Shown one piece after another: positions 1 to 41,281 of a stretch of 41,281 bases of DNA (position 1 is its first letter; the number at the start of each line of letters is the position of its first letter). The position numbers were made by a program, and so were the translations under genes. The stretch is from an uncultured Pseudorhodobacter sp. (GTDB lineage: Bacteria; Pseudomonadota; Alphaproteobacteria; Rhodobacterales; Rhodobacteraceae): assembly GCA_913062925.1 (NCBI GenBank), contig CAJXWJ010000029.1, positions 1 through 41,281 of the forward strand. The letters are read 5' to 3'. Below the pieces are notes generated by a model, which worked only from the letters and a program-made list of their open reading frames with translations, was not told where the DNA came from and ran no database searches.

Positions 1-320
1 AACAGCGCAATCCAGCCCCCCATCGACGAGCCCACAAGGATCAGCGGGCCTTTGGCCACCCCCGTGATCACCGCAAGCGCGTCTTCAAACCAATCGCCAA
101 TCGCACCGTCTAGGAACGCGCCCTCTGACGCGCCATGGCCGGAATAATCCAGCCGCAAAAACGCGCGACCCTGCGCCTTGGCCCAGGCCTTTAGGTAAAC
201 CGCCTTGGTGCCGGTCATATCCGATTTAAAGCCGCCCAAAAACACCACGCAAGGCCCCTGCCCTGCGGTGAAATCATAGGCAATGCGGCGGCCTTCTGGG
301 GTGGTGATCTGATCAAACAT
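1..320 (-). CDS. alpha/beta hydrolase, N-terminal part only
   Basis: Leftward gene that begins at ATG 320 and runs off the left window edge after about 106 codons. The visible protein has the start of an alpha/beta-hydrolase fold: an early strand followed by FLGGFKSD (residues 27-34), a DYSGHG turn (58-63) and a nucleophile elbow GSSMGG (97-102), whose Ser99 is the expected nucleophile. The Asp and His of the triad lie outside the window. The FKSDMTGTKA stretch resembles ABHD10-like esterases/thioesterases, but the substrate cannot be judged. It is divergent from thrS with a 132-nt intergenic region. The ORF track did not list it because it is open at the edge. Confidence 0.8.
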   Translation of the reverse strand, partial: MFDQITTPEGRRIAYDFTAGQGPCVVFLGGFKSDMTGTKAVYLKAWAKAQGRAFLRLDYSGHGASEGAFLDGAIGDWFEDALAVITGVAKGPLILVGSSMGGWIAL

Positions 321-364
321 GCGCGCGCCTTTCGAAATATCGCCACCAGTCTAGCGCGGCAGAG

Positions 365-393
365 TTGACAAGGCCACGGCCCAGAGGCAAAAC
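365..393 (+). promoter_or_regulatory. candidate sigma70 promoter of thrS
   Basis: A perfect -35 hexamer TTGACA at 365-370 is followed, 17 nt later, by a weak -10 (CAAAAC, 388-393). It lies about 60 nt upstream of the thrS start. The -35 match and spacing support it; the -10 match is poor. Confidence 0.3.
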
Positions 394-452
394 CCCATCA
401 CATAACCCGCAACCGGGCGTTTCGTAGGCGCCAAAACGACGAGGAGGACGAT

Positions 453-2399
453 ATGTCCCAGATTTCCCTGACTTTCCCCGATGGCAATAAGCGTGACTAT
501 GCAGCTGGCGTGACCGCTGCCGAGGTTGCGGCCTCGATTGCGCCCGGTCTGGCAAAGAAGGCGATTTCAGCCTCGGTCAATGGTGCGCATGTCGATCTGC
601 AATGGCCGATCCTGTCGGATGCCATGATCGCCATTCACACGCTGGCCGATGACGAAGTCGCGCTCGAGCTGATCCGTCACGACTGCGCCCATATCATGGC
701 GCGCGCGGTGCAAGAGATCTGGCCAGATGTGAAAGTGACCATTGGCCCGGTGCGCGATTACGGCTGGTTTTACGACTTTGACCGCGCAGAGCCCTTCACC
801 CCCGAAGATCTGGGCGCGATTGAAGCCAAGATGAAGCAGATCATCAACGCCCGCGATCCGGTGAAAACCGAAGTCTGGGACCGCGCCCGCGCCATTGCCT
901 ATTACCAAGAGCGCAACGAGCCCTTCAAGCTGGAGCTGATCAACCGCATCCCCGAGGGCGAGGATCTGCGGATGTATTGGCACGGCGATTGGCAAGATAT
1001 GTGCCGTGGCCCGCATCTGGCCCATACCGGCCAAGTGCCCGCCGATGCCTTCAAGCTGACGCATGTGGCCGGAGCCTATTGGCTGGGCGATGCGACGCGG
1101 CCGATGTTGCAGCGCATCTACGGGCTGGCCTTCAAGAACCGCGACGATCTGAAAGCGCATATGCTGATGCTGGAAGAGGCCGCCAAGCGCGACCACCGCA
1201 AGCTTGGCCGCGAGATGGACCTGTTCCACATTCAAGACGAAGCGCCGGGCATGGTGTTTTGGCACCCCAACGGCTGGACGATCTATCGCCAGTTGGAGGA
1301 TTACATGCGCGGCCGGCAGAAATCTGCGGGCTATAAGGAAATCAAGACACCACAAGTGGTTGACCGCGTGCTGTGGGAGAAATCCGGCCATTGGGAGGCT
1401 TACCGCGAGAATATGTTCATCGTCGAAGTTGACGAAGACGGTGCCAAGGAAAAGCGCATCAACGCGCTGAAGCCAATGAACTGCCCCTGCCATGTGCAGA
1501 TCTTTAACCAAGGCCTGAAGTCCTACCGCGACCTGCCGTTGCGGCTGGCCGAGTTTGGATCCTGCCACCGCTACGAATCCTCGGGCTCGATGCACGGGCT
1601 GATGCGGGTGCGCGGCTTTGTGCAGGACGATGCGCATATCTTCTGCACCGAAGACCAGATCGAACAGGAATGCGCCGATTTCATCGCACTGCTGTCAAGC
1701 GTTTACAAAGACTTGGGCTTTGAGAAATTTGACATCAAACTGTCGACCCGCCCAGATGTGCGCGTCGGGTCGGATGAGGTTTGGGACAAGGCCGAAAACG
1801 CGTTGCGCGCGGCGATCGAGATGCTTGGCCTGCCCTATCAGGTGAATGAAGGTGACGGCGCGTTCTACGGGCCAAAGCTTGACTTCAAACTGACCGACGC
1901 GATTGGGCGCGAATGGCAGTGCGGCACCTTCCAAGCCGACTTTAACCTGCCCAACCGCTTGGATGCCGAATTCGTCGGCGAAGATGGTGCAAAACATCGC
2001 CCAGTGATGCTGCACCGCGCGATCTTGGGATCCTTTGAACGCTTTATCGGCATTCTGATTGAAAACTATGCCGGCAAACTGCCGTTCTGGCTGGCACCGC
2101 GTCAGGTGGTTGTGGCCTCGATCGTCTCGGATGCCGACCCCTTTGTGCATGAGGTCACCAATGCGCTGATCAAAGCCGGGGTGCGGGCAGAAACCGACAC
2201 CCGCAATGAGAAGATCAACTATAAGGTACGCGAGCATTCGGTGGGCAAAGTTCCCGTGATCTTGGCGATTGGCATGAAAGAGGTCGAGGACAGAACTGTT
2301 TCAGTCCGCCGCTTGGGCGACAATCGCACTGAAACAATCACGCTGGATCAGGCAATTGCCGAATTTGGATTTGCGGCACTTCCCCCAAGCCACGGCTAA
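453..2399 (+). CDS. thrS: threonine--tRNA ligase
   Basis: Class II aminoacyl-tRNA synthetase of 648 aa, the usual full length, charging tRNA-Thr in the cytoplasm. In order it has an N-terminal TGS domain (residues 1-60), a second additional (editing) domain, the catalytic core and a C-terminal anticodon-binding domain (about 545-645). The editing-site zinc/catalytic residues are visible as H76, H80, C184 and H188 (HDCAH and MCRGPH). The catalytic zinc ligand Cys344 lies in MNCPCH, and the motif 2-like [11 protein letters not shown] follows. Start ATG 453 has a strong Shine-Dalgarno (AGGAGG) 7 nt upstream. The gene is monocistronic: a hairpin with a T-run follows the stop. There is no sign of a T-box or operator-like leader. 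Confidence 0.98.
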
Positions 2400-2423
2400 G
2401 AAAATCTCTGTAAAATCAAGCGA

Positions 2424-2451
2424 GGGCGTCGGAGCATTCCGGCGCCCTTTT
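2424..2451 (+). terminator. intrinsic terminator of thrS
   Basis: A 10-bp stem (left arm GGGCGTCGGA, right arm TCCGGCGCCC, one G-U wobble) with a GCAT loop is followed directly by TTTT. It starts 25 nt after the thrS stop and separates thrS from the bufferin operon. Confidence 0.85.
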
Positions 2452-2545
2452 GCTATGGGTTGCGATCACAGGGCAAAGCATCCGGCTCACAGAGGCGTCA
2501 TGCACAGGGGCGTGATTGGCCCGTGAGCCTGCCCACCGCCTAGGT

Positions 2546-2572
2546 TTGACCCTGTCGAAACCGACATAATCA
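2546..2572 (+). promoter_or_regulatory. candidate promoter/operator of the bufferin operon
   Basis: Upstream of bufA lies TTGACC (2546-2551), then a perfect inverted repeat TGTCG-AAAC-CGACA (2553-2566) and TAATCA (2567-2572). The -35/-10 spacing of 15 nt is shorter than for a normal sigma70 promoter, so either an ECF sigma factor or an activator bound at the palindrome is possible. The palindrome sits 23-36 nt before the start codon. Confidence 0.35.
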
Positions 2573-2588
2573 AACAAGGGAACATAAC

Positions 2589-2894
2589 ATGTCTGCACCT
2601 CTGAAAACCTTTGCTGTTGCCGGCGCACTTGCTGCGGCTTTTGCCGCGCATGCCACCACCGCGGCTGCGGCCGATATGGAGAAATGCTTTGGCGTCGCTT
2701 TGGCGGGCCAGAATGACTGCGCGGCAGGGGCTGGCACCACCTGCGCTGGGACTTCGAAAATCGATTATCAAGGCAATGCCTGGAAGTTGGTGCCGGCGGG
2801 CAGCTGCCTGACCATGGAGTTGCCAAAGCTGGAGGACGGCAGCATGCGGATGGGCAGCATGGCAGCGGTCGAGCGCGACCTGCCAAAGATGTGA
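2589..2894 (+). CDS. bufA1: bufferin-type RiPP precursor, DUF2282 (BufA1/GigP-like)
   Basis: Exported precursor of 101 aa. Residues 1-28 form a Sec signal peptide (Ala-rich core, cleavage likely after the AAAA run). The mature part has exactly four cysteines, C33, C44, C52 and C73, in the DUF2282 pattern EKC..., QNDC, TTC, GSC. In this recently described family, central Cys residues are reported to be converted to thiooxazoles by the DUF692 enzyme, and the product binds copper in the periplasm. That chemistry is family knowledge, not visible here. The start has a GGGAA Shine-Dalgarno. The gene is followed by bufB, bufC and bufD on the same strand. The Met-rich C-terminus ([11 protein letters not shown]) could also favour copper binding, which is inference. 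Confidence 0.9.
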
Positions 2895-2900
2895 TCTGAC

Positions 2901-2956
2901 TTGGGGGGGCTGCGCGCCCCCCCAAACCCCCTGCGGGATATTTGTGCCAAGATGAA
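2901..2956. repeat. intergenic hairpin plus GGGATATTT repeat, copy A
   Basis: A perfect 10-bp stem (arm TTGGGGGGGC, 5-nt loop TGCGC, 2901-2925) is followed by a core CCCCC..GGGATATTT......AGATGAA (2927-2956). The core recurs at 38004-38032, again beside a GC-rich hairpin. Here the element fills the bufA-bufB gap, and its right end merges with the bufB Shine-Dalgarno (GAAAGGA). The hairpin could attenuate read-through or protect the precursor mRNA. Confidence 0.7.
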
Positions 2957-2967
2957 AGGAACGCGCG

Positions 2968-3810
2968 ATGTTGGATCAGAGCAAAGCTTTGCCGCTGCGG
3001 CCCGGTGTGGGCTATAAGCCGCAGCATTTTGCGGCGATTTTGGCCGATGCGGGGGCGGTTGAATGGCTTGAGGTACATGCAGAGAACTATATGGGCGCCG
3101 GCGGGCGGCCGCTTGCGCAACTGCGGCATCTGGCCGAGCGCTTTGCGATCTCGTTGCATGGGGTGGGCTTGTCGATTGGCGGCGAGGCGGCTTTGGATGA
3201 GGCGCATTTGGCGCGGCTGAAGGCATTGTGTGATTGGCTGGAGCCTGCCTGTTTTTCCGAGCATTTGGCTTGGTCGAGCCATGACGGTCACTATCTGAAC
3301 GATCTGTTGCCGCTGCCCTATACCGAGGCGACGCTTGCACGAGTTTGTGATCATATCGACCGCGTGCAGGAGGTTTTGCGGCGGCAGATGCTGTTGGAAA
3401 ACCCCTCGAGCTATCTGGGTTTTGCCGAAACAAGCCTGAGTGAGGTGGCGTTTTTGCGTGCAGTGGTGCAGCGGACAGGCTGCGGGTTGCTGCTGGATGT
3501 GAACAATGTCTATGTCTCGGCGGTAAACCAGGGCTTTGAGGCCGCGGCCTATCTTGCGGATTTTCCGCTGGCGGCGGTGGGGGAGATTCATTTGGGCGGG
3601 CATGGCCAGGACCAGGACGACCAGAGCGCGGTGCTATTGATTGACAGCCATGCCGCTGCGATCGCCGATCCGGTTTGGCAGCTTTTTGCGCAAGTTGTGG
3701 CGCAGGCCGGACCAAGGCCGGTGTTGATCGAATGGGACGCAGATGTGCCTGACTGGGCAGTGTTGCAAGCAGAGGCGGCGCGGGCGGGCGCGGTCATGGC
3801 CGCATCATGA
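2968..3810 (+). CDS. bufB: multinuclear non-heme iron oxidase, DUF692 (BufB)
   Basis: Protein of 280 aa of the DUF692/MNIO family (TIM-barrel iron enzymes related to MbnB), which oxidatively modify Cys residues of peptide precursors in the cytoplasm. Family metal-site signatures are all present: HAENYMG (E39, N40), [10 protein letters not shown] (H64), SEHLAWS (H99), ENPSSY (E144, N145), [10 protein letters not shown] (D177, N179), EIHLGGH (H208, H212), DSH (226-228) and IEWD (E255, D257). The start at 2968 has AAAGGA 7 nt upstream. It lies 73 nt after bufA and overlaps bufC by 4 nt (ATGA). Context makes the bufA product its substrate. Confidence 0.95.
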
Positions 3811-4541
3811 ACCAAGCCGCATTTGCCGCAGCGCTGTTAGATCCGGATTTGCCCCTGCCTTTGGGGGTGGTTGACCCTGCGGGCAGGCCCGCACAAAGGC
3901 GCTTCAATATCTATCGCAACAGCGTCACCCAAGGCTTGGGGGCGGCTTTGGAGACAGGATTTCCGGCGGTTCTGGCCTTGGTTGGGCCCGCGTTTTTTCG
4001 CGCCATGGCGCTGCGCTTTTTGCGCGAGCATCCGCCGCGAGGCCGGATCATGATGCTGTATGGCGCGGAATTTGCCGATTTTATTGCTGGTTTTGCGCCC
4101 GCGCAGGGGCTGGGGTATTTGGCCGATGTGGCATGCTTGGAACAGGCTTTGCGCGAGAGTTATCACGCGGCGGATGCGACAGCTCTGCCAGCGGCGCAGT
4201 TGACACAGATGAGCGAGGCGCAGCTGTTGCAGGCGCGGTTTCGCTTGGCGCCAAGCCTGCGGCTGTTGCGCTCGGACTGGCCCATCGGCTCGATCTGGGC
4301 GGCGGCTTTGGGGTTTGGGCCGCCACCGTCGCAGATGCGCGCCGAGCATGTGATGATTGCGCGCAAGGATTTCGACCCCAAGCCACAGGTCTTGTCCCCA
4401 GAGGCCTATGGCTTTGTGGCGGCGCTGGAGCGGGGCGCGCCCTTGCATCTGGCGCTTGCTCAGGCAGGGCAAGAATTGGACTTGGGGCAGGTTTTGGCGC
4501 TGTTGATTGCCGCCGACGCCCTTGTGGGAGTGTCAGGATGA
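3807..4541 (+). CDS. bufC: DUF2063 partner protein (BufC)
   Basis: Protein of 244 aa. The N-terminus carries the DUF2063 signature [19 protein letters not shown] around residues 31-49, within an all-helical domain that some databases label putative DNA-binding. The C-terminal part (about 145-240) is the region proposed to act as a RiPP recognition element in related clusters. In MNIO pathways this protein partners the DUF692 enzyme and presents the precursor. Its start overlaps the bufB stop and its stop overlaps the bufD start, both as ATGA, which implies translational coupling. The DNA-binding label is probably misleading in this context (inference). Confidence 0.9.
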
Positions 4542-5062
4542 GAGCGCTATTTCAGGCATTGAGCCGCAGCGGCGACTGGGTCTTGCCGACGCTGGCGCGC
4601 GGGGTTTTTGCCGCTGTCTTGGCAGGATATTTCTGGGCCTCGGCGGCGACGAAATTCGCAGGCAATCCGTTTCAGCTTTCGACGGGCGCCTTTGCGCAGA
4701 TCTTTCCGCAAAGTCTAGAGGCGGTGGGCTATGATGCCAGCGCCTTGGCCCTGCCGCTGCATCTGGTGGCGCTGGCGGGGGCTTGGGCAGAGGTGATTTT
4801 GCCGCTGCTATTGCTGATTGGGCTGCTGACGCGGTTGGCGGCTTTGGGGATGATTGGCTTTGTGCTGGTGCAAAGCCTGACAGATGTTTTTGGTCATATG
4901 GCAGATAGCACGACGATTGGCGCTTGGTTTGATCGCAGTTCGGACGCGCTGATTTTGGATCAACGCGCGCTGTGGCTGCTGTTGCTGGCGATTTTGGTGT
5001 TCAAGGGCGCAGGACCGCTGTCAACGGACCGGATGCTGCGCAGGTTTTGGCCAAACCAATAG
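4538..5062 (+). CDS. bufD: DoxX-family membrane protein (BufD)
   Basis: Inner-membrane protein of 174 aa with four hydrophobic helices (about residues 18-38, 74-98, 99-120 and 142-162), typical of DoxX/DoxD. DoxX proteins are the usual last gene of bufferin/gig operons. Their role there is not settled; a redox or quinone-linked function is suggested by relatives. ATG 4538 was chosen because it sits in the ATGA overlap with bufC. The longer open frame upstream runs through bufC in another frame and is not coding. No clear terminator follows. Confidence 0.88.
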   Translation: MRALFQALSRSGDWVLPTLARGVFAAVLAGYFWASAATKFAGNPFQLSTGAFAQIFPQSLEAVGYDASALALPLHLVALAGAWAEVILPLLLLIGLLTRLAALGMIGFVLVQSLTDVFGHMADSTTIGAWFDRSSDALILDQRALWLLLLAILVFKGAGPLSTDRMLRRFWPNQ

Positions 5063-5384
5063 GCAGCACAAAGCTTGAAACGCGCAAAGGAGGGCGAAGA
5101 AAGCGGAGAAATCGCGGCAAGGCAGGCAATGTCTGGCTGATTCTCTGCATGCAGCGAGGCAATTTGGCCCTCAAAAAGCCGATAATCATGGCCAAAACGC
5201 TGCCAATTTGACCTAAAGTCAACCCAGCCTTGCGCATTCTCATCTCTGCTCTTGATTTTCACTTAAGGTTTGGCATGATTTAAGATGTGAAGACAGACTT
5301 TCTGACCGCCGATCAAGGCCCTGAAGGAATGCTGCACGGCCCGTGGCAATGTCGCCTCGGGAGGGTCGAGATGGGAGATGCGGC
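5063..5384. other. 322-nt gene-free region between bufD and the cold-shock gene
   Basis: No convincing ORF is seen here; the small open frames lack ribosome sites and family signatures. The last roughly 100 nt probably form the long 5' leader usual for cold-shock genes. A weak promoter candidate is TTGATT (5252-5257) with CATGAT (5274-5279) at 16-nt spacing. No intrinsic terminator for the bufferin operon was found. Confidence 0.5.
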
Positions 5385-5591
5385 ATGCCTACCGGCACCG
5401 TTAAGTGGTTTAACAGCACCAAGGGCTATGGCTTTATTGCGCCCGACAATGGCGGGAAGGACGTATTTGTCCATATCTCGGCAGTCGAGCGGGCTGGGTT
5501 GAAAGCTCTGAACGACAACCAAAAGATCGGATACGAATTGCAGTCCGGCCGTGACGGCAAGGAATCTGCGGGCGATCTGCGTCTGTTGTAA
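5385..5591 (+). CDS. cold-shock protein, CspA family
   Basis: Small OB-fold protein of 68 aa that binds single-stranded nucleic acid and acts as an RNA chaperone. RNP1 (KGYGFIA, about residues 13-19) and RNP2 (VFVHIS, about 27-32) are intact, as is the N-terminal GTVKWFN. The start ATG 5385 was taken because GGGAG lies 7 nt upstream and the family begins at this Met; the open frame 42 nt longer adds no homology. A perfect hairpin terminator starts 12 nt after the stop. Confidence 0.95.
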   Translation: MPTGTVKWFNSTKGYGFIAPDNGGKDVFVHISAVERAGLKALNDNQKIGYELQSGRDGKESAGDLRLL

Positions 5592-5603
5592 GGCATTCGA
5601 AGG

Positions 5604-5625
5604 CGGCCCCCGCGGGGGCCGTTTT
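5604..5625. terminator. bidirectional terminator between csp and the ArsC-like gene
   Basis: A perfect 9-bp inverted repeat CGGCCCCCG / CGGGGGCCG (5604-5621) is followed on the plus strand by TTTT. The leftward ArsC-like gene ends at 5625, so the same structure could also serve it. Confidence 0.8.
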
Positions 5626-5948
5626 CACAGCAGGGCGGTTTGCACCTTATCGTCCCAGCCAAGGAACCAGCGGCCGTCGGCCTCGATCACTGGGCGTTTC
5701 ATCACGGCCGGTTGGGCTGCGATTTGAGCCTCGGGGTCAGAGACTTTAAGATAGTCGTTAAAGGCGCGGTAGGTGGTGGATTGTTTGTTCACCGCCAAAT
5801 CGCCAAATTCCTGCACGATCTTGTCGATCTCGGCCTCGGACAAAGGCTCTGCGCGCACATCGCGGAATGTCACCTCATGGCCAGCAGCTTGCAAGGCTTT
5901 GATGGCTTTTTTGCAGGTGTCGCAGGTGGGGATGCCGTAGAGGATCAT
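5625..5948 (-). CDS. ArsC/Spx-family thioredoxin-fold reductase (YffB-like)
   Basis: Protein of 107 aa with the ArsC/Spx fold. The redox motif CDTC is at residues 9-12 (IPTCDTCKKA), and the conserved MKRPVIE motif lies near residue 84. The length and the CxxC motif fit the YffB branch, which is thought to be glutathione-linked, rather than a true arsenate reductase; no ars genes are nearby. Its ATG lies 2 nt after the stop of the upstream DUF2177 gene, with AAGG inside that gene, so the two are co-translated. Confidence 0.85.
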   Translation of the reverse strand: MILYGIPTCDTCKKAIKALQAAGHEVTFRDVRAEPLSEAEIDKIVQEFGDLAVNKQSTTYRAFNDYLKVSDPEAQIAAQPAVMKRPVIEADGRWFLGWDDKVQTALL

Positions 5949-5950
5949 GG

Positions 5951-6349
5951 TCAGCCTTTGAAGAACAAACGGGTCAGGGCAACGCCGCCCCAGGCCGAGG
6001 TGGCGGTCAGCACGGTGCCCCAGATCACGTCGGTGGCGACCATGACTGGGGACCAGTCCTTCATAATCGCATAGCTGGTGAATTCATAGGTGCCATAGGC
6101 CATTGCGCCCAGCACGGCGGCGGGCAGCAGCAGGGGCGCACCAGATTTCAGCGCGGGCAGTGAGACCAGATACAAAAGCCCCGCGATATAGGCGAGGTAG
6201 AAGGCCGCCGCGGGGGCCGCGCGCGGGCTGTCAAGCAGGGCCGCCCCGAGATGGCGTTGAAACAGCGGCTGCATGTGCAGGGTCAGCATCACGGCGTCAA
6301 GGATCAGGAAAATCGCTGTGGTGGCAAGGTAGAGCGTCAGGGTTTGCAT
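5951..6349 (-). CDS. DUF2177 family membrane protein
   Basis: Protein of 132 aa with four predicted helices (about residues 5-25, 48-66, 72-92 and 103-128). It carries the family pattern YLATTAIFLILDAVML near the N-terminus and YGTYEFTSYA near residue 86. The function of DUF2177 is unknown. ATG 6349 is preceded by GGAGG 6 nt upstream. It is the first gene of a two-gene leftward unit with the ArsC-like gene. Confidence 0.85.
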   Translation of the reverse strand: MQTLTLYLATTAIFLILDAVMLTLHMQPLFQRHLGAALLDSPRAAPAAAFYLAYIAGLLYLVSLPALKSGAPLLLPAAVLGAMAYGTYEFTSYAIMKDWSPVMVATDVIWGTVLTATSAWGGVALTRLFFKG

Positions 6350-6431
6350 CGGTGGCCTCCGTTTGGCATCAACTTAGGTTATTTTGCAGAAAAAGAAAGT
6401 GGCGTGAGTGCCTGCGCGGGCCGGGCGCGAT

Positions 6432-6470
6432 CAGATTTGCTTTGGGCAAATCTGGCCGAGGTGGCAGATT
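6432..6470. repeat. palindromic element upstream of the RAYT gene
   Basis: A perfect 9-bp inverted repeat with arms CAGATTTGC and GCAAATCTG and a 5-nt loop (6432-6454) is followed 10 nt later by a third CAGATT (6465-6470). It has no T-run. Its sequence differs from the GGTGGGG-type REPs downstream. It may be a second repeat family or an operator; copy number cannot be checked here. Confidence 0.5.
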
Positions 6471-6537
6471 GGACGATCAACCTAAATTTAATCTGCCCGA
6501 AACCATTCTTTAACCATCCCTAGGTTAGGTGGTATTT

Positions 6538-7086
6538 ATGTCAAATTACATTCGCCCAAAACAGCGCGGTGCGACCGTGTTCTTCACGGTGACCTTGGCG
6601 ACGCGCGGAACAGATATTCTGACGCGCGAGATCGAGGCGCTGCGGCAGGCGGTGCGGGCCACACGGGCCGAGCGGCCTTTTGCAATTGATGCTTGGGTTG
6701 TGCTGCCCGACCACATGCATTGCGTTTGGACATTGCCCCAGACGGATAGCGATTTTTCGACCAAGATGGGCGCGATCAAGGCGAGATTTACCAGAGCGGT
6801 CGCCGGTAGGGTGGGGTTCCACCCCACCAATACGGGTGGTTTTTTGAAAGATGGCAACGAAGCGGTGGGGTGGAACCCCACCCTACGGTCAGCCTCGAAA
6901 GTTGCCAAGCAAGACGGGAAGATCTGGCAGCGGCGCTTTTGGGAACACCACATTCGTGACGAGGCGGATTACCGAGCGCATCTTAGGTATTGTTGGATCA
7001 ATCCGGTGAAGCACGGTTTGGTTGAGCATCCCCGCGATTGGCCGTTTTCATCCTGGCACCGCGATGGCTATACAGATTTGATGTAG
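6538..7086 (+). CDS. REP-associated tyrosine transposase (RAYT), with in-frame REP insertion
   Basis: Y1/HUH-type single-strand nuclease of the RAYT (TnpA-REP) group, 182 aa, which typically excises or copies palindromic REP elements. The HUH motif is H59-M60-H61 (LPDHMH). The C-terminal signature WQRRFWEHHIRDE and YRAHLRYCWINPVKHG is complete, with Tyr151 the likely nucleophile or its neighbour. Residues 90-117 (RVGFHPT ... VGWNPTLR) are translated from two inverted REPs lodged in frame in the variable loop before the WQRRFWEH block. ATG 6538 is preferred over GTG 6529 for its AGG spacing. The stop TAG is itself part of a downstream REP. No terminal repeats of an IS are seen, so this is probably a domesticated, non-mobile gene. 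Confidence 0.9.
   Translation: MSNYIRPKQRGATVFFTVTLATRGTDILTREIEALRQAVRATRAERPFAIDAWVVLPDHMHCVWTLPQTDSDFSTKMGAIKARFTRAVAGRVGFHPTNTGGFLKDGNEAVGWNPTLRSASKVAKQDGKIWQRRFWEHHIRDEADYRAHLRYCWINPVKHGLVEHPRDWPFSSWHRDGYTDLM
6806..6886. repeat. REP pair (BIME-like) inside the RAYT gene
   Basis: Two oppositely oriented palindromes lie 35 nt apart. The first is GGTGGGGT-TCC-ACCCCACC (6810-6828), preceded by GTAG. The second is GGTGGGGT-GGA-ACCCCACC (6864-6882), followed by CTAC. Each is a perfect 8-bp stem with a 3-nt loop, and together they form the inverted-pair layout of bacterial interspersed mosaic elements. They keep the host frame open and are translated as VGFHPT and VGWNPT. Confidence 0.9.
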
Positions 7087-7148
7087 GGTGGGGTTTTACC
7101 CCACCGTGGTTTGGATGAATTAAGTGGTGGGGTAGAACCCCACCCTAC
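7083..7148. repeat. REP pair (BIME-like) downstream of the RAYT gene
   Basis: The same layout as the internal pair: GGTGGGGT-TTT-ACCCCACC (7087-7105), preceded by GTAG, and GGTGGGGT-AGA-ACCCCACC (7126-7144), followed by CTAC, 20 nt apart. The leading TAG at 7084-7086 is the stop codon of the RAYT gene. The arms are identical to the internal copies and only the loops differ. Confidence 0.9.
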
Positions 7149-7178
7149 GCTACTTCAATCTCATAACGAAGAGCGACA

Positions 7179-7200
7179 GCCCGCGCAGGGTTGCGCGGGC
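7179..7200. terminator. hairpin downstream of thyX
   Basis: A perfect 9-bp stem (arm GCCCGCGCA, loop GGGT) lies 31 nt beyond the thyX stop on the minus strand. A T-rich but interrupted tract (TGTCGCTCTT) follows it in that direction. It is a likely transcription end, though not a canonical T-run terminator. Confidence 0.5.
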
Positions 7201-7231
7201 GTTGTCTCACCAGCAGAGCTGGGGCCACGCC

Positions 7232-8137
7232 TCACCCCCAAACCTCCATAAACTCCCGCCACTCGCCCTTGCTCATGCCGCTGGTCTCCTGCTCGACCAC
7301 CTGCCCCGCAAGCCTGCGCTTCAACACCTCAATCGCCTTACCGCTCAAGGTCACGCCGCCCATGCGGTAGTCCTCGAAGGCCGCATAGGCCAAGGGCACC
7401 CAATCGGCGGTGATGCGGGCCATTTGTTCGGCGTAGACCCTGATTTCGTATTGCGCATGCGCATCGGCGCGCAGGCGCAGGAAGTGGAAGAGGTTGTGCA
7501 GGTCGGTCTTCCAATACCACTGGGTATAGATGTTCATCGGCAGGTTCATGCGGGCAAGTTCGCGGGCAAGGCCTGCTTGGCCCTCTTGGCTTAGCATCGC
7601 CTCGTAGTTGTCATAAGAGCGCGCGGCGTCGGATTTCAGGATTTCCAGCACGCGGGCGGCTTCCTCGCCTTGCAGCACTTCGCCGCGGCCTTGGTTGTTG
7701 ATGACCGATTGCGCGGCCAATTGGCTGGGCTCGGGGATGTAGAACTCGCGGTCGAGGATCGAGTAGCGGGCAGAATATTCGTTGACGTTGGCGGTGCGGT
7801 GGCGGATCCACTGGCGCGCAACAAAGACCGGCAGTTTGATGTGCAGCTTGATCTCGCACATCTCGAACGGGGTCGAATGCCAGTGCCGCATCAGATAGCG
7901 GATCAGGCCTTCGTCGTTTTGCACATGTTTGGTGCCAGCGCCGTACGACACGCGGGCGGCTTGGACGATGGCGCTGTCGTCGCCCATATAGTCGATGACG
8001 CGGACAAGGCCGTGATCAAGCACCTGATGCGCGCGATAAAGATGCGCCTCCATGCCTTCAGAGACCGCGCGCAGGGTCGGGCGCGGATTGGCGCGGGCGG
8101 CTTCGATTTCGGCGATCTGGTCAGGGGTCAGGGACAT
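7232..8137 (-). CDS. thyX: flavin-dependent thymidylate synthase
   Basis: FAD-dependent enzyme of 301 aa that methylates dUMP to dTMP using methylenetetrahydrofolate and NADPH; it is the replacement for ThyA in many alphaproteobacteria. The ThyX signature [15 protein letters not shown] is complete, in the middle of the protein. ATG 8137 (MSLTPDQ) was chosen because AAAGG lies upstream and the family begins there; an open frame 90 nt longer has no ribosome site. The neighbouring RAYT gene is convergent, with REPs in between. Confidence 0.97.
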
Positions 8138-8303
8138 GGGAGCGGCCTTTCGCGGGTATGAGTCGCCCGTGACTATATCTTGGGGAAAGGCATTACGAAA
8201 CCACAAGCTGCGGGGCGTTGCCATCAAGCCATGGCGCAGCGCTTTACAGGGGTAACAAGGGAAAGGTTTTGACTTTCCAGCAAATCTTGCTCAGGTATAA
8301 GAA

Positions 8304-8330
8304 AATATCTTTAGAGATATTATTATCTCT
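8304..8330 (+). promoter_or_regulatory. overlapping inverted repeats in the lipoprotein/Slam leader
   Basis: Two mutually exclusive perfect stems share bases. One is AATATCT-TTAG-AGATATT (8304-8321), the other AGAGATA-TTAT-TATCTCT (8313-8330). The stretch is far more AT-rich than its surroundings and lies 34-60 nt upstream of the lipoprotein start. -10-like TATAAG (8296-8301) and TATTAT (8318-8323) occur in it. It could be an operator of an iron- or stress-type regulator or an RNA switch; nothing in the sequence decides. Confidence 0.45.
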
Positions 8331-8363
8331 TTCGTATAAAAATAAGTGATTCAAGGGGACTTT

Positions 8364-9515
8364 ATGGCGCGGGTAGCATTGGTTTTGACAATGGTGGGCG
8401 GCCTTGCAGGATGCGGCGGCGGCAGCCCCTTTGCGCCGGAAAAGGTTGCAGTGATACCTACGGCCCCAACAGCGGCGGAAACGCCCAGCCTATCGCTTGA
8501 CCCCAATGTCTCCTCACATAGCAAATTCGCCTGGGACCCAGCGCGCAGTCTGACGATGAACGCCGTGACCTATGACAGTGTCAGCGATAAACTGGTCATC
8601 AACAACCTGCCCTTTGACGGTCCAGAGGGGATTTATGACAATGTGCTGACCTTCGCCAATGGCGCAAAGGCTTATAAAAGCCGCAGCACCGAGACGACAG
8701 GGCAAATGCCGCATTATGCGGTCTTCGTTTCAACGGTGGCGATGCAGGCCACCTCGGCTGCGGGCGCAAATTGGCTGGGCTACGGCAATTCGGGCGCCAA
8801 TGTGAACCGCACAGGCTTTCGGCTGCCCGCAGGGGGCGAATATATCTATGTCGGCAAATATGCCGCCACGCGGGTGTTCGATGGCCGCACGGGCCTTGAG
8901 CTGGTGACGGGGGATCTACGCCTGATTGTCGATGTTCTGGACTTTGATCCGAAGGCTGGGGTGCAGGGCGATATCGCCGGTCGGATCTTTAATCGGACCC
9001 GCGTCTTTAGTGTGTTGCCGGTCGCCTTGAACCGTTTTTCGTCAACCACGGCCACTCAGGGCCGCGCCCTACCCGATGTTATCTTGGCCGAAGTGGGCTT
9101 TAGCACCACTGAGGGCAGCTTTGATAACGGCACCGCCGAGAGCTATGCACCCGATACCACCGCTTGGGAAAGCGGCACCTATAGCGGCATCTTGGGCGGC
9201 ACAAGCGGCGAACAGATTGGCGGCTATACCGTGATCACCGGCACGGCCGATGTGCAATCGGTGCGCTATCAGGTGCAAAACTACACGCTTGCGGGCGTGA
9301 ACGGCGTGGCTTCTGGCTTGGACAGCATCAGCCAAACGCAGCTGCAAGACATGCTGAACGCCGGCGAGACCCTGCCCAGTGTTCTGCTGGCCCCGCCGTT
9401 GCCAACAGATGCCGTAGCGACGACATCCAGCTTTGTCGATTTGCAACTGCGCACCGATTACACCGCCCGCGAAATCGGCGTGTTTGTCGGCACGCAGGTG
9501 CCGACAACGCCTTAG
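8364..9515 (+). CDS. lipoprotein, probable Slam-exported surface lipoprotein
   Basis: Protein of 383 aa with a lipoprotein signal: hydrophobic residues 4-14 and lipobox LAGC with Cys17. A Gly/Ser/Pro/Ala-rich tether follows, then a beta-rich body with repeated short Gly/Thr/Ser segments. ATG 8364 has AAGGGGAC upstream; a GTG 18 nt earlier is less likely. I do not recognise a defined domain with certainty. The body and its C-terminal strand (EIGVFVGTQ) recall the TbpB-like barrels of Slam-dependent lipoproteins in this family. The Slam-like gene starts 9 nt downstream, which makes this its probable client (inference). A nutrient-binding or surface role is likely but the ligand is unknown. Confidence 0.7.
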   Translation: MARVALVLTMVGGLAGCGGGSPFAPEKVAVIPTAPTAAETPSLSLDPNVSSHSKFAWDPARSLTMNAVTYDSVSDKLVINNLPFDGPEGIYDNVLTFANGAKAYKSRSTETTGQMPHYAVFVSTVAMQATSAAGANWLGYGNSGANVNRTGFRLPAGGEYIYVGKYAATRVFDGRTGLELVTGDLRLIVDVLDFDPKAGVQGDIAGRIFNRTRVFSVLPVALNRFSSTTATQGRALPDVILAEVGFSTTEGSFDNGTAESYAPDTTAWESGTYSGILGGTSGEQIGGYTVITGTADVQSVRYQVQNYTLAGVNGVASGLDSISQTQLQDMLNAGETLPSVLLAPPLPTDAVATTSSFVDLQLRTDYTAREIGVFVGTQVPTTP

Positions 9516-9524
9516 GGCGTACCG

Positions 9525-10883
9525 ATGCGACGGCTTTGCTGCGGCGTGATGGCCGCACTCTGGATCGCGGCCAACCCTGCACAGGCCTCGCCGCAGCACC
9601 TAAGCCCCGAACAGGGCTTGGTCTTTGCCCAAGAGCTTTTGGCCGCCAATCAACCCGCAGCAGCACAGCAGGTTCTGGCCGCCTTGGCGCAGGCCCGCCC
9701 CAAAGAGGCGCAGGTGCTGATCTTGATGTCGCAGGCGCAGAGCGCGCTGGGACAGGGCCGATCTGCGGCGCTGGCGGGCAAGGCGGCCTGGCAGTTGGCG
9801 CGCAGCCCCGCAGAGCAGTTTGCCGCCGCCGTTGTCACCGCGCGGGGGCAGGTGCTGGACCACCGGCTTGGCGCTGCGGGCTTTTGGTTGCGGCGGGCGG
9901 GGCAAGTGGCCCCAAGCCCGCAGACCCACGCTTTGGCTGCGCAAGACCATGCAAAGCTACGCCAAATCAATCCCTTAAGCCTGCGCTTGACCTTTGCCGC
10001 CGCACCGTCAAACAATGTCAACAATGGCTCGTCCAAGGCCACCACCAGCTTTGAAGGCCTGCCCTTTGTGTTTGTGCTTGCCCCTTCAGCGCGCGCGCTT
10101 TCGGGCATCGAGCTGACTGAAAAGCTGTCCCTGTCCTATCGTTTGGCGCAAAGCCCGCAGGCCAGCACCAGCCTGAACCTTGATCTCTTCGCCCGCCAAG
10201 CCCGCCTGTCGGCGCAGGCCAAAGCCGCCGCCCCTTTGGCGCGGGGGCGCGACTATGGCACGGCCCAGATCGGGCTGGGGCTGACACATCGCTGGGCTGC
10301 GGCGACGGCCGGCGGGTCACACAGCGCCTCGGCCAATCTGAGCCACAGCTTTCTGGGCGGTGAAGCCTATGCCCAGCACATCACGCTGCGCTATGAGCGC
10401 GATTGGGCGATGGGGCGGCGCGATCTTGTCTCGGCGGGCTTTGGGCTTGAGCGGGTGCGCTATAGCCCAAGCGGTCAGACCAGCTATGGCCAGCGGTTGC
10501 GCGGGACTTGGCAGCGCCACTTGCCCCAAAAGCGTGCGCTTTGGCTGAGTGCCGAGCTATCGCAGATCCAATCTGCGGCAGTTTTGCGCGCCTATGACGG
10601 GGTCTTAACCCGCGCCGGCTATGATTTTGGCAAGATCATGCCGACACTGGGCCTAACCCTTGGGCTTGAGGCCGAGTGGCGCCGTTACGGGGTGGCAGGG
10701 GTTCACACCGGCGCGCGACAAGACCACAGTCACGCGATTCAGGCGGATCTAAGCCTGCAAGGGCTTGAATACTATGGCTTTGTGCCGGTGCTGAATGCCG
10801 AGGTCTCGCAGACAAGCTCGACCGTCGATCTTTACAATTCAGCCAATGCTCAAATCGGGATCAGCCTGAAATCCAGCTTTTAA
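9525..10883 (+). CDS. Slam-like surface lipoprotein assembly modifier (DUF560-type outer-membrane protein)
   Basis: Outer-membrane protein of 452 aa. Signal peptide residues 1-21 end in AQA-S. An Ala-rich helical TPR-like region spans about 25-145. A beta-barrel of alternating hydrophobic/polar strands then runs from about 152 to the C-terminal Phe452, the usual recognition residue for barrel assembly. The first strand and loop (LRLTFAAAPSNNVNNGSS, from residue 152) match the Slam/DUF560 pattern. Slam proteins move lipoproteins to the cell surface. The immediate upstream lipoprotein gene is the obvious client. There is no TonB-dependent receptor alongside, unlike transferrin/haemoglobin systems. 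Confidence 0.8.
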   Translation: MRRLCCGVMAALWIAANPAQASPQHLSPEQGLVFAQELLAANQPAAAQQVLAALAQARPKEAQVLILMSQAQSALGQGRSAALAGKAAWQLARSPAEQFAAAVVTARGQVLDHRLGAAGFWLRRAGQVAPSPQTHALAAQDHAKLRQINPLSLRLTFAAAPSNNVNNGSSKATTSFEGLPFVFVLAPSARALSGIELTEKLSLSYRLAQSPQASTSLNLDLFARQARLSAQAKAAAPLARGRDYGTAQIGLGLTHRWAAATAGGSHSASANLSHSFLGGEAYAQHITLRYERDWAMGRRDLVSAGFGLERVRYSPSGQTSYGQRLRGTWQRHLPQKRALWLSAELSQIQSAAVLRAYDGVLTRAGYDFGKIMPTLGLTLGLEAEWRRYGVAGVHTGARQDHSHAIQADLSLQGLEYYGFVPVLNAEVSQTSSTVDLYNSANAQIGISLKSSF

Positions 10884-10947
10884 CGCAGCATTCCATGGGT
10901 GGTCATCGCAGCTTTTGCTGCTAGGTTTGAGAAAAAAGGAGATTAAG

Positions 10948-11376
10948 ATGAGCCTTCGCTATTTGCACACCATGGTTCGGGTCTTGGATTTGGAAAAATC
11001 CATGGCCTTTTACAGCCTATTGGGGCTGGAGGAAACGCGGCGGTATGAAAATGAAAAGGGCCGTTTCACGCTGATTTTCATGGCCCCACCCAGCCAGCCA
11101 GATTGCCCTGTCGAACTGACCTATAATTGGGATGGCGACGCGGGCCTGCCTTCGGATGCGCGCCACTTTGGGCATCTGGCCTATGAGGTCGAAGATATCT
11201 ATGCGCTTTGTGCGCATCTGGCGGCCAATGGTGTGGTGATCAACCGCCCACCGCGCGATGGCCATATGGCCTTTGTGCGGTCGCCCGACAATATCTCGAT
11301 CGAGCTGTTGCAAAAGGGCGAGGCGCTAGAGCCTGCCGAGCCTTGGGTCAGCATGGGCAATACCGGCAGCTGGTAA
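10948..11376 (+). CDS. gloA: lactoylglutathione lyase (glyoxalase I)
   Basis: Metalloenzyme of 142 aa of the VOC superfamily that isomerises the methylglyoxal-glutathione hemithioacetal to S-lactoylglutathione. The four metal ligands expected for GlxI are visible: H7 (YLHTMVRV), E56 (PVELTYNW), H76 (FGHLAYEV) and E119 (ISIELLQ). ATG 10948 lies 6 nt after AAGGAG; an upstream ATG at 10915 is rejected because it lacks homology. A small GCAGC/GCTGC hairpin (10908-10921) precedes it and may end the Slam transcript. A strong terminator follows. Confidence 0.95.
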   Translation: MSLRYLHTMVRVLDLEKSMAFYSLLGLEETRRYENEKGRFTLIFMAPPSQPDCPVELTYNWDGDAGLPSDARHFGHLAYEVEDIYALCAHLAANGVVINRPPRDGHMAFVRSPDNISIELLQKGEALEPAEPWVSMGNTGSW

Positions 11377-11390
11377 GCCCTGCCCCCATA

Positions 11391-11420
11391 AAAAAAGCCC
11401 CGCTTTTGCGGGGCTTTTTT
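11391..11420. terminator. bidirectional terminator between gloA and nrdR
   Basis: A6-GCCCCGC-TTTT-GCGGGGC-T6: a perfect 7-bp GC stem flanked by A and T runs, so it works in both directions. It sits between the convergent stops of gloA and nrdR. Confidence 0.95.
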
Positions 11421-11422
11421 AT

Positions 11423-11890
11423 TTATTCATCCGCAGCCGAGGGCGGGCGCAATTCCGAGACAAAGCGGTCGAAATCATCAGCGGCTTGGAAGTTTTTATA
11501 GACGCTGGCAAAGCGCACATAGGCCACCGTGTCGATCCGCGCGAGGGATTCCATCACGATCTCGCCAATGATTTTCGACGAGATATCGGTATCGCCAAGG
11601 CTTTCCAGACGCCGCACGATACCAGAAATCATCTGATCAATGCGGTCCGGATCAATCGGGCGTTTTTGCAGCGCGATGCGGATCGAGCGTTCCAGTTTGG
11701 TGCGGTCGAAATCTTCGCGCTTGCCCGAGGATTTCACCACCACAAGATCGCGCAGCTGCACGCGTTCATAGGTGGTAAAACGGCCACCGCAAGCGGGGCA
11801 AAAGCGACGGCGGCGGATCGACACATGGTCTTCCGCTGGACGGCTGTCTTTGACTTGTGTGTCAACGTTACCGCAGAATGGGCAGCGCAT
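11423..11890 (-). CDS. nrdR: transcriptional repressor NrdR
   Basis: Protein of 155 aa that represses ribonucleotide reductase genes in response to ATP/dATP. The N-terminal zinc ribbon has C3, C6, C31 and C34 (MRCPFC ... FCPACG), with the RRRRF basic patch between the pairs. The ATP-cone follows at about residues 49-139 ([19 protein letters not shown]). The length is typical. No ribonucleotide reductase gene is in the window. A DnaA-box-like 9-mer lies upstream. Confidence 0.97.
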
Positions 11891-12211
11891 CGGCTCCCTC
11901 CTTGCTTGTTATTGTTACTGCCTCGTAGACCCCGAGTGTTTCCCCGAGTTATCCACAGACTGTAGCGCTTTTCCCCAGCCCTCGCCTAGAGCAGAAATGC
12001 AGATACTGCATATAGCGGCATAGGTGTTGCGAAGAGGACTCAGGTCGCAGGTCGGTGACAGCCACCACGCTGCGGGCAGACAGGCGCAGCCGCGTCAGTT
12101 TAAAACAAAATATCAAGCAATTTAAAACAATTAGAAATCTTCACAAAACTGTTAGCAGTAATCCGCGCCAAAGACCCTACCTAAGTGTCTCATTTAGCAA
12201 GGAGGACTTTG
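11891..12211. other. 321-nt divergent intergenic region nrdR / yghX-like
   Basis: No gene is seen. It holds a 9-mer identical to the E. coli DnaA box, TTATCCACA (11949-11957), a perfect inverted repeat ATGCAG-ATA-CTGCAT (11997-12011), and an AT-rich stretch (about 12095-12160) that probably contains the promoter of the hydrolase gene. No clear -35/-10 pair could be assigned. Confidence 0.6.
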
Positions 12212-13099
12212 ATGACACGCATGACCGCGAAAGACTTTAGCCCAGACCTGCTCGAACTTTATGATTTCTACGCGCATGGCAAAATTTCAAAGCGTGAATT
12301 TTTGGAAAAGGCCGGCCGCTTTACTTTGGGCGGGCTGACCGCCACGGCCGTTTTGGCGATGATGAAGCCCAATTACGCGCTGGCCGAACAGGTGTCCTTT
12401 ACCGACCCTGATATTGTTGCCGATTATGTCACCTACCCCTCGCCCGATGGTCATGGCGAGGTGCGCGGCTATCTGGTGCGCCCTGCCAAGGCGGAAGGCA
12501 AAGTGCCCGCCGTGGTGGTGGTGCATGAAAACCGCGGGCTGAACCCCTATATCGAGGATGTGGCGCGGCGGGTGGCCAAGGCGGGCTTTGTGGCGCTTGC
12601 CCCCGACGGGCTGACCTCGCTTGGCGGCTATCCCGGCAATGACGACGCCGGCCGCGAGCTGCAATCCAAGGTCGATCCGGTCAAGCTGATGAACGACTTT
12701 TTTGCCGCCATCGACTGGATGAAGACCCATGAGGCCAGCACTGGCCGCGTCGGCATCACCGGATTTTGCTATGGCGGCGGTGTGGCCAATGCGGCGGCCG
12801 TGGCCTTTCCCGATCTGGGCGGGGCGGTGCCGTTTTATGGCCGCCAACCCGAGGCCGGCGATGTCGCCAAGATCAAAGCGCCGCTGCTGATCCATTACGC
12901 CGCTTTGGACGAACGGGTGAACGCGGGCTGGCCTGACTATGAGGCGGCACTCAAAGCCGCAGGCACGCGCTATGAGGCCTATATCTACGAAGGCGTCAAT
13001 CACGGCTTTCACAACGATTCCACCCCGCGCTATGACGAGGCGGCGGCGGACTTGGCTTGGGGCCGCACGATTGCGTTCTTTAAGGCCAATCTGGCCTAG
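12212..13099 (+). CDS. dienelactone hydrolase family protein, YghX-like
   Basis: Protein of 295 aa with an alpha/beta-hydrolase fold and a Cys nucleophile: C186 in GFCYGGG, D233 in ALDERVN, H264 in VNHGFH, and E106 in HENRGLN, the set expected for dienelactone hydrolases. The N-terminus MTRMTAKDF...[16 protein letters not shown] followed by a hydrophobic segment (35-51) closely resembles E. coli YghX. That resembles a leader with KR instead of RR, so export by Tat is doubtful. ATG 12212 has GGAGG 6 nt upstream. The substrate is unknown. A GGGGCGG/CCGCCCC hairpin (13111-13130) lies just downstream. Confidence 0.9.
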
Positions 13100-13117
13100 C
13101 AACATCGGCAGGGGCGG

Positions 13118-14503
13118 TTAATGCCGCCCCGTCAGCCAATTGCCAAAAGCCGCAAAGCGCGAGGGCGCAATGCCAAGCCGGGCTTCGCGCGCATCGGCGA
13201 TATGCAGCAGTCGATACATCAGATGCACCCCCAGCCAGCGCAGGGGTTCTGGCTCCCATTGCCGCACGCGGCGGTTCACCCAAGGCAGGCCAGTGCGCCG
13301 CGTGGTCTTGCCCAGCGCCAGATCAGCCAAGGTTTGCCCCGCAAGGTTAGAGGTCGATACCCCCACCCCAACATAGCCCCCCGCCCAGCCAAGCCCGGTG
13401 GCAGGGTCAAGCCCCACCGTCGCGCACCAATCGCGCGGCACCCCAATCACCCCGCACCAAGCGTGATCAATGCCGTAATCGGCAGCGGCGGGGAAATGCT
13501 GGCGCAGCACCGCCGTCAGCCGCCGAACGGTCTCGGCATCCGGCCTGCCGTTGCGGTCAATCTTAGAGCCGAATTTATAGGGCACCCCGCGCGCGCCCAC
13601 CGTGATGCGCCCCTCGCGCGTGCGCTGGCAATAGCAATAAGCGTTGTTCATATCGCCGATCAGCTCGTGCCCCTGCCAGCCGATCTTTGCCCAAACCTCG
13701 GGCGGCAGCGGCACGGTGGCGATCTGGGCCGAGTTCAGCGGCAGCCAATCGCGTTTATGCGCGGCGATTGCGGCGGTAAAGCCTTCGGTGCAGCGCAGGA
13801 TGATCGGCGCCATCAGGCGGCCCTGCGCTGTGACGATTTCGCCCTCGTCATAAGACAGCGCCGCGCTGTCCTCATAGATCGTCACCCCCAAACGCTCGAC
13901 CGCCAGCGCCAAGCCGCGCACCAGCTTTGCAGGCTGGATCCGCGCCATGCCCGACACCACCATCGCCCCCAGCGCATTGGGCAGGCTGATGCGTTGGGCG
14001 ACCTCGGCCTGCGTCAGCTCGCGGATGCGGTGGCCATCGCCCCAATGGCTGCGATGCGCGATCTCGGCCTTCATCCGCGCCAGTTGCGCAGGATTGGTGG
14101 CAACCATCATCTCTTCGGTGGGCAGCATATCGGCGTCGATGCCCTCGGCCTGACAGACGCGGGCAATCTCGGGGACCGTCGCCTCTAACTCTTGCACCAT
14201 CTGCAACACCGCAGCGCGAGAGGTTGCGCGCGCATAGGCCTCGTGGTTCCAGGCAAAGGTGCCCATGCACCAGCCGCCATTGCGCCCCGAAGCGCCAAAG
14301 CCAGCAAAGTCTTTCTCGACAATCGCCACCCGCAGATCGGGCTGCGCCTTTTTCAGATAATAGGCGGTCCAAAGCCCGGTATAGCCCGCGCCAATAATCG
14401 CCACATCGACCTGCGCATCGGCCCGCAGCGCCGGACGCCGGCTTTGCGGCAGACCGATATCGGCATACCAAAACGACACATCGCCAAGGGTGGTGGGCTG
14501 CAT
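13118..14503 (-). CDS. FAD-dependent amine/amino-acid oxidase (PuuB/DAO family)
   Basis: Flavoprotein of 461 aa of the DAO family. The dinucleotide-binding fold GAGYTG is at residues 38-43, and the FAD-contacting stretch GFGASGRNGGW lies around residues 68-78. The C-terminal GWAGGYVGVGVSTSNLAGQ segment is a second FAD contact. Similar genes are annotated as gamma-glutamylputrescine oxidase or glycine/D-amino-acid oxidase; the exact substrate is open. ATG 14503 has GGAGG upstream. It follows the LysR gene on the same strand by 56 nt, and a polyamine-type ABC importer is nearby, which favours an amine substrate (inference). Confidence 0.85.
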   Translation of the reverse strand: MQPTTLGDVSFWYADIGLPQSRRPALRADAQVDVAIIGAGYTGLWTAYYLKKAQPDLRVAIVEKDFAGFGASGRNGGWCMGTFAWNHEAYARATSRAAVLQMVQELEATVPEIARVCQAEGIDADMLPTEEMMVATNPAQLARMKAEIAHRSHWGDGHRIRELTQAEVAQRISLPNALGAMVVSGMARIQPAKLVRGLALAVERLGVTIYEDSAALSYDEGEIVTAQGRLMAPIILRCTEGFTAAIAAHKRDWLPLNSAQIATVPLPPEVWAKIGWQGHELIGDMNNAYCYCQRTREGRITVGARGVPYKFGSKIDRNGRPDAETVRRLTAVLRQHFPAAADYGIDHAWCGVIGVPRDWCATVGLDPATGLGWAGGYVGVGVSTSNLAGQTLADLALGKTTRRTGLPWVNRRVRQWEPEPLRWLGVHLMYRLLHIADAREARLGIAPSRFAAFGNWLTGRH

Positions 14504-14559
14504 GGGGGCCTCCGATCTGGCTGCATGCTGGCGCGCAGGGCAGCGCTTTGCAAGCGGGA

Positions 14560-15444
14560 TTAGGCGGCGATTTGCCCGCCCAGCCAGCTGCGAAACGAGG
14601 TCAGCGGGCTGCGCTCGGGGCGGTCTTTTGGCCAGACAAGGTAATAGCTGCCCAAGGATTGTATCGCAGGGCCAAAGGCAGGCACCAGCCGGCCCGAGGC
14701 AAGGTCGGGTTCAATCAAGAACCGTGGGATCAGGGCGGCCCCCAGCCCGTGGATGGCGGCTTGGGTCATGGTGGCGAATTGGTCAAACAACATCGCAGCA
14801 GGGCGCTGATGCGGCTGGCCGTGATGGGCCAGCCAGCGGCCCCAATCCCCCGTGCGGCTTTCCAATTGCAGCAAGGGATATGAGATTATATCATCAGCGC
14901 GCTGCAAGGGTGCCTTAAGCAGCGCAGGCGATGCCACCGCGATCAGATCCTCTTGCAGCAGCGGCAAATAGGCCGCCCCCGGCCAATCTTGCCGCCCATA
15001 ATGGATTGCCGCGTCGAAATGCGAGTTGGCAAAGTCAAACGGGCGCAGGCGGGTTGACAGGTTCACCGTCACCTCGGGGTGGCGGGCGGCGAAATCGGCC
15101 AGCCGTGGCGCCAGCCAATGCATGCCAAAGGCAGGCAGAATTGCCAAGTTGAGCGCCCCGCCTTCAGGATTGGCCCGCAGCGTCAGCGAAGCCTGCGACA
15201 GCGCTTGCAAGGCGCGGCGGATCTCGCGGCAATAGTCTTGCGCCGCAGGGGTCAGCCGCAACCGATGGTTTTCGCGTTGGATCAGCGCCACACCAATCTG
15301 CGCCTCAAAGGCCTGCAACTGCCGCGAAATGGCGCCTTGGGTCAGGTTCAACTCGGCCGCAGCCGCCGAGGCCGAGCCGGTGCGATCCACCGCCTCCAAC
15401 GCCAAAAGCGAGGGCATCGAAGGCAGATAGCGGCGCGAAATCAT
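14560..15444 (-). CDS. LysR-type regulator, GcvA/GcdR-like
   Basis: Regulator of 294 aa. A winged HTH spans about residues 9-68 (SLLALEAVDRTGSASAAAAELNLTQGAISRQ), followed by a periplasmic-binding-like effector domain at about 90-290. The protein is divergent from gcdH, the arrangement in which such regulators control glutaryl-CoA dehydrogenase. The start at 15444 (MISRRYLPS) is chosen because AGGA sits 8 nt upstream; longer starts at 15459 and 15516 lack a site. The shared 90-nt intergenic region contains a 12-nt palindrome. The effector is unknown; glutarate or a lysine catabolite is likely from context. Confidence 0.88.
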   Translation of the reverse strand: MISRRYLPSMPSLLALEAVDRTGSASAAAAELNLTQGAISRQLQAFEAQIGVALIQRENHRLRLTPAAQDYCREIRRALQALSQASLTLRANPEGGALNLAILPAFGMHWLAPRLADFAARHPEVTVNLSTRLRPFDFANSHFDAAIHYGRQDWPGAAYLPLLQEDLIAVASPALLKAPLQRADDIISYPLLQLESRTGDWGRWLAHHGQPHQRPAAMLFDQFATMTQAAIHGLGAALIPRFLIEPDLASGRLVPAFGPAIQSLGSYYLVWPKDRPERSPLTSFRSWLGGQIAA

Positions 15445-15488
15445 ATGAGTTTTCCTCATGATTTGATGTGAAGCCCTCGTTAGGGGAT

Positions 15489-15505
15489 TTGGCATATATA
15501 TGCAA
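15489..15505. promoter_or_regulatory. candidate LysR operator in the lysR-gcdH intergenic region
   Basis: The perfect palindrome GCATATATATGC (15492-15503) sits in the context TTG..CAA. It lies 32 nt upstream of the gcdH start and 48 nt upstream of the divergent regulator start. LysR proteins bind dyads with a T-N11-A core, which this fits. No -35/-10 pair could be fixed. Confidence 0.5.
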
Positions 15506-15534
15506 TAAGGGCGCAAATCTTATGGAGGTTCCGC

Positions 15535-16755
15535 ATGACCGATCGCCCCACCCTAAAGGCCAAAGACGCCCCCGATCTGGGCCGCTTTGATTGGCAAGAC
15601 CCGTTCCGGCTGGATGATCAGCTGACCGAAGAAGAACGCATGCTGCGCGACGGCGCACGCGCCTACGCCCAAGAAAAGCTGCAACCTCGGGTGATTGCGG
15701 CCTATCGCGAGGAATCCACCGACCCCGCGATTTTCCGCGAGATGGGCGAAATGGGGCTTTTGGGCACCACGATCCCCGAGGCTTACGGCGGGCTTGGCGC
15801 GTCTTATGTCGCCTATGGCCTGATCGCACGCGAGGTCGAGCGGGTGGATTCGGGCTATCGCTCGATGATGTCGGTGCAATCGTCTTTGGTGATGTATCCG
15901 ATCTACGCCTATGGCTCAGAGGCGCAGCGGCTGAAATATCTGCCGAAACTGGCCAGCGGCGAATGGATCGGCTGTTTTGGCCTGACCGAACCCGATGCGG
16001 GCTCTGACCCTGCGGGGATGAAGACCGTGGCGAAGAAAACCGCCAATGGCTATGTCTTGACCGGCGCAAAGATGTGGATTTCCAACGCGCCGATTGCCGA
16101 TGTCTTTGTGATCTGGGCGAAATCCGAAGCCCATGGCGGCAAGATCCGCGGCTTTGTGCTGGAAAAAGGCATGGCGGGGCTGTCAGCGCCCAAGATCGGC
16201 GGCAAGCTGTCGTTGCGCGCCAGCATCACCGGCGAGATCGTGATGGCAGGCGTCGAGGTTGGCGAAGACGCGCTCTTGCCGCATGTCGAGGGGCTGAAAG
16301 GCCCGTTTGGCTGTCTGAACCGCGCGCGCTATGGCATCTCTTGGGGGGTCTTGGGAGCGGCGGAATTCTGCATGCAGGCCGCGCGGCAATACGGGCTGGA
16401 CCGCAAACAGTTTAACAAACCGCTTGCCGGCACCCAGCTTTATCAGCTGAAACTCGCCAATATGATGACCGAGATTTCGCTGGGCTTGCAGGCGTCTTTG
16501 CAGGTGGGCCGGCTGATGGATCAGGCCAATGCGGCCCCCGAGATGATCTCGATCATCAAGCGCAACAACTGCGGCAAGGCGCTGGATGCGGCGCGGATGG
16601 CGCGGGATATGCACGGCGGCAACGGCATTTCGGAAGACTTCCAGATCATGCGGCATATGGTCAATCTGGAAACCGTCAACACCTATGAGGGCACGCATGA
16701 TGTGCATGCGCTGATCTTGGGTCGCGCGATCACGGGTGTGCAGGCGTTTTTCTAA
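15535..16755 (+). CDS. gcdH: glutaryl-CoA dehydrogenase
   Basis: Acyl-CoA dehydrogenase of 406 aa that oxidises and decarboxylates glutaryl-CoA to crotonyl-CoA in lysine, tryptophan and glutarate breakdown, passing electrons to ETF. Typical GcdH features are the N-terminal [17 protein letters not shown], the FAD-binding [13 protein letters not shown], and the catalytic Glu385 in TYEGTHDVH. The length is that of the family. ATG 15535 has GGAGG upstream. It is monocistronic, with a strong hairpin after the stop and a divergent LysR regulator before it. Confidence 0.96.
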
Positions 16756-16763
16756 ACCCTTTG

Positions 16764-16788
16764 GGGGTGCGCAGCGACTGCGCACCCC
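16764..16788. terminator. convergent hairpin between gcdH and potC
   Basis: A perfect 11-bp inverted repeat with arm GGGGTGCGCAG and a 3-nt loop CGA. It is 8 nt after the gcdH stop and 6 nt beyond the potC stop on the other strand. There is no long T-run, but its position and strength suggest a shared end. Confidence 0.65.
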
Positions 16789-16794
16789 TAATGC

Positions 16795-17661
16795 TTAAAA
16801 CGCCTCTTCAAGGGCGGTTGCGCGGCGGGCTTCGGCTTGGCGCGCGTCTTCGATCCGCGCCTTGCGACGCCGGTTGATCTCGAAGCCAATCGCCAACGCA
16901 AGCGTGGCGATCATCAGCATCAGCGCCAGCGCGTTGATCGTCGGCGTGATGCCCGAGCGCACCTTCGAGAACACATAGACCGTCAACGTATTCGCCCCGC
17001 CGCGGGTGAATTGGGTGACGTTGTAATTCTCGATCGACTGGAAGAACGCCACCGCGCCGCCTGCCCCGATCGCCGGGTAAAGATAGGGCAGCAGAATCCG
17101 GCGCATCACCTGCGCATGGCTTGCCCCCAGATCCAGCGCCGCCTCTTCCAGCCCTTCGTCAAAGCTTTGCAACCGCGCCAGCACCAAAAGCATCACCATG
17201 GCCGCGATATAGCTGACCTGCCCAAGCACCGACAGATGCAGCCCCGGCTTGAACAGAATAAAGTCGGAATGGATGCCATTGCCGATTTTGGTCCACATGA
17301 TCATGGTGGAAATCCCGATCACCGCGCCGGGGATCAGCAGGGTCGAGATCATCAGCCCGTAAAGCGTGGTGCGCAGCCGCCCCGAGATCGAATTGATCAA
17401 GATAGCCGCCGCCGTGCCAACCAAAATCGCCAGCAGGCTGACCGCCACCGCGACCACCAGCGTGTTGCGAAACGCCAGCCACATGGTTTCATCGGCGAAA
17501 AGCGCGTCGAACCATTTGCCGGTCACGCCCTTCCACGGCACAATCGAGGGGGTCTTGTTGTCGTTGAACGCCGCCGCCCCCATGATCCCCAGCGGGATCA
17601 GCAGGTAAAGGATGAAGACAAAGGCATAGACGCGGGCAAGTGTTTGGCGAAATTGATACAT
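16795..17661 (-). CDS. potC: polyamine-type ABC transporter permease (PotC family)
   Basis: Inner-membrane permease of 288 aa with about six helices (first at residues 10-32) and the BPD-type EAA loop EEAALDLGASHAQVMRRILLP around residues 171-191, which docks on the ATPase. It is the last gene of a leftward unit. ATG 17661 has GGAGG 6 nt upstream and lies 9 nt after potB. The substrate is putrescine/spermidine-like by family; opines or other amines are possible. Confidence 0.92.
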   Translation of the reverse strand: MYQFRQTLARVYAFVFILYLLIPLGIMGAAAFNDNKTPSIVPWKGVTGKWFDALFADETMWLAFRNTLVVAVAVSLLAILVGTAAAILINSISGRLRTTLYGLMISTLLIPGAVIGISTMIMWTKIGNGIHSDFILFKPGLHLSVLGQVSYIAAMVMLLVLARLQSFDEGLEEAALDLGASHAQVMRRILLPYLYPAIGAGGAVAFFQSIENYNVTQFTRGGANTLTVYVFSKVRSGITPTINALALMLMIATLALAIGFEINRRRKARIEDARQAEARRATALEEAF

Positions 17662-17670
17662 CTTGCCCTC

Positions 17671-18594
17671 CTATTTCGCGATGTCGGACAGTTTGACGCG
17701 GAACAGCTTCATCACCAGACTGACGAAAAGCGTGCACATCAACAGCAGCAAAAAGGCATAGGCGGCGGCGGTGTTCCAATCCAGCGCGTCAAACATCCAT
17801 TGCTGAATGGTCTGGGTGAACCATTGCGAGGTGGTCGAGCCAAGGATCGTCGGCACCAAAAGCGAGCCTGCCGAGAGCATAAAGACCATCACCGACCCCG
17901 AAGCGATCCCCGGCTTGCAATGCGGCAGCACGATGCGCAGATGCGTGCGCCACCACGGGCTGCCAAGGTCTTCGGCGGCCTCGATCTGGTTGCTGTCCAG
18001 CGAGGACATCGCGTTATAGACCGGAAAGATCATGAACAGCACATAGGTATAGACCAGCCCGATCATCACACCGTTATAGCCCGAAATCCAGCGCACCGGC
18101 TTGTCGATCACATGCAGCGTCACCAGCAGCGTCGAAAGCGGGCCTTTCAGCGCAAGGATGATCCACCAAGCAAAGGCGCGCAGCACCTCTGACACCAACA
18201 GCGGCACACAAAGCAGCAAAAAGATCGTCGGCAGGCTGCGTGGGTTCAGGATTTTCGCCATATAATAAGCCAGCGGATAGGTCAGCAAAAAGCACAGGAT
18301 CGTCACCAAAAGCGAATAGAAAATGGTGAGCGAAAACGTCAGCACATGCACCGGAATATTGACAGGAATGCCCATCAGCGTGGTGTCGATGGATCCGTTG
18401 AACACCTTAAGGTAATTGGCCAAGGTGTATTGATCCGCAGGCCCGCCGATTTCTGTCACCGGCAGCAAGGGCCGGAACGAGCTTTCCAGCAGGGTGATAT
18501 TGGGCAGGACCACCAGCATCGCCAGCCAAAACGCCGTCAGCAGGCAGATGATCAGCGTGGCGGCGCGGCCATAGCGTCGAAACATATCGCCCAT
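17671..18594 (-). CDS. potB: polyamine-type ABC transporter permease (PotB family)
   Basis: Permease of 307 aa that pairs with the PotC-type protein. It has about six helices and an EAA loop (IEAAEDLGSPWWRTHLRIVLP, around residues 204-224). The first helix at about 12-33 and the large periplasmic segment after it are typical of PotB. The start lies 3 nt after the potA stop, with a GGGGGG Shine-Dalgarno inside the end of potA, so translation is coupled. Confidence 0.92.
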   Translation of the reverse strand: MGDMFRRYGRAATLIICLLTAFWLAMLVVLPNITLLESSFRPLLPVTEIGGPADQYTLANYLKVFNGSIDTTLMGIPVNIPVHVLTFSLTIFYSLLVTILCFLLTYPLAYYMAKILNPRSLPTIFLLLCVPLLVSEVLRAFAWWIILALKGPLSTLLVTLHVIDKPVRWISGYNGVMIGLVYTYVLFMIFPVYNAMSSLDSNQIEAAEDLGSPWWRTHLRIVLPHCKPGIASGSVMVFMLSAGSLLVPTILGSTTSQWFTQTIQQWMFDALDWNTAAAYAFLLLLMCTLFVSLVMKLFRVKLSDIAK

Positions 18595-18597
18595 CTG

Positions 18598-19680
18598 TCA
18601 GCCCCCCGTAAAAGCGTCAGGAAGGATCGCGGCATGGGCGGCGTTAAAGCTGGCAAAGCGTTTGGCGCCAATCGCGGGCACGGTGGCAGCACCATCATTG
18701 CGCACCTCGGCCACCAGGGTTTGGCCATTGGCGGCCTTGGCATGCACCGCGATAAAGGCGCCCTCAAAAGAAACCTCGCTGACGGTGACGGGAACCGAGT
18801 TTTCCGCCCCCTCGGTCTCGGTCAGGATGGTGTGCTCGGGGCGGACATAAAGCTTGATGCCCTCGCCCAAAGCGCCATCGCCCAGCCGCGCGGTCAGACG
18901 GCCAAGGCCGGTGTCAAAGCCCGCCATGCCAGCACTTGGGGACACGACCGAACCGGTAAAGACGTTGTTTTCGCCGACAAATCCGGCGACAAAGCCGTTG
19001 ACGGGGTTGTTGTAGATATCGCGCGGGGTGGCGATTTGCTGGATGCGGCCTTGGCTCATCACGCCGACACGGTCCGACATCGCCAAGGCTTCGCCCTGAT
19101 CATGGGTGATATAGATAAAGGTGACGCCGGTGCGCTTTTGAATGGCGCGCAGCTCGGCCCGCATATGTTGGCGCAGTTTGAGGTCGAGCGCCGAAAGCGG
19201 CTCGTCCAGCAGCATGACCTTGGGTTCCACCGCCAAAGCCCGCGCAATTGCCACGCGCTGTTTTTGTCCGCCCGACAGCTGGCTGACCATCTTGTCGGCG
19301 GCATCGGGCAGATCGACCATATCCAACAGCTCTTGCGCCCGCTTGCGCCGCGCCGCCTTATCCACACCGCGCACTTCCAGCCCGAAAGAGATGTTCTCCC
19401 AGATCGGCATCAGCGGAAACAGCGCAAGGTTTTGAAAGATCAACGCGGTGGGGCGCTGGTTGGGGCGTTGGCCCTTCATATCCATGCCGCCGATGCGGAT
19501 CTGGCCATGCGTCGGCTCGATAAAGCCAGAAATCATCCGCAGGATCGTGGTTTTGCCACAGCCCGAGGGGCCAAGAAACGAGAAGAACTCTCCGGGTTCT
19601 ATCGAGACATTTGCGGTATCAACGGCGCGAAAACTTCCGAAATCGCAGCAGACATTTTCAAGATCAATCCCAGCGCTCAT
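18598..19680 (-). CDS. potA: polyamine-type ABC transporter ATP-binding protein (PotA family)
   Basis: ATPase of 360 aa. Walker A GPSGCGKTT is at residues 37-45, signature LSGGQ at 135-139, Walker B VMLLDEP around 155-161, and a C-terminal TOBE domain at about 280-355. It energises the PotB/PotC permease pair. The gene lies 148 nt downstream of potD, from which it is separated by a strong hairpin. It therefore depends on read-through or on its own promoter, giving less ATPase than binding protein (inference). Confidence 0.94.
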   Translation of the reverse strand: MSAGIDLENVCCDFGSFRAVDTANVSIEPGEFFSFLGPSGCGKTTILRMISGFIEPTHGQIRIGGMDMKGQRPNQRPTALIFQNLALFPLMPIWENISFGLEVRGVDKAARRKRAQELLDMVDLPDAADKMVSQLSGGQKQRVAIARALAVEPKVMLLDEPLSALDLKLRQHMRAELRAIQKRTGVTFIYITHDQGEALAMSDRVGVMSQGRIQQIATPRDIYNNPVNGFVAGFVGENNVFTGSVVSPSAGMAGFDTGLGRLTARLGDGALGEGIKLYVRPEHTILTETEGAENSVPVTVSEVSFEGAFIAVHAKAANGQTLVAEVRNDGAATVPAIGAKRFASFNAAHAAILPDAFTGG

Positions 19681-19775
19681 AGACCGCCTAACCCCCTGTT
19701 GGTCGTATTATAAGGCCATTCGGCCCGTTATTTTCTGGCTGTCATAGTGCCAGTTTATGCGTGATGCTTGGTCCA

Positions 19776-19812
19776 GAAAAACAAACGCCGAGACCATAGG
19801 GCCCCGGCGTTT
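19776..19812 (-). terminator. intrinsic terminator of potD, internal to the pot operon
   Basis: On the minus strand, a 13-bp stem (arms start AAACGCCG and end CGGCGTTT, with two G-U pairs, 4-nt loop CTAT) is followed by GTTTTT. It lies 16 nt after the potD stop and before potA, the usual place for partial termination in binding-protein-first ABC operons. Confidence 0.8.
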
Positions 19813-19828
19813 CTTTCAGCGCAAACCC

Positions 19829-20953
19829 TTAGGCTGCCTTGTATTTATCGGCGTATTCGGCCCGCTTGGACAGGAATTCGGCCGATTGATCTGGCCACCA
19901 CCACAGCTTGGACAGGGCGTCGTCGTTGAAGGTGCCGTTGTAATAGGCCGAAACATCCGGATCCATCATATCGGCAGCACCCTTGCCAACGGGGTTGGAC
20001 GAGAAGGCGGTTGCCCACATCGCAGCCCCCTCGGCGGTCGAGGTCCATTTCGCAAGTTCGTGCGCCTGGTCGATGTTCTTGGCGTTCTTCATCAGCACAA
20101 AGCCCTGATGCCATGCAAAGGCGCCTTCAACTGGGGCGGCATAGCCATAGCCATCGTTACGCAGGTTAAAGCCGGTCGAATCCCAGCACAGGCCCACGGT
20201 CGCGCCATTGGCGGTAAAGCCTGCATTGGCCTCGTTTTCACCAGACCACCACTGCACCACATTGCCCTTGGCCTTGATCGCCTCGGCCAGCGCGATGTCC
20301 CACAGCTCGACCATGGCCCCCATGTCGGAATAGCTGTCCATCCAAGGACGCGGCAGCTTGCCGGTGGCATCCAACCAACGGCCCATGGCAGCCAGAGCCG
20401 AATGCGGCCGCAGGGTGACTTGGTTCTCGGTGCTGAACAAAGCGCCCAGCGAGGCAGGCTCGCCCAGTTTGGCCTCGTCCTTGTTATAGACCAGCGACTC
20501 GGTGCCCCAGTTCGATGGCACATACAAAAGTGCGCCGTCTTTGCGCGACCGCTCGCCTGCCGCACCATCCGCCAGACCTGGCAGATAGTTGTCCATGGCA
20601 AGCTTTGCCGGATCCCAAGCGGCCAGAATGCCGTTCGAATTCCAAGCGCCCACACGGTCAATGGTCGGCTCGATCATATCGACGCCGCCAGCTTCCAGCG
20701 CAACTTTGGCCTCGCCGAACATGGTTTCCTGATCGGGCAGCTCTTTGAAGTTCACCTTGATGCCGGTCGCGGCCTCGAAGGCCGGAAACACGGTGGATTT
20801 GAAATTGTCATAGCCCGCCCAGCCGACAAAGTTCAGCTCGCCCGAAGAGGCAAGCGCCTTAGAAGAGATCAGCGCAGGGGCGGCAAGTGCGCCCGCACCG
20901 GCGGCGGTGTTTTTCAGGAACGAGCGACGATTAAGTGTGGATTTTGTGGTCAC
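19829..20953 (-). CDS. potD: periplasmic polyamine-type substrate-binding protein (PotD family)
   Basis: Extracellular solute-binding protein of 374 aa. The N-terminus has a twin-arginine signal (NRRSFLKN at residues 8-15, then an Ala-rich core ending near ALA-SSG), so it is probably exported folded by Tat. The mature part starts GELNFVGWAGYDNF, typical of PotD/PotF clade proteins. The start is taken as GTG 20953: GGGAGA lies 5 nt upstream and the Tat motif then sits at the right distance. The ATG at 21118 would add 55 residues across the promoter and is rejected. It is the first gene of the pot unit. Confidence 0.92.
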   Translation of the reverse strand: MTTKSTLNRRSFLKNTAAGAGALAAPALISSKALASSGELNFVGWAGYDNFKSTVFPAFEAATGIKVNFKELPDQETMFGEAKVALEAGGVDMIEPTIDRVGAWNSNGILAAWDPAKLAMDNYLPGLADGAAGERSRKDGALLYVPSNWGTESLVYNKDEAKLGEPASLGALFSTENQVTLRPHSALAAMGRWLDATGKLPRPWMDSYSDMGAMVELWDIALAEAIKAKGNVVQWWSGENEANAGFTANGATVGLCWDSTGFNLRNDGYGYAAPVEGAFAWHQGFVLMKNAKNIDQAHELAKWTSTAEGAAMWATAFSSNPVGKGAADMMDPDVSAYYNGTFNDDALSKLWWWPDQSAEFLSKRAEYADKYKAA

Positions 20954-21086
20954 GAAAGTCTCCCTACTGTTGGTCCGTGGATACGGAGATCGGATGCTCT
21001 TGAGGGCATCTCTGTTGACAGAGCCGGAGTGGTTTCTGCGCCTCACAAGATGAAACCGCAGCCATTTTCCCCGTTTCTGAAGCAAG

Positions 21087-21115
21087 ATTACGCTGGTGAA
21101 GGGGCAATCTGTCAA
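21087..21115 (-). promoter_or_regulatory. sigma70-type promoter of potD
   Basis: On the minus strand a perfect -35 TTGACA (21115-21110) and a -10 CGTAAT (21092-21087) are separated by exactly 17 nt. The start point would be near 21080, giving a leader of about 125 nt. Confidence 0.6.
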
Positions 21116-21320
21116 CAATTCTTATTAACCTTACGGCAGGGCGATGTTGCCCCCGCATAGGGGGCCTAAATTGGCAGCAAAGCGGCGTTTTTACAGGCAG
21201 AGTGCGAAAGCGCAATAGTCGTGTAATATTGTGCGAAAATAATCATCAGTAGAACATAGCGCTACTATTTATTGTATTTAGCGAAGAATATTCTAACTTT
21301 TCATTGCCGCTTTCAGCTCT

Positions 21321-21350
21321 TTGCCAAGTCCTTTCACGCAATCCTGTTAT
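21321..21350 (+). promoter_or_regulatory. candidate promoter of dadA
   Basis: -35 TTGCCA (21321-21326, five of six matches) and -10 TGTTAT (21345-21350, four of six), 18-nt spacer. It lies 36 nt upstream of the dadA start. Confidence 0.4.
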
Positions 21351-21386
21351 GTTTGCCCAGATAGATTTCAAAGGCAGGGGATGCGA

Positions 21387-22652
21387 ATGAAGGTTGTGGT
21401 TCTGGGCGCGGGCGTTATTGGCACTACAACGGCCTACTATCTGGCTCTATCAGGGCATGAGGTGACGGTGATCGACCGCCAACCAGCCCCGGCGCTGGAA
21501 ACCTCTTTTGCCAATGCAGGCGAGATCAGCCCCGGCTATGCCAGCCCCTGGGCCGCGCCGGGCATTCCGGCCAAGGCCGCCAAATGGCTGCTAATGCGTC
21601 ACGCGCCGCTGATCATCCAGCCGCGCCCCGATCTGGCCAAGGTGGCTTGGGTCGGGCGGATGCTGATGAATTGCACCGCCAGCGCCTATGGCCGCAACAA
21701 ATCGCGCATGGTGCGGCTGGCCGAATACAGCCGCGATTGCCTGATAGACCTGCGCCGCGACACCGGCATTTCTTACGATGAACGCAGCCAAGGCACCTTG
21801 CAGCTGTTCCGCACCCAAGCGCAGGTCGATGCAGCGGCCAAAGATATCAAGGTCTTGCAGGCCGATGGCGTGCCGTTTGAGGTTTTGGACGCCGCAGGCT
21901 GCATCCGCGCCGAACCGGCTTTGGCGCCCAAGCGCGACAAGATCGCAGGCGGTCTGCGCCTGCCCGGCGACGAGACCGGCGATTGCTTTAAATTCACCAA
22001 CAGCTTGGCGCAGATGGCGGCAGCGGCGGGGGTGGTGTTTCGCTATGGCGTGACGATGAAGCATCTGGAAACCGCGATGGGGCGGGTGGTGGCGGTGCAA
22101 ACCTCGGCGGGGCGGATCGCGGGGGATGCCTTTGTGCTGGCCATGGGCAGCTATTCGCCGCTGATGGCGCGGCCCTTGGGGATCAAACTGCCGATCTATC
22201 CGGTTAAGGGCTATTCGATCACCGTGCCGATCATTGATGCCAGCCGCGCGCCCGAATCAACCATCATGGATGAGACCTATAAGATCGCGATCACCCGTCT
22301 TGGCAGCCGCATTCGCGTCGGGGGCATGGCCGAAATTGCAGGCTTTGACATGACGCTAAGCCCGCGGCGCAAGGCGACTTTGGTGCATTCGGTCGAAGAT
22401 CTGTTTGGCGGCGCGGGCGATCAAAGCCGGGCCGAGTTCTGGTGCGGTCTGCGCCCGATGACCCCCGATGGCACGCCGATTGTCGGCCGCTCGCCGGTGG
22501 ACAATCTGTTTTTGAACACCGGCCACGGCACTTTGGGCTGGACGATGGCGGCAGGCTCGGGGCGGCTGCTGGCCGATCTGATCTCGGGGCGCGCGGCTGA
22601 AATTGAAAGCGGCGATCTGGGCTATGGCCGCTATCAGGGGATTGCGGCCTGA
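21387..22652 (+). CDS. dadA: D-amino acid dehydrogenase
   Basis: Flavoprotein of 421 aa that deaminates D-amino acids oxidatively, feeding electrons to the respiratory chain. The N-terminus [20 protein letters not shown] carries GAGVIG at residues 7-12. DadA-typical stretches include [21 protein letters not shown] (from about residue 36) and a C-terminal [19 protein letters not shown] 21387 is 6 nt after AGGGG; ATG 21381 is the alternative. No alanine racemase (dadX) is adjacent; an M29 aminopeptidase follows after 40 nt, perhaps in one transcript. Confidence 0.93.
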
Positions 22653-22692
22653 TCGCATCGGGCTATGCTGCGGCCAAATCAGGAGGCCAAAG

Positions 22693-23925
22693 ATGAGCGC
22701 GATAGATCAAGACAAGCTGGCGAAACTGGCAGAGGTGGCGGTGCGGGTTGGTCTGAACCTGCAACCGGGGCAGGATCTGATCTTGACCGCGCCGATGGCG
22801 GCCCTGCCCTTGGTGCGTTTGGTGGCAGCCGCGGCCTACCGCGCCGGCGCAGGCGTGGTGACGCCGATCTTTGCCGATGAGGCGATCACGCTGGCAAAGT
22901 TCGCGCATGGATCCGAGGCAAGCTTTGACCGCGCCCCGAACTGGCTTTACAACGGCATGGCCGAAGGCTTTGCCGCCAATGCCGCGCGGATGGCGATTGC
23001 GGGCGACAATCCGATGCTGCTTGCAGGTCAAGACCCCGCCAAGGTGGCGCAGCTTGGCAAGGCCAATGCGATGGCGGCCAAGCCTGCGATGACGGCGATC
23101 ACCAATTTTGCGGTGAACTGGTCGATCTGCGCCTATCCGGGCGAGGCTTGGGCGCGGCAGATGTTCCCCGATCTAAGCGTCGAGGCGGCGGTGGCAAAGC
23201 TTGCCGAGGCGATCTTTGAAGCCTCGCGCATCAACACCCCCGACCCGGTGGCGGCTTGGGGCGCGCATAACGCAGCGCTTTTGGCGCGGCGCAAGTGGTT
23301 GAACGATCAGCGCTTTGCCGCTTTGCATTTTAGCGGCCCCGGCACCGATTTGACGGTGGGGCTGGCGGACGGCCACGAATGGATGGGCGGCGCCTCGCCT
23401 GCCAAGAATGGCGTCACCTGCAACCCGAATATCCCCTCGGAAGAGGTGTTCACCACCCCGCACGCGCTGCGCGTCGAAGGCACCGTGGCCGCGACCAAAC
23501 CGCTGGCGCATCAGGGCAGCCTGATCGAAAACATCGCCGTGCGCTTTGAAGCCGGCCGCATTGTCGAGGCGCATGCCAGCAAGGGCGAGGCCGTGCTGCA
23601 AAAGCTGATCGACAGCGACGAGGGCGCGCGCCGCTTGGGCGAGGTGGCGCTGGTGCCGCATGGCTCGCCGATCTCGGCCTCGGGGCTGTTGTTTTACAAC
23701 ACGCTTTTCGATGAAAACGCCGCTTGCCATATCGCGCTGGGGCAATGCTATTCGAAATGCTTTGTCGGTGGCGCGGATTTGACGCCCGAACAGGTGACAG
23801 CGCAGGGCGGCAATTCCAGCATCATCCACGTTGATTGGATGATCGGCTCGGGTCAGGTTGATATTGACGGGGTTGCAGCCGATGGCAGCAAAACCCCGGT
23901 GTTCCGCCGCGGCGAATGGGCCTGA
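22693..23925 (+). CDS. aminopeptidase, M29 family (AmpS/PepS-like)
   Basis: Metallo-aminopeptidase of 410 aa, cytosolic. Family M29 metal-site regions are visible: IPSEEVFTTPHALRVEG (about residues 251-267), LVPHGSPIS with LFYNTLFDENAACHIALG (about 320-348), and a C-terminal HVDWMIGSGQVDIDG (about 380-394). ATG 22693 has AGGAGG 6 nt upstream; the longer frame reaching back into dadA is not needed. It probably supplies free amino acids from peptides next to dadA. Its stop codon directly abuts that of the convergent cytochrome gene. Confidence 0.92.
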   Translation: MSAIDQDKLAKLAEVAVRVGLNLQPGQDLILTAPMAALPLVRLVAAAAYRAGAGVVTPIFADEAITLAKFAHGSEASFDRAPNWLYNGMAEGFAANAARMAIAGDNPMLLAGQDPAKVAQLGKANAMAAKPAMTAITNFAVNWSICAYPGEAWARQMFPDLSVEAAVAKLAEAIFEASRINTPDPVAAWGAHNAALLARRKWLNDQRFAALHFSGPGTDLTVGLADGHEWMGGASPAKNGVTCNPNIPSEEVFTTPHALRVEGTVAATKPLAHQGSLIENIAVRFEAGRIVEAHASKGEAVLQKLIDSDEGARRLGEVALVPHGSPISASGLLFYNTLFDENAACHIALGQCYSKCFVGGADLTPEQVTAQGGNSSIIHVDWMIGSGQVDIDGVAADGSKTPVFRRGEWA

Positions 23926-24333
23926 TTATTTGACCTGAAGGCTTTGCAGATATTCTGCCAAGGCCACCAGACGGATCGGCGTTGGCGTCTGAATGCCATC
24001 GCCGCCGTCAAAAGGCACCAGCGCCCCCGCCATCAAGGGCGAGAAATCGGGCATCACCCCGTCGCCCTTTTTGCCGGTATAGCCCCAGATCTGCGCCATC
24101 ACGCGAGTGGTGGGAAAGCTTCCCTGGTTGCGCGCCGAAAGCGTGGTCAGATCGGCGGGCTTTTTGGCAAGCCCTGCGGCGGCGGCCCCGTCGCCCTTGC
24201 CACCTGCGCCATGGCAGCCCGCACAATAGTCGGCAAAATCCATTTGCGGCGTGGCATTGGCCTCGCGCAGCGGCGCGGGCGCAGGCACGCAAGCGCCAAG
24301 CATCAAGGCGGCAGCGATCATCACAACACGCAT
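23926..24333 (-). CDS. c-type cytochrome lipoprotein
   Basis: Small class I cytochrome c, 135 aa. A lipoprotein signal (hydrophobic residues 3-12, lipobox LGAC, Cys15) is followed by a haem-binding CAGCH at residues 37-41. Candidate distal Met ligands include the one in GVMPDFSPLM. It should be membrane-anchored on the periplasmic side and carry electrons; the partner is unknown. ATG 24333 has AAGGAG 6 nt upstream. It is 63 nt downstream of lolD on the same strand. Confidence 0.9.
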   Translation of the reverse strand: MRVVMIAAALMLGACVPAPAPLREANATPQMDFADYCAGCHGAGGKGDGAAAAGLAKKPADLTTLSARNQGSFPTTRVMAQIWGYTGKKGDGVMPDFSPLMAGALVPFDGGDGIQTPTPIRLVALAEYLQSLQVK

Positions 24334-24396
24334 GGAATTCTCCTTAGACCAAATGAAAAGCATCGCGCGATTGCGCGACCTCTACCTTGATCCAGA

Positions 24397-25080
24397 TCAC
24401 AGGCCGGCGATACGGCCCTTATCCAGACGCACAGTGCGGTCCATACGGGCGGCTAGGTCCAGGTTATGCGTCGCAATCAGCGCCGCAAGGCCGGTGTCGC
24501 GCACCAAAGCCATCAGCGCCGCAAAGACCTGCTCCGAGGTTTCGGGGTCAAGGTTGCCGGTGGGCTCATCTGCCAGCAACAGCTTGGGCCGATTGGCAAG
24601 CGCGCGGCAAAAGGCGACGCGTTGCTGTTGGCCGCCTGACAGGGCTGCGGGGCGGTGGCTGGCGCGGTCTGCGACACCGACATGATCGAGCAGCTCCATC
24701 GCATGGGCAGTGGCCTTGAGCTCTGGCACGCCATTGGCAAGCTGTGGAATAACGATGTTTTCCAGCGCGGTAAATTCTGGCAGCAGGTGGTGAAACTGAT
24801 AGATAAAGCCAACATCGCTGCGCCGCGCTTGGGTGCGTGCGCGATCTGACAGGCCGATCATATTCATACCGCCCAAAGCCACCGAACCTTGATCGGGCGT
24901 ATCCAGCAGCCCTGCGATATGCAGCAGCGTCGACTTGCCTGCCCCCGAAGGCGCGACAAGCGCGACGATCTCACCCACCTTCACCTCGAGCGTGGCACCC
25001 GACAGCACGCTGACCTGCGAGGGCTTGCCAAGGTTGTAGGATTTCTCGATCTCGGCCAGCTCAAGCGCAAAGTTATTCAT
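24397..25080 (-). CDS. lolD: lipoprotein-releasing system ATP-binding protein LolD
   Basis: ABC ATPase of 227 aa for extraction of outer-membrane lipoproteins from the inner membrane. Walker A PSGAGKST is at residues 44-51, signature LSGGQ at 147-151, and Walker [13 protein letters not shown] at about 166-177, the last typical of the LolD/MacB/FtsE group. Its ATG overlaps the end of the permease gene by 8 nt. The residue before the P-loop is Ala rather than the usual Gly (APSGAGKS), a tolerated variation. Confidence 0.95.
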
Positions 25081-26353
25081 AGCGCAGCGCCTCGACCGGG
25101 TTCATCCGCGCCGCACGGCGGGCTGGGAAAATGGTGACAATAAACGACAATCCCAGTGACAGCGAGACCGCTGAAAGCACATCGCGCCATTGCAGCTTGG
25201 CGGGCAAGGCATAGATGTGGCGTAAATCAGGATCCCAAACCCCGCCCCCCGCCAGATAGTTCACAAAGGCATAGATCGGGTCGATATAGATCGCAAACAA
25301 ACAGCCCAAGATCACCCCCATCGCAGTGCCAACCACTCCGGTAAAGGCGCCACAGATGAAAAAGATCCGCAGGATCGAGCCTTCAGACAGCCCCATGGTG
25401 CGCAAAATCCCAATGTCGCGCCCCTTGTTTTTCACCAGCATAATCAGGCCCGAGACGATGTTCATCGCCGCAATCAGCACAAGGATCGACATGATGATGA
25501 ACATCACATTATCCTCCATATCCAGCGCGCGCAAAAAACCGCCCGCGCTGTCGCGCCATGTCCACAATAAGGCATCCGGCCCGCCCGCCTGCATCAGCGG
25601 GATGGCGTAATCGTCGATCGCCTCGGGGTCGCGCACCATGACGTCGATCTCGTCGGCAAAGCCTTCGCGGTTGAAAAACGACTGCGCTTCGGCAAAGGGC
25701 ATGTAAAGCCGGGTCTTGTCGACATCGGGGCCGGCGGTAAACACATAAGCCACGCTATAGGCATTCACCCGCGGCGAGGCGCCAAAGGCGGTTTTCACCC
25801 CCGATGGCGCCACCACCCGAATGCGGTCGCCCACCGTCACGCCAAGGCTGCGCGCAATGCCCGAGCCAATCGCCACACCCGTGGCAAAATCTTCGATATT
25901 GCCATAGGCATCGGCACCGATCCCCACACGCGGGATCGCCTTTAGATCTTGCAGCGTGATCCCGTAAACCTCGGCTCCAGTGGTGCTTTGGCCCGTGGTC
26001 AGCATCACCTGCCCCCGGATCACAGGGGCTGCGTTTTTTACCCCCGCAATGGCGGCAATATTTTGCGCGATGGTTTCGTAATCAGCAAAGCCCTTGACCG
26101 ATTGGCCATCTGCATTGACCCGCCCGGCCGAATAGACCGTGACATGGGCGTTCGAGCCCAGAATGGTATCGACAAATTCCGCCCGAAAGCCCGAGCGCAC
26201 CGCCAAAGTGGCAATCAGCGCAAAAACCGCCAGAGTGATGCCGATCAGGCTGATCCATGTCATCACCGACACGCCGCCTTCGGCACGTTTTGCGCGCAGA
26301 TAGCGCCAAGCGATTAAGAATTCAAAGCGGGAAAAGGGTTTGGTCGTTGCCAA
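25073..26353 (-). CDS. lipoprotein-releasing system permease, LolC/E family
   Basis: Inner-membrane permease of 426 aa. It has one N-terminal helix (about residues 30-53), a large periplasmic MacB-like domain (about 54-270) and three C-terminal helices (about 282-304, 327-350 and 388-410). The [30 protein letters not shown] start is characteristic of LolC/LolE. Only one permease gene is present next to lolD, so the transporter may be a homodimer of a LolF-like type; a second copy elsewhere cannot be excluded. It overlaps lolD by 8 nt. Confidence 0.93.
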
Positions 26354-26429
26354 GGTGCTGCTCTTTCATTTTCGGGCAAACTGCCCGTTTCATCGCCTTG
26401 CGTCAAGAAACGCTTCTGTGACGCTTGGG

Positions 26430-27461
26430 CTAAAGCTGAATATCAAGGGTAACAGGAAAGTGGTCAGAGGCGGTCAGCAGCGCCGCACTCAGTTCAGGAA
26501 ATTGGCTGACAGCCGGATCGTTGAACGGATGCCAGATCCGCCAGTCGGGCGCTTTGGCCACCAGATCGGGCGAAAGCATGATGAAATCCAGCAGCGCTTC
26601 AAAGTAATGCCGCTTTTGCGGCTGGTAAAACCGCGCGGTGGTTGGCGTCAGCCCAAGGCTTTGGGTCAGCGCAAGGCTGGCGTGGGGGTCGTAAAGCCGT
26701 GCATTTGCGGGGCGGTTGTGGCCCAGCACAATCTCGATCCCCGAGCGGCCAAACAGCTTTTCATATTCATCAAGCCCCGGACCATCGTTGAAATCGCCCA
26801 TCACAATCAGACTGTCGCCCGCCTCAAGCTGGCGGTCGATGCGCGCGCGCAGCCACAGACATTCGGCCAATTGCTTGCGGCGGTTCTCGATCGAAATGCG
26901 GGTGAATTCGCGCTCTGACCCCGCGCCATGCGGGGCTTTGGATTTGGCATGCACGCCGATCAGACGCAGCAAAGCCCCTGTGGCGGTGGTCACGGCAAGC
27001 TCGAGCGGGGGTTTGGAAAACCGGATCAGCTCCTCCTCGCCATCGCCGTTCAGATCCAGCCGCAACTGGCTGTCAAAGCGCGGCGCGCCGGGGGCGCCGT
27101 GGCTGGGGGCGGGATCGCCCTGTGGGTCGTGCTGTGCCTTTAGCACATCAGGGTCGTAAAGAAAGGCAATTTCCTGTTCGGTTTCAGAGGCATAGCCAAT
27201 CATCGCGCGGCGTGCGCGCAGCTGATAGGCTGCGGCAAAGCCTTCAAGCGCGGTGGCGGTGCTGCGTTTGCCATTGCTGTCAGGCGCTTCGATCACCATC
27301 ACCGCATCGGCGTTCAGGGCAGCAAAAACCACGCCCAAAGCCGCCAGCTGTTCCGCCCGCGTCACCTTGTAGCGTGACGACAATTCGTGATCCGCCAGCA
27401 TCCGCCCCGCGTTATCAAACAGCGCATTGAACCAAGCGACGTTATAGCTGGCCAGCCGCAT
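26430..27461 (-). CDS. endonuclease/exonuclease/phosphatase family protein
   Basis: Protein of 343 aa with the EEP (DNase I-like) fold. It begins MRLASYNVAWFNALFD (catalytic Asn7), has VMVIEAPD (metal-binding Glu) at about residue 76, GDFNDGPGLDEYEKLF in the middle and a C-terminal SDHFPVTLDI with the catalytic Asp-His. The substrate could be nucleic acid or a phosphoester; nothing decides. The ATG overlaps the stop of the TerB-DnaJ gene (TGATG), so the two are coupled. The longer open frame upstream overlaps that gene and is rejected. Confidence 0.88.
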   Translation of the reverse strand: MRLASYNVAWFNALFDNAGRMLADHELSSRYKVTRAEQLAALGVVFAALNADAVMVIEAPDSNGKRSTATALEGFAAAYQLRARRAMIGYASETEQEIAFLYDPDVLKAQHDPQGDPAPSHGAPGAPRFDSQLRLDLNGDGEEELIRFSKPPLELAVTTATGALLRLIGVHAKSKAPHGAGSEREFTRISIENRRKQLAECLWLRARIDRQLEAGDSLIVMGDFNDGPGLDEYEKLFGRSGIEIVLGHNRPANARLYDPHASLALTQSLGLTPTTARFYQPQKRHYFEALLDFIMLSPDLVAKAPDWRIWHPFNDPAVSQFPELSAALLTASDHFPVTLDIQL

Positions 27462-28174
27462 CAGGCCGCCACGCGCGACTGGATTTCCTGCCACGCGGCG
27501 TTGATGGCGATCAGCCGACGCTCGGCCAGTTTCACAGCCTCGGCGGGCACGCCGCGCGCGATCATGCGGTCGGGGTGGCTTTCCTTGACCGCCTGCCGCC
27601 ATGCCGCCCGCGCGGCGGCCAGATCGGCATCGGCAGGCAGGCCCAGCACATCAAAGGGGTCGCGCGGCGCGCCTTCGACAAAGCGGCCGCGCAGCACGCG
27701 AAAACAGCGCTCGTCCAGCCCAAAGATCCGCGACACCTCGGCCAGAAACGCGTCTTCGGCCGGATGATAGCGCCCATCCGCCATGGCGATCTGAAACAGA
27801 CCTTCCAGAATATCAATCAGCACATTGCGGTCATCGGCGCAAAGGGCCGCGCCGGTGCTGTTAAACAGCGCCGCAATCTTGCGCGCATAGGCGTCAAAGC
27901 CCGCCACATCTTGGCGCGCAAGGTTGTAAACCCGCGCGGCATTGGCCTCTTCGGTCGGATCAATCTGAAAGATCTGGCGAAAGGTGGCGACCTCGTCACG
28001 CGTCACCTGCCCGTCGGCCTTGGCCATTTTCGCCGAAAGCGCGATCACCCCGATGGTAAAGCCGACCGAGCGTTCGGCATTGGGCGCATTCAGCAACCGG
28101 TCAAACACAGCCGCCAACCCCTCGCCCGAAGCAAGGGCGGCAAGGGCTTCGGAGATGCGGATCCAGATCGACAT
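27461..28174 (-). CDS. TerB-like plus DnaJ-domain protein (DjlA-like)
   Basis: Protein of 237 aa. A TerB/tellurite-resistance-like helical domain occupies about residues 35-155 with two acidic loops, KADGQVTRDE and MADGRYHPAED, that could bind metal. A C-terminal J domain (about 172-235) has an intact HPD motif at 200-202, so it can stimulate a DnaK-type ATPase. DjlA relatives have an N-terminal membrane helix; here the N-terminus is only weakly hydrophobic. It is translationally coupled to the EEP protein downstream. Confidence 0.9.
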   Translation of the reverse strand: MSIWIRISEALAALASGEGLAAVFDRLLNAPNAERSVGFTIGVIALSAKMAKADGQVTRDEVATFRQIFQIDPTEEANAARVYNLARQDVAGFDAYARKIAALFNSTGAALCADDRNVLIDILEGLFQIAMADGRYHPAEDAFLAEVSRIFGLDERCFRVLRGRFVEGAPRDPFDVLGLPADADLAAARAAWRQAVKESHPDRMIARGVPAEAVKLAERRLIAINAAWQEIQSRVAA

Positions 28175-28206
28175 GGGGCGCAGGATAGCCCAGCCCGCAG
28201 CCGTTG

Positions 28207-28695
28207 TCAGGTCAGGATTTTCTGCATCAGCACAAGATCGTGGTAGCGGCCAAATTTATAGCCAACCTGCGGCAACAGCCCCGCCTGCGCATAGCCAAGA
28301 CGCGCATGAAAGCCGATGCTTTTCAGATTATCCGCGGTAATCGCCGCAATCATCACATGCACCCCCGCGGCCCGCGCATGGCTTTCCACCGCCTGCATCA
28401 ACGCGCGCCCCAGCCCCCTGCCCTGCGCGGTCTCTGTCAGCGCCAGCGAATGTTCCATCGTGCGCAAATACCCCGGCGAGGGGCGAAACTGCGCATAGGT
28501 GGCATAGCCAAGGATCACATCGGCCTTCGCTGCCACAAAAACCTCGTGGCCCAGCGCGCGCCGATCGGTCAGCATGGCTGTCACATCGGCTTCGGATTTG
28601 GTCACCGAGGTCACGGTGATCGTGGTTTCGGTGATCACCTGATTGATGATCTGGGTGATGGCGGGCACATCGGCGCAGATGGCGGGCCGGATCAT
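28207..28695 (-). CDS. GNAT family N-acetyltransferase, phosphinothricin/amino-acid acetyltransferase type
   Basis: Acetyltransferase of 162 aa. The acetyl-CoA pyrophosphate loop is at ETAQGRGLGRAL (about residues 88-99), followed by the VMIAAITADN strand and GFHARLGYAQAGLLPQVGYKFGRYHD, the pattern of the PAT/MnaT (YncA) group that acetylates methionine derivatives or phosphinothricin. Its start overlaps the stop of the VOC gene upstream (ATGA). Confidence 0.88.
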   Translation of the reverse strand: MIRPAICADVPAITQIINQVITETTITVTSVTKSEADVTAMLTDRRALGHEVFVAAKADVILGYATYAQFRPSPGYLRTMEHSLALTETAQGRGLGRALMQAVESHARAAGVHVMIAAITADNLKSIGFHARLGYAQAGLLPQVGYKFGRYHDLVLMQKILT

Positions 28696-29303
28696 TCCAG
28701 CACGCGCAAACCGCTTGGGGTGTCAAAACTGGCGCGCATGGCACATCGGCCTTGGACAATGGCAAAACGGTCGTCTTGGATCAGCGGCGCAAGCAGCCCG
28801 CGCAGCGCATCCGCATCAGGATGCACAATGTCCAAACGCCGCAGCCGCAGCCCACTGTCGGGCAAGGCGCGGGCCGGATGCAGCGTGCCCTGCCACTGGA
28901 TCAGCGCCGGAAAGCCACCGTCAAAGGGCAGCTTGCCATCCTTTGGCACCGCCATCTGCCAGCGATAGTCGCCGCGTTGCAAAGCCACCGGCAAACCTGT
29001 GCCATCAGGGCTTGCGCGCAGGGCGGCGGTCAGATCATCGCAGCCTGCGATCCAATTGGTCAGCCTTGGGCGGCCGGTGAAAGTGTCCAGATCAAACCAG
29101 CGCGGCCAAGCGGGCTTGGCCGCAGATGGGTCGGCGGCAATCACCTCAAGATACAAATCCCCCAAGCCCAACAGCCGGTTGTGCGTCGCCATATGCGGAT
29201 GCTGGCCACCCCCTGCCAGCTTTGTGCCCAGCGCCTCTTCGACCCAAGCCACCCCTTCGGCCAGATCAAGCGCCGAGACCGCCAGATGGTCAAAGCGCAG
29301 CAT
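28692..29303 (-). CDS. VOC superfamily protein (glyoxalase-like)
   Basis: Protein of 203 aa. The N-terminal half has the VOC start LRFDHLAVSALDLAEGVAWVEEALG with a metal-type His near residue 6 and a YLEVIAAD strand carrying Glu near residue 52. It fits the single-chain glyoxalase-like group of unknown substrate. ATG 29303 forms a TGATG overlap with the ppx stop; the GTG at 29306 is the alternative. Its stop overlaps the GNAT start, so ppx, VOC and GNAT form one coupled series. Confidence 0.82.
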   Translation of the reverse strand: MLRFDHLAVSALDLAEGVAWVEEALGTKLAGGGQHPHMATHNRLLGLGDLYLEVIAADPSAAKPAWPRWFDLDTFTGRPRLTNWIAGCDDLTAALRASPDGTGLPVALQRGDYRWQMAVPKDGKLPFDGGFPALIQWQGTLHPARALPDSGLRLRRLDIVHPDADALRGLLAPLIQDDRFAIVQGRCAMRASFDTPSGLRVLE

Positions 29304-30841
29304 CACGCGCGCTCGCCGATCAAAGCCTCGGCCTTCATGGCGCTGATCAGGCTGGTAAACCGCGCCTGCGCCACTTCACCAAACAGCGCATGGCCGTTCT
29401 TGGTCAGCTTTAGCTCCAGCTGGTTCAGCTCGGGCCGCCAGACCAAACGGGCCACATCCGAAGGATCAGACACCGCAAACATCGCGCCAAACCGCATCGC
29501 CTTGCCCAAAATCTCGGCGTCGCGCTGCTCGGCCTCGGACAGCAGTTGAAACAGCGGTTCCAACCGCGAACCCGAGCGCGAGTTTTTATAGCGGTGCAGC
29601 AAGGCCAGCCCCAAAAACACCCGCCCCGGATGATCCAAGCCGCCAAGGTTGGCGCGGGTGACATTGTCAAAGCAGGCCTCGGCGCGATAATCGGGGTGGG
29701 TGCGCCAGGTGGTGTCGTGCAAAAGACAGGCCGCCTTGATCAGCCGCACACGCTCTGGGCTGGCATCTGGAAACAGCGGTTGCAAGAATTCATAAAGCTT
29801 TTTGCCAAAGCCCGGGATCCGCGACATGGTCTTTTCGACCGAACGCGCCGCCTCGATCAGCGGATCGCGCGCGCGCAGGCGGGCGGGCATTTGTTCATAC
29901 AAAAGCCCCTCGCGGATGCCATAAGACGAGACGTCAATCTCTGACGGCTTCAGCACTTTGATCAATTCGCGCAGCACTTCGCAGGCCAAAGGCACCAGCT
30001 CCATCCGCGCCGAAGAGGTGCCGGTGCGGGTGCGAAGATCCTCGAGATTTGAGGTTTCCAGCCAATCCAGCGTTTGTAAAAGATCTGCGGGCAGCATGCG
30101 GTATTCATGCAAAACCGTCATCGGGTAATTGCGCCGCTCCATATCCAGCCGCGCGATCACCCGCCAAGAGCCGCCCACCAGATAGATGCGCTGGCCTTCG
30201 GACTGCAATTGCGTCTGACATTCTGCCAAGACCTGATCAATATGGGCCGCGCGTTTCTTTGGGCTGTCAGAAATGCGCGCCAGACGAAACGGGCCAAGTT
30301 GGGTCGAGACCCGCGTGCCGACCTGACCGTCGCCAATCTGCGCCAGTTCCATCGAGTTGCCGCCGATGTCGCAGACAATCCCCTTGGCCTCGGGCCAGCC
30401 CAAAAGCACGCCCTGCGCCGAAAGCCGCGCCTCTTCGGGACCATCGACCACCCAAAGCCGCAGGCCGGTTTCGCGCAGCACCTCGGCCTGAAAATCGGGG
30501 CCGTCGCTGGCGTCGCGGGCCGCAGCCGTGGCCACCACCGTCAAGGGACCGATGCCCATGCCTTTGGCCAGCAGCGCAAAGCGTCGCAGGGCTGCGACCG
30601 CACGCACCCGGCCTTCGGGGTTCAGCTGACCGGTTTCGGCCAAGCCTTTACCCAAACCGCACATCAGCTTTTCGTTAAAGAAATAGGCAGGCGAGCGGGC
30701 AGCGCCGTCAAAGACCACCATCCGCACCGAGTTCGAGCCGACATCGACCACGCCAACCCGACTAAGCGCGCGGGCCGAAGGGTCGTCAAACAGCGGCCGT
30801 CCAAAGGGGCCGTTGTCGTCGTCTGGGTCGTGCTTGCTCAT
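29303..30841 (-). CDS. ppx: exopolyphosphatase (Ppx/GppA family)
   Basis: Protein of 512 aa that removes terminal phosphate from polyphosphate and/or hydrolyses pppGpp. The actin-like ATPase fold shows phosphate loop 1 DVGSNS (residues 33-38) and loop 2 CDIGGNSME (about 153-161). A C-terminal HD-like helical region contains CLLHDTTWRTHPDYRAE. ATG 30841 lies 10 nt after the ppk stop with GGAC upstream; the longer frame overlaps ppk. The ppk-ppx pairing indicates polyphosphate turnover as its main role. Confidence 0.95.
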   Translation of the reverse strand: MSKHDPDDDNGPFGRPLFDDPSARALSRVGVVDVGSNSVRMVVFDGAARSPAYFFNEKLMCGLGKGLAETGQLNPEGRVRAVAALRRFALLAKGMGIGPLTVVATAAARDASDGPDFQAEVLRETGLRLWVVDGPEEARLSAQGVLLGWPEAKGIVCDIGGNSMELAQIGDGQVGTRVSTQLGPFRLARISDSPKKRAAHIDQVLAECQTQLQSEGQRIYLVGGSWRVIARLDMERRNYPMTVLHEYRMLPADLLQTLDWLETSNLEDLRTRTGTSSARMELVPLACEVLRELIKVLKPSEIDVSSYGIREGLLYEQMPARLRARDPLIEAARSVEKTMSRIPGFGKKLYEFLQPLFPDASPERVRLIKAACLLHDTTWRTHPDYRAEACFDNVTRANLGGLDHPGRVFLGLALLHRYKNSRSGSRLEPLFQLLSEAEQRDAEILGKAMRFGAMFAVSDPSDVARLVWRPELNQLELKLTKNGHALFGEVAQARFTSLISAMKAEALIGERA

Positions 30842-30851
30842 ACTTTGTCCG

Positions 30852-33014
30852 TCATGCCAGTTTTTGAACGTCTTTCGCGCCCGCCGTGCCACGGCCAGAA
30901 AGCGAAGGATTCTCCATAAAGAAACGGTGACAGCTGAAGGCCTGCCCGTCCAGAGGTGTCAGGTCGCGCTTATAGACGCCCGAGGGTTGCAGCACCCAAG
31001 ACTGCGCCTCATCTGCCAGATTTGCCGCCATGATTTGGCCCACGATCTGGGCTTTCACCGTGTCATTGTTGATTTCCACCAAGGTTTCAACCCGCCGCGT
31101 CAGATTGCGCCCCATCCAATCGGCTGACGAGATAAACACCCGCGCCGCCGCCGAAGGCAGGCCGGCGCCATTGCCAAAACACACGATCCGGCTGTGTTCC
31201 AAGAACCGCCCAACGATGGATTTCACCCGAATGTTTTCCGACAGCCCCTTAATCCCGGGCCGCAGCCCGCAGATGCCGCGCACGATCAGGCTGATCTTAA
31301 CCCCCGCTTGGGAGGCCGCATAAAGCGCGTCAATCACATCAGGATCGACCACCGAATTCATCTTGGCCCAGATCTGCGCCGGTCGCCCTGCGCGGGCGTG
31401 ATCGGCCTCGGCTGCAATCATCGCGATCAGGTCTTTCTTCAGACTGATCGGCGAGATCGACAGGTTTTCCAGCCCCTGCGGCTGCACATAGCCTGAAAGG
31501 TAATTGAACACCCGCGTCGCATCGCGCCCCAAGGCCGCATCGCAGGTAAAGAACGACAGATCGGTGTAAACCTTGGCGGTGATCGGGTGATAGTTGCCAG
31601 TGCCGTAATGGGTATAGGTGACCAGCTGATCGCCTTCGCGCCGCACCACGGTGCTGATCTTGGCGTGGGTCTTATAGTGGATAAAGCCGTAAACCACATG
31701 CGCGCCCGCGCGTTCCAGCCGGCGCGATTGGCGGATATTGGCGGCCTCGTCAAAGCGGGCTTTCAGCTCGACCAACGCGGTGACAGATTTGCCCGCTTCG
31801 GCTGCCTCGCACAGCGCGGCCACGATCGGGCTGTCCCAAGAGGTGCGATAAAGCGTCTGCTTGATCGCCAGAACATTGGGATCACGCGCGGCCTGTTCCA
31901 GAAATCTGATAACCAGATCAAAGGTTTCATAGGGGTGGTGCAGCAGGATGTCTTTTTGCTTGATCGCCGCAAACAGATCGCCGTCATGGTCTTGCACCCG
32001 TTCGGGCACCCGTGGGGTAAAGGGCGGCCACAACAGGTCTGGATGCGACGAAAGCACCAGCTCTTTCAGGTCCGAGACCCCCAAAAGCCCGCGCACCTCG
32101 ACCATCTCATCGGCGGTGACGCCCAATTCTTCCATGATCAACGCGCGCAATTCCGGCGGCGCGCCCGAGGACAGCTTCAGCCGGATCACCTCGCCACGGC
32201 GGCGGCGTTTCAGTGCGGTTTCAAACTCGCGCACCAGATCTTCGGCCTCGTCCTCGACCTCTAGGTCGCTGTCGCGCAGCACCCGAAACAGGCAGTGGCC
32301 ACGGTCGGTATAGCCCGGAAACAGCATATCCAGATGCAAAAGCAGCAGCTCTTCCAGCGGCAAGAACCGCTGTTCGCCCTCTTTTGACGGCAGCGGCACA
32401 AAGCGCGCGATCTGCTGCGGAATCGGTAAAAGCGCTTGCAAAGTGCGCCGATCCGTCTCGCGTTCCAGCGACAGCGCAAGGCTAAAGCCCGCGTTGGGAA
32501 TGAAAGGAAACGGGTGCGCTGGATCAATCGCAAGCGGCGACAGCACCGGGAAGACCTTGTTCAGAAAGTGATCTTCCAGAAACTTCAGATCCCGCCCCGT
32601 GAGTTTCGAGCGCGTGCACAGCGAAATGCCCTCGACCTCCATCAGCTTTTTCAGCTTGTTAAACACCGCTTGCTGGGTGTGCATCAAGCGGCGAGCATTG
32701 GCATTGATCAGCTTCAGCTGTTCGGCAGGGGTGCGACCATCCTCGGAAGGGGTGACGTTCTTGGCGCGCACCAAGGCGCTAAGACCGGCGACGCGCACGG
32801 TGTAGAATTCATCCAAATTGGTGGCCGAGATCGACAAAAACCGCAACCGTTCCAGCAGCGGTACCGCAGGGTTCGAGGCCTCATCCAGCACCCGCCAGTT
32901 AAAGGCCAGCCAGCTGAGTTCGCGGTTGAAAAACCGATGCGGCCCTTTGATTTCGGCCTCGGACAGCACGACGGTTTCGGGAAATGGTGCTTTGAGGAAA
33001 TCTGATTGGGTCAT
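30852..33014 (-). CDS. ppk1: polyphosphate kinase 1
   Basis: Enzyme of 720 aa that polymerises ATP gamma-phosphate into polyphosphate reversibly. The N domain begins with [19 protein letters not shown] (28-46). The catalytic His450 is in YKTHAK (auto-phosphorylation site), with H469 in [10 protein letters not shown] and H607 in LEHSRI, the expected C1/C2-domain residues. The length is complete. It is followed by ppx after 10 nt. A near-perfect Pho box lies 49-66 nt upstream of the start. The Shine-Dalgarno is weak. Confidence 0.97.
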
Positions 33015-33062
33015 GGAGCATTCTTTTCAGGGCAGTTGCGCCCGCGTTCTTCGGCCTTGAGC

Positions 33063-33080
33063 GTAACAGAACGATGACAA
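33063..33080 (-). promoter_or_regulatory. Pho box upstream of ppk1
   Basis: On the minus strand the sequence is TTGTCAT-CGTT-CTGTTAC, two 7-mers in direct repeat with a 4-nt spacer. It matches the PhoB consensus CTGTCAT-N4-CTGTCAT/C at 12 of 14 conserved positions (allowing C or T at the last). It lies 49 nt upstream of the ppk1 start, a suitable place for activation under phosphate starvation. Confidence 0.65.
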
Positions 33081-33090
33081 ACCAACAGTT

Positions 33091-33762
33091 TCATTCAGAT
33101 GCCGCGCTGTCCAGAAGATAGGTCGCAAGCGCGCGGGTCACCGGACGGCGCAGCGCCAGCGCCAGACCATCAAGCTCGGCCACCAGCGCGCGCGCCGCCG
33201 CAATCGAGCGATCCATCCGCGCCACAAGGTAAGGGATCAGATTGGGTGGCACCGCAATCTGGCGGTCGTTGAACAGCTTGACCAGCACCGCCGACAGCAG
33301 CGCGTCATCGGGAGAGGCCAAGGCCACAAGGCTTGCCGCCTGCAACCGGCTTTGCAGATCTGGCAGGCACAGCCCCCAATCGCGCGGCGGCGCATTGGCA
33401 GTCACCAAAAGCCCGCGCCCCGCAAGTAGGTTGTGCAGATGGAAAAACGCGGTCTCGGCGGCGCGGTTGCCGCCGATGCGCTCGGCATCCTCGACCACCA
33501 CGGGGCGCGCGCCCAAATCGGGCAAATCGGCCTGCGCCAAATCGGTTGCGGTCAGAATCTGCGCGCCCGCAGCCTCGGCCCAGACATGGGCCAGATGGGT
33601 CTTGCCACTGCCCGAGGGGCCAATCAGCAGCATCTTACCGCCCGGCCAACCCGCCCAATGGTCGATCGCCGCCAGCGCCTCGGCATTGGCGGCTGAGGCA
33701 AAGAAATCGGCGCGGCGAAAGGCCACCTGAACCGGCAGATCAAAGGCAAGCTGTTGGCTCAC
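33091..33762 (-). CDS. hdaA: DnaA regulatory inactivator, HdaA-like
   Basis: AAA+-type DnaA paralogue of 223 aa without a DNA-binding domain IV. An N-terminal clamp-binding motif QLAFDLP is at residues 4-10, and the P-loop GPSGSGKTH at 48-56. A sensor-like DLQSRLQAA and the lid region follow. With the sliding clamp it stimulates ATP hydrolysis by DnaA and so limits initiation. Its ATG overlaps the stop of the AI-2E-family gene (ATGA). Confidence 0.92.
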   Translation of the reverse strand: MSQQLAFDLPVQVAFRRADFFASAANAEALAAIDHWAGWPGGKMLLIGPSGSGKTHLAHVWAEAAGAQILTATDLAQADLPDLGARPVVVEDAERIGGNRAAETAFFHLHNLLAGRGLLVTANAPPRDWGLCLPDLQSRLQAASLVALASPDDALLSAVLVKLFNDRQIAVPPNLIPYLVARMDRSIAAARALVAELDGLALALRRPVTRALATYLLDSAASE

Positions 33763-34841
33763 GCCTGATCCTCGCCGTCAGGCTTGCGGCCCGCAAGACC
33801 GGTGTAAAGCAGACTGGTTTGGTAATGCCCCAGCGCAAATCGGGTCAGCACCCCAATCGCCGCCGAGACCGGCACCGCCACCAACAGCCCGACAAAGCCG
33901 AACAAAGACCCAAAGATCGCCAGCGCCAGCATCAGCACCACCGGATGCAGGCCCACCGATTTGCCCACCAGACGCGGCGTCAGCACGTTGCCTTCCAAAA
34001 ACTGCCCCAAGCCAAAGATCGCGGCAACCAGCCCAATTGACAGCCAATCGCCCCAGAACTGGAACAGCGCCAAGCCAATTGCCAGCACCCCGCCCACCAG
34101 CGCGCCGACGTATGGAATAAAGGTGATCGCCCCCGCAACCGCCCCCACCAAAAGCCCAAATTGCAGCCCTGCCGCCATCAGCGCCACCGCGTAATAGCTG
34201 CCAAGCGTCAGGCAAACCGTCATCTGACCGCGCACAAAGGCCGACAGCACCGCATTGATTTCATTAGCCAAACGGCGCACCGTTGGCGCGTGATCGCGCG
34301 GCAGCATCTGATCAATCTGCGTGATCATCCGGTCCCAATCCAGCAGCATGTAAAACGCCACCACCGGCACCACCACAATATACAAAAGCGCCGACAGAAG
34401 GCTCAGCGCCGACGAGATCACCCCCTGCGCAAGACTGGCCCCCTTGGCTTGGATCGCGGCACCAATTTCGGCCAAAGACTGCCGTATCGTCGAGGTGCTA
34501 TCGGTCAGCTGCGGAAAGCGCTCGACCAGAAACATCTGTAAACGCTGCGCAATTTCGGGTGCCGCGTTGATCAGCGCCGTGGTCTGCTTGATCAGCGTCG
34601 GGATCAGCGCCAGCACCACAACCACCACAACCATCAAGGCAAGCAAGGTGATCACCGTGGTCGCCGCCGCGCGGCTAAGCCCCAGCCGCTCGAGCCTGTC
34701 GGCGATAGGATCCAGAAAATAGGCAATCGCCGAGCCGATGATAAAGGGCAGCATCACCCCGCCCAAGAACCACAACATCACGAAAAACAGCAGCAAAGCG
34801 CCGCCCCAATATTTCGCCTGTTCCCGCGTCGGCAGCGCCAT
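33759..34841 (-). CDS. AI-2E/PerM-family membrane transporter
   Basis: Inner-membrane protein of 360 aa with about eight helices in the AI-2E exporter family (PF01594 type). An N-terminal pair of helices (about residues 12-50), a helix at about 62-84, a loop/amphipathic region, and a C-terminal helix bundle with IPYVGALVGGVLAIGLALF are typical. The transported compound is not known; PerM-type proteins are often linked to envelope or ion homeostasis. ATG 34841 with AAAGGGG upstream was chosen; the longer open frame has no signal. It overlaps hdaA by 4 nt. Confidence 0.88.
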   Translation of the reverse strand: MALPTREQAKYWGGALLLFFVMLWFLGGVMLPFIIGSAIAYFLDPIADRLERLGLSRAAATTVITLLALMVVVVVVLALIPTLIKQTTALINAAPEIAQRLQMFLVERFPQLTDSTSTIRQSLAEIGAAIQAKGASLAQGVISSALSLLSALLYIVVVPVVAFYMLLDWDRMITQIDQMLPRDHAPTVRRLANEINAVLSAFVRGQMTVCLTLGSYYAVALMAAGLQFGLLVGAVAGAITFIPYVGALVGGVLAIGLALFQFWGDWLSIGLVAAIFGLGQFLEGNVLTPRLVGKSVGLHPVVLMLALAIFGSLFGFVGLLVAVPVSAAIGVLTRFALGHYQTSLLYTGLAGRKPDGEDQA

Positions 34842-34980
34842 GATTTCACCCCTTTGGTCCCCCCCACATATCGCCCCTGCGCCCCGCGCTTGCAAGAGGG
34901 ACGACGGAAAACACGAGGTTTGACGCTGTAGGTCCCGCGTCGCTGATGCGTCGTTTATCTGTAACGACAGCTGTAGCTGG

Positions 34981-36465
34981 CTATTTTGGCGGATCGGGCG
35001 GGGTGTAGGTATCGGGCGAGGCCTGCCATTTGCGCCATTCGGTGTCGAATGCACCGTCGCTGAGGGCAAAGGCCGGCCAGTGCTTTGGCCATGACAGCGT
35101 TTCAGGCAAGGTCACACTGGCATCGCCAAAACACTTTGCCAGTGCCGCGTCTTCGCAGAAGGGCTTTGGCGCAGCCATATCCCGCAAGGCGAGATATTTT
35201 GTTGCGGACCCCTGATGACTGGGCGATCGCATAAACGCAAAAAGGATGCTTTCTCGTGTTCCACCCGACAGTTTTGCAGATTCAAGATAAGGATCGATAA
35301 AGTACGCACGGTTCACAGCAACTGTCCTCGGTGAAGGATTTCCCAAAAACTTAAAATCTGCGCCTTTCAGCTGGCTACCAATAAAGGCGGTATAGGAAAA
35401 CTGACATTCAGAAAAACTTGCACCATCGCAAATCGCGTAGGTGAAATCTGTCTGTTCTAACTTTGCAAAATCGAAGTTAGCATTTACGCAAGATGCTCGC
35501 GAAAGGCGAACACGTCTAAGATTTGCGCCTCTGAAATTCGTGTTCTTTGCAAACGCTCCTTCAAGTCGCGACTGTCCAAAGTTTGCGTTTGCAAACTCGA
35601 AGCCGGCTAAATCCGCGCGCTGCAAACAGGTGCGTGACAGGTTTAATTCAAAGCCGGCACGCTTTTCTATCGCAAGCTGAGCGGAAGAGCGTTTACCGAT
35701 CACCTTGATCGCCATGGCAATGTCAACCCGCGGGCTTGGAAGCTCATTAGCCCAAAGCAGAACTTTCCTTGCACTTTCGCGAATTTCGTCAAGACTTTTA
35801 TCAAGACCATCTGCTGGATTTGGGTGTTCTGGTGCCAAGGAAGCAGGGGCATTTTCGCGGATATAGGCACATAGCATTTCCATGCAGCGCACATGGTCGC
35901 GGCCGTAGTCATAGGCGGTGCTGTCTTGGGCGATGCGTTCCAAGGACAGGATGCCGCCGATGCGGACCTCGATATTGGGGAGGGTCTCTTCGCTGCCAGC
36001 GCGCTTGACGGTCTTTTCGGCCCCCAACTGCTCGACAGCTTTCGAGATGCGGTCGGTCAGGTGGCCTTCTTTTTGAAAGCCGACGGTGCGGTGTTTCAGA
36101 ACAGTGCCCCAAATCACGAAAGGCGCGCCAAGGAGGCCCGCGAGAAGCGTACCAAGACCGAGCGCGCCAAGGCCCGAGGTTTGGGGGCTGCTGGTGGCGG
36201 CATGAGGTTGCAGCAGTTGGTAGGTGGCCCAAAAAGCAGCCCAGACGGCGAGCAGGAAAAGGGCGACCCAGAGGATGGCAAGGGGGATGATTATCGCGAG
36301 GGCAAGCGGCGAGAGGCTTTCCCAAGCAGGGGCGCGGTAGGGTTTGCCCGGTTGGCTCACGGCCAGATAGATCAGGCCCGTGGCGAGAAGCAGACCCAAG
36401 ATAAAGGTTGCCCCCCAGAAATCTTGAGGTGGAATGGCGATAATCGTTACTTCTGGGCTGTACAT
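34981..36465 (-). CDS. membrane-anchored pentapeptide-repeat protein
   Basis: Protein of 494 aa. Three hydrophobic segments lie at about residues 17-37, 52-86 and 98-122. A cytoplasmic region with a basic/acidic helix (about 124-250) follows, then a run of pentapeptide repeats (about 278-380), seen as A(D/N)LxxFxFANANFGQSRLEGAF and ANLRRVRLSR, and a C-terminal tail with four Cys-poor helices. Pentapeptide helices often mimic nucleic acid or serve as scaffolds; no specific function can be given. ATG 36465 has GGA 6 nt upstream; TTG 36480 is the alternative. The repeat-coding part is less GC-rich than its neighbours, which suggests acquisition (inference). Confidence 0.82.
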   Translation of the reverse strand: MYSPEVTIIAIPPQDFWGATFILGLLLATGLIYLAVSQPGKPYRAPAWESLSPLALAIIIPLAILWVALFLLAVWAAFWATYQLLQPHAATSSPQTSGLGALGLGTLLAGLLGAPFVIWGTVLKHRTVGFQKEGHLTDRISKAVEQLGAEKTVKRAGSEETLPNIEVRIGGILSLERIAQDSTAYDYGRDHVRCMEMLCAYIRENAPASLAPEHPNPADGLDKSLDEIRESARKVLLWANELPSPRVDIAMAIKVIGKRSSAQLAIEKRAGFELNLSRTCLQRADLAGFEFANANFGQSRLEGAFAKNTNFRGANLRRVRLSRASCVNANFDFAKLEQTDFTYAICDGASFSECQFSYTAFIGSQLKGADFKFLGNPSPRTVAVNRAYFIDPYLESAKLSGGTRESILFAFMRSPSHQGSATKYLALRDMAAPKPFCEDAALAKCFGDASVTLPETLSWPKHWPAFALSDGAFDTEWRKWQASPDTYTPPDPPK

Positions 36466-36589
36466 AATAAATCCAAACAATTTTAAGAAGCTTGGCAGAG
36501 CAAAAGCTGGCGAGCAAGCCTTGCGCAGGGTTCTTGCCCCGCGTGCTGCAACCCGTTAGGAACGGCTGAACCCTAATCATGAGGCGATC

Positions 36590-37927
36590 ATGCGCGTTTC
36601 TCGTTACTTTCTGCCCGTTCTGAAGGAAAACCCTGCCGAGGCGCAGATCGTCTCGCACCGCTATATGTTGCGGGCGGGGATGATCAAGCAGCAGGCGGCG
36701 GGGATTTATTCTTGGCTGCCCTTGGGTCTGCGGGTGTTGAACCGCATCCAAGCCATTGTGAACGAAGAGCAAATCCGCGCAGGCCACATTCCTTTGTTGA
36801 TGCCAACGCTACAGCCCGCCGATCTGTGGCGCGAGTCGGGGCGCTATGATGATTACGGGCAGGAAATGCTGCGGATCAAGGATCGCCAGGACCGCGAGAT
36901 GCTTTATGGGCCGACCAATGAGGAGATGATCACCGACATCTTCCGCGCCCATGTCACCAGCTATAAAGACCTGCCGCTGACGCTTTATCACATCCAGTGG
37001 AAATTCCGCGACGAGATGCGGCCTCGGTTTGGGGTGATGCGCGGGCGCGAGTTCCTGATGAAGGACGGCTATAACTTTGACGTCGACCGCGACAGCGCTT
37101 TGCATGCCTATAACCGGCATATGGTCAGCTATCTGCGCACCTACGAGCGGATGGGGCTGACGGCGATTCCGATGCGGGCGGATTCGGGGCCGATTGGCGG
37201 CGATGACACGCATGAGTTTTTGGTGCTGGCGGCCACTGGCGAGTCTGAGGTGTTCTTTGACAGTGCGGTGACCGAGTTGAAGCTGGGCGATCGCGCTGTC
37301 GATTACGACAACCGCGCCGAAGTGGCTGCGGTTTGCAAAGAATTCACCACGCTTTATGCGCGCACTGATGAGACCCATGACGCCGCCCTGTTCGAGGCCA
37401 TTCCCGAAGAGCGCCGCAAGGTGGCGCGCGGCATCGAGGTTGGGCAGATCTTTTACTTTGGCACCAAATACTCGGAAGCCATGGGCGCGAGTGTTGTCAC
37501 CGCCGATGGCAGCAAAGTGCCGGTCGAGATGGGCAGCCACGGCATTGGTGTGTCGCGGCTTTTGGGCGCGATCATCGAGGCCAGCCATGACGATAAGGGC
37601 ATCATCTGGCCCGAGGGCGTCACACCGTTTCCGGTGGGGATTGTCAACCTGAAGCAGGGCGATGCGGCCACGGATGCGGCGAGCGAGAGCCTTTACAAGG
37701 CGCTGGCCGCCAAGGGGCTTGAGGCGCTTTATGACGACCGCGACGAGCGGGCGGGGGCGAAATTTGCCACCATGGACCTGATCGGTCTGCCTTGGCGCAT
37801 CACCGTCGGGCCGCGCGGGCTTGCCAATGGTTTGGTCGAGCTGACCTCGCGGCGCAGTGGTGTCTCGGAGGAGATGACGCCAGAGGCCGCGGTGGCGCGG
37901 ATCGTCGAGATTTACGGAAGTATCTGA
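36590..37927 (+). CDS. proS: proline--tRNA ligase, short type without editing domain
   Basis: Class II synthetase of 445 aa. Class II motif 2 is at [23 protein letters not shown] (about residues 138-160) and motif 3 at [13 protein letters not shown] (about 314-326). PTNEEM (about 103-108) precedes them. At 445 aa it lacks the roughly 180-residue INS editing insertion of E. coli ProRS, which is the alphaproteobacterial form; mischarged Ala-tRNA-Pro is then cleared by a separate protein such as ProXp-ala or YbaK, not seen here. The ATG has GAGG 6 nt upstream. Confidence 0.96.
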
Positions 37928-37937
37928 GGCCGGTTTG

Positions 37938-38060
37938 TTTGGCCGGCCAAGGCGGGGGTTTCACACCCCCGCGCAAGCCTTGGCCTGCGGCCAAATCTTG
38001 CTGCCCCCGTGGGATATTTAGCGACAGATGAAGGTGGCTGTAGGCGGGGGTGACCCCGCC
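37938..38060. repeat. intergenic hairpins and GGGATATTT repeat, copy B (proS / scpA)
   Basis: The proS-scpA convergent gap contains the palindrome TTGGCCGGCCAA (37938-37949), a perfect 8-bp hairpin GCGGGGGT-TTCAC-ACCCCCGC... written as arm GCGGGGGT with a 5-nt loop (37952-37972), and the repeat core CCCCC..GGGATATTT......AGATGAA (38004-38032). A GGCGGGG/CCCCGCC hairpin (38043-38060) follows, ahead of a T-rich tract on the plus strand. The core matches copy A at 2927-2956. The last hairpin may terminate proS. Confidence 0.65.
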
Positions 38061-38069
38061 TTTGCTGTT

Positions 38070-40199
38070 TTAGGACCTGCGGGCCTTGCGGATCAGGTCG
38101 AGGATGTCTTTTGCGGCCGAGGGGATATTGGTGCCGGGGCCGAAGATCGCCTTGACGCCCGCATCATAAAGAAATTGGTAATCTTGTTGCGGAATGACGC
38201 CGCCGCAGATCACCAAGATTTCGCCCGCGCCTGCGGCTTGCAGGGCCTCGACCAGTTTTGGGGCCAGGGTTTTATGGCCAGCGGCCTGGCTGGAGATGCC
38301 GATGACATGCACGTCATTGTCGATGGCGTCTTGCGCGGCTTCGGCCGGGGTTTGGAACAGCGGGCCGACATCAACGTCAAAGCCGATATCGGCAAAGGCG
38401 GTGGCGATGACTTTGGCGCCGCGATCATGGCCGTCTTGGCCCATTTTCACCACCAGCATGCGCGGACGGCGGCCTTCTTCAGTGGCGAAGGCTTCGACAT
38501 CGGCTTGGATGGCGGCAAAGCCTGCATCGCCTTCGTAGGCCGCGCCATAGACGCCGGCGAGGGTTTTGACCTCGGCGCGGTGGCGGCCAAAGACGGTTTC
38601 CATCGCCATGCTGATTTCTCCGACGGTGGCGCGGGCGCGGGCGGCGGTGACGGCGGCGGCAAGCAGGTTGCCGTCGTGGCCTGCCGCGAAGGTCAGGGCG
38701 GCGAGGGCGGCTTGGGCTGCGGCCTCGTCGCGGGCGGCGCGGGTGGCGGTGAGCCTTGCGATCTGGGCCTCGCGCACGGCGTGGTTGTCGATATCAAGGA
38801 TGTCGATCGGGTCTTCTTTGGCCAAGCGGTATTTGTTGACGCCGACCACGACATCGGTGCCGCGGTCGATGGCGGCTTGGCGTTTGGCGGCCGATTCCTC
38901 GATCCGCAGTTTCGGCATGCCCGAGGCCACGGCCTTGGTCATGCCGCCCATCGCCTCGACCTCTTCGATCAGCTTCCAGGCCTCGGTGGCCAGTTGGTCG
39001 GTCAGGCTTTCGACGTAGTAGCTGCCGGCCAGCGGGTCGACCACATGGGTGACGCCGGTTTCTTCTTGCAAGATCAGCTGCGTGTTGCGCGCGATGCGGG
39101 CCGAGAAGTCGGTGGGCAGGCCCATCGCCTCGTCCAGCGCATTGGTGTGCAGGCTTTGGGTGCCACCGAGCACCGCCGACATCGCCTCATAGGCGGTGCG
39201 GATGACGTTGTTATAGGGATCGGCCTCTTGCAAGGACACGCCCGAGGTTTGGCAATGGGTGCGCAGCATCAGGCTGCCCTGCTTTTGCGGCTGAAACTCG
39301 GACATGATGCGGTGCCAAAGCAGGCGGGCGGCGCGCAGCTTTGCGGCCTCCATGAAGAAGTTCATGCCGATGGCGAAGAAAAAGCTGAGACGGCCGGCAA
39401 AGGCATCGACATCCATGCCGCGCGCGATGGCGGCGCGGACATATTCGCGGCCATCGGCCAGAGTATAGGCCAATTCCTGCACAAGGTTCGCGCCGGCCTC
39501 TTGCATGTGATAGCCCGAGATCGAGATCGAATTGAACTTTGGCATCTCGGCCGAAGTATATTCGATAATATCGGCGATGATGCGCATCGAGGGTTCTGGC
39601 GGATAGACATAGGTGTTGCGCACCATGAATTCTTTCAGAATATCGTTCTGGATGGTGCCGGAAAGGGCTGCGCGATCAACGCCTTGTTCTTCGCCCGCGA
39701 CGATAAAGCTGGCGAGGATCGGGATCACCGCACCGTTCATCGTCATCGAGACCGAGACTTTGTCCAAGGGGATGCCGTCGAACAGGATCTTCATATCCTC
39801 GACGCTGTCAATCGCCACGCCCGCCTTGCCGACATCGCCTTCGACGCGCGGGTGGTCGCTGTCATAGCCGCGATGGGTGGCCAGATCGAAGGCAACCGAG
39901 ACGCCCTGCTGGCCTGCCGCCAAATTCTTGCGGTAAAAGGCGTTGCTGGCCTCGGCGGTCGAAAAGCCCGCGTATTGGCGGATGGTCCAGGGCCGGCCCG
40001 CATACATCGTGGCTTTGACGCCACGGGTAAAGGGCGCAAAGCCGGGCATTTCGCCGATCTGCGGCAGGCCTTGGGTGTCGGCTTGGGTGTAAAGCGGTTT
40101 CACCGCGATGCCTTCAAGGGTGTTCCACATCAGGCTGTCAGGGTTGCCGCCCTTCATTTCCTTGGAGGCCAAAGCCGCCCATGCTGCAATCTTATCCAT
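38070..40199 (-). CDS. scpA: methylmalonyl-CoA mutase
   Basis: Adenosylcobalamin-dependent mutase of 709 aa that isomerises (R)-methylmalonyl-CoA to succinyl-CoA. The N-terminal TIM-barrel has the substrate-binding pattern [16 protein letters not shown] and [27 protein letters not shown]. The C-terminal B12 domain carries DxHxxG at D589, H591 and G594. The single-chain length matches ScpA/bacterial homodimeric enzymes. ATG 40199 was chosen because AGGGA lies 6 nt upstream, whereas ATG 40205 would sit on top of it. With pccA nearby it completes propionyl-CoA assimilation. Confidence 0.97.
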
Positions 40200-40274
40200 C
40201 TGCATTCCCTCATTTTTACCCAAGTGCCTTGCGGCCCGCTTGGTTTTGGTGTCGTGGCGTCCTATATCAGGGCC

Positions 40275-40724
40275 ATGAACACCGTTTTGAAATCAATCGT
40301 CATTGCCCTTGCGGGCGGTTTTGCTTTTGCCGGGTCAGCCCAGACGCTGCCGCAACCCTATGGCGCCGTGCCCGCGTCGAGCGTGGTCTTGGCCGATGAG
40401 CTATATGTCCACCGGCTTGTGGTCGTTTTCTCTGACAGCCCGCTGGAGACATCCTTCATGCGCCAGATGGAGATCTTGCAGCCGCATCTGCTGGATTTGC
40501 AGGCCCGCGATGTGCTTTTGGTCACCGACACCGACCCGCAAGCGGGGTCCGAGCTGCGCAAAACCCTGCATCCGCGCGGGTTTTCGCTGGTGATCATGGA
40601 CAAGGACGGCTCTGTGGCGATCCGCAAGCCGCTGCCTTGGGATGCGCGCGAAATCTCGCGCAGCATCGACAAGTTCCCCTCGCGCTTGGCCGAGGTGCTG
40701 GAGCGCAATCCGGCGGGGCGGTAG
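40275..40724 (+). CDS. small exported DUF4174 protein
   Basis: Protein of 149 aa with a signal peptide (residues 1-22, hydrophobic core [13 protein letters not shown]). The DUF4174 body has a thioredoxin-like alternation: [20 protein letters not shown] and [21 protein letters not shown]. No catalytic Cys pair is present, so redox chemistry is unlikely; the role is unknown. A possible promoter TTGGTT-N17-TATATC ends 6 nt before the ATG, which would give a leaderless mRNA. It lies between pccA and scpA, oppositely oriented, with a 1-nt gap to the pccA stop. Confidence 0.85.
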
Positions 40725-40725
40725 G

Positions 40726-41281
40726 TCATTCAAACTCCATAATCACTTCGTCGACCTTCAGGCTGGCGCCGGCACTGGCTTTGATGGCTTTGACGGTGCC
40801 TTTGCGTTCGGCCTTCAGGATGTTTTCCATCTTCATCGCCTCGACGGTGGCAAGTGCCTGACCTTCCTGCACCTCGTCGCCGACCTCGACCATGATTTTG
40901 GCGATCAGGCCGGGCATCGGGCACAGCAGGAATTTCGAGGTGTCTGGCGGCAGTTTTTCCAGCATAAGCTTGGCCAATTCGGCCTGACGCGGGGTGCGGA
41001 CATGCACGCGCAGATCAGCGCCGCGCAGGCGCAGACGGAAGCCGCCCGAGATTTTGCCGACCTTCATCACCAGGTCGGTTTCGTCCAGCCTGAGCCGCGC
41101 AAGGCTTTGGCCCGGCGTCCAATCCGAGGCGACGCGGTGGCTGCTGCCATCGGCAAAGCGCACGGTCGAGCCCTGATGATCGGCCTCGATCTTGACCGCA
41201 TAATCGTGGTTTTGCAGCGTGACCACCCAGTCATCGCCAACCCGGCGCTCGTGGTTGTCCATGGTGCCCGAGATGCGGGTG
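40726..41281 (-). CDS. pccA: propionyl-CoA (acetyl/propionyl-CoA) carboxylase alpha subunit, C-terminal part
   Basis: The last 184 codons of a biotin-dependent carboxylase alpha chain; the gene continues beyond the right window edge. The visible part holds the BT-linker region (TRISGTMDNHERRVGDDW onwards) and the terminal biotinyl domain with EAMKMEN, whose Lys carries biotin, ending in DEVIMEFE. PccA with the beta subunit makes methylmalonyl-CoA from propionyl-CoA, upstream of the mutase encoded next. A Met at 41262 is internal, not the start. Confidence 0.93.
   Translation of the reverse strand, partial: TRISGTMDNHERRVGDDWVVTLQNHDYAVKIEADHQGSTVRFADGSSHRVASDWTPGQSLARLRLDETDLVMKVGKISGGFRLRLRGADLRVHVRTPRQAELAKLMLEKLPPDTSKFLLCPMPGLIAKIMVEVGDEVQEGQALATVEAMKMENILKAERKGTVKAIKASAGASLKVDEVIMEFE

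Follow-up and report, generated by a model that had tools for sequence, protein, structure and literature searches.

Gene organization of the locus

The window, i.e., the whole stretch of DNA analysed (41,281 nucleotides, from an uncultured Pseudorhodobacter sp.), contains four consecutive genes which, judged from their sequence, constitute a complete, standard Buf1 bufferin operon of a known kind; the regulatory parts are its sole novel angle. The genes are as follows.

2589–2894, plus strand: bufA, DUF2282 bufferin precursor, 101 aa, with a signal-like N-terminus and Cys33, Cys44, Cys52 and Cys73 (Pfam, residue positions)
2968–3810, plus strand: bufB, MNIO-family bufferin maturase, 280 aa (Pfam, NCBIfam)
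3807–4541, plus strand: bufC, DUF2063-domain partner protein, 244 aa (Pfam; NCBIfam sub-threshold only)
4538–5062, plus strand: doxX (bufD), DoxX-family membrane protein, 174 aa (Pfam; NCBIfam sub-threshold only)

A gap of 73 nt separates bufA from bufB, and two ATGA overlaps are present, one at bufB/bufC and the other at bufC/doxX. The gene order, motifs and couplings described in the first-pass annotation were confirmed on the ORFs of the window; position 2546, from which that annotation counted the operon, belongs to the bufA leader and is not the bufA start codon. A threonyl-tRNA synthetase gene (thrS) was recognised by eye upstream of the operon. In the genome containing the window (3.15 Mb in 111 contigs, completeness 99.9%), the only MNIO gene and the only DUF2282 gene are those of this operon.

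The four families and their order are the same as in Caulobacter CC3254-CC3257 (CCNA_03363-03366), as described in excerpts of PMC3511200. According to excerpts of PMC12452194, genes for a precursor, an MNIO enzyme, a DUF2063 protein and a DoxX protein form the core of bufferin clusters, and the gig operons of Cupriavidus metallidurans and Legionella pneumophila are bufferin gene clusters like that of the window; some Buf1 clusters also hold sigma and anti-sigma genes in those excerpts, whereas inspection by eye recognised none next to the present operon.

Protein families

All four proteins scored above the Pfam cut-offs, as had been expected from the first reading of the sequence: 1) BufA matched PF10048 (DUF2282) with 87.6 bits against a cut-off of 22.4 (E = 5.2e-25), 2) BufB matched MbnB_TglH_ChrH, the old DUF692 (E = 6e-106), 3) BufC matched DUF2063 (E = 3.4e-25), the domain covering residues 3–93 and the C-terminal half, where Buf1 partners carry an RRE-type domain, having no family assignment, and 4) the DoxX protein matched PF07681 with 33.9 bits against a cut-off of 23.6 (E = 4.9e-8). 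In NCBIfam, BufB exceeded the cut-off of the equivalog model NF050167 (MNIO_BufB; 379.5 bits versus 310) and stayed under those of the HvfB, ApyH, MbnB and ChrH models. The NCBIfam search gave no match for BufA, and BufC and DoxX had only sub-threshold matches, to HvfC and HvfX, respectively, perhaps because these models were built on HvfC and HvfX. Those sequence tests that were applicable support the bufferin-type (Buf1, gig-type) class proposed earlier. Oxazolin (HvfABC) and fontiphorin clusters likewise combine an MNIO enzyme with a DUF2063-type partner and, in many cases, DoxX; however, their precursors carry EGKCG repeats instead of the DUF2282 family found here, and BufB of the window reached only 239.5 bits with the HvfB model, the cut-off being 360. 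Among solved structures, relatives of BufB detected by sequence were 3bww, 8hci and the MbnB entries, and no sequence match to BufC was found at E up to 1.

Related MNIO families make different products, and the present operon is judged by its sequence; a different modification of the precursor, for example an oxazolone-thioamide, has to be considered. The score of BufB with its own model is far above those with the other MNIO models, and excerpts of PMC13097082 argue that MNIO enzymes with this type of partner broadly install 5-thiooxazole; both observations make such a modification very unlikely.

Related loci and conserved residues

Relatives were collected as the best 80 loci from a scan of named genomes, together with loci from further genomes, giving 110 loci fetched by MNIO similarity, that of the window included. 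A bufA match was located beside bufB in 107 of them, so this pairing is not due to chance. Of the remaining three, L029 and L078 end at a contig edge and L082 has no bufA match. Removal of an exact duplicate (L102) left 106 distinct loci including the window, some of which are closely related. The order bufA-bufB-bufC was found in 105 of the 106 and bufA-bufB-bufC-doxX in 73, the other 33 having no match to the DoxX protein of the window within flanks of up to 3.5 kb. Within the same flanks, one bufA-like place was present in 99 loci and two in seven; a single precursor is therefore the usual state and does not mark a special minimal cluster, as had been proposed. The seven loci in which bufB is preceded by two bufA-like places (L034, L037, L039, L041, L042, L044 and L048) are mostly of Rhizobium type. 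Clustering of flanking genes in 107 loci placed a thrS-cluster ORF upstream in 29; the true number is probably higher, as the thrS ORF gave way to longer antisense ORFs in some loci.

Among 248 sampled genomes of the family, 178 had an MNIO gene, a count that refers to MNIO genes and not to verified bufferin operons. It was also noticed that only 5 of 15 genomes in the genus of the window, its own included, had an MNIO gene, as against 178/248 family-wide.

By eye, the N-terminus of BufA shows Lys6, a hydrophobic segment and, ahead of residue 29, a region rich in Ala. BufA contains exactly four Cys, at 33, 44, 52 and 73, as previously annotated, and these are invariant in all 106 distinct loci; the total per BufA is exactly four in 100 loci, five in five and six in one. 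In BufB, residues H20, E35, H37, H64, E98, H99, E144, D177, N179, E206, H208, D226, H228, E255 and D257 are invariant in 106/106. The number of Met residues after the last Cys of BufA ranges from 0 to 3 in 99 loci; four loci have 4, the window and L002 have 5 and L008 has 7, i.e., at least 5 in 3/106. The Met excess pointed out by the first-pass annotation is thus present, but the tail itself is a variant of one common to Rhodobacteraceae relatives. In L171, a locus of the same genus, the link to thrS is kept and the BufA tail is similarly Met-rich.

Region upstream of bufA

In excerpts of PMC3511200, the Caulobacter operon is controlled by SigF through a GTAACC-N16-CGAA promoter. In contrast, no match to GTAA-N17-19-CGA[AT] was found within 250 nt upstream of bufA in the window, and NrsF, the anti-sigma factor of the Caulobacter bufferin operon, had no match in the 99.9% complete genome, the Caulobacter control being positive. 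Flanking-gene clustering of the 107 loci revealed ECF-sigma-like ORFs in 9 and NrsF-like ORFs in 13 (by eye), with no other recurrent adjacent regulator. The region upstream of bufA in the window contains the following features.

2487–2500, no strand assigned: box copy 1, degenerate palindrome (consensus TCACG-N4-CGTGA) with 8/10 positions, at a similar place in relatives
2502–2515, no strand assigned: box copy 2, 8/10 positions, starting 15 bp after the first and adjoining the -35-like TTGGCC (comparison)
2516–2545, plus strand: putative promoter, TTGGCC (2516–2521), 18 bp, CTAGGT (2540–2545) (partly conserved columns)
2544–2575, no strand assigned: interrupted inverted repeat in the bufA leader, arms of 14 nt, 79% complementary (fold z -1.73)

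The box was found by searching the 250-nt regions upstream of bufA for spaced pairs of 4-mers. The commonest pair, CACG-N4-CGTG, occurred in 34 of 107 regions, compared with a maximum of 8 for any pair in five mononucleotide shuffles, and the next after its variants was the SigF-type GTAA-N18-CGAA (23/107). At 8/10 positions or better, TCACG-N4-CGTGA was present in 81 of 106 upstream regions, against a mean of 11.5 and at most 17 in ten dinucleotide-shuffled sets, and 5/106 in the start of bufB; at 9/10 the corresponding numbers were 52/106, 1.2 and 0. Paired boxes 15 bp apart (sum at least 16/20) were found in 32 of 106 loci and in none of ten shuffle sets, other spacings of 10–25 bp giving 0–9 loci (9 at 21 bp). 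Alignment on the double box of 40 rows, one of them the window, showed partly conserved promoter columns: T30 in 35 rows, G in 25 and G32 in 34 at the first element, and T54 in 25 and A55 in 29 at the second. The leader inverted repeat is possibly a leader hairpin or an operator.

Because the motif had been derived from the very upstream regions that were scored, a search of whole genomes provides a more independent test. With up to two mismatches, the double box matched in 106 of 198 family genomes versus 20/198 for the backward control, many of these places lying inside ORFs and being probably due to chance. With up to one mismatch, 34 of the 43 places listed were assigned to bufA/bufB: 31 precede a located bufB (30 at 472–592 bp and that of G063 at 126 bp), and among the other 12, nine are in MNIO-bearing genomes with the bufB position unlisted, three that were inspected there (L125, L128 and L138) preceding bufA, while of the remaining three, two belong to genomes in which no MNIO gene was matched (G112 and G130) and one is an additional site in G197. 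The double box of G063 (L115:1501-1529) is located in the bufA-bufB linker rather than upstream of bufA. Of 33 box loci fetched (L111-L143), 14 contained buf genes; in the other 19, the box was covered by an ORF in 18, according to a crude longest-ORF call, and uncovered in L118. Among these rare double boxes away from bufA, that of L118 (L118:1501-1529) precedes a small protein that has no Pfam match and whose signal looks, by eye, twin-arginine-like, and that of L117 (L117:1501-1529) precedes an L,D-transpeptidase (YkuD), although an opposite-strand ORF covers the box.

In eight distinct loci (L040, L050, L066, L070, L073, L085, L097 and L098), a SigF-type -35 is preceded by a single box that starts 19 bp ahead of it; the box is thus associated with two kinds of promoter. 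By eye, L172, from the same genus, has a single box and a SigF-type promoter, unlike the window, which suggests promoter exchange within the genus. A search of 246 family genomes with the single palindrome TNACGNNNNCGTGANTGGC, allowing no mismatches, gave 25 places in 24 genomes, two of them near bufA/bufB by coordinates (G020 and G017); it did not indicate a regulator gene, because the backward control was itself matched at 16 places, in 14 genomes. No paper on the TCACG-N4-CGTGA box, searched in four spellings, was found in the openly licensed text of PubMed Central.

In the genome of the window itself, the double-box pattern with up to three mismatches had three further places, all inside ORFs, two of which show 2 mismatches compared with 3 for the double box of the window. 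Because two of these ORF-internal places match better, the box of the window draws its support from comparison only and is not significant from its own genome. Its degeneracy, together with the better fit of the two other places, would accord with the box being a decayed ancestral relic and the linker hairpin described below a mere mobile REP-like copy, neither being regulatory in this organism. We consider this rather unlikely; the persistence of boxes at the 15-bp spacing in related loci, and their absence from the shuffle sets, count against it.

Linker between bufA and bufB

Two further features were located, one in the linker and the other 1.5 kb downstream of the operon.

2901–2958, plus strand: GC-rich hairpin (arms 2901–2910 and 2916–2925) and, after it, one copy of a REP-like dispersed element (fold, repeat search)
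6529–7086, plus strand: REP-associated tyrosine transposase gene, NF047646 (REP_Tyr_transpos) 169.9 bits against a cut-off of 80

The hairpin consists of ten pairs and, having no T-run, is not a standard intrinsic terminator. Linkers were testable in 99 of the 106 loci (30–200 nt), and 60 of these folded with z < -2 relative to shuffles, compared with 4/99 for equal-length stretches of bufB. The window linker was not among the 60, with z -1.4 in this survey; folded separately, it gave -1.95 (81 nt) and -2.65 (51 nt). A threshold of -12 kcal/mol was rejected as a discriminator, being passed by 82/99 linkers and 85/99 bufB controls; only the shuffle z separated the two. By eye, the linker hairpins are unlike in sequence between loci.

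A scan of 2380–5400 gave 0 sigma-70 promoter-like sites and five terminator-like sites (4.8 in shuffles), none of the latter in the bufA-bufB linker. Neither the promoter nor the linker hairpin rests on these scans, because they gave no support there. An Rfam search of 2380–5300 yielded four sub-threshold matches (BjrC68, chrB-b and two CsrC by E-value), which were treated as chance; the top score, for chrB-b on the minus strand over the end of bufA and the hairpin, was 21.4 bits versus 36.5.

The sequence GGATATTTGTGCCAAGATGAA, which directly follows the hairpin, is a copy of a dispersed element, GGATATTT-N4-CAAGATGAA, located at 2936–2956. With up to two mismatches the element occurs at 121 places in the genome of the window and at 0 in the backward control, and a 36-base version of the pattern has one place. 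With up to one mismatch, there are 77 places in this genome, 34, 45 and 58 in three genomes of the same genus, 0–16 in the other eleven of the genus, and 0 in a search of sixteen genomes from outside the genus. The sister locus L171 (G249) carries the same hairpin with a variant of the element in its linker, its genome having no match at up to one mismatch. Twelve stretches taken from the listed places contain GC-rich sequence before the element, and several are inverted pairs. Many copies, inverted pairs and a REP-associated transposase in the genome are traits of REP-like elements, and all three are present here. The transposase gene, to which Pfam Y1_Tnp matched only below threshold, is, from its sequence, a candidate mobiliser of the dispersed element. 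In E. coli, a REP element lies between malE and malF; by analogy, the hairpin could shield the bufA mRNA and hold the level of the periplasmic peptide above that of its enzymes.

The dispersal of the linker element, the transposase gene nearby and the modest z of the window linker in the survey are also what would be expected if the hairpin were only a mobile copy, whereas the recurrence across loci of linker hairpins seemingly unrelated in sequence speaks against this. As a tentative reading, with a chance slightly below even, we propose that the Rhodobacteraceae bufferin operon is controlled by a nearly single-target, copper-responsive activator acting at a pair of TCACG-N4-CGTGA palindromes, spaced by 15 bp and next to the -35, in place of or in addition to SigF, and that the precursor is uncoupled from the enzymes by an intercistronic hairpin, supplied here and in the sister species by a REP-like mobile element.

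Proposed function of the operon

In excerpts of PMC12452194, Cys-derived thiooxazoles of Caulobacter Buf1 chelate copper, the central Cys being modified and the outer two forming a disulfide; excerpts of PMC13097082 group such products as captophorins. Excerpts of PMC8224329 describe CCNA_03363-03366 of Caulobacter as copper-induced and a sigF mutant as sensitive to copper, with no increase in its sensitivity to chromate or cadmium. No paper linking DUF2282 with copper and alphaproteobacteria was found in the openly licensed text of PubMed Central. By homology, the operon of the window most likely serves in periplasmic copper buffering.

The sequence establishes the genes, their families, the conserved residues and the layout of the operon; modification, export and copper binding are proposed by analogy with the characterised relatives. 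BufA would be synthesised with a Sec-type signal, and in the cytoplasm BufB, an iron enzyme, and BufC, its precursor-binding partner, would oxidise C44 and C52 to 5-thiooxazoles. The modified peptide would then be exported, C33 and C73 would form the outer disulfide, and the mature product would sequester excess copper in the periplasm, with DoxX as a probable accessory membrane protein. A DNA-binding factor may act at the doubled palindrome instead of SigF/NrsF, and the bufA-bufB hairpin may let the precursor exceed its enzymes. Taken as a whole, the explanation as a Buf1-type bufferin operon is very probably correct.

The main task of such an operon might instead concern another metal or oxidant (gold, cadmium or chromate), with copper secondary. 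The name of the gig operons refers to gold, the genome has no NrsF match, and the control region upstream of bufA differs from that of Caulobacter. In addition, excerpts of PMC3511200 describe control by SigF and induction by chromate and cadmium for the operon of Caulobacter, and gig had no effect on copper resistance in C. metallidurans, for which masking by other determinants was suggested (excerpts of PMC8224329). Nevertheless, this alternative appears improbable in view of the copper bound by the characterised Buf1 product and the metal sensitivities of the sigF mutant described above.

The operon itself is one further member of a widespread family, and its regulatory features are the only part that merits a specialist's second look. 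If the regulatory reading is true, the doubled palindrome would be a specific site, open to experiment, for the control of bufferin operons without SigF/NrsF, and the linker hairpin would provide a simple account of how one operon can yield more buffering peptide than modifying enzyme.
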